Below are positions 1 through 64,000 of a stretch of DNA of 64,000 nucleotides, piece after piece. The DNA comes from Acidimicrobiia bacterium (GTDB lineage Bacteria; Actinomycetota; Acidimicrobiia; Spongiisociales; UBA5794). Made by a program: the position numbers and the translations under genes. The stretch is from assembly GCA_030065575.1 (NCBI GenBank), contig JASJDZ010000009.1, positions 1 to 64,000 on the forward strand. Direction: 5' to 3'. How positions within the stretch are numbered: the stretch's first letter is position 1; each line of letters begins with the position of its first letter. The notes under the pieces are model-generated. The model was given only the letters and a program-made list of their open reading frames with translations. It had not been told where the DNA came from and did not search any database.

Positions 1-2672
1 ATCGATAGAGCCGACATTCGTTCCTTGGCCCGGGCAATCCGCGACTCGAGCTCGGTCTGCCGGGTCAGCGCGACGGCCAACCGCTCGTCGGCCTCGCCCA
101 TCTCATTGCGCAATACGAGCTGCCGATCACGCAGGGTTGCGATGTGCATCCGCACCACCTGCAGAGCTCGCTTGGCGTCGGCCTCGATACGAGACAGCCG
201 TTCGATGTCGCGGGGATCGACCGGGCTGTCGTCGATCGTCGCCAACTCGATGCTTGCCGCCTGAAGGCGATCATCGAGCAATCGCCGCCGTTCTGACGCA
301 CTTGCTCTTTCTGCAGCCACTTCCTCGCGGAGCCGTCGCGCTTGGTCACGGCGGCGAGCAACCTCGTCGCGCCGACGGTTGAGGGCTTCCCAAGCCTCCT
401 GTCGGACCTTCTCCTCACCCTCGAACTCTTCGATCCGGCGCCGCAGCTCCGCAAAGCGCTCCTGACGAGCCATTACGGCGGTCGCTATCCCCGAAGCACG
501 GGCGTCAATGCGCTCCATTTCCTCGTGACTAACCGCCTGCGCCCGCTCATTGAGTGCGAGAGCCTCGGTATGGCCGGCCAATCTCGCCTCGAGCGTCTCC
601 AGGATCTCCAACGTCTGTCGTTCCCGATCCCGCAGACCAGCGAATTCCCGCTCGGCGGTGTGGAACAAGCTTTCCGCTCGAGCCAGGTCGATTTCCGCCT
701 GCTCCAGACCAACCCCGGCTGCCTCCATTGCGGCGGGCCCGGCGCCATCGGGCTGAGCGAGCCTCATGCCGAGGGTCGTGATGACGTCGCCCTCGGGGGT
801 CACCGCACGGATCTCCGGATGTCGCGTGACGATTCCCCACGCAGATGACCATCCCTCAGCGACAACGACATCGCCCAGCAGGGTGACAGCTAATGACCGA
901 TCGCAACCTGGCCCCAGCCGGTCCACCAGGGCATCTACGCCCCACGTCCCGGCTACTGCGGTGGCCGGAGCAGTCGCACCGGAATCGGCAACGACCAGGC
1001 CGATCCCGCCCAGGGCATCGGACTTGAGATCGGCGATGGCCGCTTGCAGCGATCCGCCATCGGAGGCGAGAAGGGCGTCGCGCCAGTCGCCGAGAGCGCC
1101 GTCGACGGCGGCGGCCAACTCGGGCGGCACATCGAGGCGAGACACAACAGAGCCGACCACTCCGTCGGCAGCGGTCGCGCGTTCGACAGCTGTCGGATCG
1201 ATCAAGCCGGCGAGAGCGGATTCGAGGGCGGATACGTTCGCTCGCGCAGCTGCAACCGCTATCTCACACTCACGACGGCGGGCATCTAACTCTTCGAGTT
1301 GGGTCCGCAAGTGGGTGGCAGCGTCACTGGCGTTGGTGAAGTCCTCCTGAGCCCCGCCAACCGCCACGTCGGTCTCCTGGATGGCGGCGACCAACGTCTG
1401 AGCGTCGGCCTCCTCCTCGGCCAGTCGGGACATGAGTACCTGGCGCCGGCTCTGCAGCGCACTGGCTTCACGATCGTCACGCTCAGCAGCGATCTCCAGC
1501 GAGCGCAGATCGCCGCGCAGGTTGGCGACGACACCTTCGGCGGGTAACTGCACCTGCTCAGCCAGCGAGCGTTCCTCATCCTCGAGTTGGCGCAACGCTG
1601 TCTCGCGTTGCTCGGACAGCTCAACCGCGGACTGCTCCGCCTGGCGGGCAGCAGCAATGTCTATGCGAAGCTGCTCGAGTTCGAGCTGCAGGTCGGTGCG
1701 ACGCTCTCCGGCGCCACGTTGCCTGCTCTCCAGGGAAAACCGGCGCTCCCTGGCTACCAGCCCAATTCGCTGGAAACGCTCCGCAACTGTCTCTAGACGC
1801 GCCACGGCGGAGGTGTCTCGCTCCAGCGCGTCGCTGACGTGGCTCGCCTCGCCGCGCAAGGTGCCTAGCTGGTCGCTCAGATCATCGAGCTCGACCATGT
1901 CCTGCTCGACCTGCGCTGTCAATGCCTTGCGCTCGCTGCCGGAGTTGGACTTGCGGTTGCGCAGATCACGCAGCTTCTCGCCCCCGATCCATAGATGGAG
2001 TGCTTTGATATCTGCCTTGACCTGACCATGACGTGCGGCCGCGTTGGCCTGGCGTTTCAGGGGACGGAGGCGGGAGCGCTGCTGGTCGAGGATATCGTTG
2101 AGGCGATTGAGGTCTATCTCGGTCTGCTCCAGACGCCGAACCGACCGATCGCGCCGGTTCTTGTGCTTGGTGACCCCCGCTGCTTCTTCAATGACCGCAC
2201 GGTGCTCCAGCGGCCGGGCATTGAGAATCGTCCCAATCTGACCCTGACCAACCAGAACGTGCTGATGACGGCCAACGCCACCGTCGGAAAGCAGCTCGTG
2301 CAGGTCCATGAGCCGACACGGAGCTCCGTTGAGCTCGTATTCCGACGTTCCATCCCGGAACAGGCGCCGGGTCATCCGAACCTCGCTCAGGGCCAGCGGC
2401 AGGAAACCGTCTGAGTTCTCGAATGTGACGGTTACCTCGGCTCGCCCCAGCGCCGGCCGTGTCGCAGTGCCGGCGAAGATGACATCTTCCATCTTCTCCG
2501 TGCGGAGAGCCCTGGTCGCCTGGGTTCCCATGACCCACGCCATGGCATCGAGTAGGTTCGACTTGCCGGACCCGTTGGGGCCGACAACGACGTTGACTCC
2601 CTCCTCGAAATCGAGGCGGGTTCGGTCGGCAAACGACTTGAATCCGGCGAGAGATAAGGTCTTGAGAAACAC
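1..2672 (-). CDS. smc: Chromosome segregation protein SMC (partial, C-terminal part outside window)
   Basis: Own translation from GTG at 2672: VFLKTLSLAGFKSFADRTRLDFEEGVNVVVGPNGSGKSNLLDAMAWVMG (Walker A), then long coiled coil and hinge-like segment; open to the window edge, so absent from the ORF track. Confidence 0.93.
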   Translation of the reverse strand, partial: MFLKTLSLAGFKSFADRTRLDFEEGVNVVVGPNGSGKSNLLDAMAWVMGTQATRALRTEKMEDVIFAGTATRPALGRAEVTVTFENSDGFLPLALSEVRMTRRLFRDGTSEYELNGAPCRLMDLHELLSDGGVGRHQHVLVGQGQIGTILNARPLEHRAVIEEAAGVTKHKNRRDRSVRRLEQTEIDLNRLNDILDQQRSRLRPLKRQANAAARHGQVKADIKALHLWIGGEKLRDLRNRKSNSGSERKALTAQVEQDMVELDDLSDQLGTLRGEASHVSDALERDTSAVARLETVAERFQRIGLVARERRFSLESRQRGAGERRTDLQLELEQLRIDIAAARQAEQSAVELSEQRETALRQLEDEERSLAEQVQLPAEGVVANLRGDLRSLEIAAERDDREASALQSRRQVLMSRLAEEEADAQTLVAAIQETDVAVGGAQEDFTNASDAATHLRTQLEELDARRRECEIAVAAARANVSALESALAGLIDPTAVERATAADGVVGSVVSRLDVPPELAAAVDGALGDWRDALLASDGGSLQAAIADLKSDALGGIGLVVADSGATAPATAVAGTWGVDALVDRLGPGCDRSLAVTLLGDVVVAEGWSSAWGIVTRHPEIRAVTPEGDVITTLGMRLAQPDGAGPAAMEAAGVGLEQAEIDLARAESLFHTAEREFAGLRDRERQTLEILETLEARLAGHTEALALNERAQAVSHEEMERIDARASGIATAVMARQERFAELRRRIEEFEGEEKVRQEAWEALNRRRDEVARRRDQARRLREEVAAERASASERRRLLDDRLQAASIELATIDDSPVDPRDIERLSRIEADAKRALQVVRMHIATLRDRQLVLRNEMGEADERLAVALTRQTELESRIARAKERMSALS

Positions 2673-2799
2673 GGTCCGCCGAGTCTACCCCCAAATCACA
2701 CGATTGTGATTAATCGTCGTGTCGCCTATGGGGGCCAAATGTGACGCTAGGCACTCTTCCAACTCGCTGCAGTAGGCAGCGAGAAGAGCGGGAAGTCTC

Positions 2800-3630
2800 T
2801 CAGCTCTGGCAGCCCGGGCACCAGAACGAGCTGCGCGCCCGAATCACGGTGCGGGCGATCTCGGCGCCGCAGCGTCGGCAAGGCTCGCCCTCCCGCCCGT
2901 AGGCGCGCAGGCGATTCACGTAGTCCCCCGTGCGCCCGTCGGGAAGCAGATAGGCGAGGTCGTCCAGCGATGTGCCTCCCCAGCGGAGCGCATGCTGCAG
3001 CGTTTCCCGAACAGCCTTCCGCAGTGCCTGGATCTCGGTCGGCTGCAACGACCCGCCCTCCCGGAGCGGAGAGATTCTGGCCCGGTGGAGCGACTCATCC
3101 GCATAGATGTTCCCGATCCCGGCCACGATCAACTGGTCGAGCAGGAGGGCCTTGATTGGGGCGCGGCGGGCGGCCAGCAGAGCGGCCAATTCCCGACTCC
3201 GTGGCAGGTCGAACAGAGCATCCCTTCCCAGACGCCCGATCGACGACTCGGCAAGTTCCTCAGATGTGAATGCAGCGACGAACCCGAAGGTCCTGGGGTC
3301 GATGAGACGGAAGTCGGTCCCGGTGCTCAGCGAGACGATGACGTTCGAATGCGGGAGCACGTCGGCCGAGTGCCCGACGAGGCTGACCCGGCCCGACATG
3401 CCGAGATGGGTGACCCAAACGATGTCGTTGGCCAGCTGCGTCATCAGGAACTTGCCGTGGCGGCCCACCTCCACGATCCGTTGTCCCGTTAGCCGACGGC
3501 TGAAGTCATCGGGGTTGGCCTGCCTCCGCAGCATCCGGAGCCGGGCTACCGAGATCGACTCGATCGTTGCGCCTTCGAGCGCAGGAGCCAGGCTCCGGCG
3601 GGTTGTCTCGACTTCTGGTAGTTCGGGCAC
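2800..3630 (-). CDS. mutM: Formamidopyrimidine-DNA glycosylase
   Basis: MPELPEVETTRRSL N-terminus and C-terminal zinc finger CRRCGAEI...CPGCQ. Confidence 0.96.
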   Translation of the reverse strand: MPELPEVETTRRSLAPALEGATIESISVARLRMLRRQANPDDFSRRLTGQRIVEVGRHGKFLMTQLANDIVWVTHLGMSGRVSLVGHSADVLPHSNVIVSLSTGTDFRLIDPRTFGFVAAFTSEELAESSIGRLGRDALFDLPRSRELAALLAARRAPIKALLLDQLIVAGIGNIYADESLHRARISPLREGGSLQPTEIQALRKAVRETLQHALRWGGTSLDDLAYLLPDGRTGDYVNRLRAYGREGEPCRRCGAEIARTVIRARSSFWCPGCQS

Positions 3631-4310
3631 TAACCGACCTCGGAGAGCGCCGCGTTCGCACGCCGTGCGGCAGCTTGCTCGGCACGCTTCTTGGACGTGC
3701 CCTCACCCGTAGCCAGCATCTCGCCATCCACGAACAACCTGGCGGTGAAGACCTTGGCGTGGTCCGGGCCCGTCTCGGTGAGCTCGTAGCGAGGCTGCAG
3801 GCCGCGCTGCGCCAACAACTCCTGGAGCCTTGTCTTGAAGTCCTTGCTACCGGGTGCGGCGGCGCGTTCGGCGATGAGCGGCGTCAGTAGCTCCAGCACC
3901 AGTTCCTCGGCCGGGTCGTAGCCACCATCCAGGTAGATCGCCCCCAGCAGCGCCTCAACGACGTCGGAGAGGATCGAATCCTTCTCCCGGCCTCCCGAGC
4001 GCTCCTCGCCCTGGCCGAGCAACAGATACTCGCCGAGACCGAGTCGTTGCGCCACCCGCGCCAAAGCCTTCTGGTTGACTACTGCAGCGCGGACTTTGGC
4101 CATCTCGCCCTCGGCCAGATCAGCGTAAGTGTCGTAGAGGTAGCGGGTCACGGCGAGTTGCAGCACAGCGTCGCCCAGGAACTCCAGCCGCTCGTAAGAA
4201 ACGTCCAGTTCGTGCTCGGCAGCGTACGACCGGTGCGTGAGTGCCAGCCGGGCCAGATCTGGCGAGCCGAAGGTGTGGCCGAGTGCGCGCTCGAGCGGGA
4301 CCAGGTCCAT
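3630..4310 (-). CDS. rnc: Ribonuclease III
   Basis: YERLEFLGDAVLQL signature and C-terminal dsRBD; start set at MDLVPLERALG (4310), which overlaps the plsX stop as ATGA. Confidence 0.96.
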   Translation of the reverse strand: MDLVPLERALGHTFGSPDLARLALTHRSYAAEHELDVSYERLEFLGDAVLQLAVTRYLYDTYADLAEGEMAKVRAAVVNQKALARVAQRLGLGEYLLLGQGEERSGGREKDSILSDVVEALLGAIYLDGGYDPAEELVLELLTPLIAERAAAPGSKDFKTRLQELLAQRGLQPRYELTETGPDHAKVFTARLFVDGEMLATGEGTSKKRAEQAAARRANAALSEVG

Positions 4311-5293
4311 CACACGTTGGCCTTTCCACCTGCCAGCCCGGCCGCAATCAAGTCGGGAACACCACCTTCGACCGCCTCCGCTGCAGTGTCCACGGCATGG
4401 GTGATCGACAGCCGCGTAGAAGAACCGTGAGTGATGACGACCACCCCGCGCACGCCGAGGAGATGAGCGCCACCGTGCCGTTCCGGGTTGAGCTGCTCTC
4501 GCACGCCGAGCACCGCCGGCGCCAGGGTTTGCAATGCTTCTGCATATTGCGGGTCGGATACGGATTCGAGCAGCAGGCCGAGGACCATCTTCACGGCACC
4601 TTCGGCTGTCTTGAGAAGGATATTGCCGGTATAGCCATCGCAAACAACGACATTGGACTTGCCCGTGGCCAGGTCGGTGCCCTCGACGTTGCCGACGAAG
4701 TCGATATTGGGCAGCGCCTCCAGCAGCGCGTACGCTTCCCTCTCCAGCAACCGGCCCTTGCCCGCCTCTGCGCCAATGTTGAGCAAGCCAACGGTTGGCT
4801 CCGCAACGCCGTAATGCGTACGCGCCAGAGCGGCACCCATCACCGCAAACTGGGCAAGATCCGCGGCGCGACAAGTGAGATTGGCTCCCATGTCGAGGAC
4901 AACCGACCCGGACGGCAGATAGGAGGCAACGGCGGGACGGGAAACACCGGGCAGCCGACCGATCATGAAGGTTGCTGCGGCCAGGGCGGCGCCCGTCGAC
5001 CCGGCCGAGATCATCCCGTCGGCGTCGCCGTTCTTGACGAGGCGGGCCGCGACGGAGACTGAGGCATCACGTTTCTCACGAATGGCGATGGCGGGATCGT
5101 CCGCCATGTCGATCCGCTCCGAGGCATGGACGATGGGGAGATCGATGCCGGCGTCGTTGAGGATCGGTTCGATGCGCGCTTGATCTCCGACCAAAACGAT
5201 CTGGTGTCCGCGGTGGTGTGCGTCTATGCCACCGTGCACGATTTCCCTGGGTGCGTTGTCGCCGCCCATGGCATCGATCGCGATGGTGGCCAT
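4310..5293 (-). CDS. plsX: Phosphate acyltransferase PlsX
   Basis: MATIAIDAMGGDNAPREIV, SAGSTGA, GNVEG motifs; neighbour of rpmF. Confidence 0.95.
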   Translation of the reverse strand: MATIAIDAMGGDNAPREIVHGGIDAHHRGHQIVLVGDQARIEPILNDAGIDLPIVHASERIDMADDPAIAIREKRDASVSVAARLVKNGDADGMISAGSTGAALAAATFMIGRLPGVSRPAVASYLPSGSVVLDMGANLTCRAADLAQFAVMGAALARTHYGVAEPTVGLLNIGAEAGKGRLLEREAYALLEALPNIDFVGNVEGTDLATGKSNVVVCDGYTGNILLKTAEGAVKMVLGLLLESVSDPQYAEALQTLAPAVLGVREQLNPERHGGAHLLGVRGVVVITHGSSTRLSITHAVDTAAEAVEGGVPDLIAAGLAGGKANV

Positions 5294-5297
5294 GTGA

Positions 5298-5474
5298 TCA
5301 GCTTACGTCGACGACTTCGCGCCCGTTATAGGTGCCGCACGCCGCACAGAGACGATGCGGGACCATTTGTGCACCGCAGCGCGGGCACTCGACCGTGTGC
5401 GTCGCGTTGACTTTCCAACCAGCCTTGCGGCGCCGGGTGCGGGAGCGCGACATCTTCTTCTTGGGGACCGCCAT
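5298..5474 (-). CDS. rpmF: 50S ribosomal protein L32
   Basis: Own translation MAVPKKKMSRSRTRRRKAGWKVNATHTVECPRCGAQMVPHRLCAACGTYNGREVVDVS; below the ORF-track length cutoff. Confidence 0.95.
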   Translation of the reverse strand: MAVPKKKMSRSRTRRRKAGWKVNATHTVECPRCGAQMVPHRLCAACGTYNGREVVDVS

Positions 5475-5495
5475 GGGAGCCTCATTTTTTGGGGT

Positions 5496-5999
5496 CTAGG
5501 CCCCGTCATCCAGTAGATCTTTGAGAACCGAAAAGGGCGAACTAAGAGCAGCCTCGTCTTCGGCGAGGCCCGTATTAAAGCCGCTTCCGGCCTCGGCAAC
5601 AAGTCCCGCACAGTCGGGACCGCACGATGGGGCGATCGGAAGACCGAGCATCAGCTCGTCGCGCACCAGGACTTCGAAGTCGTAGACGTCGCCTTCCAGG
5701 CGGTAGTCATCGTCCTCGTCACCAGCCGTTGTGATCATCTGAGCCACATCATGGAGCACCTCATCGGTCCATTCTGAGAGGCAGCGATGGCAGCGGTGGG
5801 AAACGGAGGCTTCGATATCACCCATCACGGTGATGCCGCCGGCGATAGGAGACAGCTCGAAATCGAACCGAAGCGGCGGGCTCGGCTCGACGCGGGAAAG
5901 CTCGACTCGCCAGTCGACGGACACCTCAGCTGAGATCGGACGCGGTTCGGCGCGTCCAGATCTGAGATCGCCAATGAAGAACTGGAATGGGCTGTTCAT
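5496..5999 (-). CDS. DUF177 (YceD-like) protein
   Basis: CHRCLSEW motif and ELMLGLPIAPSCGPDC; located directly upstream of rpmF. Confidence 0.88.
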   Translation of the reverse strand: MNSPFQFFIGDLRSGRAEPRPISAEVSVDWRVELSRVEPSPPLRFDFELSPIAGGITVMGDIEASVSHRCHRCLSEWTDEVLHDVAQMITTAGDEDDDYRLEGDVYDFEVLVRDELMLGLPIAPSCGPDCAGLVAEAGSGFNTGLAEDEAALSSPFSVLKDLLDDGA

Positions 6000-6015
6000 T
6001 ACTCAGAGATGGCCG

Positions 6016-6597
6016 CTACTCAGAAATGGGTACTTCGTCGGCAGGCGGCAAAGGCTCGTGCAGTGCTGCTCGCGATTCGTGCACAAACCGGAGTAACTCG
6101 CCGAGCACCGCCTCAGATTCGGACAGCGCTCGTTCCGCCACATCCTCAGCTTCGAGCCTGATGCGCTCCGCCTCCCGCTCCGCGTTGCGGACGAGGGTGT
6201 TGGCCTCTTCTACTGCTTCCGAAACGATGTAGCTCTCGGCAACCAGCTGCTCACTGCGCTCGCGAGCCTTCGTGAGCATCTCGCGAGCGTTCTCGTTGGT
6301 TCGGGCGATGTATGCCTCGCGTTCCCGCACCATCCAGCGAGCGGCCCGCAACTCTTCGGGAAGGCCGTCGACAGCCTCACCGAGCAGCCGGTCTACCGTC
6401 GAGCGGATCGAGCGCATCCGCTCGATGAACTCCTCCCGAGGCAGCATCACGCTGTTGGACAGGGGAACGTTCTTGGCCCCCTCGACCTCGATGATGAGCT
6501 GATCGAGGGCAGCGCGGGTATCGACCCGGGACTGCTCGACCAGATCCAGAACGTGGCCCGGAATCGGAGGTGGATCGCTTTGGGGTTGGTCACTCAT
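6016..6597 (-). CDS. DivIVA-like coiled-coil protein (SepIVA-like)
   Basis: Charged coiled coil; position between coaD and DUF177/rpmF as in mycobacterial sepIVA loci. Confidence 0.65.
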   Translation of the reverse strand: MSDQPQSDPPPIPGHVLDLVEQSRVDTRAALDQLIIEVEGAKNVPLSNSVMLPREEFIERMRSIRSTVDRLLGEAVDGLPEELRAARWMVREREAYIARTNENAREMLTKARERSEQLVAESYIVSEAVEEANTLVRNAEREAERIRLEAEDVAERALSESEAVLGELLRFVHESRAALHEPLPPADEVPISE

Positions 6598-7069
6598 TCG
6601 ATACCCGCTTCTCTATTGCTGTGGCCACCAGAGGCGGAACCAGCTTGTCAATGGAACCACCGAGCCCGGCAACCTGCTTGACCAGGGATGAGGATAGGTA
6701 CCCGTATTCTGGCTTGGTTGCGACAAAGAGGGTCACAATCCCGCTCAGGTGGCGGTTCATCTGTGACATCTGAAACTCGTAGTCGAAGTCGGTCATGGCC
6801 CGCAGGCCTTTGACGATGACGTCGATGTTCTCTTCTTCGGCGTAGTCAACGAGCAGGCCTGAGAACGACCCGATCGCAACATTGGGCCAATGCTCCGTGC
6901 ATTCGGTGAGCATGGCAACGCGCTCATCGCTCGAGAACATGGGAGCCTTGGCCGGGTTGCGCACTACCGCAACCAGCACCCGATCAAACAGGCCGGCGCA
7001 GCGCTCGATCACGTCGAGATGGCCGTTGGTCGGGGGATCAAAGCTCCCCGGGATCAATGCCGCTACCAA
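6590..7069 (-). CDS. coaD: Phosphopantetheine adenylyltransferase
   Basis: ALIPGSFDPPTNGHLDVIERC nucleotidyltransferase motif, YLSSSLVKQVA. Confidence 0.96.
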   Translation of the reverse strand: MVAALIPGSFDPPTNGHLDVIERCAGLFDRVLVAVVRNPAKAPMFSSDERVAMLTECTEHWPNVAIGSFSGLLVDYAEEENIDVIVKGLRAMTDFDYEFQMSQMNRHLSGIVTLFVATKPEYGYLSSSLVKQVAGLGGSIDKLVPPLVATAIEKRVSNE

Positions 7070-7608
7070 GTCTGCTCCTTTGCGTACCGCCAGAGCACAG
7101 CGCTTCCGTAGCTGCGCTCATCAACTAGAACCAGGCCCGCAACGGCATCAGGCGGATGCTCACCCGACCGGCGATGCACAATCGCGATGCCGTCCTCGGC
7201 CAGTAGTGGAGACAGTTTCTGCATAGTCTCCACCAGCGACGCTAGCGGCACCGCATACGGAGGGTCAACGAAAGCTATATCAACCGGCGGATTTGCCTGC
7301 GCAAGGAAACTGTCGACGTCGCCTGCGACGACGGAACCGCCGAGGCCAACGGTATCGATGTTCCGGCGTAGCGCGTCTAGAGCCGCGGGGTCGCGCTCGA
7401 CAAAGGTGACTTCGGCCGCTCCCCGGCTGAGGGCTTCGAGCCCCATGGAACCGGTGCCTGCGTACAGGTCGAGTACGACACTGTCCGGGATCCATGCGGC
7501 GATCGACGAGAAGACCGACTCGCGAACCCGATCGGTCATCGGCCGCGTCGTCTGCCCGGGCGGCCCCACGAGGCGACGGCTGCGGGCGACCCCGGCGATG
7601 ATCCTCAT
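7063..7608 (-). CDS. rsmD: 16S rRNA (guanine966-N2)-methyltransferase
   Basis: MRIIAGVARSRRL..RPMTDRVRESVFSSI, FVDPPY motif; start moved to 7608. Confidence 0.94.
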   Translation of the reverse strand: MRIIAGVARSRRLVGPPGQTTRPMTDRVRESVFSSIAAWIPDSVVLDLYAGTGSMGLEALSRGAAEVTFVERDPAALDALRRNIDTVGLGGSVVAGDVDSFLAQANPPVDIAFVDPPYAVPLASLVETMQKLSPLLAEDGIAIVHRRSGEHPPDAVAGLVLVDERSYGSAVLWRYAKEQTW

Positions 7609-9803
7609 GAGCGGAACAACCATTCTGCGTTCTCCCCCAGCTCGGCATCTTCCCCGAGCAGCGCAATGACTTCATCACGAATCAAGGGGTGTTCGGTGAG
7701 GTCTGGATCCTCCCGGACGAGATTGAATGCCTCATCGCGCGCAACAAAGAGCAGCTTTGCATCACGCAAGATGTCCGCAAGCCTCAGGTCTTTTGCACCC
7801 GCCTGGCGCTCGCCGAAGACGGTCCCCTGACCGCGGATGCGGAGGTCCTCCTCGGCAAGGCGGAAGCCGTCGGTGGTCGCGACCATCGCCGCTATTCGCT
7901 CCTCTCCCTGGGGGGTGGTTGGCTCGGCGATGAGTACGCACGTCGAGGCGTGAGCTCCGCGACCTACCCGACCGCGCAACTGATGGAGCTGGCTCAACCC
8001 GAAGCGGTCTGCGTCCTCGATAATCATCAGCGTGGCATTGGGGATGTCGATACCAACTTCGATGACCGTCGTCGCGACCAGAACGTCGATTTCTCCCTCC
8101 CGGAACCTGTGCATCACTCCGTCCTTGTCGGCCGGTCGCAGCTGTCCGTGGATGAGACCAAGGCGAAGATCGGGGAACACGCTACGAAGGCGGTCGTACT
8201 CCTCGGTGGCCGACTTGACCTCCAGCTTGTCGCTCTCCTCCACGAGCGGACAGACAACAAAGGCCTGTCGGCCCATACCGACTTCGGATCGCACCAGATC
8301 GTAAGCCCACTCCATCGCTCGCTCGTCTCTGGTCTTGTGGACGGTCTTCACTGGAATCCTGCCGCGCGGCATCTCGTCGAGGACCGACACGTCGAGATCC
8401 CCGTACAGCGTCATCGCCAGAGTCCGCGGTATAGGGGTGGCGGTCATGATCAGCAGATCAGGATCGTATTCATCGACCTTCTCGCGGAGTTGCACTCGCT
8501 GGTACACGCCGAAGCGGTGCTGCTCGTCGACCACGGCGATGCCAAGCCGGGCGAACTCGACGCCTTCCTGGATGAGGGCATGGGTGCCGACGACCAGATC
8601 AATCTCGCCTGAAGAGATCCAATCAATCACGTCAGAACGACGGGCGGTGCCGGTAGGCAGGAAGTTGACCTCGGCGTTGTTCGATGTGAGCAGAGCCAGC
8701 TTCACGCCGTCGGTGCGCTCACCATCATCGGCAAAGAGGCTGCTCGTGCCTGCGGCGCCATCCGGATCAGCTTCGGGAGGCGCCAGCCCGGCATCCTGGA
8801 GTAGGTCGCGAGTCCCCAGGTAGTGCTGCTCGGCGAGCACTTCGGTCGGCGCCATGACTGCTCCCTGGAAACCGCTCTGCACCCCGGTCAGCAGACCAGC
8901 GAGGGCTACCGCCGTCTTGCCCGATCCCACCTCGCCCTGCAGAAGCCGCTGCATCGGATGCGGTGATGCCATGTCGGCCTGTATCTCATCGATCGATCTA
9001 GCCTGTGCCCCGGTGAGCTCGTAAGGAAGCGCATCGACGAAGTCGCCGACCATCTCACCGGAAAGATCGTGAACCACACCCCGGGCTGCCGCTAATTGGC
9101 GCTGTTTCTGCAGGGCCAACATCACCTCGAGCCGGAACAGCTCGTCGAAGATGAGCCGACGGCGAGCAGGCCACGTGTCATCCTGTGACTCGGGGAAGTG
9201 AATCGCGGAGAATGTCTCATCCCGACCCATCAAGCCGACCCGGGCCAGCATCGCCTGCGGCAGGATCTCAGTTATTGGACGCGAGCGGTCCAGCGCGTTC
9301 TTGATCGACTTCCGCATCTCTGATGGCGAGTAGCCCCCGGCTTGCGGGTGGATCGGCACCACACGCCCCGTCAGTAGCGCATCGTCTGTGTGCCAGTAGT
9401 CCCAATCCGGGTTGGTCATCTGCAACGCACCACGGAACCGCTCTACCTTGCCGGAAAGCACGATCTCGGCGCCTTCCCGCAGTTTCATGTACTTACGAAA
9501 CCACGTGCACTTGATGACATTCGTCCCATCCGAGATGACGGCCGTCGTCATCAAACGACCCTTGGAGATCCTGCGCTGCGCAACCTGCATCGCGGTGCCA
9601 CCAACGGTGACCTCCTCGTCGAGAGGGACGGCGGAGAGGTCGAAGAGTTGCGATCGATCGAGATAGCGGCGTGGCACATGCAACAACAGATCGGTGACCG
9701 ATTCGATCCCCACCTTGTTGAGCTTCTTCCTGGTTTGCGGCCCGATCCCCTTGACCCGATCGACGGGCACGGAGGTGAGAAACGCCAGCGAACGACCTGC
9801 CAT
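7605..9803 (-). CDS. recG: ATP-dependent DNA helicase RecG
   Basis: GEVGSGKTAVA, DEQHRFG, TATPIPRT motifs; start set at MAGRSLAFLTSVPVDRVKGIGP. Confidence 0.96.
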   Translation of the reverse strand: MAGRSLAFLTSVPVDRVKGIGPQTRKKLNKVGIESVTDLLLHVPRRYLDRSQLFDLSAVPLDEEVTVGGTAMQVAQRRISKGRLMTTAVISDGTNVIKCTWFRKYMKLREGAEIVLSGKVERFRGALQMTNPDWDYWHTDDALLTGRVVPIHPQAGGYSPSEMRKSIKNALDRSRPITEILPQAMLARVGLMGRDETFSAIHFPESQDDTWPARRRLIFDELFRLEVMLALQKQRQLAAARGVVHDLSGEMVGDFVDALPYELTGAQARSIDEIQADMASPHPMQRLLQGEVGSGKTAVALAGLLTGVQSGFQGAVMAPTEVLAEQHYLGTRDLLQDAGLAPPEADPDGAAGTSSLFADDGERTDGVKLALLTSNNAEVNFLPTGTARRSDVIDWISSGEIDLVVGTHALIQEGVEFARLGIAVVDEQHRFGVYQRVQLREKVDEYDPDLLIMTATPIPRTLAMTLYGDLDVSVLDEMPRGRIPVKTVHKTRDERAMEWAYDLVRSEVGMGRQAFVVCPLVEESDKLEVKSATEEYDRLRSVFPDLRLGLIHGQLRPADKDGVMHRFREGEIDVLVATTVIEVGIDIPNATLMIIEDADRFGLSQLHQLRGRVGRGAHASTCVLIAEPTTPQGEERIAAMVATTDGFRLAEEDLRIRGQGTVFGERQAGAKDLRLADILRDAKLLFVARDEAFNLVREDPDLTEHPLIRDEVIALLGEDAELGENAEWLFRS

Positions 9804-9926
9804 GAACCAGAACGTATCAGCATTTGGTAACGTTCTGGCGCATCTCGGCGGCGAAGAGGTTGTGGGCTTCGCCATCCGGCGTGCAACGCTGGTACACTCC
9901 CCGCCGCCTCAGGAGGATTCCCCGTC

Positions 9927-10115
9927 ATGGCATATCGATGTGAGATCTGCGGCAAAGAGCCGTGGGTCGGTAAACAGGTCAGCTTTTCGCACAAGCGGTC
10001 CAGCCGTCGCTGGTTGCCCAACATTCAGCGCATCCGTGTCAAGCACGGCAGCAACAGCAAGCGTATACGCGTATGCACGTCGTGCATCAAGGCCGGCAAA
10101 GTAGTGAAGGCCTAG
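9927..10115 (+). CDS. rpmB: 50S ribosomal protein L28
   Basis: MAYRCEICGKEPWVGKQVSFSHKRSSRRWLPNIQ. Confidence 0.94.
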   Translation: MAYRCEICGKEPWVGKQVSFSHKRSSRRWLPNIQRIRVKHGSNSKRIRVCTSCIKAGKVVKA

Positions 10116-10118
10116 ATA

Positions 10119-10328
10119 GTGCAGGGTGTCGTCAAGGTCTACGACCCAGACACCGGAATTGGTGTCATTCGCCGCGATGACGGCGACGAAATCGAGCTTC
10201 GTCCCGGCTCCCTGGAAGGATCACTGTTCCGCATGCTCCGCCAGGGCCAGCGGGTTGTATTCGATGCAGCCGACGTGGACGGAGCCCTCGTGGCTAGCAA
10301 CCTGCGCTTCGGAGCGGACGGGCGCTAG
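10119..10328 (+). CDS. Cold-shock-domain-like small protein
   Basis: GTG start; MQGVVKVYDPDTGIGVIRRDDGDEIELRPGSL resembles a divergent CSD. Confidence 0.55.
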   Translation: MQGVVKVYDPDTGIGVIRRDDGDEIELRPGSLEGSLFRMLRQGQRVVFDAADVDGALVASNLRFGADGR

Positions 10329-10396
10329 CTCTCGAGCCGCATCTCCTCCCGCGCGTCCGGGTATGATCGAGTCAGGTACACCCAGAGGAGGCCCTT

Positions 10397-10630
10397 GTGG
10401 TTGAGGCTTACGTGCTGATCCAGACAGAGGTAGGCAAGGCAGCTGAGGTAGCCCAGAGAATCTCCGAGATCTCGGGGGTGACCCAAAGCGAGGCCGTAAC
10501 CGGCCCATACGATGCAGTGGTGCACACCCAGGCCGAGGACGTGGATTCGCTCGGCAAGCTGGTTGTGGCCCGGATCCAGGCAGTGGATGGCATCACCCGC
10601 ACCCTCACCTGTCCGGTCGTCAGGCTCTAG
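10397..10630 (+). CDS. Stand-alone Lrp/AsnC ligand-binding (RAM) domain protein
   Basis: MVEAYVLIQTEVGKAAEVAQRISEISGVTQSEAVTGPYDAVVHTQAED, typical RAM domain with no HTH. Confidence 0.85.
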   Translation: MVEAYVLIQTEVGKAAEVAQRISEISGVTQSEAVTGPYDAVVHTQAEDVDSLGKLVVARIQAVDGITRTLTCPVVRL

Positions 10631-10666
10631 CGACGGTTCCGGGCTCCCGGTGGAGGTGGGATCTAG

Positions 10667-11677
10667 CTACTCGCCGTGAAGTGCGAGTTGAACTAGCTCG
10701 TCGCACATCTCACCGTAGGTCATCCCGCTTGCCTGGCACATGGTCGGGAAACCGGAGATGGGAGTGAACCCGGGCATGGTGTTGACTTCGTTGATCACGA
10801 AGCCACGGCCACGATCCTCCAGGAAGAAATCCACCCTCGCCAACCCGGCACACCCCAGCGCGGCGTACGCACGCTCGGCCAATTCTCTGACCTCGCTGGA
10901 CTGTGGTGGCGTGAGGCGGGCCGGAGCAACAAACTCGCTACTTGCGTCGTGGTATTTGGACTCGTAGTCGTACCAGTCGGTCTGAATGACTATCTCGCCG
11001 GGGACGGTGGACCGACCTCCGAGCACCGCTACCTCGATCTCGCGCCCAGCGATCGCTTCCTCGATGATCGCCTTGCTGCCGTGGCTCAGAGCTCGGTGCA
11101 TCGCTTCTTGAAGCTCTGCATCGTTGGTCGCCTTCGAGACCCCGACCGATGAGCCCAGCTCGGCCGGCTTCACAAACACCGGGAAATCGAGCTCACGGAT
11201 GACCCGATCGATGATCCGGGACGGATTGGATAGATCGGCGGTGGTCACTACCACCCAGCGGGCGGTGGGAATCCGCTGCTGCACGAAGATCTGCTTGGCG
11301 AAGTCCTTCTCCATTGCCAGAGCCGAAGCGGCGATTCCACAGCCGACATAGGGGGTGTTGGCCATCTCGAATGCGCCTTGAATGGCCCCGTCCTCACCGT
11401 ATGGGCCGTGTAGAACGGGGAAGGCAACATCAAATTCGATCTCGTCGCGGCCGGCGATCAATCGACCCTCAGGGACCCGGAAGGACACGGGGCGGCCGGC
11501 TGCGACCATAGGGTTCCTACCCTCGTCCGCGAGGAACCAGCCACCTGTTTTGTCGATACCCACCGGGATGACCTGGTGACCCGCCTCGCGGAGTGCTTGC
11601 AATACGGCGACAGCCGATGAACATGAAACCTCATGTTCGGCAGATCTTCCGCCGAACAACAAAAGCACGCGAGCCAT
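10667..11677 (-). CDS. ddl: D-alanine--D-alanine ligase
   Basis: LLFGGRSAEHEVSCSSA; FVKPAELGSSVGVSKA; INEVNTMPGFT. Confidence 0.96.
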   Translation of the reverse strand: MARVLLLFGGRSAEHEVSCSSAVAVLQALREAGHQVIPVGIDKTGGWFLADEGRNPMVAAGRPVSFRVPEGRLIAGRDEIEFDVAFPVLHGPYGEDGAIQGAFEMANTPYVGCGIAASALAMEKDFAKQIFVQQRIPTARWVVVTTADLSNPSRIIDRVIRELDFPVFVKPAELGSSVGVSKATNDAELQEAMHRALSHGSKAIIEEAIAGREIEVAVLGGRSTVPGEIVIQTDWYDYESKYHDASSEFVAPARLTPPQSSEVRELAERAYAALGCAGLARVDFFLEDRGRGFVINEVNTMPGFTPISGFPTMCQASGMTYGEMCDELVQLALHGE

Positions 11678-13538
11678 GCGAAGAGGTTACCGTGGCGTTC
11701 GTACAAGACACGACAATCGGGGTCCAGACGAGGTGACATCAGACCTGCCACCAATCCGGCATCGGGTCCGGGCGGTCTACATCGCCCTCCTGTTGAGTTG
11801 GGCTGCCTACGTGGTGGTTGCCGTTTCCCGCACTCAAGCCGATAAGAGCCTCACCGGTGACGGGTTCCCCATCTTCGGTCTAGCTCTTGTCATACTCAGC
11901 ATCGCCCCGTGGCGAAGGATCCTTCACTCAGTTGCTGCCGATCTCGTGATCCTCTTCTGGTCGACGTTCATCGTCATGGGAGTTCTCGTATTGGGGGGTG
12001 ACGCCGACGCCACCGTGCTCGCCGTTGCTCTCCTCTCGGCAACGATCCTCCCGGCGCTGATTGCCCTGCGCGGCATAAACGTGGCGGGGATGGCTCTCGC
12101 GGCGACAATCGCTTTCGGCTACATCACCAGCCGGGCCGATCTGCCCTCATCCGTCGCAACGTGGCGAATCGCCGCCTTCGCCATTGCGGCAATTCTGATT
12201 GCCGTGGGCGCCGGCAACCTGCACCACCACGTGGAGGAAGCAGCTTTTCGCGTATTCAGCTTCGAGGAGCGGGAAACCCGAATCTTCGAGAGGGAGCAGG
12301 AGCTACAGCGCTTGTACGACGTGTCGCGAACGATCGGCATCGGCAGCAATCTCTCCGAAGTGCTCCCCGAGCTCGTAGGTCGAGTCGCCAATGCGCTCGA
12401 CGCCAGAGTGGGCGTCGTCCTGCTCTATCGACGAGACGAGGAAGCACTGGAAGTCATGTCGCCCATCTGGGTTGCCGGGCAGACTCTGCGCGCTGAGGGC
12501 TACTCACTGCCGCTTTCGGAGCCCAGCATCGCACAGCAGGTGTTTACCAGCGGCGAACCTGCGGTCTTCAACAACCTCGAGGAACGCGCTGAGGAAGCCG
12601 ACGCGTTCCTTCTCGAGCTGGGAAGCCATGAGATCGCGGCAGTACCGCTACGAATCGAGTCGCGACCGATCGGAGTTCTGCTTACTGCCGAGAAGCGGGA
12701 CAGCCACTTCACGATCAATGATCTCGCCCTGCTCGAATCGCTGGCCGGACCATCGGCCCTCGTGCTCAACCAGCTCGCACGATACGAGGAAGCCCAGGAA
12801 ACCAGCCAGAAAGCGGTTGAGTTGGCACAGCTGAAGACTGACTTCGTCAGCGTGGTGAGTCACGAGCTGCGCACCCCACTCACCGCAATCATCGGCTCCC
12901 TGAGCACTCTGCAGCGCCCGCAACTCGCTCATCCCGACGCCAGCGCGCAGCAACTGATCGACACCGCAAGCCGCCAGGCAAATCGGCTTCGCTCGCTGAT
13001 CGAGGATCTTCTGGTTGTGTCCCGGCTCGACAACAAGGCCCTCCCGGTGCGACCCGAGCTGATTCACCTTCAGGAGTTCATCGAAGACACCGTCGCTCAC
13101 ATCCCAGATGCGGCCGAAGTCACCTACGTGCAGATGGGCCCCGGGGCCGACTCAGTCGAGACCGATCCGGATCACCTGCAGCGGATCCTGGTCAACCTGG
13201 TCGGCAACGCCCTCAAGTATGCGCCGGGCAGCCCTATCGACATCGTCGCCATGCTCAACGGCAACGAGGTGTGGTTGTCCGTCATCGATCACGGGGAAGG
13301 CATTCCCTATGAGCTTCACGACCATATCTTCGACCGCTTCACCCAGCTTGCGCCGCACTACACGCGTTCTGCAGGCGGCACCGGTCTCGGCCTCTCCATC
13401 GTGCGCGGGTTGTCCGAGGTCATCGGCGGTCGGGTTTGGTTTCAGCCAACTGCCGGCGGCGGAGCAACGTTCACCATTGCGCTGCCCAAGACCGCTCGAG
13501 TTCGCTACGAGGGCTCGGAGCCGGCCGCAATCGCGTGA
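11676..13538 (+). CDS. Membrane GAF-domain sensor histidine kinase
   Basis: N-terminal TM helices, GAF region, H-box FVSVVSHELRTPLTAI, HATPase GTGLGLSIV. True start may be downstream near 11736. Confidence 0.9.
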   Translation: MRRGYRGVRTRHDNRGPDEVTSDLPPIRHRVRAVYIALLLSWAAYVVVAVSRTQADKSLTGDGFPIFGLALVILSIAPWRRILHSVAADLVILFWSTFIVMGVLVLGGDADATVLAVALLSATILPALIALRGINVAGMALAATIAFGYITSRADLPSSVATWRIAAFAIAAILIAVGAGNLHHHVEEAAFRVFSFEERETRIFEREQELQRLYDVSRTIGIGSNLSEVLPELVGRVANALDARVGVVLLYRRDEEALEVMSPIWVAGQTLRAEGYSLPLSEPSIAQQVFTSGEPAVFNNLEERAEEADAFLLELGSHEIAAVPLRIESRPIGVLLTAEKRDSHFTINDLALLESLAGPSALVLNQLARYEEAQETSQKAVELAQLKTDFVSVVSHELRTPLTAIIGSLSTLQRPQLAHPDASAQQLIDTASRQANRLRSLIEDLLVVSRLDNKALPVRPELIHLQEFIEDTVAHIPDAAEVTYVQMGPGADSVETDPDHLQRILVNLVGNALKYAPGSPIDIVAMLNGNEVWLSVIDHGEGIPYELHDHIFDRFTQLAPHYTRSAGGTGLGLSIVRGLSEVIGGRVWFQPTAGGGATFTIALPKTARVRYEGSEPAAIA

Positions 13539-14290
13539 AAACCTCCGTCGACATGAAGGATCTCACCGGTCGTCATGTTGGTCCAGTCGGATAGGAGCAG
13601 GGCAACCATCTGCGCCACGGGACCGGCGTCGTGGACATCCCAACCCAGCGGCGCACGCACGGCCCACTCTCGCTCGAAGACCTCGAACTGAGGAATCGAC
13701 TTCGCAGCTACCGTGCTCAGCGGTCCGGCCGCCACGGCGTTGACTCGAATGCCGTCGGCTCCCAGATCACGAGCCAGGTAGCGGGTCACTGCCTGCAAAC
13801 CCGCCTTGGCAACGCCCATCCAGTCATACAGCGGCCATGCCTGGGAGTTATCGAAGTCGAGAGCGACCAGCGATCCGCCCCCTGCCTTCTGCAGCAAAGG
13901 ACGCAGTCCAACAGCAAGCGTCTTGTAGGAGAAGGCTGAGGTCAGGAAGGCGGTTGCGGCACTGTCCGGCGGAGTATTCAGGAAGTTGCCGCCGAGGGCA
14001 TCGTCGGGTGCATAGGCAATGGCGTGGAGCGCTCCGTCAACCGCCCCCCACCGGTCGTCGAGATCTGCAATCAGGGAGGCCATGTCGGCCTCACTGTTGA
14101 TATCCAGTTCGAGGACATCGGGCTCGACCGGCAGCCGCTTCGCCGATCGTTCGGTGAGGCGCAGCGCCCTGCCAAAGCCCGTCAACACGATCTCAGCACC
14201 CTGCTCCTGGGCTACCCGCGCGGCGTGAAACGCAATCGAGTCGTCGGTGAGCACACCGGTGATCACGAGTCTCTTCCCATCCAGCAGCAT
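13505..14290 (-). CDS. inhA: Enoyl-[acyl-carrier-protein] reductase, InhA/FabI type
   Basis: MLLDGKRLVITGVLTDDSIAFHAARVAQEQGAEIVLTGFG; YDWMGVAKAGLQ resembles InhA YNWMTVAKSALE. Confidence 0.88.
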   Translation of the reverse strand: MLLDGKRLVITGVLTDDSIAFHAARVAQEQGAEIVLTGFGRALRLTERSAKRLPVEPDVLELDINSEADMASLIADLDDRWGAVDGALHAIAYAPDDALGGNFLNTPPDSAATAFLTSAFSYKTLAVGLRPLLQKAGGGSLVALDFDNSQAWPLYDWMGVAKAGLQAVTRYLARDLGADGIRVNAVAAGPLSTVAAKSIPQFEVFEREWAVRAPLGWDVHDAGPVAQMVALLLSDWTNMTTGEILHVDGGFHAIAAGSEPS

Positions 14291-14380
14291 TTAGCCCTCC
14301 TCAACAGGCCTTTCGTTGGACCCACACGCGTACCGGCGAGTTACGGCCCTCCGCAATCGTAATCAGCTACCGGATCTCGT

Positions 14381-14737
14381 TCAGTAGACATTCGACCAGG
14401 CCCGTAGGCCCAGGCCCATGACGAACAGGAGGAGGAGACCGTACGCAAGCTCAGGACGGCGGTCGAGCTGAATGCGGTAGATGTAGGCGAAGGCGAACGT
14501 AAAGGCGATTACCAGTCCGTAGAAGAGGTGGAAGTCATTTGGAGCCCGCAGGCCGCGGGCGTAGAGGGTGAGTCCCGCAGCCACCTGAATGCCCATAGCG
14601 ACAAACGCGGCCGCACGCGCATAGACGAAGGGAGGAGGGGCCGCTCGCTTCATCAGTCCGAGCGTCAGACCCCACAGACCGACCGAGCCGGTGGAGATGA
14701 CCGCAACCCAGAACCAGGTTGCGTGAAAGGCGCGCAT
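14381..14737 (-). CDS. Small multi-TM membrane protein
   Basis: 118 aa with several hydrophobic segments; no family assigned. Confidence 0.6.
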   Translation of the reverse strand: MRAFHATWFWVAVISTGSVGLWGLTLGLMKRAAPPPFVYARAAAFVAMGIQVAAGLTLYARGLRAPNDFHLFYGLVIAFTFAFAYIYRIQLDRRPELAYGLLLLFVMGLGLRAWSNVY

Positions 14738-16005
14738 GGCCGGGAAGAGTAGTCTCGCTTGCTGACCCCCAATACGGACGGTGTGCCATCAGCGAGCTAG
14801 AGATCAGAACCGAAACCATGGCTCACGGTGGTTCCGCCATCGCCCGCCGCGACGGCAAGGCGTATTTCGTCGACGGTGCGATACCCGGTGAGCTCATCAC
14901 CGGCACCATTGAGGTGGACAAAGGTTCGTGGGGCCGCATCCGCCTCGTCAACATCCTCGAGCCATCCGATGCTCGCACCGAGCCCGCCTGTCGCTACTTC
15001 GGGCGATGCGGCGGCTGTCAATGGCAGATGGGCGACTACGAGGCACAGCTCGAGTGGAAGCGGGAGATAGTCGCCGGGCAGCTAGCTCACCTGGGCCAGC
15101 ATCCGGATCCCCCGGTTCGCCCGACCGTAGCTCCGGGCCCGCCCTATGGGTACCGCAATCGGATGGACTATCGCGTTGCATCAGGACGCCCGGCGCTCCA
15201 TGAGCGGAAGTCGAGACAACTCGTCCCCCTCAGCGAGTGTCAGATCCTGCACCCGAACCTGGCCGACCTGATGGTGGACCTTGGCGACCTCAGCGGCGCA
15301 CAGGCCATCACGTTGCGGACGTCAACCACAACCGGGGAGACTCTCGTCGCAGTGCGCGGGAAGATCCCTGCGCAAGCCAGCTCCTGGGGATCGAACGTCT
15401 GTCGGATCACCGGCGATGGCACCGAGCCGATCATCGGCGAGGCCCGGCTCGAGGAGACGGTCGCCGGGGTCACCTTCCGCATCAGCGGCACTGCGTTCTT
15501 CCAGAACAACACGCCGGGAGCGGAACAGCTCGTTCGGCTGGCGGCAGAAGCCGCCACGGTTGGCGAGACCGACACCCTGCTCGATGCATACGCCGGTGGT
15601 GGCCTCTTTGCAGCCACAGTTGGGCAGGCGGCGGGTCGCGTGGTTGCCATTGAGGTCGGCTCGGTCGAAGCCAGGGATCTCCAGGCGAATCTCAACCGTG
15701 CCGGGATCGACGATTTCCGCATCGTGCAGGCGCCGACTGAAGAGGCAATCGAGAGACTGGACGAGTACTGGGACGTCGTGATCGCCGACCCACCACGTCG
15801 TGGGCTCGGTGTCGACGGCGTCGAGGCGGTCACCGCGGCAGAGCCGCGCGCCCTCGTCTATGTGTCATGCGATCCAGCAAGCCTCGCCCGGGACACGGCG
15901 CTGTTGGCGGAATGGGGCTACGAACTCGACTGGGTCACACCGGTCGACATGTTCCCCCATACTTTCCACATTGAGTGCGTCAGTCGATTCGCCCGCGCCT
16001 ATTGA
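14719..16005 (+). CDS. TRAM-domain class I SAM-dependent RNA methyltransferase (TrmA/RlmD family)
   Basis: TRAM-like N-terminus, CRYFGRCGGCQWQ Fe-S cysteines, ADPPRRGLG and YVSCDPASLARD motifs; exact start uncertain. Confidence 0.92.
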   Translation: MRERRAWPGRVVSLADPQYGRCAISELEIRTETMAHGGSAIARRDGKAYFVDGAIPGELITGTIEVDKGSWGRIRLVNILEPSDARTEPACRYFGRCGGCQWQMGDYEAQLEWKREIVAGQLAHLGQHPDPPVRPTVAPGPPYGYRNRMDYRVASGRPALHERKSRQLVPLSECQILHPNLADLMVDLGDLSGAQAITLRTSTTTGETLVAVRGKIPAQASSWGSNVCRITGDGTEPIIGEARLEETVAGVTFRISGTAFFQNNTPGAEQLVRLAAEAATVGETDTLLDAYAGGGLFAATVGQAAGRVVAIEVGSVEARDLQANLNRAGIDDFRIVQAPTEEAIERLDEYWDVVIADPPRRGLGVDGVEAVTAAEPRALVYVSCDPASLARDTALLAEWGYELDWVTPVDMFPHTFHIECVSRFARAY

Positions 16006-16049
16006 CGAGGGCGAACCTCCCCCGCATCTGGGCAGATCGCCGAGGCCCT

Positions 16050-16514
16050 CTAGCGGCCGGCAGCGAAGTCGCCCACCGCCGCGTGAGCGGCGGCTCGATA
16101 GTCCTCCAGGTCCATCGTTATCGTCTGGGTGTGGCTCCCCCCGCGGAATGTCACGCGAGGCGAGTCAAGCCGTAGGTCGACGATGGTCTCCATGCCGTAG
16201 AGATGCCCGAGCGGCGGTTCGGCGCCGCGCTCGCAATCAGCGAACGCTCCGGCGAACTCGGATTCCTCGGCCAATCGCACCATATCGCAGCCCAGAGCCT
16301 CCTGAGCCTTGCCCAGGTCGACATGCTTGTGACCGGGTACGACAACCATCACAAAACGATCATCCGCCATCAGGATGACCGGCTTGGCGATGTCCTTGCC
16401 GGGAATATGCTCGACTTCGGCGACACGAGAGGTCGTGAAGGCGAGCGGATGCTCGTGCACCTCGTAGGGCACACCGTGGGTTAGGAGGTATTCGCGAAGC
16501 TTCTCAGCAGACAT
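16050..16514 (-). CDS. YbaK/aminoacyl-tRNA synthetase-associated domain protein
   Basis: GVPYEVHEHPLAFTTSRVAEVEHIPGKDIAKPVILMADDRFVMVVVPG. Confidence 0.88.
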   Translation of the reverse strand: MSAEKLREYLLTHGVPYEVHEHPLAFTTSRVAEVEHIPGKDIAKPVILMADDRFVMVVVPGHKHVDLGKAQEALGCDMVRLAEESEFAGAFADCERGAEPPLGHLYGMETIVDLRLDSPRVTFRGGSHTQTITMDLEDYRAAAHAAVGDFAAGR

Positions 16515-16576
16515 ACGTCCTCCTCGAGGACAATGTACAGGCTGAGGCCTTGCGCGACCAGGGGCCTACTGGCCGA

Positions 16577-17209
16577 CTACGAGTCGTCGCCGAGGATTCT
16601 CTGCTTCATCGCCTGGAACTCCTCCTCGGACAGGACCCCTTCGTCGCGGAGCCGCGCCGCCCGCTCCAGCTGTTCCGTTGGATCGCGGGTGATATCGGCA
16701 GCGATTGCGGATTCCTCCGCTGCGGTCTTGCGCGACTGTTCTTCCCGCGTGCGATAGAGCAACGATTGGAACCGCTCCGGGTTGGGGATATTGGTGAACT
16801 CGCTCTGGCCGCTCTCCCCTGCCGACTCGATGAGTAGATCACCCGACTTCAGGACTCGTTCGATGATGCTCTGGTTGAACAGGACGTTGTTGATGTTCTG
16901 CAGCGGCAGCTCGATCCCACTGCGCGCGATCATTCCGGTGCGGGTGATGAGCCGCTCGGTGGTCAGCACGTAGTAGGTGAACCACCAGTTGATCACCGGC
17001 GAGACGACCAGCGGGATCATGGCGAGAACGACGGCAGCGACGAGAGCGAGCGCAATCCACCCCTCTGCCTCTATCACCTGGAAAATGACCACGACGGCAA
17101 CGATGCCGCCGAGCAGCCACAGCGCCGGGATGGCGAGCATTCTCCAGTGAGGTCGGAATTGACTAACGACTGTCTCATCTTCGGTGAGGATGTTGTCTGG
17201 AAAAGCCAT
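16577..17209 (-). CDS. PH-domain (bPH2/YdbT-like) membrane protein with C-terminal SHOCT motif
   Basis: MAFPDNILTEDETVVSQFRPHWRM..., IELPLQNINNVLFNQSIIERVLKSGDL, C-terminal LRDEGVLSEEEFQAMKQRIL (SHOCT). The ORF-track extension to 17587 runs into the RNA1 locus and is rejected. Confidence 0.85.
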   Translation of the reverse strand: MAFPDNILTEDETVVSQFRPHWRMLAIPALWLLGGIVAVVVIFQVIEAEGWIALALVAAVVLAMIPLVVSPVINWWFTYYVLTTERLITRTGMIARSGIELPLQNINNVLFNQSIIERVLKSGDLLIESAGESGQSEFTNIPNPERFQSLLYRTREEQSRKTAAEESAIAADITRDPTEQLERAARLRDEGVLSEEEFQAMKQRILGDDS

Positions 17210-17317
17210 GACCCAATCATACGGCCATTTCGCCCGCGGCTGGCGTTGTGAATCGACCCGAGGTCGAGTCGCAGCCTTCCACCCGGGAGGCCACCCCGTG
17301 CGAGCGGGGTCGGGGCG

Positions 17318-17592
17318 CGGAAAAACCCCGAGAAAGTCTCCGCCGAAGCGTCCACCCTCTCGGGGTTCTCCTTTCCCGGTCGGAGTCTTGCGACTCAACC
17401 GAGATGCCGTCCGGAACCGAGGTTCCAGCCGGACCGATCCTTCTCTGCCCGTGGGGCTGAACCACGAGGGCTCGGCCCCGGACTTCCCTTGCGGGGCGGT
17501 CACCTTGCCTTGCGGCCCGGCGACCCTTCCGGATCCCCGTGACCCCTTGCGGGGCCCCGGCTCCGTCGCTGCGGTCTCCCGCTGCAACGTGT
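17318..17592 (-). ncRNA. Candidate structured noncoding RNA 1 (about 270 nt)
   Basis: Minus-strand sigma70-like promoter (17599-17628), tetraloop hairpins (GAGA at 17571-17582; GCAA at 17543-17554, 17486-17495, 17507-17516, 17383-17396), and terminator hairpin with U-tract at 17321-17367; sequence blocks shared in the same order with candidate RNA 2. Confidence 0.75.
17321..17367 (-). terminator. Rho-independent terminator of candidate RNA 1
   Basis: Minus strand AACCCCGAGA-GGGTGGACGCTTCGGCGGAGACTT-TCTCGGGGTTTTT: 10-bp stem plus U-tract. Confidence 0.8.
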
Positions 17593-17598
17593 CACGGA

Positions 17599-17674
17599 AA
17601 GGTAGACGAGGCTGATCACTTCGGTCAAGCCGAAATGGTCACTTCATTTCGCGACTTTACTTTTTGTTTCGCGC
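17599..17674 (-). promoter_or_regulatory. Promoter/upstream element of candidate RNA 1
   Basis: Minus strand: CGCGAAACAAAAAGTAAAGTCGCGAAATGAAGTGACCATTTCGGC-TTGACC(17623-17628)-N18-TACCTT(17599-17604); matches the element upstream of RNA 2. Confidence 0.72.
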
Positions 17675-17700
17675 TTCCCCAGATTGGCTCCCGAACACCG

Positions 17701-18834
17701 ATGTGTAGTGTCTCCAGCGTGAGAGACACCACCCAGCAACACCGGCCCGTTGCGAAGGAAGACAAGAATCGGTCCCTCGCCAAGCGACTTGCCCAGGGTG
17801 CACTATCCCTCGCCATCGTTGCCGGGATCTTCGTCGGCGTCATGCCCCGGATCGCAGACTACGGCGAGGTGTGGGCGACTATCCGCTCGCTCACCTGGCT
17901 CGAGTCGGTATCGCTTGCAGCGGTTGCCCTGTGGAATCTCGCTACCTACTGGTTTGTCCTCGTCGCCGCGCTCCCCGGATTCCGATTGCGGGAAGCAGCG
18001 GTTGTCAATCAGGCATCGACCGCCGTCTCCAATACTCTGCCCGGCGGTGGAGCCATCGGTGTTGGTGTGACCCTGGCGATGCTTACTTCGTGGGGCTTCC
18101 GCCTGACCGCAATAACCCGTTCGGCAGTGGTTACCGGTATCTGGAACAACTTCGTGAAGCTCGGCATGCCGATCGTCGCCCTCGGGCTACTCGCCATCGA
18201 GCGAGATGTCTCGAGCGCGTGGCTGAGCGCATCCGCTATCGGGCTTCTCGCCCTGGTCGGAGCGATCGTCGTGCTGGCGATGACCTTGCGATCAGATCGC
18301 CTGGCGCGAAGCGTGGGCACCTCGCTGGGCAGGATCGTCTCGCGCCTGCGATCGTTCATTCGCAAAGAGCCGGTCGGCGACTGGGGCGAGCGGGCCGCGG
18401 CGTTTCGTCGGGATACGATCGGTCTACTCCAGCACCGTTGGCTGCAACTGACGCTGGCCACCGTGCTCAGCCATCTCTCACTGTATGCCGTCCTGCTGAT
18501 CACCCTGCGCCATGTCGGGGTCAGTCAAGAGGAACTGAGTTGGATTCAGGTGCTGGCGGCGTTCGCATTTGTGCGACTGATCTCTGCTCTGCCCATCACC
18601 CCCGGAGGTGTTGGAGTTGTTGAGCTCGGGTACGCAGCGGCGCTGACCATTGGCCTGGACGAGATCACAAAGGCACAGGTGGTCGCCGCCATCCTGGTCT
18701 TCCGGGTCATCACGTATGCACTACCCGTCCCGCTCGGCGCCGCGTCCTATGTGATTTGGCGACGCAATCGCTCGTGGCGAATAAGCGAAGAGGACCGCGA
18801 CCAGCTGGCCGGTGATGCGCATAGCGTTACGTAG
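17701..18834 (+). CDS. Lysylphosphatidylglycerol synthase TM-region/UPF0104-like (flippase-like) membrane protein
   Basis: Multi-TM protein with LPGGGAIGVGVTLAML and ALPITPGGVGVVELGYAAAL motifs; start 17701 (ATG) or 17719 (GTG). Confidence 0.85.
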   Translation: MCSVSSVRDTTQQHRPVAKEDKNRSLAKRLAQGALSLAIVAGIFVGVMPRIADYGEVWATIRSLTWLESVSLAAVALWNLATYWFVLVAALPGFRLREAAVVNQASTAVSNTLPGGGAIGVGVTLAMLTSWGFRLTAITRSAVVTGIWNNFVKLGMPIVALGLLAIERDVSSAWLSASAIGLLALVGAIVVLAMTLRSDRLARSVGTSLGRIVSRLRSFIRKEPVGDWGERAAAFRRDTIGLLQHRWLQLTLATVLSHLSLYAVLLITLRHVGVSQEELSWIQVLAAFAFVRLISALPITPGGVGVVELGYAAALTIGLDEITKAQVVAAILVFRVITYALPVPLGAASYVIWRRNRSWRISEEDRDQLAGDAHSVT

Positions 18835-19519
18835 CGTTGCGCGAACGGAACCATCGTTGGACCAACGCCGCACCTCCGATGGAACACGCCGCACCGAGCG
18901 CTACGCCGGCGAGGACGTCCGTCAACCAGTGGGCGCCCAGGTAGATACGCGATCCGGCCATCAGAAACACGAATACCGCGGCACCCATTTCCAGATTGCG
19001 CCGTGCCGGGCCGCGGGGAACGAGCACGATCACCAGAGACAGGGCAACTACCGCCCCCGCTACGGCGTGCCCGGAGGGGAAGGAGCCCGTGATCTCGGTT
19101 ACGAGAGCCTCGGGCGGACGCTCCCGTCCGTACGCAGCCTTGAGTGACCCGATGAGCGGCTCGGAGAGCAAGATTGGCACGAGCCAGGCAGCGAGGGCGA
19201 CCCACCGCTTCTTGACAATCAGCACGGCGGTCACGACGACCCGCAGTGGCCAGATGAAGATGGCACTACCCAGGAACGCCAGCAGGTAGGACAAGGCGGT
19301 GAGGGGTCCCCACTTGATCGGATACACCAGATCGAAGAACCAGCGATCGAACGACTCGATCGCGTCGCGGACCGGACCAATGGCCATCGCGGCGAAGAGA
19401 CAGCCGGCAATCACCCAAGCGGCTACCGCCAGACGCTCGGCCCACACGTGATCATCCAGGATGAGGTGATCGATGCCGTGGTGGGGCTCCCGGCGCTCCT
19501 GCCCGTCCATCGCTCTCAC
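18827..19519 (-). CDS. PAP2-family phosphatase (membrane)
   Basis: KAAYGRERP, SFPSGHAVAG, SRIYLGAHWLTD: all three PAP2 motifs intact. Confidence 0.92.
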   Translation of the reverse strand: MRAMDGQERREPHHGIDHLILDDHVWAERLAVAAWVIAGCLFAAMAIGPVRDAIESFDRWFFDLVYPIKWGPLTALSYLLAFLGSAIFIWPLRVVVTAVLIVKKRWVALAAWLVPILLSEPLIGSLKAAYGRERPPEALVTEITGSFPSGHAVAGAVVALSLVIVLVPRGPARRNLEMGAAVFVFLMAGSRIYLGAHWLTDVLAGVALGAACSIGGAALVQRWFRSRNAT

Positions 19520-27707: not shown

Positions 27708-30700
27708 CCTTCACACCGACTGCAGAGCAGCGAGCGATCATCGAGTACCCGCTTCTCCCACTGCGCGTCATTGCGGGAGCCGGAACCGGCAAGACAACAA
27801 CAATCGTGCATCGGCTGGCTCATCTCGTCGACGCCGGTCTGAGCCCGGAGCGGGCAATTGGTATCACGTTCACCAACAAGGCTGCGGAGGAACTGGCCGG
27901 GCGCCTCCGCGAGGCTCTGCCCGGGCTGGCCGAGAACGGGCGCGAGGTCGAGGTGACCACGTACCACGGGTTTGCCTACGGCATTCTGCAGGAGTTTGGC
28001 GCCATCGTCGGGGTGGAACGCGACACAGAGGTTGTCGGTCCGGGCTACGTGCGACAACTGCTGCACGAGGCCATAGCCGCAGGGCAGTACGACACGCTCG
28101 ACCTCACCTGGATCCCGGCCCGGGTCGATGAAGCCGTCGATCTCTCAGCCCAGCTGGCCCGGAACCTGCGCACTGCGGCCGACATCGCACCGGGCGAAGA
28201 CGAGATCGCCGCAACCCGGAGCGAGATTGCCGCCATCGTGCAGCGATACGACGAGGCAAAGCGCGAGCTCGGAGTGCTCGACTATGGCGATCTGATTCTG
28301 CTGACCCACAAGCTCCTCACCAGCCATCCACAGATCGCCGAGCGGGTTCGGACCCGGTACTCGGTCGCACTGCTGGACGAGTATCAGGACACCGATCCTG
28401 CGCAACGGGAGCTGTTGCGAGCGGTGTTTGGCGGTGGCTTCCCGGTCACCGCAGTAGGGGACGCAGATCAGACCATCTACGAATGGCGGGGGGCGTCGAC
28501 AACGAACTTCGACAACTTCCCGGTCCACTTCCCTACTCCGGACGGAACTGCAGCGGAGACCCTACCCCTCACCGAGAACCGACGCTCGGGCTCGCTGATC
28601 CTCGAGGCGGCCCACGGCGTCCGCAGCGTGCTGTACGGCGACGAAGCGTTCTCTCCGCTGAGGCCGGTCGATACCGCCCCGCCGGGGGTGATTGGCCTGG
28701 ACTACTTCCGGACAGCGGTGGACGAGGCGGAGTGGATCGCCGAGGAGATCCTCAGGCTCAATACAGAAGAGGGTGTCAAGTGGCGCGACACAGCAGTCAT
28801 CTTCCGCAAGAACGGCGATATGGCGCTGGTGCGGGATGCTCTGCAGGCTCTCGATGTCCCGGTTGAGGTCGGATCGCTCGGCGGTCTGCTCGAATTGCCC
28901 GATGTGGCCGATCTTCATGCCTGGCTGCGGACCATCGAGCGGCCCGGCGATTCGATTGCCCTGGCTCGGCTCCTCCTCGGGCCGACGTACCGTCTCGGGC
29001 TCCGTGACATCGCCACGCTGAGCAACTGGATCAAACCACAGCGGGCGATGCTGGGGGACGACCCCGATCTCGGGTGGCCGCTGGTCGAGGCCATCGATCA
29101 GCTCGAGGAGATCGACGACATCCGGCCGGTGGCGCGAAAGCGACTTCTGGCGTTCCGACAGCTCTATCGCCGTTTTCTCGAACTCGCCCAGGGCTCGTCG
29201 CTCGTCGATCTCTGTCGTCACGTGCTCGACGAGACCGGCATGTGGAACGAGGTGGAGGCTCGCGAGGCAGGCGCCGCCCTGACCGCTCGGGTGAACCTCT
29301 ATCGCTTCCTCGATCTCGCCGAGGAGTGGAGCCCGCTGCGAGGGCGGCCGACCCTCCAGGCATTTCTCTCCTATCTCGATTTGATCGCCGACGACAAGTC
29401 CGCTGCCGAGCTCGATACGGCCAATGTCGGCACCGAGGACGCGGTTGTGCTGCTGACCGTCCATCGCGCCAAGGGGCTGGAATGGGATACGGTGTTCCTC
29501 CCGACGCTGACCGATGGGGTCTTCCCGGTTGGTCGCGGGGCATTTGATGATCCCGATCGCCTTGCCCGTTTCGTCCCCTACGAACTGAGGCTCGAGGCTC
29601 CTGTCCCGATTGAGCTCGAGGGCGAAGACCGGATCGACGCGCTGCGCGCCGTACGCAATCGCCAGGAGTGGCGGACCGCGTACGTAGGCATTACCCGAGC
29701 CAAGACCCGGCTGTATCTGACTGGTGCACACTGGCATGGGAGGGCCACGAAGCCACGCCCTCCCAGCCCGGTCATGGAGGCGGCGGCAACGGCTGCCGAT
29801 TTGGTGATCAACCACCGGGTTGACAATCCGGGCGAGCAACCGGAGACAATGTCCATCGTCTCCGCCGAGGGCGCACCCGACCCGCTATTCCCCGCCGGGT
29901 GGCGCGCTGCCCTCCAGGCCACCCTGGACGATCCGGGCTGGCCGAGAGAGCTAGTTCCAGGCGGCGCTGAGTCGTACGATGCCGCCGTGGACCAGATGCA
30001 CATGATTCTCGACGATCTGCCTTCCCCTCCGGGCGAGACGGCCGAGGAGGCCGGCGTCGACACGTCGGTCACAGGGCTGGTCACTCTTGCCGAATGCCCG
30101 CAACGGTTTTTCTGGTCTGAGGTCGAGCCCCTGCCGCGGCGCCAGGCACCCGCCATGCGGCGCGGGGTCAAGGTCCATCGGCTCATCGAGCTCCACGGTC
30201 GCGGGGAGATGCCTCTCGACGAGTTGGCGGACGATCTGTACGACGTCACTGCAGGCGACGAGCCGACCCCGGGCGGCCCCGATCCGTATCAGGTCTACCT
30301 CGACTCCCGGTTTGCCCACAGCAAGCCCCGCTATGTCGAAGCCCCCATCGACATCGGTCTGGGCTCAGGTCGCATTCGCGGGCGCGTCGACGCCGTCTAC
30401 GAATCGGAACCGGGCAGTTGGGAGATCGTCGACTTCAAGTCCGGCCGAAATGGGGCGAACCCGGCCGCCATCGTCCAGCTCGAAGCCTATGCGGTAGCGG
30501 CCGCAGATGGGGCTCTGTCCAGCGAGACCCCCGATGCCATCGCAGTCACCTTTGCCTACCTCGGCGGCGGGAATCTCGAGGAGGTGACGATTGCCGTCGA
30601 CCACGAGTGGCTGACCACCGCTCGGGCCCACCTCGAGTCGCTGCTCGACTCGGCATCGGGGCCCGATTACCCGCAGTCACCCTCCCCAGCTTGTCGACAA

Positions 30701-30763
30701 TGTGACTTCCTAAGGTTCTGCGACGCAGGCCGCACCTACGTGTCAGCCGACGCTGATCACTGA
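27704..30763 (+). CDS. UvrD/Rep-like helicase with C-terminal RecB nuclease domain (AdnB-like)
   Basis: [60 protein letters not shown] overlap with AdnA-like gene. Confidence 0.9.
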
Positions 30764-31212
30764 ACCCGCCCGTCGGCAACATCGATAACGATCGTGACCG
30801 GGCCGGCGTTGAGTAACTCGACGTCCATCATGGCGCCGAAGCTGCCGGTAGCCACCCCGACGTTCTCAGCCGCAATTAGGGCGACGACCTCGTCGACGAG
30901 CACTGCGGCTTGCTCCGGCGCGGCGGCTCCGGTGAAGGAGGGACGCCGCCCCTTGCGGACATCGGCGAGCAGGGTGAACTGGCTCACAACCAGTACTGAA
31001 CCGCCGATGTCCATCACGGACCGGTTCATCTTTCGTTGGTCGTCGGGGAAGATGCGCAGGCCGAGCAACTTGTCCACCAGCGCCCTGGCCTCGGCGGCGC
31101 CGTCATCGTGGCCGACACCGAGCAACAGCAACAAGCCCGGCCCGATCTCGCCCACCACTTGCCCATCGACGTTCACCGACGCCCGGGCGACACGCTGGAT
31201 GACTGCTCGCAT
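30757..31212 (-). CDS. dtd: D-aminoacyl-tRNA deacylase
   Basis: [50 protein letters not shown]. Confidence 0.96.
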
Positions 31213-31233
31213 GGGGATGAATGTAGCGGGCCG

Positions 31234-32061
31234 TCACCCGGCAGTGACAAAGTCGATCAGCTGCTCAACAGAATTGACCAGGGGTGTCTCCACATCCCTA
31301 TAGGACGAAACGCGACTCAGGACTGATTGCCAGAACCGGCCGGGATCCTCAACTCTTCCGAGCGCCGTGATAACGCCTTCTTTCCAGGGGAGGCCGGATG
31401 GGACATCGGGCCAGGCGGCGATGCCAAGCGGTTCCGGCTTGACGGCCTGCCAGATGTCCACGTAGGGATGCCCGCAGATCAGGACGTTGGAGTCAACGAT
31501 CTCGGCAGCAATCCGGGACTCCTTGGATCCCGGCACGAGGTGATCGAGGAGGACGCCGAGTCTTCGATTCCGGCTCGGGGCAAAGCTGCGGACGGCCGCG
31601 GGCAGATCATCGACTCCGTGCAACGGCTCGACCACTATCCCTTCAATGCGGAGGTCATCGCCCCAGATCCTCTCGACCAGCTCGGCATCGTGGATGCCTT
31701 CTACCCAGATTCGGTTCGCCCCAGCAGTGCGGGCGCGCATCGGACCGGTATCGATCGAACCGGAAGCGGTGTATGCCGGCGGGGTTTGGCTCGCCCAGTC
31801 CCCTGCGACCAACTCAACCGGCTTCCCCCGGTGAAGTAGAACGCCGGCATGAGGCTTGAACTCATGGAGAGTTCCATCGATGTCGCTGAGAACGATGCGC
31901 TGACCTTCGGTGAACGACACGACACGGCCGCTGACTCGAGAGGGCCGATGTGTCAGTTCGAGATCTCGCGCTACCGCCAGCTTCGGGTAGGACCGTGCGG
32001 CAGCATCACTGGCAATGATGTCGCGCGACGACCATCGAGAGGACTTGGACTGGGAGGACAT
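31234..32061 (-). CDS. DUF3097 family protein
   Basis: GANRIWVEGIHDAELVERIWGDDLRIEGIVVEPLHGVDDL and VDSNVLICGHPYVDIWQAVKP are typical of DUF3097. Confidence 0.85.
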   Translation of the reverse strand: MSSQSKSSRWSSRDIIASDAAARSYPKLAVARDLELTHRPSRVSGRVVSFTEGQRIVLSDIDGTLHEFKPHAGVLLHRGKPVELVAGDWASQTPPAYTASGSIDTGPMRARTAGANRIWVEGIHDAELVERIWGDDLRIEGIVVEPLHGVDDLPAAVRSFAPSRNRRLGVLLDHLVPGSKESRIAAEIVDSNVLICGHPYVDIWQAVKPEPLGIAAWPDVPSGLPWKEGVITALGRVEDPGRFWQSVLSRVSSYRDVETPLVNSVEQLIDFVTAG

Positions 32062-32118
32062 GAGACGGCAGGCTAGCGACGCGCCCTTTGCCGGCGAGGA
32101 CAATCGAACGAGGGCGAA

Positions 32119-32973
32119 TCAATCGTCGTCATCATCATCGTCGTCATCATCATCATCGTCATCATCGTCGTCATCGTCGTCGTCGTCGTCATCATCATCA
32201 TCGTCGCCCTCTCCGCCAGGAGAGGCGTCATCGCCCGGCGGGGGAGGCGGATTCTCGGCCGGCGGCGGAGGCGGATTCTCGGCCGGTGGCGGAGGCGGAT
32301 CGTCGCCCTCTCCGCCAGGAGAGGCATCGTCGGCCGGTGGCGGAGGCGGGTCGTCGCCCTCTCCGCCAGGAGAGGCATCGTCACCCGGCGGTGGGACAGT
32401 GTCCGGTTCGTCAGATGAGATATCGTCGTCGACAGAGACTTCTTCATCCGAGGCCAACGCAGCGATCTCCTCTTCCCCGTCGGCTTCATCTAGGACGTCA
32501 CCGGTACCCGCCAGGACCAGGCCGAAGTCGGTCGCTTGCGGTTGCACTCCGCAGGCCGCCAGGGCCTCCGCAAAGGGCCGCACACGGGATTCCTCCGCGA
32601 CACAGTCGGCCCAATCCTGGACGGCGCCCACATAGGCCATTACCCCGGGATCGCCCGCTGCGGTCGTCGGCGTCACCGAAGACGAAGCCACCGTGGTCGC
32701 AGTCGCCACCGGCTGTTCCACCGTACTGCCTTCAGGTTGGAGCGCCGTGCCTGCGGTTGCACTGACTGCGGCCACCGCGACCGCACCGAGCATGATCCTG
32801 AGAAGAAGGCTGGAGGTGAGCACGGTGAACCAGGTGGCGCGGCGATGCACCCGGGGACGAGCGCCGGCGGTCTTCGTGGAGTTGAACTGATCAACACCGC
32901 ACGCCGCACAAAAACTGGTTCCGCTAACGCGTACGGCAGCGTCCACCCCGCAGAGGATGCACTGCTCACTCAT
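32119..32973 (-). CDS. Zinc-ribbon/TM protein with Pro-rich repeats and C-terminal poly-aspartate tail
   Basis: CILCG...CAACG, one TM segment, DDASPGGEGDDPPPPP repeats, then 28 consecutive Asp to the stop. Confidence 0.8.
   Translation of the reverse strand: MSEQCILCGVDAAVRVSGTSFCAACGVDQFNSTKTAGARPRVHRRATWFTVLTSSLLLRIMLGAVAVAAVSATAGTALQPEGSTVEQPVATATTVASSSVTPTTAAGDPGVMAYVGAVQDWADCVAEESRVRPFAEALAACGVQPQATDFGLVLAGTGDVLDEADGEEEIAALASDEEVSVDDDISSDEPDTVPPPGDDASPGGEGDDPPPPPADDASPGGEGDDPPPPPAENPPPPPAENPPPPPGDDASPGGEGDDDDDDDDDDDDDDDDDDDDDDDDDDDD
32122..32205. repeat. Trinucleotide simple-sequence repeat (ATC/GTC, 28 units)
   Basis: Uninterrupted (a/g)tc codon-unit tract encoding Asp28 on minus. Confidence 0.95.
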
Positions 32974-33107
32974 ACCTCCATTATGCCACTACCCACAGCG
33001 TATACAACGATACTCTCCGTAGTTGCCGTGGTGACTAGTCAGTTAACAATCGGTGAACCTGATGAGTTTCGCAACATGGGGCCGCTGCGAGGCATATGAT
33101 CCACGCC

Positions 33108-33791
33108 ATGACTGAGCAGATCCTCGTAGTCGATGACGAGCCCATGGTGCGCGAGGTAGTCGTCGCCTACCTGGTCCGGGAAGGCTATTCAGTAGCGGAA
33201 GCTGCCACCGGGAAGGCCGCCCTCGAGCAAATAGCCGATCACGAGCCCGACCTCGTGATTCTCGATGTCATGCTCCCCGAGGTCGACGGTCTTTCGGTGC
33301 TGACCGAGGTACGAAGGCAGGGAGACACTCCGGTCATCCTGCTCACTGCTCGCACGGAGGAACCCGACCGTGTCCAGGGTCTGGAGCTAGGTGCCGACGA
33401 CTATGTGATCAAGCCATTCTCGCCCCGCGAGCTGGTGGCCCGGGTTCGTAGCGTGCTGCGAAGGTCCGCCCCCACCCCCGCCCCTGTCGGCACCCTCGAG
33501 TTCGGCAGCTTGCTGATCGACGAGCAAGCGCGGATAGTCACGCTGGATGGCGATGACGTCGAGATGACGCCCAAGGAGTTTGATTTGCTCGCCTTTCTGG
33601 CGCGATCACCCCGTCAGGTCTTCTCACGGGCGGAATTGCTGAAACAGGTATGGGACTCCTCTCCTGATTGGCAGGACCCGTCCACCGTCACCGTCCACGT
33701 GCGCCGCCTCCGGCGCAAGCTGGAAGCCGACCAGGAGAACCCGCGGTGGATCACAACTGTGTGGGGTGTCGGCTATCGGTTCGAGCCATGA
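33108..33791 (+). CDS. OmpR/PhoB-family response regulator
   Basis: MTEQILVVDDEPMVREVV, C-terminal winged helix TVTVHVRRLRRKLE. Confidence 0.93.
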   Translation: MTEQILVVDDEPMVREVVVAYLVREGYSVAEAATGKAALEQIADHEPDLVILDVMLPEVDGLSVLTEVRRQGDTPVILLTARTEEPDRVQGLELGADDYVIKPFSPRELVARVRSVLRRSAPTPAPVGTLEFGSLLIDEQARIVTLDGDDVEMTPKEFDLLAFLARSPRQVFSRAELLKQVWDSSPDWQDPSTVTVHVRRLRRKLEADQENPRWITTVWGVGYRFEP

Positions 33792-34966
33792 ACTACCGAC
33801 CGCTTCTTTGGCTTCCGGCTGCAGTCCTCATCGCCATCTGGCTGTTCGAAGTGACGATGCAACCAACCTCTGCGGAACGGAACCGTCTCGGCCTCATATT
33901 CGTCGCCCTCGGCCTCGTTGCTGCGCTGGCGGTGCTGCTGCTGCCGCGGTGGTCGAACCGAGCACGATCACTGCGGTTCTCGATAGTCGCCGTTGGCATG
34001 ACCTCGTTCCTGATTGTTGCCGGGACCGCCGTCGTTGCGGCCCAGGAGATGTTCTTCTCTTCCCACGACTTGCAGTTGCTCCTCGTCGTCCTCGGATTCG
34101 GCCTCGTTGCCTCATTTGGGTTCGCTTTCGCAGTGTCCCGGCCGATCACGGCAGATCTGCGCCAGATTGCCGATGCCGCCGAGCGAGTTGCAGCCGGAGA
34201 CTTCGACGCCAGCCCGGCGGTGGCACGCAGTGACGAGGTCGGAGCGCTCGCCAAAGCCTTTGACTCGATGGCGGCCGACCTCCGGGCCGCCGACTCGCAG
34301 CGGGCGGTCGAAGACCAGGCACGACGGGAGTTCTTCACGGCAGTCGGCCACGACCTGCGCAGCCCGCTGGGATCCCTGCAGGCAGCCGTCGAAGCACTGG
34401 AAGATGGGGTGGCCCCTGATCCCCATCGGTACCTGCAGTCGATGCAGCGGGACATAGCGTCGCTCCATCGGCTGGTCGATGACATCTTCCTGCTGGCAAG
34501 GCTCGAAGCCGGGGATGTGGAGCTCAACACCCAGCCGGTCGACGTGACTGAGATCGCCGATGAGACAATCGAGGTTCTCCGGCCAACTGCCCGGCGGCTT
34601 GGCATCGAGGTCGAGCTCTCTGCGCCCGGGTCGATCACCGCGAATACGGCGCCGGAAGCGCTGGGTCGGGTGATGCGCAACCTACTCGACAACGCCGTGC
34701 GGCATGCCGAGAGCCGGGTCACGGTCTCTGTGACCACTCCAGGTGAGCTCGTCGTCCGGGTCACCGACGATGGCCCGGGATTCCCCCCGGAGTTTGTGAC
34801 CCAGGCCTTTGACCGATTCACCCGGGCCGATTCGGCTCGCACCAGGGACGGAAGCGGAACGGGACTCGGCTTGGCAATCGCCCATCGCTTCATCACTGGA
34901 CTGGACGGAGCGATCAGAGCCGAGCCGGGGCCCGGAGGCAAGGTCGAGTTCAGTCTGCCGCTCTAG
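33788..34966 (+). CDS. HAMP sensor histidine kinase
   Basis: TM segments, HAMP, FFTAVGHDLRSPLGSLQ H-box, GTGLGLAIAHRF; ATGA overlap with response regulator. Confidence 0.92.
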   Translation: MNYRPLLWLPAAVLIAIWLFEVTMQPTSAERNRLGLIFVALGLVAALAVLLLPRWSNRARSLRFSIVAVGMTSFLIVAGTAVVAAQEMFFSSHDLQLLLVVLGFGLVASFGFAFAVSRPITADLRQIADAAERVAAGDFDASPAVARSDEVGALAKAFDSMAADLRAADSQRAVEDQARREFFTAVGHDLRSPLGSLQAAVEALEDGVAPDPHRYLQSMQRDIASLHRLVDDIFLLARLEAGDVELNTQPVDVTEIADETIEVLRPTARRLGIEVELSAPGSITANTAPEALGRVMRNLLDNAVRHAESRVTVSVTTPGELVVRVTDDGPGFPPEFVTQAFDRFTRADSARTRDGSGTGLGLAIAHRFITGLDGAIRAEPGPGGKVEFSLPL

Positions 34967-35985
34967 CCGGCCCATCCCCTGGCAATGGTGGTGCGCAACG
35001 CTGCCTTCGTATTGTCGTCACAGAAGGCGGCGCCGATAGCCCCGAGATTGATCTCCCGGAACTCGCCCGCGTCGAATCCGTGAACCGAGCGCCACAACTC
35101 GTACTCACGAGCAACCGTTGTTGTGGTGATTGCACGATCATCAGGATTGACCGACAAGCTGAACCCGGCATCCTGATACAGCCGAACCGGATGTTCGGGC
35201 ACGGGGGTCCCCAGGCAGCTGTTCGAGGTTACGCAGACCTCCAGCGTGATCTGCCGATCAAGCACTTGCCGGGCCACGTTGCCCAGCTCGATGATCCGCC
35301 CATCGCGGACCTCGCAATCATCAACCAGGTGAAGGCCGTGCCCGATCCGCGTCGGGCTGGCAGCATCGAGTGCCTCGGCGATGCTCGCCGGCCCCGCCAT
35401 CTCACCGGCGTGGATCGTGAGTCCCAGCCCTGCGTCGCGGGCTATTGAGTAAGCCTCTGCGTGCATGCCGGCGCCGAAGTCGAACTCGTTGCCTGCAAGA
35501 TCAAAACCAACCACTCCTCTGCCCAACCATGACGCAGCGAGGCGGGCGGCGGAAGCGGACTCGTCGGGGTCGTTCTCCCGGATCCCACAGATGATCGTGC
35601 GCGCAACACAACCGGTCTCCCGCTCCCCGTCGCTCAGACCGGCAACGACGGCTGCGACAACATCATCTCCGGTCATTCCGTCAGCCAGGTGGTTGAGTGG
35701 GGCAAATCTCAGCTCTGCGTAAACAACGCCATCGGCAGCAAGATCCTCGACCGCTTCGCGGGCAACAAGGCGAAGCGCGTCCGCCGATTGCAGCAGCTCA
35801 ATTACCAGGTAGAACCGGGCCCAAGCGTCGGGGAACGGCATCCCGGGCACGATGGTGAACCAATCGGCTAGTTCCTGCACGTCCTGGGTGGGGAGAGCGA
35901 CGTCGTTGCGACGGGCCAGGTCGATGATGGTCGATGGTCTCACTCCCCCGTCGAGGTGATCATGCAATACGACCTTGGGCTCCAT
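34963..35985 (-). CDS. add: Adenosine deaminase
   Basis: KVVLHDHLDGGVRPSTI, HAGEMAGPASI, RIGHGLHL, SLSVNPDDRA. Confidence 0.92.
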   Translation of the reverse strand: MEPKVVLHDHLDGGVRPSTIIDLARRNDVALPTQDVQELADWFTIVPGMPFPDAWARFYLVIELLQSADALRLVAREAVEDLAADGVVYAELRFAPLNHLADGMTGDDVVAAVVAGLSDGERETGCVARTIICGIRENDPDESASAARLAASWLGRGVVGFDLAGNEFDFGAGMHAEAYSIARDAGLGLTIHAGEMAGPASIAEALDAASPTRIGHGLHLVDDCEVRDGRIIELGNVARQVLDRQITLEVCVTSNSCLGTPVPEHPVRLYQDAGFSLSVNPDDRAITTTTVAREYELWRSVHGFDAGEFREINLGAIGAAFCDDNTKAALRTTIARGWAG

Positions 35986-36074
35986 TCCGCAATGTTAGAC
36001 CTCCGTGCACACCCCAACTGTGAGCACTCGAAGCCTGATCCCCGGCACCTGCGCAGCGAACCCGATTTGCCGAA

Positions 36075-36983
36075 GTGGCCCCTACAATCCCGGCGGTGAG
36101 ACAAGCACCAAATCATGTTCTGCGCGGCTTCCTGATGGGAGCCGCCGATATCGTCCCCGGTGTATCGGGGGGAACGGTTGCCCTCGTGCTCGGTATCTAC
36201 GAGCGCCTGGTCGAGTCAATCAGGGCCGGTAGCTCTGCGCTCGGCCATATGGTCCGGGGCGACTGGCCGGGGACGGGGCGATGGCTGCAGCGGGTGGATT
36301 GGGGCTTCCTGATTCCATTGCTGGTCGGCATCCTGCTTGCAGTCCTTTCATTGGCCAGCGTCCTCGAAACCCTGCTTCATGACTACCCGGAGGAGATGGC
36401 CGGGGCCTTCACAGGCCTGATCGCCGGGTCTGTCATCATTGCCTGGCGACTCGTAGGGAGGTGGCATGCGATGGCATTGGCCACTGCTGTGGGGATGGCG
36501 GTTGCAACGTTCTACGTCCTCGGGTTGCGCGAGGGGACCTCCGACGAGACCGTGGCGCAACTCGCCGATCCGGCGCTGTGGGCATTCTTCGGGGCCGGGG
36601 CCATTGCCATTTGCGCGATGATCCTTCCCGGGGTGAGCGGGTCTTTCCTGCTCGTTGTTCTCGGTATGTACGGGCCGGTATTGGAGGCGGTCAACGAACG
36701 GTCGCTGACGACGCTCGGCGTCATGCTGGTCGGGATGATTCTGGGTCTGGCCCTCTTCTCGCAGCTACTCAGCTGGGCGCTGTCTCACCATCACGACACT
36801 GTCGTTGCCGGGCTGATCGGCCTGATGGCCGGGTCACTGAGGGTGCTGTGGCCGTGGCCGGATGGCTTGGATAGCACGGTGTTGGGAAGACCGGACGAAA
36901 ACCTGGCCGGTGTAGTTGGCCTCAGTGTCCTCGGTCTAGCGGTCGTCGTTCTCCTCGGCCGACTCGGTTCGCGAGTCAAATAG
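36075..36983 (+). CDS. DUF368 membrane protein (polyprenyl-phosphate transporter family)
   Basis: GFLMGAADIVPGVSGGTVALVLGIYERLV and second ILPGVSGSFLLVVLGMY repeat. Confidence 0.9.
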   Translation: MAPTIPAVRQAPNHVLRGFLMGAADIVPGVSGGTVALVLGIYERLVESIRAGSSALGHMVRGDWPGTGRWLQRVDWGFLIPLLVGILLAVLSLASVLETLLHDYPEEMAGAFTGLIAGSVIIAWRLVGRWHAMALATAVGMAVATFYVLGLREGTSDETVAQLADPALWAFFGAGAIAICAMILPGVSGSFLLVVLGMYGPVLEAVNERSLTTLGVMLVGMILGLALFSQLLSWALSHHHDTVVAGLIGLMAGSLRVLWPWPDGLDSTVLGRPDENLAGVVGLSVLGLAVVVLLGRLGSRVK

Positions 36984-37130
36984 GGCGAGCCTTCGGAGAT
37001 ACGCGACAAACGGGCCCGACATGATCGCCGCCGCAACTTCCTCGGCGGGGATCACATAGGTTCCCTGGGCGATACTCTGGGCGATAGCCGACAATCTCTC
37101 TGCCCTTTCGTCTCTATCCGCGGCAGGCAC
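36936..37130 (-). CDS. Small FlgM-like (anti-sigma-28-like) protein
   Basis: RLSAIAQSIAQGTYVIPAEEVAAAIM resembles the FlgM C-terminal motif; overlaps the DUF368 3' end. Confidence 0.5.
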   Translation of the reverse strand: MPAADRDERAERLSAIAQSIAQGTYVIPAEEVAAAIMSGPFVAYLRRLALFDSRTESAEENDDR

Positions 37131-37258
37131 AGTTCTTTATCGACCTTTCGGGTGTGTTTTCTTGAGCCGCATGTGCGCTACATCAATCGGATGAGGCCCA
37201 GACGGGGCCTAGTGGCGAAGCGACCGTGCCGCACCGAGCAAGCCGAACCCGGTGGACG

Positions 37259-38698
37259 TCAGCGCCGGGCGGCGGGGACATCTCGAAGCAGATACTCGAC
37301 TACGTCGGCCGCGGAATAGGTTTCGGCACCTGGCTTGAGAAATCGCGCCACGTTGGCCACATCGTCGCCCGACGTGACCAGCGGCAACTCTTCGTCGCCA
37401 CTCTTCTGCACCTGACCGAGGTCGATGCTGGCCATCAGCGCGTTGCAGACACACTTGCGGCCAATCGTCTCCGTTTCGTCGCCACCTTTACGCACGTAGT
37501 CACGCACCGGCTCGGAGGCGCAACGCCAGCCGACGGTCTCGTCATCGATCCGGTAAGCAGTACGCAGGTAGCCAAGATCGCAAACCCGCTCCCGCTTCTC
37601 ATAGAGGTTCTGCTCGGACATCGTGTCCGGCACCGAAACAACCTTGAACGGGAACCCGGTGGGTGACGCGACGGGATCGGTGAACACCGCTGCCGAGCCG
37701 GCCTTGCTCTGAGCGATCACCCGAGCCTTCACCTCGGGCGAGAAGCCGGACTCCTCGGCGTAGGCGAAGGCAGTTCCCACCTGTACCCCGGTCGCCCCCG
37801 CCTCTAGCGCATCCACAACCCGCTCCGGTTCGCCGTACGAGCCTGCGAGCCAGAAAGGCAACCCAAACTCGGCAATCGCAGCGAGGTCGGCATCGTCCCT
37901 CTCTCCGTAGATCGGCTCCCCGTTGTCATCGAGCTGCAGCTTCCCCCGCGGCGGAGCATTGTGACCTCCTGCAGTTGGTCCCTCGACGATGAACCCATCA
38001 ACCCCCTCATCACGGGCAAACATCTTCGCCAGCACTGCCGACGAGATGATGGGGAAGAACTTGGGCCGCTTCAGCTTGGTGAGGTTATCCCCGCAGAACT
38101 CAGCCGGATCGAAGCGAAGCCAGAACGGCTTGTCCTTCTCGGCATCCTTCACGTCTAGCTTCAGCTCGGCCGGGAGCCCGTCGGCCAGTTTGTCCAGGAC
38201 CTTGGGAATCTCTCGCGGTATTCCCGCTCCCATGAGTACTGCATCAACTCCCGCCAGCATCGCCCCGTACAGCGAGGGGAGAGTTGGAGCCTGGATCTTG
38301 GTGAGCAGGTTGATCCCCACCATGCCGTCGTGGCCCTCCTTGGCGAGGAACACTTCTACGAAGTTGGCCAGCACCTGCAGATCGAGGAGATTCCGCGATG
38401 GCTTGAGCCTGCCCATGGGGTGGCTCTTGAAGCGCTTCTTGATGGTGTCGCCCGAAGGCTTGAAGTAGCGGGCGAACACCCTCTTCACCACGTCGGGGAT
38501 CGGGAAATGCGCAGCCGCTCTTCGGATGTGCCCGCCAACATCCCCGTTCTGAAGACGCCGGACCAGAACAACATCCAGTGCGGTGCCCGACACGACCCCC
38601 ATCTGCCCGAGACGGGACACCGAGCGTGCCAGCCTCCAATCGGAGACGGCAACACCCATGCCTCCTTGGATGATGATGGGCAGATCGGGTCGATGCAT
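37259..38698 (-). CDS. Nitronate monooxygenase/PfaD-like FMN enzyme
   Basis: LPIIIQGGMGVAVSDWRLARSVSR, EGPTAGGHNAP, WLAGSYG, GATGVQVGTAFAY. Confidence 0.9.
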   Translation of the reverse strand: MHRPDLPIIIQGGMGVAVSDWRLARSVSRLGQMGVVSGTALDVVLVRRLQNGDVGGHIRRAAAHFPIPDVVKRVFARYFKPSGDTIKKRFKSHPMGRLKPSRNLLDLQVLANFVEVFLAKEGHDGMVGINLLTKIQAPTLPSLYGAMLAGVDAVLMGAGIPREIPKVLDKLADGLPAELKLDVKDAEKDKPFWLRFDPAEFCGDNLTKLKRPKFFPIISSAVLAKMFARDEGVDGFIVEGPTAGGHNAPPRGKLQLDDNGEPIYGERDDADLAAIAEFGLPFWLAGSYGEPERVVDALEAGATGVQVGTAFAYAEESGFSPEVKARVIAQSKAGSAAVFTDPVASPTGFPFKVVSVPDTMSEQNLYEKRERVCDLGYLRTAYRIDDETVGWRCASEPVRDYVRKGGDETETIGRKCVCNALMASIDLGQVQKSGDEELPLVTSGDDVANVARFLKPGAETYSAADVVEYLLRDVPAARR

Positions 38699-38737
38699 GC
38701 GGGCATGCTAGGGGTAACTGATCAGCGACGCCGACAT

Positions 38738-41239
38738 TCAGGCGCGAATGACTCTCGTGTCACCGGTGACCGGGCTCCGATCTAGCTCAATCAGATCTTC
38801 GATACGGTCCCGCAGTTCGGGAACGTGGCTCACGATCACGACCAGCCTGTCCGACGCATCGGCAACCAAGGATTCGATGCCCTCCATCGCAAGATCAAGG
38901 TGTTCCGGATCGAGAGTTCCGAATCCCTCGTCGAGGAAGAACGCGTCCAACCGTCCCCCGGTGCCGGCCACCATCTCGGCAAGAGCCAGAGCAAGCCCCA
39001 ATGAGGCCAGGAAAGTCTCACCACCGGAGAGGCTGTCGGAGCGCCGTGTCGTGTCGGCGGCGGTGAGATCGAGAATCCCGAACTGATCGTCGGCAAACCG
39101 GTAGCGACCCGCCGAGAGTCGCTGGAAGTGCTCGCTACCCAACTCGGCCAGCCTCGCTCGCTCGTCGTCCAGCAGGAACCTGATGAAACGTGAGTCAGTC
39201 AGGTCCGTGTTGATCCGTCCGAACAATGCGACTCGTTCGCCGAGCAGCGTCTGCTCTTCGATGAGTGAAGCCGACTTCTCGAGTTCGACGCGATCGGTGG
39301 CGATGTCCTTCTCTAGTCTCTCGATTCTGTCGGCCGCCACCGCAGCAGCGGTTGCGACATCGCCGGTCAGGCCGAGGCCCGCCAGCAGCTCCTCACGCTC
39401 CCTGCTCAGATCGGCACGAGTTTGCTCGAATCTGGCCTTGTCCTCTCGCAGCTGGGCGGTGACTTCGCTCCACCCGGTCCGCAACTCGTCGAGCCCGTGG
39501 CGAAGCGATTGGGCATCGTCGCCAATCTCCAGTTCGATCTCGAGGCGTGCTGCGAGGTCGGCCAGCTTCACTCCGAGTTCCTGAAGCAGCTTGGCGGCCT
39601 CCTGCTCATCGCGGATCGACTGATCATGGCGGCCCCGAACCTGGTCGACCCGACGTTGAGCATCGTTGCGGGATGCCACCGCCGAGTCGTACTTCTGCTT
39701 GCGCCGCTCCAGGTGCTCGGCAGGATCCCCGGCTCCCAGCAGCTTCTCGAGCCGGATTGTGGTCTCCTCCAAGTCGCCTCGCACCCGAACGGAGTCGTCT
39801 CTTGAACCGCCGAGTTGATTGACGGCCGCCTCGATCTTGTCTGAGGCCGACGAGACTTGCTCACGGCTCCGTTCCAGATTGGCCAGGCCGGTCGTGTGAA
39901 CCTCGTCGATGTCCTTCTTGGCCTGCCTGGCAGCGATGAGCAACGCTTCGAGGTCTTCCAGGTGTGTCGCCCCGGGTTCATCGGGCAGAGCAACGACCAG
40001 CTGCTCACACACGGGGCAGATTTCATCCTCAACCAGCCCGGCCCGCAATGTGGCTGCCATGTCGGCATGCCGGCCGCGCTCCAGCGTCTTCTCAGCCTCT
40101 TCGAGGATTTTTGCTGCCTCCGCTGCCCGGCCCAGCGTTGCATCACGCTCATGCTCAGACTCTTCGAGCCTGGTCGCAGCCGCAGCCGCTTCTTCTCTTG
40201 CTTCGGCAACAGCCTGCTCGGCGGCACGGATCCGGCGGTCGGCATCGACTACGGCCTTCAGCTGCGGCTCAGCGGCGGCGAGGTACTCAGCAGCCCGCTC
40301 CAAGACATCGGGCTCCCCTGCCTCGTTGATCTGGCTCAGGTTCAGCTCAGCCGAGTGAAGGGCGGCCTGGGCTTCGTCGAGATCGGCGGCGAGTGCAGCT
40401 CTGGCTCTCTCCGCCGTGCCGGCTTCCTGCAAGACCCGGTCGGTCTGCTCTTCGCCCGGCAGTTTGCCCACGTGTTCGTCGAGTGCTTGCAACCGCGCAA
40501 CGATCGAGTCCCTGTGATCAGCGGCTTCGCGAATCCGGTCATCCAGGGTGGCAGCCTTCTCCGCACCGGCTCGCAGCTTCTCTGCCCGCTCCCGGGCATC
40601 CTCGAGCTCCGTCTCGTTGGCTGCCAAACGCGCTTCGATCTCTCCAATCCGCTCGAGGCGAACCGAGAGCTTCTCGAGCGCTAGGTCGGCCGCATCGCGT
40701 CGCTCCTTGGCCAGCGTCTTCATCACGTCAACGCGATCGTGGCCAAATACTCCTTTGAGCACCCGATCCCGGTCTGCGGGTCGCGCCTGGAGGAACTCAG
40801 CAAACCTTCCCTGGGCTAGCAACACCGAACGCTCGAACGCCGAGAAGTCGAGTCCGAGGAGCTGTTGGATGCGATCGTTCACCTCACCCTCCAGGGTCAG
40901 CTTCTCGACCGGATCGAGGGCCGGATCCTCGTAGCGGTAGAGGGCATGTTTGCTGGCTCCTTTGCGGCGAATGGACCGGGCGGCCTCCCAGATCTCCCCC
41001 TCGACCTCAAAACGCAGCGCCACACTTGCGTCGCCGGCGCGCTGGTTGATCAGCGTTCGAGTGGCGGTAGGGATGCGCGGGGTTCTGCCGTATAGAGCAA
41101 AGACGATGCCATCGAGAATCGAGGACTTCCCACTGCCGATCGGCCCGACGATCCCGACCAGGCTTCGCTCGGCGAAATCAAGGGTGTGCTCACCTGCGTA
41201 GGAGCGGAAGTTCCGCAAGCGGAGCTCAAGAGGACGCAT
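38738..41239 (-). CDS. sbcC: DNA repair exonuclease SbcCD ATPase subunit (Rad50-like)
   Basis: MRPLELRLRNFRSYAGEHTLDF...GPIGSGKSSILDGI; CPVCEQ hook; SLSGGETFLASLGLALAL. Confidence 0.94.
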   Translation of the reverse strand: MRPLELRLRNFRSYAGEHTLDFAERSLVGIVGPIGSGKSSILDGIVFALYGRTPRIPTATRTLINQRAGDASVALRFEVEGEIWEAARSIRRKGASKHALYRYEDPALDPVEKLTLEGEVNDRIQQLLGLDFSAFERSVLLAQGRFAEFLQARPADRDRVLKGVFGHDRVDVMKTLAKERRDAADLALEKLSVRLERIGEIEARLAANETELEDARERAEKLRAGAEKAATLDDRIREAADHRDSIVARLQALDEHVGKLPGEEQTDRVLQEAGTAERARAALAADLDEAQAALHSAELNLSQINEAGEPDVLERAAEYLAAAEPQLKAVVDADRRIRAAEQAVAEAREEAAAAATRLEESEHERDATLGRAAEAAKILEEAEKTLERGRHADMAATLRAGLVEDEICPVCEQLVVALPDEPGATHLEDLEALLIAARQAKKDIDEVHTTGLANLERSREQVSSASDKIEAAVNQLGGSRDDSVRVRGDLEETTIRLEKLLGAGDPAEHLERRKQKYDSAVASRNDAQRRVDQVRGRHDQSIRDEQEAAKLLQELGVKLADLAARLEIELEIGDDAQSLRHGLDELRTGWSEVTAQLREDKARFEQTRADLSREREELLAGLGLTGDVATAAAVAADRIERLEKDIATDRVELEKSASLIEEQTLLGERVALFGRINTDLTDSRFIRFLLDDERARLAELGSEHFQRLSAGRYRFADDQFGILDLTAADTTRRSDSLSGGETFLASLGLALALAEMVAGTGGRLDAFFLDEGFGTLDPEHLDLAMEGIESLVADASDRLVVIVSHVPELRDRIEDLIELDRSPVTGDTRVIRA

Positions 41240-42395
41240 AACCGGCCTCCTCCATCACCTCTCGGAAGGCAGCGAGCAGCTCGGGGGGCGCCACCACCCC
41301 CTCGTTCTCTAGGTAGTAGGCGCCGTACAGTTCGTCGAGGCTCTGACCGGCCCGCGAGGTCGCATCGGTCTCGGCGCGCGGGTACTCGGCCCGCACATTG
41401 ACGAGGTAGTCGAACTCGGCGCGGGCTCGATCAACAAGACCGGGATCGGGCCCGGCTGTGGTCACCGTCAGATCGAGGTAGCTCTCGCGCAAGTCGTCCC
41501 GGACGAGCAAATCTCCCCACTCCCCGACTGCTCGAACAAGGCGACGACCACCGGTCAGCCCGACCGAACGGACCGTCGCAGGCAGCCCGGGCTCAACGTC
41601 GACGAGGACCACTCTCTTCTCTTCCCCGGCCTCACCGAAGTCGAGCTCGAGCAGGGAACCGGCGTACTCGGCAGGCACCTTGGCCCCCGGTACCGGCTGC
41701 GGGGCGTGGATGTGCCCCATCGCCACGTACTGCGGGCCGGGCGGAATCGCCTCCGAGGTTGCCGCATAGGCCTCACCCATGTGCAGAGAGCGCTCGCCCC
41801 GGGCGGCGCCGTGGCCGTGCACCTCGACCCCACCCACGAGGAAGTGGGCAATCAGGAATTGGACTGCGTCGGCTCCGGCGAGCTTCCCCGCGTAGTCGGA
41901 GTAGGCCTCCGAGATACTGCGCAAGCGGTCGGCGTACTTCTTGTAGTGGTCTGCAACTACATCCCAAACGTGGAAGGCACGCCCTTCACGCAAGAACGGG
42001 AAGCAACTCACCACCGCTCGCCCCGAAGATGTCTGGATGTCGAGGACGGCTCCCTCATCGGGGCGCTTGATTTCGCCGACCATGTGAATGTTCTGGGAGC
42101 GCAGGAAGGGCGCCAGCGCCTCGAAGAAACCCACCGAGTCGTGGTTGCCCGCAATGACCACCACGGGCCGGCGGCCACCGTCGGTCAGGCCAACCAAACC
42201 GGTGAAGGCGATGTCGAGAGCCTCGACCGGGGGAACCGGTCGATCAAACAGGTCACCCGAGTGCAGGACGATATCGACGTCCTCTGCGTCGGCGATGGCA
42301 ATCACCTCATCAATTACGGCCCGGTACTCGTCTGAGCGGCCGTAGCGCCCGATCCGCTTGCCGACGTGCCAGTCGGAGGTATGTAGTGCTCTCAC
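41226..42395 (-). CDS. sbcD: Exonuclease SbcCD nuclease subunit (Mre11-like)
   Basis: MRALHTSDWHVGKRIG, LHSGDLFDRP, VIAGNHDS, GHIHAPQ. Confidence 0.95.
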   Translation of the reverse strand: MRALHTSDWHVGKRIGRYGRSDEYRAVIDEVIAIADAEDVDIVLHSGDLFDRPVPPVEALDIAFTGLVGLTDGGRRPVVVIAGNHDSVGFFEALAPFLRSQNIHMVGEIKRPDEGAVLDIQTSSGRAVVSCFPFLREGRAFHVWDVVADHYKKYADRLRSISEAYSDYAGKLAGADAVQFLIAHFLVGGVEVHGHGAARGERSLHMGEAYAATSEAIPPGPQYVAMGHIHAPQPVPGAKVPAEYAGSLLELDFGEAGEEKRVVLVDVEPGLPATVRSVGLTGGRRLVRAVGEWGDLLVRDDLRESYLDLTVTTAGPDPGLVDRARAEFDYLVNVRAEYPRAETDATSRAGQSLDELYGAYYLENEGVVAPPELLAAFREVMEEAGYASS

Positions 42396-44125
42396 AGCCC
42401 CTCAAATGGATCGCTCGATGTTGTATCGACTTCCTCCTTGCGGGTTGCCCAAGGTGGGAAGGGGAACTCGACAACCAGAGGGACAGGCAAGGCGGGTTGA
42501 CTGACCACCATGGTTCCCGGCTTGAGCAGTCGGGCACGCGCCCGGGTTGAAGGCAACATCCAGCCGTATTCGGAGCGCTCGGCCTCGGCGGCATCGAGGC
42601 GGCCCGCCACCCTGATCGCAGCGTTCTCCATCACCTCAGAAGCGACACGCGACGCCGTCTGCTGCGCTCCGACCAGGAGTACGCCCAGTGACCGACCCCG
42701 CTGTGCGATATCGATGAGCATCTCCTTCAAGGGACTGTTGCCTTCACGCGGCGCATACTTGTTGAGCTCATCGAGCACGATCACCGACAGCGGAAGCCGC
42801 TGGCCGGTTTGCTCCTTTTCGGCGAAGGTCTCTGCCAACAGCGCCCCGACGACAAATCGCTGCCCGAGGTCGTGGAGCGACTGGATGGCAACGACGGTCA
42901 CCTGGGCGGCCCGACGATCGATCCTCCGGGTCTCCCCCGCCTGCACCAGGTGCCCCAATCGGTGTGCGGCCGAGTGAAGACGACGCGCAAAAGCGGAAAC
43001 CGTGCCCGCCTGCACGCGGCCGGTCCACCGCTGGTCCGGCTCGCCATCCTCGGGGTCAACAAACTCCTCGATGCCTTCTACAAGGGTGCGCAAGTCGGTA
43101 ATGACCCGCTCTCCGGGATTGGGAACAACACTGGCTCCGGGTCCGTGCCCTTCGATCGGATCGCGGAGAACGATGGCGCCGGGACGTCCGGCAACGTCCA
43201 CGGCGTAGCGCTGCAGTTGGGAACGCACTCGCTCCTCGATGAAGGGGATCTGGTTGCGGCTGTCGGTGGCATCGGTGAACAGGAACCGCAGCAGCCCATC
43301 GTCAACGAACTCGCGCGGTGACCAGGTGAAGGCTGCAACCCCCTCCTGACGGCCGCCGGTGTCGGGAACAACAACATCACCGCTCTGCGGGCGCGGCGGC
43401 GCCCAGAATGACACAGAGGGGAACGGCTCCGGCTCAACCCCCAGCGCGGCCCAACCCTCTGCCGCGACCGAATCGAAGTAGCGATTGTGCTTGTCCAGCC
43501 AGAGCAGATCCTCGCCCTTTACGTTGAACACGAGGATGCGAAGGTTGGCCGCCCCTTCGCCGAGCACATCGGGCCGGGCGGTGAGCAGCCGCAGGAAGAA
43601 GAGCGCAAATGACGTCTTCGTAGCCACACCGGAGATCCCGGAAATGGACATGTGCCCACCCTTACGACCGTCGAAGAAGTCCAGGTCGACGAACACCGGA
43701 TCGCCATCCCTTCCCAATCCAATCGGGAGCGGCCGACCCATTTCATCAACATAGAGCGCTTTCTCACGCTCCCCGTTGCGGGCTCGCTCCACCTGCTCCC
43801 CCGGGTCGGGCGACACCCACAGCTCCGGATCAACACGGGTAATCGCAATCTCCGCGGAGCGGACCTTGGCCCCGGGAAGAGTGCCATCAACTGCGATGCG
43901 ATGGGTGTCGCTCTCGAAGTTGGCCCCCTCATAGACCGCAGCCACCTCAGTGACGATGCCATAGGTCCGAACCTCGCCTTGCTGCGGAACCTGAGTGCGC
44001 ACCACAACCAGGTCGTCCAGCTGGAGGTATTCAGCGTCGTCGAGGACGACCCGAAACTCACGGGTTGACGTGTGCTCCGTGCCGAGAACCCGGCCGACGC
44101 CGTTGTCGCTGTCTTTGCTCGTCAT
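42392..44125 (-). CDS. HerA-like ATPase (DUF87)
   Basis: HMSISGISGVATKTSFALF P-loop-like segment; VIVLDELNKYAPREG Walker B; LLVGAQQTASRVASEVMENA. Confidence 0.85.
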   Translation of the reverse strand: MTSKDSDNGVGRVLGTEHTSTREFRVVLDDAEYLQLDDLVVVRTQVPQQGEVRTYGIVTEVAAVYEGANFESDTHRIAVDGTLPGAKVRSAEIAITRVDPELWVSPDPGEQVERARNGEREKALYVDEMGRPLPIGLGRDGDPVFVDLDFFDGRKGGHMSISGISGVATKTSFALFFLRLLTARPDVLGEGAANLRILVFNVKGEDLLWLDKHNRYFDSVAAEGWAALGVEPEPFPSVSFWAPPRPQSGDVVVPDTGGRQEGVAAFTWSPREFVDDGLLRFLFTDATDSRNQIPFIEERVRSQLQRYAVDVAGRPGAIVLRDPIEGHGPGASVVPNPGERVITDLRTLVEGIEEFVDPEDGEPDQRWTGRVQAGTVSAFARRLHSAAHRLGHLVQAGETRRIDRRAAQVTVVAIQSLHDLGQRFVVGALLAETFAEKEQTGQRLPLSVIVLDELNKYAPREGNSPLKEMLIDIAQRGRSLGVLLVGAQQTASRVASEVMENAAIRVAGRLDAAEAERSEYGWMLPSTRARARLLKPGTMVVSQPALPVPLVVEFPFPPWATRKEEVDTTSSDPFEGL

Positions 44126-44126
44126 C

Positions 44127-45074
44127 TCATGCCTCCACGCCGGCGCCCGCCACGGCGGACCGTAGCGCACGGTACACAAATGCCGGGTCACCGAGCATCC
44201 GGCGCAATTCCCTCTCCAAGGCGGCAATCGGCACCAGGTTCTGCGGAGCCCGCGGATCGATGTGCGGAGCGGAACCGACCAGGGGAAGCAGCGCGGCGGT
44301 TCGGTTGGCTATCGACACCGCTGTGGCCGTCGGCAGCGCGCTCGACACCTCGCACCGCACAACCCCGGTCCAGGAGTGACCCCCGGGCAGATCGGCGAGC
44401 CGTTGATACCAGGAGTAGCGCTCGTATTGACCCCCACGACCGATCACGAAGAGCGGCGTTCGCTGGCCGGCTCGAACCCGGCCGATGACCGGAGCTTGCT
44501 GTGGGGAGAGGTACGGAGCCCGATGGCTCTTGATGTAGCCGACCTTCTCGGTGGCAGACAGATCGTTGATCGGCCCGTCAGCAACAACAAACAGCCCACT
44601 CTGGGCCAGTCCCTCGGACAGGGCAGCCTCCGCTTTGCGCATTGCCCCGTGGAACCTCTTGATCAACGCACCGGGATCGGAGTCAGGTACGGATTCTGAA
44701 CGGTAGATGATCCCGCTGCTATCAGGAATGGGCGCCCCCTGCCCGTTACCGAAAACCGCGAGTCGCTCGACTCGCAGGTCGCGGTAGTCGGAACGACCGC
44801 CTGCCCTGTCCCAGACGACCGCGCCGACGCCGTAGCTACCGCAGATTCCGAAGGTTGGGCCCTGGGGATCGTCGAGGGTCACTCGGGCGTCAATCCGCCG
44901 CACCCCGTCGACAAAAGCAACCACCCCCACGCCATCGTCGACGCCCGGAAGCGGGGCCCACGGCCCATCCACTTCTACCGTCTCATCGACCTTCTCCGGA
45001 TCGGCGAGGGCGTCGTCAGTCTCGAACGGGCTTCCGTACTCCGGAGCCCAGCCTTCTACGAACAGTTGACCCAT
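44127..45074 (-). CDS. NurA-like 5'-3' nuclease
   Basis: VVAFVDGVRRIDARV, VGYIKSHRAPYL; 1 nt upstream of the herA-like start. Confidence 0.75.
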   Translation of the reverse strand: MGQLFVEGWAPEYGSPFETDDALADPEKVDETVEVDGPWAPLPGVDDGVGVVAFVDGVRRIDARVTLDDPQGPTFGICGSYGVGAVVWDRAGGRSDYRDLRVERLAVFGNGQGAPIPDSSGIIYRSESVPDSDPGALIKRFHGAMRKAEAALSEGLAQSGLFVVADGPINDLSATEKVGYIKSHRAPYLSPQQAPVIGRVRAGQRTPLFVIGRGGQYERYSWYQRLADLPGGHSWTGVVRCEVSSALPTATAVSIANRTAALLPLVGSAPHIDPRAPQNLVPIAALERELRRMLGDPAFVYRALRSAVAGAGVEA

Positions 45075-45142
45075 CGCGGCGATGGTAACTGTCACCCCCG
45101 ACACAAACCTGGATTGCGCAGAGCCGTCGGCGAGGAGCCAGA

Positions 45143-46600
45143 ATGGCGCACATGGCTGCCCCGATCGACATCGATTACACGCGCAAGTGGCACGTGATGA
45201 TCGCCACCGGCTCCGGGATCTTCCTGGGCACGATTGACTCGAGCATCGTGAACGTGGCCCTGCCGACGATGGCAGATGACCTGGGAACGTCGTTCGCAGC
45301 GGTGCAATGGGTAGTGGTGGCCTACATACTGACGCTGGCCACGCTCACCCTTGGTGTCGGCCGACTCGGTGACATGCTGGGCAAGAAGCCCATCTACACG
45401 ACCGGCTTTGCTGTGTTCACGTTCGGTTCCGTGCTGTGCGGATTTGCCCCCTCGATCGGATGGCTGGTCGTGTTTCGGGTTGCGCAAGCTATCGGCGCTT
45501 CGATGCTGTTTGCCCTCGGGATGGCGATCATCACCCAGGCGTTCCCCGCGAGCGAACGCGGCAAGGCGCTCGGGATCTCCGGCGCCCTCGTATCTGTCGG
45601 AATTGCAATCGGACCGACGCTCGGCGGCTTCATCGTCGACCAATGGTCGTGGCGCTGGATCTTCTTCGTGAACCTTCCGATCGGCATCTTCGGGACACTG
45701 GCGGCGCATCGCTTCGTGCCCGACGTTCCTCCCCCCGGCGGGCAGCGTTTCGACTATCTCGGAGCAGCCGTCTTCTTCTCCGGCCTCCTATCGTTCATGC
45801 TCGGTCTCTCCCTGGCCCAGAGCCGGGGGTTCGCATCGATGCCGGTGCTCTCGCTGCTGGCAATCGGCTTGCTGGCCTTGCTCGGGTTTGTCGCAATCGA
45901 ACGCAGCGTCTCTCAGCCTATGTTGGACCTGACCCTCTTCCGCAATCGACTGCTGACCATCAATCTGGTCACAGGGTGGATGACCTTCCTTGCGATTTCC
46001 GGGGTCTTCATACTCGTGCCGTTCTACCTGGAGAACACTCTCGGCGCGTCACCCCGTCAGGTGGGCCTGGTGATCGCGCCGGCACCCGTACTCCTCGGGC
46101 TGTCTGCACCGGTAAGTGGTTCGATATCGGATCGAATAGGGCCGCGCCGTGTCCTCGTGCTCGGGCTGGTCGTCCTGGTTGCCGCGTACGCAACGATGCA
46201 GCTGCTCCGCGATGACTCACCGCTGTGGATGATCATGATCTTCATGGCCCTGGGCGGGCTCGGAATGGGGATATTCCAGTCCCCCAACAACAGTGCCGTG
46301 ATGGGATCGGCCCGGGCAGAACGGCTCGGGGTGACGTCCGCCATGCTGGGCATCACCAGGAACACCGGCCAGTTGAGCGGAGTAGCCGTCCTCGGTGCGA
46401 TCTGGGCGCTGCGGGTCTCGCATCACACCGGCATGACCATTGACGTACAGGAGGCCCCTGGTTTCGCTCAGGCCGCTGCGCTAAGAGATGTCGGGGCGAT
46501 CCTCACGGTGTTGATGCTCATCGCCGTGGCGATGTCGCTGTGGGGCCTGACCGAGGAAAGGCGCAGAAGCAGAACCTCGGAAGCGCCGGGCGATCAGTAG
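45143..46600 (+). CDS. MFS transporter, DHA2/EmrB-QacA type
   Basis: GTIDSSIVNVALPTMADDLG, WVVVAYILTLATLTLGVGRLGDMLGKK. Confidence 0.92.
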   Translation: MAHMAAPIDIDYTRKWHVMIATGSGIFLGTIDSSIVNVALPTMADDLGTSFAAVQWVVVAYILTLATLTLGVGRLGDMLGKKPIYTTGFAVFTFGSVLCGFAPSIGWLVVFRVAQAIGASMLFALGMAIITQAFPASERGKALGISGALVSVGIAIGPTLGGFIVDQWSWRWIFFVNLPIGIFGTLAAHRFVPDVPPPGGQRFDYLGAAVFFSGLLSFMLGLSLAQSRGFASMPVLSLLAIGLLALLGFVAIERSVSQPMLDLTLFRNRLLTINLVTGWMTFLAISGVFILVPFYLENTLGASPRQVGLVIAPAPVLLGLSAPVSGSISDRIGPRRVLVLGLVVLVAAYATMQLLRDDSPLWMIMIFMALGGLGMGIFQSPNNSAVMGSARAERLGVTSAMLGITRNTGQLSGVAVLGAIWALRVSHHTGMTIDVQEAPGFAQAAALRDVGAILTVLMLIAVAMSLWGLTEERRRSRTSEAPGDQ

Positions 46601-47529
46601 CGGCTGAGTCGGTCAACCAGGAGCGTGTAGAACCGATCGGAATCGAGGCTGAGCGCCACCTGGGCATTGGGTGGCTCACGGTGCCAGTCTGCGGTTGTTT
46701 GGCCATGAGTCGCCCCGGAATCTGTCACCACTGTCACCCGACCGGACCGTAGCGTGAAGATGCCCGGCTCGATCAGGTAGGCAATGACGGTGGGGTCGTG
46801 TAGCGGGAATCCTTCGAAACCGTAGAGAGCGATGTCGAATCTCTCGACAAAGTCGAGCATGGCGCCGACCGCGTTCCCAACCGGCTCTCCCAAGGCACGG
46901 AATGCGGCAACACGATCGGGCGTTGCCTGGGCCTGGTGGGTCACATCGAGCGGCATGATCGTGATAGGAACGCCGCTCTCCAGCACTACATGGGCGGCAT
47001 GCGGATCAACGTAGATATTGAACTCGGCGGTCGTCGTGATGTTGCCACCGGCGTGGAAACTCCCCCCCATGATCACAAACTCGGCAATGCTCGCTGCAAT
47101 GTCGGGAGCCTTGACCAGCGCCATACCCATGTTGGTCATGGGGCCGATCAGGCAAACCGTGATCGAGCGGGGTGAGGCAGCTCGCAGTGTGTCGACGAGG
47201 TAGTCCACGGCATGTTCGGACTCGACACCGTGCGTGGGCTCGGGCAGGTCCGGGCCGTCCAGTCCGCTCTCTCCGTGCACGTACTCGGCCGTGACCAGGT
47301 CGTTCACCATGGGGCGGGCGCAACCCTCGTATATCGGAATCTCGTGACGGCCGACCAGCTCGCGGAGCCGCAGCGCGTTGTACGTGATCTTGTCGAGTTG
47401 CGCGTTGCCGGCAACGGTGGTCACCCCGATGACCTCCACGTCATCGGTCGATGCCATAGCCATCAGCAAGGCGAAAGCATCATCGTGACCCGGGTCGGTA
47501 TCGATGATTATCGGCTTCGTCACAACCAC
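46594..47529 (-). CDS. Nucleoside hydrolase
   Basis: PIIIDTDPGHDDAFALLMA signature; FNIYVDPHAAHVV. Confidence 0.94.
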   Translation of the reverse strand: MVVTKPIIIDTDPGHDDAFALLMAMASTDDVEVIGVTTVAGNAQLDKITYNALRLRELVGRHEIPIYEGCARPMVNDLVTAEYVHGESGLDGPDLPEPTHGVESEHAVDYLVDTLRAASPRSITVCLIGPMTNMGMALVKAPDIAASIAEFVIMGGSFHAGGNITTTAEFNIYVDPHAAHVVLESGVPITIMPLDVTHQAQATPDRVAAFRALGEPVGNAVGAMLDFVERFDIALYGFEGFPLHDPTVIAYLIEPGIFTLRSGRVTVVTDSGATHGQTTADWHREPPNAQVALSLDSDRFYTLLVDRLSRY

Positions 47530-48119
47530 TCCTCCACATCGGCTGCGATGTCCTCACCAGGCGTGCCGAACCCGAACGATTCGACAAGCCTTCCTTCGGC
47601 GTCGATCAGGTAAGTGCCGGCCCAGTGATCCACCAGGTAGCCGGTGGCCGCAGTGCCTTCGTGGGCCTGATAGAAGACGCCGTAGTCAGCTGCCACGGTA
47701 GCTATTTGGTCATCAGTACCGGTGAACCCGACAAAGGAAGGGTCGAAGTAGTCCATGTACGAGCCCAGTGCCTCGGGAGTGTCGCGGGCGGGATCGACCG
47801 AGATCATCATCACCTGGACGCGATCGCGGTCGCCCGGATCTAGAGCCGCCACTGCGGTGGCAAGCTCAGCCAGCGAGGCAGGGCAGATGTCGGGACAGAA
47901 CGTGTACCCGAAGTAGAGGAGCACCACCTTGCCCCGATAATCCGACAGGGACCCAGCCTCCCCCGAGTCGTCGGTCAGGGAGAACGCCGGCGCCGCTCCC
48001 GGGTTGGAGTAAACCGTCCCGGCGAACGTATGCGGCTCTCCGCGTAGCGATAGGAACACGAAGGCGACAAGAACGCCGGCCACAGCGGAAGCAAGTATCA
48101 GGGCAGATCGTCGCATCAC
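47520..48119 (-). CDS. SCO1/SenC copper chaperone 1
   Basis: YFGYTFCPDICPASL and GYLVDHWAGTYLID (Cys-Cys-His). Confidence 0.92.
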   Translation of the reverse strand: MMRRSALILASAVAGVLVAFVFLSLRGEPHTFAGTVYSNPGAAPAFSLTDDSGEAGSLSDYRGKVVLLYFGYTFCPDICPASLAELATAVAALDPGDRDRVQVMMISVDPARDTPEALGSYMDYFDPSFVGFTGTDDQIATVAADYGVFYQAHEGTAATGYLVDHWAGTYLIDAEGRLVESFGFGTPGEDIAADVEEWL

Positions 48120-48122
48120 GCC

Positions 48123-48737
48123 CTATCCAATGAAGTAGTCGATGTCGGCGGCGATCTGCTCTGCCGATCCTTCGAATGGGAGGACCAGCTTCAGATAGCC
48201 TTCGCGGTCCACCAGGATCACAGTGGAGGTGTGATCGATCGTGTAGCCCGTACCGACCGACCCCTCGGCGCGCTCGTAAACGACCCCGTAGAGAGTCGCC
48301 ACCCGATTCACCGTCGCCTCATCACCGGTCACCCCGATGAAATCGGGATGGAAGTGAGTGACGTAGTCCTTCAGCAGCTCGGGAGTGTCCCGATCCGGAT
48401 CGACCGAAACCATCATCACCTGGACGTCTTCGGCTCTGTCCCCGAGCAGGGCAAGAGACTTCGCGAGCTTGTTCAGCGTCGCCGGGCAAACGTCGGGACA
48501 GAACGTGTAGCCGAAGTAGACCACAACCACCTTGCCTTCGAAGTCCGTCATTCGGACCGTGCCATCTGCAGACACCAGCTCGAGCCGCGGAGCCTTCTGC
48601 GTGGACTGGATGACGGCCCCACCGAAGATGTGGGGACGGAAACGGGGTAGCACGAAGTACCAGGCGATCAACACCCCGATGACCGCTACTGCTACGCCGA
48701 TGGCGACACGCTTGCCGACGATGCTCATGGGTAGCAC
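48123..48737 (-). CDS. SCO1/SenC copper chaperone 2
   Basis: YFGYTFCPDVCPATL and GYTIDHTSTVILVD. Confidence 0.92.
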   Translation of the reverse strand: MLPMSIVGKRVAIGVAVAVIGVLIAWYFVLPRFRPHIFGGAVIQSTQKAPRLELVSADGTVRMTDFEGKVVVVYFGYTFCPDVCPATLNKLAKSLALLGDRAEDVQVMMVSVDPDRDTPELLKDYVTHFHPDFIGVTGDEATVNRVATLYGVVYERAEGSVGTGYTIDHTSTVILVDREGYLKLVLPFEGSAEQIAADIDYFIG

Positions 48738-49393
48738 AGGAAGAAGTGGGCGGCCTCGTACGCCAGCGACGCAGCGCCGTGCGAGTTTCTGATCTCCTCG
48801 CCGAGGATGTCGAGGTGATGAACGATCTTGTCGGAATCGGACGCGCTGGTCTGGTAGCGGTATTCGCCCCGGATCACCCCCCAGCCGTCGACGAGGATGA
48901 ATACGGGGTCAAAGGTGAAGGTTCCATCGTCCCTTTTCTCGTAGTACGCCTCGAATCCCGCCTTGACGACGTTCTGAAGATGAACGGGATCGCCGGTGGC
49001 GAAACTCCACAGCTCCGGATCTGCTCCAAGGCCGGCGGCGTATTCGGCGAGGACCGGTGGGGTATCGGTGTCGGAGTCAAACGAAACGGTGACAAAACGA
49101 ACATCGGTGTCACCAACGTCGACCTCGTCGAGGCGGCCCTGGATCTCCCGCATCGTGTCGTTCATCGAGGCGCACGCGTCGCCGCATCCGCTATACCCGA
49201 AGTTGTAGACGACGATGTCGCCGCGGACGTCCTCAGAGGTGATTGTCTCGGCTGCCTGGTTTATGAGGAGGTAGCCGGGGGCAAGCCGTATCCGGGGCAA
49301 CACCTGAATCGGCTCGAAGACGGCAAAGCCGATTGCGGCCAAGATGATCAGCGCCACCGGGATCACCGATCTGAGGATGATTTTGCGACGCAC
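48725..49393 (-). CDS. Divergent SCO1/SenC-like thioredoxin-fold protein
   Basis: YNFGYSGCGDACASM retains CxxxC; region equivalent to the His motif reads FTFDPVFILVD. Confidence 0.75.
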   Translation of the reverse strand: MRRKIILRSVIPVALIILAAIGFAVFEPIQVLPRIRLAPGYLLINQAAETITSEDVRGDIVVYNFGYSGCGDACASMNDTMREIQGRLDEVDVGDTDVRFVTVSFDSDTDTPPVLAEYAAGLGADPELWSFATGDPVHLQNVVKAGFEAYYEKRDDGTFTFDPVFILVDGWGVIRGEYRYQTSASDSDKIVHHLDILGEEIRNSHGAASLAYEAAHFFLCYP

Positions 49394-49466
49394 TCGAGTC
49401 CTCCGTCACGGAACCCGAACTGCGGGTCACCGATATACTCCCGCAACGCAGCGCCCCAGGACCGTG

Positions 49467-49901
49467 ATGGCCATCGGACACCACTCTCGCAGTTTCGCCC
49501 GCTCACTTCGGGTACGCATTACGTTAGCCCTGATCGTTGTATTTGCGACCGCTGCCTGTGCGTTCCCTGAAGAGGGCTTCGATGGCGATCTCGAAGGCGA
49601 CTACTACATCAACGGTGTGGACCAGAAGGGCAACGAGTACGGCGGATCCCTCACCATCGTCGCCACCGACGAGCCCGACGTCTATGACATGCAGTGGATC
49701 ATCACCGGGAGCATCCAGTCCGGTGTCGGAACCGTCACCGATGACCTGCTCGTCGTTGAATGGGGAGCCCTGGAGGGATTCGACACGTCATCTCGCGGCA
49801 CTGCCACCTACGAGATAACACCCGAGGGACAGCTCATCGGCGAGCGAACCGTCGCCGGTGAGGATGGAATCGGCAGCGAGGAAGCCTTCCCGATCCGCTA
49901 G
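49467..49901 (+). CDS. Hypothetical secreted/lipoprotein
   Basis: ITLALIVVFATAACAFPEEG lipobox; antiparallel-beta-like remainder. Confidence 0.65.
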   Translation: MAIGHHSRSFARSLRVRITLALIVVFATAACAFPEEGFDGDLEGDYYINGVDQKGNEYGGSLTIVATDEPDVYDMQWIITGSIQSGVGTVTDDLLVVEWGALEGFDTSSRGTATYEITPEGQLIGERTVAGEDGIGSEEAFPIR

Positions 49902-50272
49902 CCGCTCAGAAAGACCACGAGGCTCTCGATCTGCTCTGTGCTCAGCAGATCATCCCATCCGCCCGGCATTTGGCCGGCAACGAATCCCTCCCCGATGTAG
50001 GCATCTGGTTCGAGAATCGATTGGCGCAGGTACTCCTCGGCAGTTACACCGGGGATCGGAGACCGGGCTTCAGCGAGCGACGGCCCGACCAGGGTGACGC
50101 CCGGCTCGAGGGAGTGACACGTCACACAACCGGGGTTGGCTCCGATGACGCGCTCGGCAAACAGTTCCGCCCCCAGAGTCTCTACGCCGCGAGTGGTTGC
50201 CGGGGCTTCGTCTGCAGTTCCACCGCAGGAAGCAGCGAGCAGAACCACCGCCAACAGATACGCCCTAGCCAT
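49898..50272 (-). CDS. Monoheme cytochrome c lipoprotein
   Basis: MARAYLLAVVLLAASCGG lipobox; CVTCH heme motif; distal Met candidate in GQMPGGWDD. Confidence 0.85.
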   Translation of the reverse strand: MARAYLLAVVLLAASCGGTADEAPATTRGVETLGAELFAERVIGANPGCVTCHSLEPGVTLVGPSLAEARSPIPGVTAEEYLRQSILEPDAYIGEGFVAGQMPGGWDDLLSTEQIESLVVFLSG

Positions 50273-50274
50273 TG

Positions 50275-52584
50275 CTACTCCAGTGTCATCAGGAACGCGA
50301 CCAGGCTGTCGATGTCCTCTTCGGACAACACCTCGCCGTAGTTGCTGAACATCTGTCCGGCGGGGTATCCCTCGACGACATAGGCATTGGGATCCACTAT
50401 CGACTCGCGAAGGTACTCCTCGGCTGTCAACCCCGGCACCCTGGTCTGCGCCCTCGTCGCAACGCCATCGAAGGATGGCCCGACCAGCACCGTGCCCGGC
50501 TCGAGACTGTGACAGAGTCGACACCCGGTGTTGGTGCCAAGAGTGTTCTCGAAATAGAGCGACCGGCCCGCATCGGCCTGCGCCTCCAGCGGAGCATCGT
50601 TGAGAGGAACGTTGAATATCTCGCCGGCCTGCAGACCGATCAGATCGTCGAAGACGACGATGGCATAGGTGGGATCCTTCCGATCGAAGAGTGTCACCGT
50701 TACCTGTTGCTGGCCGGGTGAGACGCCGATCTCTTCGTAGGCAAGAGAGGTGTCGGCACCATCTGCAGTGACGATGGCGTAGGTGCGGTCGAACACGGTC
50801 AAACCGTCTACCTCGACAACGATGCGAGGCGGCGCACCCTCGGCCAGGGCCGGCTCCATTTCGGGAAACCCGCGCAGCGGGGCCCCGCTGCGGTGGTCCA
50901 TGGCGATAGCAATGACTGTCTCGGCCGCACTGACCGGGGTATACCTGATGTTCGTGGCAGCGATGGAGAGCAGTGTCACTACGGTGATCAGAGCCAGGAC
51001 GGGGAGCTGGCGTCGCCGGCTTGGCATCTCCTCTGGATTGGCAATCGGCTGTGCGCCGGGTTCGTCGATTGCCTCCTCGAAGGAATCGGGGGGAACCCAA
51101 TCCGTGGCGATTGGAGCGTCCGCATAGTCTCGGGCGAGTCGTGGAACCCTCTCCCGATCGAGCCGTGCCTGCAGCCACGTGTTGCCTTCTCTGTTCGCAC
51201 AATCGGCGGGCGGGCAACCAACTACGTGAACATGGCCGGCACCGGCGTCGAGTGCAGCCGTAATCAACGCCGGGTGGATCATGCCTACGCACGTGACGGG
51301 GACAACGTGACCACCACCTTCGAGTCCTTGCTCGCCGAGAAGGCCAGATGCGCCCTGCAGGGCATGTCGCTCACACGTCAGCACCAACGTCGGTTCATTT
51401 CCGGAAGCTGCTAATCGCCGTACCTCGTCCCAGAGCGCCTCAGCCGGTGCAGGTCCCAGGGTCAGCGCTTCGGTTGGGCAGCTGCCAATACACACTCCAC
51501 AGGAGACGCAGAGGTTCTCGTGAACGATGGCCAGCTGCCGGTATTTCGTGTCGTCCTCACGCGGAATCATCTCTAGCGCTCGATACGGGCAATCGACGAC
51601 GCAGAGGGTGCAGCCGGTGCAGCGATCGGCATGCACGACGATGGGATCCAGCTTCGTGCGCCGCAGCAACCACGGCATCGCAGCCACCAGGACACTGATC
51701 AGCAGGAATCCGCCCCACAGCAGGCCGGGCGACCATGTGAGACCCGCCGGCATGAGGAACAGGTAGAAGGGATCGAGCGGGAAGGTCCCCGGCAGCTGAT
51801 TGGGATCGAGCGCATCGAGCATGCCAAGCGGCCACAGGAGCGACACAATCGTGATCGACCCGCCGATGAGGATCATCCAGAAGCGCGGCGGCAGTAGCAG
51901 AGGCCGGTTCAGCCGTTTCAGATGCACCCAGATGAGGACTCCGAGCCCGATGGAGAGCCCGATGTGGATGAGGAAGATGAGGAGCAAGAACGGCCATCCC
52001 GATCCCGCAACCGGTGACAGTAGGTTGTCGATGAGGAAGTCCAGCCCGGTCTTGGTGCCGGCGATCGCTCTCGTGAAGACACTGTTGAGTACCTGGGTGC
52101 GCTCATCCCAGATGAGCCAGTAGCCGGTCACGCCGATGATCCAGACCAACAGCATCATCGCCACCCCGGATACCCAGGCCACCCACCGTGCCCCGCGGAA
52201 GCGATCCTGGAAGAACGTGCGCCAGCCGTGGAGCAGCGACGTGACGACCATGGCAATAGATGCGTAGCGATGGCCCGCCCGCATCAGGCGCCCGACCAGA
52301 TTCGCCTCGATTCCGGAAACGGCATCGTACGAAGCTTCAAATCCGTATTGGAAGAAGGCAGTCAGGTAGATGCCGGTGAGCGTGACGATGACGAAGAGAA
52401 AGACAGTGATCGTTCCGGTGTGATAGAGCGGATTCAGCCGCGGCGACCCGACCGCCTTTCCTACGGGGCGCTCTGCCTTGAGGGTGAGTCGCTCCAGGAA
52501 ACGCAAGCCGCTCCGCACCTTGTTCTTGGTGCGGAGCGGCCAGTCGACCGACGGCCCGCGCAGCGGAACCTCGTCACGTCTCAA
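50275..52584 (-). CDS. Multidomain redox fusion: cytochrome b N-domain, 2x[4Fe-4S] ferredoxin, MvhD-like domain, C-terminal cytochrome c
   Basis: HRYASIAMVVTSLLHGWR cyt b; CTGCTLCVVDCP and CVSCGVCIGSCP; TCERHALQ...CVGMIHP...CPPADCANREGN (MvhD-like); CRLCH near C-terminus. Confidence 0.87.
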   Translation of the reverse strand: MRRDEVPLRGPSVDWPLRTKNKVRSGLRFLERLTLKAERPVGKAVGSPRLNPLYHTGTITVFLFVIVTLTGIYLTAFFQYGFEASYDAVSGIEANLVGRLMRAGHRYASIAMVVTSLLHGWRTFFQDRFRGARWVAWVSGVAMMLLVWIIGVTGYWLIWDERTQVLNSVFTRAIAGTKTGLDFLIDNLLSPVAGSGWPFLLLIFLIHIGLSIGLGVLIWVHLKRLNRPLLLPPRFWMILIGGSITIVSLLWPLGMLDALDPNQLPGTFPLDPFYLFLMPAGLTWSPGLLWGGFLLISVLVAAMPWLLRRTKLDPIVVHADRCTGCTLCVVDCPYRALEMIPREDDTKYRQLAIVHENLCVSCGVCIGSCPTEALTLGPAPAEALWDEVRRLAASGNEPTLVLTCERHALQGASGLLGEQGLEGGGHVVPVTCVGMIHPALITAALDAGAGHVHVVGCPPADCANREGNTWLQARLDRERVPRLARDYADAPIATDWVPPDSFEEAIDEPGAQPIANPEEMPSRRRQLPVLALITVVTLLSIAATNIRYTPVSAAETVIAIAMDHRSGAPLRGFPEMEPALAEGAPPRIVVEVDGLTVFDRTYAIVTADGADTSLAYEEIGVSPGQQQVTVTLFDRKDPTYAIVVFDDLIGLQAGEIFNVPLNDAPLEAQADAGRSLYFENTLGTNTGCRLCHSLEPGTVLVGPSFDGVATRAQTRVPGLTAEEYLRESIVDPNAYVVEGYPAGQMFSNYGEVLSEEDIDSLVAFLMTLE

Positions 52585-52611
52585 GTTGCGTCTCGCTAGC
52601 TATGCGGTTTC

Positions 52612-54321
52612 CTATCCCCCGGGCACAGGCGATTGCGGCGAGAATCCCGGCGAGGTGGACTCTATGCCGAAGATCTGGTCGATCAACTGTGGCCCATAGG
52701 CGAGGATGATCAACACCACAGTGGCAATCAACCACGGCTTCCAACGGTCCAGCCACGCCGGAGCGTTGTTCGGGTCATCGAGGGATTCGGCAACCGGCAC
52801 ATCGATGTGTTCACCCTCGGGCAAGCGCTTCCGCTGCCATGCCGTCACGGCGATGATCACAACGAACATCATCAGCCCGATCCACATGATGGCCCCACCG
52901 ACCGCAACCCGGAACAGATGACCGTTCCACTCGTCCGGTACGTATGGAGCCAGACCCAGCGGCGTCCGCCGGGGGGCACCGAGCAGGCCAATCGTGTGCA
53001 TCGCATTCGAGAAGATCAGCATGCCGGCGAAGTAGACCCACGAGCTGACAACTGCCAGCTTCGGGCGCCACAGTGGCTTCCCGGTTATGTGCGGCACCAG
53101 CCAATACGAGATACCGAAGAACGACAGAGTCACCGCAGAGGCAACAGTCAGATGGAAGTGCCCGGGCACCCAGGTGGTGTTGTGGAGCACCAGGTTGACG
53201 TTGTAGGACGCGTTGGCCACACCGCCGATGCCTCCGAAGATGAACAGGATCCCGGCCAGCAACTGCGCCGTCACCGAACCGTCACCCCAGGGAAGGGCAC
53301 GAATCCAACCGAACAGTCCCTTGCCGCCGCGCCGGCGCGCCGCGTACTCGAGTGAAGCGACCACCGTGAACAGCGTGAGCAGTGACGGGAACCCGACCCC
53401 GAAGGTGAGAAGCGAGTGGATGAACTTCCAACCGGCGGGGACACCCGGGTCCACAAACTGATGGTGGAACCCGAGCGGTACCGACAGCAGCAGGAACAGC
53501 CAGAACGCCAGCCGCGCCAGCGAATCGCTGAACAGCTTGCCGCCCGCCTGTTTCGGGAGCATCCCGTACCACGAGGCGTAGGCGGGGAGCAGCCAGAAGT
53601 ACACCAATGGGTGGCCGGTGAACCAGAAGAAGGTTCGCGACAGCTGCGGGTCGATGCCCCCAACCCAACCGAATGTCATCGGCAGGATCAGACCGAGGAT
53701 CTCGGCAGCGATGCCGATGGTGGCGATCTGCCACATGACCATATTGAGGATCACTGCCAGAGCCAGGAACGGCGTCTTCTCGGCAGGGTTCTCCTTGCGC
53801 CACCGGTACAGCGTGATGTAGAAGCCGTATCCCTCGATCCAGCTACCAACCACCACAAGAACCAGGCCGAGGTAGAACAGGACGTCGGCTTCGAGTGGCG
53901 GGTAGAAGGTGTAGAGGACGCTGGCGTTGTCGCCCAGGAGCGGCACGGCAGCCACGACCAGGCCGACCACCATCATCCAGAACCCGACACGATTCAGGAG
54001 CGGGATCGCCAACGGGCGCTTGAGGGTGCGAATCACAACCAGGGTCGTGAACCCGGTGATGAAGAACGTGGTCCAGATGAGCGCGTTCAGAACCCCGTGC
54101 AGAGTGAGACCCTGGTAGTACGCGTTTACACCGTTGAACTCGATGAAGAGGAAGTTCAGGTCCGGGTAGAGATCGATGCCGGCGTGTTGCAGCGCCTGGA
54201 GCGGCCCGAAGATGCTGCCAACCGCCAGGGCTGTCACCGCAAAAAAGATGTGCCAGCCGATGAAGCTCTTGTCGGACTTCGTCAGTTCGTAGACAGGAGT
54301 CCTTGTTGTCTCAGTAACCAA
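52612..54321 (-). CDS. Heme-copper oxidase subunit I, ba3-like (B-family)
   Basis: FFWFTGHPLVYFWLLPAYASWY, HHQFVDPG, PGHFHLTVASAV. Confidence 0.92.
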   Translation of the reverse strand: MVTETTRTPVYELTKSDKSFIGWHIFFAVTALAVGSIFGPLQALQHAGIDLYPDLNFLFIEFNGVNAYYQGLTLHGVLNALIWTTFFITGFTTLVVIRTLKRPLAIPLLNRVGFWMMVVGLVVAAVPLLGDNASVLYTFYPPLEADVLFYLGLVLVVVGSWIEGYGFYITLYRWRKENPAEKTPFLALAVILNMVMWQIATIGIAAEILGLILPMTFGWVGGIDPQLSRTFFWFTGHPLVYFWLLPAYASWYGMLPKQAGGKLFSDSLARLAFWLFLLLSVPLGFHHQFVDPGVPAGWKFIHSLLTFGVGFPSLLTLFTVVASLEYAARRRGGKGLFGWIRALPWGDGSVTAQLLAGILFIFGGIGGVANASYNVNLVLHNTTWVPGHFHLTVASAVTLSFFGISYWLVPHITGKPLWRPKLAVVSSWVYFAGMLIFSNAMHTIGLLGAPRRTPLGLAPYVPDEWNGHLFRVAVGGAIMWIGLMMFVVIIAVTAWQRKRLPEGEHIDVPVAESLDDPNNAPAWLDRWKPWLIATVVLIILAYGPQLIDQIFGIESTSPGFSPQSPVPGG

Positions 54322-54335
54322 GTCGATCCTCCTCC

Positions 54336-54863
54336 CTACTCCGTGATATTGACGGTGCCGTACATCGAGGCGTGACCGGTACCGCAGAACTCGGTACAGA
54401 TGTAGTCGTACGACCCCGGTTCATTGAAGACTGTGGTCAGCTTGGAGACTTCCCCCGGTACCGCCATGAAGTTGACGTTGGTGCCCTGAATCTTGAACCC
54501 GTGCTGAACGTCGACGGAAGTCACATAGAAAGTCACCTCGGCACCAGCGGGGATCTCCACTGTTGCATCCGGCTCAGGAACGGTATTGGGATCGAAGAAC
54601 CACATCTTGGCGAGCAGATAGACGTCGTACTTCTCCCCGGCGACGATCTCGCGAACACCCGGATCCGACCACGGCAACTCATTCTCGATGGTGCGTGGGT
54701 CGACTCGCTGCTCCTCAGTGGGAACCTGAATCCCGAGCATGAAGCCGGCGATGGTCACGGAGATCGCAAAGACCACCAAGACCAGGATCGCCGCACGAAT
54801 CCAACCGCGTTCGGTTGGATCGATGTGTAGTTTCACCTTCTCGCCGTGTTCGCTCGTGCTCAT
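54336..54863 (-). CDS. Cytochrome c oxidase subunit II (CuA)
   Basis: DVQHGFKIQGTNVNFMAVPG and CTEFCGTGHASM CuA motif. Confidence 0.93.
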   Translation of the reverse strand: MSTSEHGEKVKLHIDPTERGWIRAAILVLVVFAISVTIAGFMLGIQVPTEEQRVDPRTIENELPWSDPGVREIVAGEKYDVYLLAKMWFFDPNTVPEPDATVEIPAGAEVTFYVTSVDVQHGFKIQGTNVNFMAVPGEVSKLTTVFNEPGSYDYICTEFCGTGHASMYGTVNITE

Positions 54864-55003
54864 ATGGTCGCTCCGCGCGACAGCAGGATGATGTAGATGC
54901 TGAACCACATCAACATGAGCACGGCCACGAACGCAGCTACAAATGCAACGGTACCCCGCGGCTTGAACTCGCCCTGGGTCTCGTCGCCGTTGTCGCTAGT
55001 CAT
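54860..55003 (-). CDS. Small single-TM subunit (IIa-like) of ba3-type oxidase
   Basis: Own translation MTSDNGDETQGEFKPRGTVAFVAAFVAVLMLMWFSIYIILLSRGATI; ATGA overlap with subunit II; below the ORF-track cutoff. Confidence 0.75.
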   Translation of the reverse strand: MTSDNGDETQGEFKPRGTVAFVAAFVAVLMLMWFSIYIILLSRGATI

Positions 55004-55246
55004 GGTCCTCCCCACTCACTGAACGGGCCTCTCTCCTCGCCACATGCGGCCACGTGCATGCCCGCCGGCTGGCGCCATCGTAGAGTGCCACTTGGCTCCG
55101 TGCCGGGTCCTAATGGTCCCTACAGACCAGGACGATAGCCCCCAACGCCCTCAGATTGCGGCCCAAATGCAACAATTCCGGTGCAGTTTCCCCGCGGGCC
55201 AGAAATGGGGAATTGCCGGACGCTGCGGCACTGCGCAGCGGAGAGT

Positions 55247-56356
55247 TCAGTCGAGAGGAAGAACGAGCGTGACCGTGGTGCCGCTGCCGCTGCTCTTGAC
55301 TGTCAGATCTCCCCCGACGTCCCTCGCCCGCTGCCGGAGATTGGGTAGGCCCATACCGGGATACTCGCGATTTGCATCGAACCCCGAACCGTGATCGACG
55401 ACCGAAATCGAAAGGCTGTTGAAACCACCTGTAACCAGAATCCGCACGATCGGGCTATCGCTGTGTCGCAGTGCGTTGCTGGTGGCTTCTTTGATGATGT
55501 GGAGAACAGCGTCGGCTACCTCGTTGGAGAAGCCGTCCGCAAGCGCATCAACCGACACCTCGATATCTGACGAGTAGGGCTCTGCGAGCTCCTCAATGAG
55601 CTCGTTGACCTCGATCTCCAGATCCCGGGTGTGGCTGGCCGGTTGGCGCAGATTGAAGATGAACTGCCGCAGCGATGTGATGCAGTCATCGACCCTCTCG
55701 ACCTGGGTGCGCACGGTGTTGGCGGTCCCGGGGTCGTCAATCGAATCGGCAAGACCCTGGAGGGCAAGACCCACCGCAAAGAGATCCTGGATGATGTCGT
55801 CGTGGACATCGCGGGCAATCCTGGCCCGGTCCTCGGCGACGGCGACTTCGCGCAGGCGGCGCTGGATACGAGCATTGGCAACCGCCGACCCTGCGATCAG
55901 CGCCAGGGTCTCCACGGTCGCCTGGTCTTCGTCGGTGAAACCACCGGGTTTGTCGGTGAGATAGAGGTTGCCGAAGACCTCGTGCCGCGTCCGCAGCGGG
56001 ACCCCGAGAAAGGAGCTCATCGGAGGGTGCCCTTCGGGGAATCCGTGAGCAGAAGAGTGATTGGAGATATCGTCGATGCGCACCACTTCACCCTGGGTCA
56101 CTGCGCCCAGGACACCAAGCCCGAGAGGTAGGTGGTCGACTGCGGCGACGGCCGCCGAGTCCATTCCACGATGGATGAAATCAACCAGGAACCCATGCGA
56201 GCCAACGGTTCCCAGCGCCCCGAATCGGGCGCCGGTGAGGCCGACCGCGATGTCAACCAGCGACTCGAGCAAACCGCGCAATTCGCCTTGTTCCGACACC
56301 TGGGCCGCCGCATCGAGAAGCTCGGCGAAACGCTCGCTCTGAGCGGTGGATTCCAT
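55247..56356 (-). CDS. GAF-domain sensor histidine kinase (NarX/DevS-like, HisKA_3)
   Basis: GAF FGNLYLTDKPGGFTDEDQ; ARDVHDDIIQDLFAVGLAL; C-terminal HATPase. Confidence 0.92.
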   Translation of the reverse strand: MESTAQSERFAELLDAAAQVSEQGELRGLLESLVDIAVGLTGARFGALGTVGSHGFLVDFIHRGMDSAAVAAVDHLPLGLGVLGAVTQGEVVRIDDISNHSSAHGFPEGHPPMSSFLGVPLRTRHEVFGNLYLTDKPGGFTDEDQATVETLALIAGSAVANARIQRRLREVAVAEDRARIARDVHDDIIQDLFAVGLALQGLADSIDDPGTANTVRTQVERVDDCITSLRQFIFNLRQPASHTRDLEIEVNELIEELAEPYSSDIEVSVDALADGFSNEVADAVLHIIKEATSNALRHSDSPIVRILVTGGFNSLSISVVDHGSGFDANREYPGMGLPNLRQRARDVGGDLTVKSSGSGTTVTLVLPLD

Positions 56357-56439
56357 CGCCGGAACGATACTGCCGAATTCGGCTGGGGCCGAACGTCCCG
56401 CGTTTCGGTGAGGATGGCCACGTTCTCGGGTCGCGGCCA

Positions 56440-57141
56440 TTGGTTAGCGTGTTGGCCAGCGAAAGGTGTGCATTGCGAGTTCTGGTTGTAGACGATCATC
56501 CGGTGGTCCGTGAAGGACTGCGGGCTCTGTTGACGTCACAGGACGACATCGAGGTCGCCGGTGAGGCTGCCAGCGGGGCGTCGGCAATTCGTCGCGCCGG
56601 CTATGACTCGCCCGACGTCGTTGTAATGGACGTGCGCCTGCCCGACATGAGCGGTGTTACCGCGTGCCGGACCATCGTCGAGCGCTTCCCCGATGTGAAG
56701 GTGCTGATGCTCTCGTCGCACGTTGACGAGGACACAGTGCACGAGGCCATCCTGGCGGGGGCGTCTGGATACCTGGTCAAGCGCATTGATGGCGAGCGCA
56801 TCGTCGACGCAGTGCGTAGTGTCGCCAGGGGCGCCTCGGTGATCGACCCCACAGCGACGGCAAAGCTCTTCAACCAGATCCGGGGCCAGAGCGTTGGCGA
56901 TCCGGTGTTCTCCCAACTCTCCGAGCGCGAAGTGCGCATCCTCGAGTTGATCTCGGACGGGTTGACCAATCGGGAAATCGCCGACCGGGTCTTCCTGGCC
57001 GAAAAGACCGTGAAGAACTACATCTCACGTTTGCTTGCCAAGCTCGGGTTGCGCAACCGCAACGAGGCCGCCGCATACATGGCGCGACGTATCGCTGATC
57101 GTGAGGCGAAATACCCGCCGGAAGACTGGTCCGACGAGTAG
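56440..57141 (+). CDS. NarL/LuxR-family response regulator 1
   Basis: VLVVDDHPVVREGLRALL; LTNREIADRVFLAEKTVKNYISRLLAKL; exact start uncertain (possibly 56473). Confidence 0.92.
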   Translation: MVSVLASERCALRVLVVDDHPVVREGLRALLTSQDDIEVAGEAASGASAIRRAGYDSPDVVVMDVRLPDMSGVTACRTIVERFPDVKVLMLSSHVDEDTVHEAILAGASGYLVKRIDGERIVDAVRSVARGASVIDPTATAKLFNQIRGQSVGDPVFSQLSEREVRILELISDGLTNREIADRVFLAEKTVKNYISRLLAKLGLRNRNEAAAYMARRIADREAKYPPEDWSDE

Positions 57142-57216
57142 AGAGACATCCCAGGCGTCGGTCGCCGAGGGTCATGGCGCTGCGAGGTCTTTCCGGCGCG
57201 TTAGGGTCTCCTCTAT

Positions 57217-57876
57217 ATGGCAATCCGGGTATTGGTCGTCGACGACCACTTCGTGGTGCGGGCAGGCGTCGCGTCCTACATAGACAACCAAGCCGACATG
57301 ACCCTCGTTGGTGAAGCGGGGACCTGTGTCGAGGCTCTCGAGAAGACTGCTGAGCTCGAGCCCGATGTCGTGTTGATGGATATCCGCCTCGACGATTGCT
57401 CCGGGATCGACGTGACCAGGTCGATCAAGGAAGACCATCCGGACATCAAGGTGGTCATGTTCACCACCTATGCGGACCTCGAACTGCTCCGCTCCGCGAT
57501 CGATGCTGGAGCATCGGGATACGTGATCAAGCGAATGGCACTCAAGCATCTCGTCGAAACAGTGCGCCGGGTGGTTGCCGGCGAAGATCTCGTAATCGAC
57601 GAGCGGGCGCAGGCGGCTCTCGACACCGGAGGTGCCGAGGCCCAACTAGCCGAGCGGTTGCGCCGCCTCTCGCCACAGGAGCGTCGCGTCCTCTCGCTGA
57701 TCGCCGACGGGCTCACCAATCGTCAGATTGCCGACGAGTTGAACCTGGCGGAGAAGACGGTCAAGAACTACGTGTCGGCGCTGCTGCACAAGCTCGACAT
57801 GACCCGGAGAGCCGAGGCTGCGGCCTTTCGTGCCGCAATCACCGACCTGGACCTCGCTGATCCGGAACCGAGTTGA
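57217..57876 (+). CDS. NarL/LuxR-family response regulator 2
   Basis: MAIRVLVVDDHFVVRAGV; LTNRQIADELNLAEKTVKNYVSALLHKL. Confidence 0.93.
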   Translation: MAIRVLVVDDHFVVRAGVASYIDNQADMTLVGEAGTCVEALEKTAELEPDVVLMDIRLDDCSGIDVTRSIKEDHPDIKVVMFTTYADLELLRSAIDAGASGYVIKRMALKHLVETVRRVVAGEDLVIDERAQAALDTGGAEAQLAERLRRLSPQERRVLSLIADGLTNRQIADELNLAEKTVKNYVSALLHKLDMTRRAEAAAFRAAITDLDLADPEPS

Positions 57877-57917
57877 TGAAAACAGCGGCTGCCCTGTGGG
57901 CAGCTTCGAGGCTGTCG

Positions 57918-64000: not shown

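Follow-up and report, generated by a model that had tools for sequence, protein, structure and literature searches.

6S RNA is one long hairpin with a central bubble. In many Actinobacteria its niche is filled by Ms1 (PMC9130861, PMC4191392), which was identified by synteny with HAD-IB hydrolase / ssd genes (PMC9130861) and is high in stationary phase (PMC4191392). For naRNA4/REP325 of E. coli, a structured non-coding RNA, joint action with a nucleoid protein has been proposed (reviewed in PMC6907758). The raiA/ModT, OLE, ROOL, and GOLLD RNAs are lineage-wide structured RNA genes whose function was initially unknown (PMC11706538, PMC12286853).

The RNAs described here lie in a window of 64,000 nt, the whole stretch of DNA that was analysed, from an Acidimicrobiia genome. 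Like raiA/ModT, OLE, ROOL, and GOLLD they are lineage-wide and structured, but they are smaller and modular, with a body of widely variable length between conserved ends. A likeness to naRNA4 suits an RNA tied to replication genes, as an analogy and not a test; naRNA4 derives from a REP repeat, whereas the RNAs of this family are dedicated genes with a promoter, a terminator, and a fixed place. With CsrB/CsrC and RsmX/Y/Z they have in common multi-hairpin genes, a variable hairpin number, several copies, and an activator-type promoter, but they are without the GGA loop motif, and their promoter code and neighbours are unrelated. The likeness to 6S and Ms1 is that the family RNAs are autonomous, probably abundant, and present in a lineage without detectable 6S RNA. 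They do not take the hairpin-with-bubble shape of 6S RNA (RF00013), and in place of the HAD-IB hydrolase synteny of Ms1 their neighbours are adnAB, a PD-(D/E)XK nuclease gene, and bPH_2.

Using Rfam at the gathering threshold, no match was found at the RNA loci in the window or at 15 relative loci, and raiA, OLE, ROOL, GOLLD, RNase P, tmRNA, and SRP gave no curated-score match at these same loci; the RNase P RNA of this genome lies elsewhere. Permissive Rfam searches at RNA 1 gave sub-threshold chance matches only (AgrB, E = 0.05; ylbH, E = 3.9). The 6S RNA covariance model (RF00013) was matched in 0 of 59 genomes of the order, with controls detected. Literature on the CGCGAAA direct repeat, on RNAs of Acidimicrobiia, and on multi-hairpin sponges yielded nothing specific. 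The family, previously unnamed and without an Rfam match, may be new in kind as an RNA family and in its promoter code, and its mechanism may resemble a known one.

The layout of the first gene, RNA 1, is as follows.

17318..17592, minus strand: RNA 1, ~275 nt; 5' end placed by the -10 and 3' end by the terminator; kept in 6 congeners
17667..17673, minus strand: distal CGCGAAA box of RNA 1, a promoter element
17647..17653, minus strand: proximal CGCGAAA box of RNA 1, 20 bp from the distal box
17599..17628, minus strand: core promoter of RNA 1, TTGACC-N18-TACCTT; the -35 starts 25 nt past the proximal-box start

Boxes included, the complete small RNA gene spans 17673-17318 on the minus strand. 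The promoter proposed in the original prediction is indeed seen on this strand, with the -35 TTGACC at 17628-17623, an 18-nt spacer, and the -10 TACCTT at 17604-17599, and it is kept in all congeners. Transcription is predicted to start near 17592 and to end at ~17320, at a strong hairpin followed by a T run; throughout the family, starts were placed from the -10, and the genomes compared are MAGs or species representatives. RNA 1 is conserved over its full length at 76-84% in 6/6 other genomes of the genus. No reading frame of RNA 1 is open across all congeners, and a hidden protein was rejected since each frame is interrupted in some congener. Judged by comparative sequence evidence, RNA 1 is a genuine non-coding RNA gene of ~275 nt on the minus strand.

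RNA 1 folds at -160.5 kcal/mol against -128.7 +/- 5.4 in shuffles (z = -5.9). The consensus structure, from an alignment of seven species (A2), comprises 94 pairs with 98% of cells paired, arranged in eight or more separate helices.

17564..17589, minus strand: P1, 5' hairpin with a GNRA loop and a mismatched middle; such a hairpin opens at least 53 of 77 family members
17537..17560, minus strand: P2, GCAA hairpin
17436..17535, minus strand: multibranch domain with GATCC/GGATC closing and invariant GGAAG and near-invariant AGAA junction strands; contains P3, P4, and P5
17525-17498, minus strand: P3, inside the multibranch domain
17495-17486, minus strand: P4, inside the multibranch domain
17483-17447, minus strand: P5, inside the multibranch domain
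17406..17434, minus strand: P6, hairpin; 5 pairs changed on both sides among congeners
17373..17404, minus strand: P7, GCAA/GAAA hairpin
17318..17371, minus strand: terminator hairpin of RNA 1 with conserved interior CCCCGAGAGGG..GA..CTTCGG..; terminator model R1, E = 1.1e-17

Fourteen pairs are changed on both sides, compared with 6.9 +/- 1.7 in shuffles, none of which (0/500) scored as high; when the structure is slid by 1-3 columns, at most 4 pairs are so changed. Conservation is 0.93 at paired and 0.78 at unpaired positions and highest in the tetraloops (0.95). Within the multibranch junction GGAAG is invariant, and the opposite strand reads AGAA in 7/7 species; with such junction strands RNA 1 could have one specific fold rather than interchangeable hairpins. 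The hairpins named beforehand were largely recovered: GCAGCGG-GAGA-CCGCAGC is present as P1 (17589-17564), and the GCAA hairpins and terminator are likewise there, in an RNA whose fold and covariation (above 500/500 shuffles) stand out. A proposed 5' pairing CCGTGAC...GTCACGG fell away, as congeners do not keep its 5' strand, which would fall at the inferred start or upstream of it, and GTCACGG belongs instead to hairpin P2 in 7/7 species.

A second gene of the same plan, RNA 2, is located 5.5 kb from RNA 1 in the same orientation; it has its terminator in common with RNA 1, as had been noted from the letters.

22867..23726, minus strand: RNA 2, ~860 nt, paralogue of RNA 1; fold z = -7.9
23800..23806, minus strand: distal CGCGAAA box of RNA 2, a promoter element
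23780..23786, minus strand: proximal CGCGAAA box of RNA 2, a promoter element
23733..23761, minus strand: core promoter of RNA 2, TTGACG-N17-TTACGT, same plan as RNA 1
22867..22920, minus strand: terminator hairpin of RNA 2; model R1, E = 3.3e-17

Among five species, 53 of the 211 consensus pairs of RNA 2 are changed on both sides. The two terminators are 87% identical over 46 nt (E = 6e-9), the sole other match in the whole genome. The original prediction had argued for a paralogous family, and against two chance hairpin clusters, from three blocks A, B, and C in conserved order. The family claim holds; the reasoning behind it was mostly wrong. Only block C, the terminator, is common to both RNAs. 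With the terminator removed, the bodies do not align clearly above shuffled sequence in five species: shuffles scored as high in 20/300, 9/300, 242/300, 269/300, and 57/300 cases, marginal in two species (9 and 20 of 300) and no better than shuffled in three, and block B is not conserved in the RNA 2 of congeners. The terminator had been correctly picked out, and the strongest common feature, the paired CGCGAAA boxes upstream of each promoter, had been overlooked. With A and B unsupported, the case for paralogy is made by the promoter code, the terminator, the position, and the style of the body rather than by the order of the three blocks. A check for conservation of both loci in relatives had also been proposed; when run it was passed, RNA 2 being recognisable in 5 of 6 congeners and at a similar distance from RNA 1 where one contig carries both. 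From these comparisons RNA 1 and RNA 2 are predicted, firmly, to be independent neighbouring genes of one non-coding RNA family, each with a promoter of the sigma-70 type. A DnaA-box-like TTATCCACA is seen at 23848-23840 on the minus strand, just upstream of the RNA 2 boxes.

Neighbouring genes, identified by Pfam, provide the context of the two RNAs and are not part of them.

16577..17209, minus strand: gene for a bPH_2 + SHOCT protein, usual downstream neighbour of the last RNA copy
23899..24717, plus strand: stand-alone PD-(D/E)XK nuclease gene, divergent from RNA 2
24645..30763, plus strand: two UvrD-helicase/PD-(D/E)XK genes of adnA-adnB type, conserved neighbours

The RNAs adjoin adnAB or the neighbouring nuclease gene in 20/20 fetched loci, usually with bPH_2 on the other side; loci were taken from search listings and not randomly drawn. 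Further along the window, at 32119-32973 on the minus strand, is an ORF with proline/glycine-rich repeats followed by a long terminal aspartate run.

Beyond the window the family extends throughout one order of Acidimicrobiia. In a BLAST search, 72 of 149 relatives matched the 3' end of RNA 1. Within the order, the terminator covariance model R1 was positive for 86 of about 95 genomes; its match counts include antisense matches because the terminator is nearly palindromic. Named genomes with the terminator pattern are mostly Acidimicrobiia or Actinobacteria MAGs, with a few labelled otherwise. Both RNAs of the window carry the family traits, i.e. the terminator interior CCCCGAGAGGG..GA..TTCGG (E = 1.1e-17 and 3.3e-17) and paired CGCGAAA boxes with TTG 25 nt after the second-box start. 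In all, 77 distinct RNAs of 93-859 nt, falling into several subfamilies, were extracted; the RNA 1-type subfamily extends to a second family of the order. Each locus has 1-3 copies on one strand, each copy with its own promoter and terminator. Outside the terminator, in the RNAs of 20 loci and the window, GNRA-capped hairpins number 145 (26.9 +/- 5.4 in shuffles) and UUCG-capped hairpins 71 (3.8 +/- 1.9 in shuffles). A 5' hairpin capped by GNRA, rarely by UUCG, and often mismatched in its middle was found by a simple rule in 53/77 RNAs, and pairing of the P1 outer stem exceeds all shuffles at most positions (49 distinct sequences). One homologous hairpin (group c3) has GCAA in some species and TTCG in others; this swap suggests that the loops serve stability and that loop identity is not what is read there. 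The existence of the gene and its family membership are near certain, and there is very little doubt that the family is one of autonomous, conserved non-coding RNAs.

No terminator was found in viral contigs, on which ground a phage or mobile origin was rejected; two box matches in viral contigs lie inside apparent coding sequence, with the RNA absent. Near-identical mini-copies, each with a box pair, a promoter, a short body interrupted by Ns, and a terminator, were noted at two unrelated places of one genome (L182, G025:C9; L183, G025:C41), one of them downstream of rpsR; read from sequence, they are evidence of probable recent dispersal.

The promoter code is strict. From the start of the proximal CGCGAAA box to the TTG is 25 nt in 70/77 family promoters, and the boxes are spaced by 20 bp in 59 promoters and by 21 bp in 18. 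The box-promoter pattern occurs in about 80 genomes of the order and in a handful of about 200 other Acidimicrobiia, whereas a reversed control pattern gave about four matches. Outside the main RNA loci 48 exact box sites were fetched, which were listed or chosen for follow-up and are not a random sample. Two genes recur among them.

L176, L138-L140, L158, L159, L161-L164, L177-L179, L181, L184: loci with a box pair at dnaA
L126, L127, L129, L130, L132-L137, L141-L144, L160, L180: loci with a box pair at nrdJ

At dnaA the pair lies 200-406 bp upstream on the same strand in 15 genomes, including this one (L176, G000:C78:28500-32500) and three of another family (f12, about 1.1 Mb). At nrdJ, the gene of the B12-dependent ribonucleotide reductase, it lies 269-465 bp upstream in 16 genomes, and a further promoter, which has NrdR-like and DnaA-box-like sequences, comes after it. 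Some of the remaining sites precede f6 members of the RNA family, and one lies between rplI and dnaB in opposite orientation. The box pair at dnaA is, we infer, an unrecognised promoter signal of replication genes, and the RNAs probably share regulation with these genes. In most genomes outside one family the exact box pair is found mainly at RNAs, so co-regulation with dnaA and nrdJ is shown for only part of the order.

How such RNAs act can be weighed from these data. The preferred overall explanation, which we hold tentatively and somewhat short of probable, is that they are replication- or growth-timed, trans-acting RNAs serving as multivalent protein-binding platforms. A putative DNA-binding activator would occupy both boxes, which lie near -60 and -80 with two helical turns between them, and would turn on the RNAs together with dnaA and nrdJ, so that they would be produced in step with chromosome replication or growth. 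The stable, nuclease-resistant RNA would then act in trans by binding a hairpin-recognising protein in several copies at a time. It would thereby either sequester that protein, as CsrB does with a different one, or gather it into a particle or onto the nucleoid, on the model of naRNA4 and HU in E. coli. A trans-acting platform is suggested by the many-fold variable body length with both ends kept, the autonomous stable hairpins, the tandem copies, and the lack of a shared unpaired seed. A body of 93-859 nt between kept ends points to a repeated unit rather than one fixed shape, and since hairpin number varies more than five-fold between species, dose and valency are proposed to outweigh any one fixed shape. 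The multivalent protein platform taken by itself is plausible at a shade less confidence than the overall explanation. Bodies do not align outside the closest relatives, so a single common partner is an assumption.

The main rival is an RNA standing in for 6S/Ms1, which would bind RNA polymerase and tune transcription to growth state. The missing 6S RNA in 59 genomes with working controls, the precedent of Ms1 in many Actinobacteria (PMC9130861, PMC4191392), and strong promoters suggestive of an abundant RNA all speak for it, but chains of separate hairpins in very variable number are unlike one long hairpin, the neighbours are adnAB and bPH_2 and not the HAD-IB hydrolase genes of Ms1, and boxes in common with dnaA and nrdJ suggest an RNA of active growth, unlike Ms1 with its high expression in stationary phase (PMC4191392); we consider it unlikely. 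Slightly less likely again is a base-pairing regulator acting on mRNAs via unpaired stretches: many family RNAs are of sRNA size and RNA 1 has the conserved purine-rich unpaired strands GGAAG and AGAA, but it is mostly paired, its unpaired positions are the less conserved (0.78 vs 0.93), and no single-stranded seed is common to the bodies of different families.

Control in cis, by a leader or attenuator whose terminator is switched to control the downstream bPH_2 gene, would fit the last RNA copy, which in most cases stops 35-160 bp short of a bPH_2 gene of the same strand, and CCCGAGAGGG within the terminator could form a competing GAGA hairpin. Tandem copies, each with promoter and terminator, and loci without bPH_2 make this improbable: such a gene is lacking downstream of RNA 2 and of the other upstream copies, the families represented by L064, L065, and L068 keep RNAs without detectable bPH_2, and most congeners share a conserved TATGAT immediately ahead of the bPH_2 ATG. 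A Csr-type decoy for CsrA would share the CsrB/RsmZ plan of variable-length multi-hairpin RNAs in several copies behind an activated promoter, and CsrA is encoded in this genome. CsrA is, however, present in 9/59 genomes searched in the order and missing from the other 50, against an RNA terminator in 86 of about 95, and the loops are GNRA and UUCG, not GGA; its rarity excludes Csr as a general answer, and the decoy is highly improbable. Chance hairpins in GC-rich intergenic DNA, or a REP-type repeat, have the least credence of all. High-GC DNA folds well and one genome (G025) carries its two near-identical extra mini-copies elsewhere, but most genomes show no dispersed copies, and viral contigs yielded none; covariation above all shuffles, one-place synteny across families, strict promoter spacing, and a 5-18-fold tetraloop excess refute chance as a general explanation.

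The multivalent platform reading has a bolder extension, which is speculative and unlikely: the RNAs would form a clade-wide, replication-phase class and would act on the chromosome itself as scaffolds in nucleoid organisation, replication control, or AdnAB-type repair, under a dedicated activator that would recognise the paired CGCGAAA boxes and switch on dnaA, nrdJ, and one to three of these RNAs together. Within its order the RNA family is kept with the constancy of a core gene, but Rfam does not contain it, and its promoter code is its own. Through that code it is tied to the initiation of replication (dnaA) and the supply of dNTPs (nrdJ), and the timing of replication in Acidimicrobiia becomes open to direct test. 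Judging by their titles, the carriers are metagenome assemblies, so the RNA would have had little chance of turning up in genetic work.

Beyond the order, in family f13 of the class (L171, G142:C77, about 4809-5200, minus strand), adnA and bPH_2 are separated by a multi-hairpin RNA whose hairpins carry GCAA loops; this unit has a strong promoter and a related terminator and no CGCGAAA boxes. Terminator matches also recur, more weakly, in f23, and those elsewhere in the phylum mostly do not rise above background. The f13 unit and the f23 matches hint that the RNA family may be older than its promoter code.

Several box pairs were seen at other genes. In L128 (G002:C27) and L131 (G003:C489) the pair immediately precedes the gene of a conserved protein of 262-268 aa that has no Pfam match and by eye resembles a coiled coil. 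In L145 (G018:C155) and L165 (G026:C96) it is upstream of a small conserved ORF, after which L145 has Flp pilus genes of the RcpC/CpaB type. Genus g47 of family f2 (L150-L156), where the RNA terminator is absent, has several box pairs at a longer distance from the TTG, mostly with GTTGGGCCC-CCCCC(G/A)CC after them, perhaps a diverged use of the same signal.
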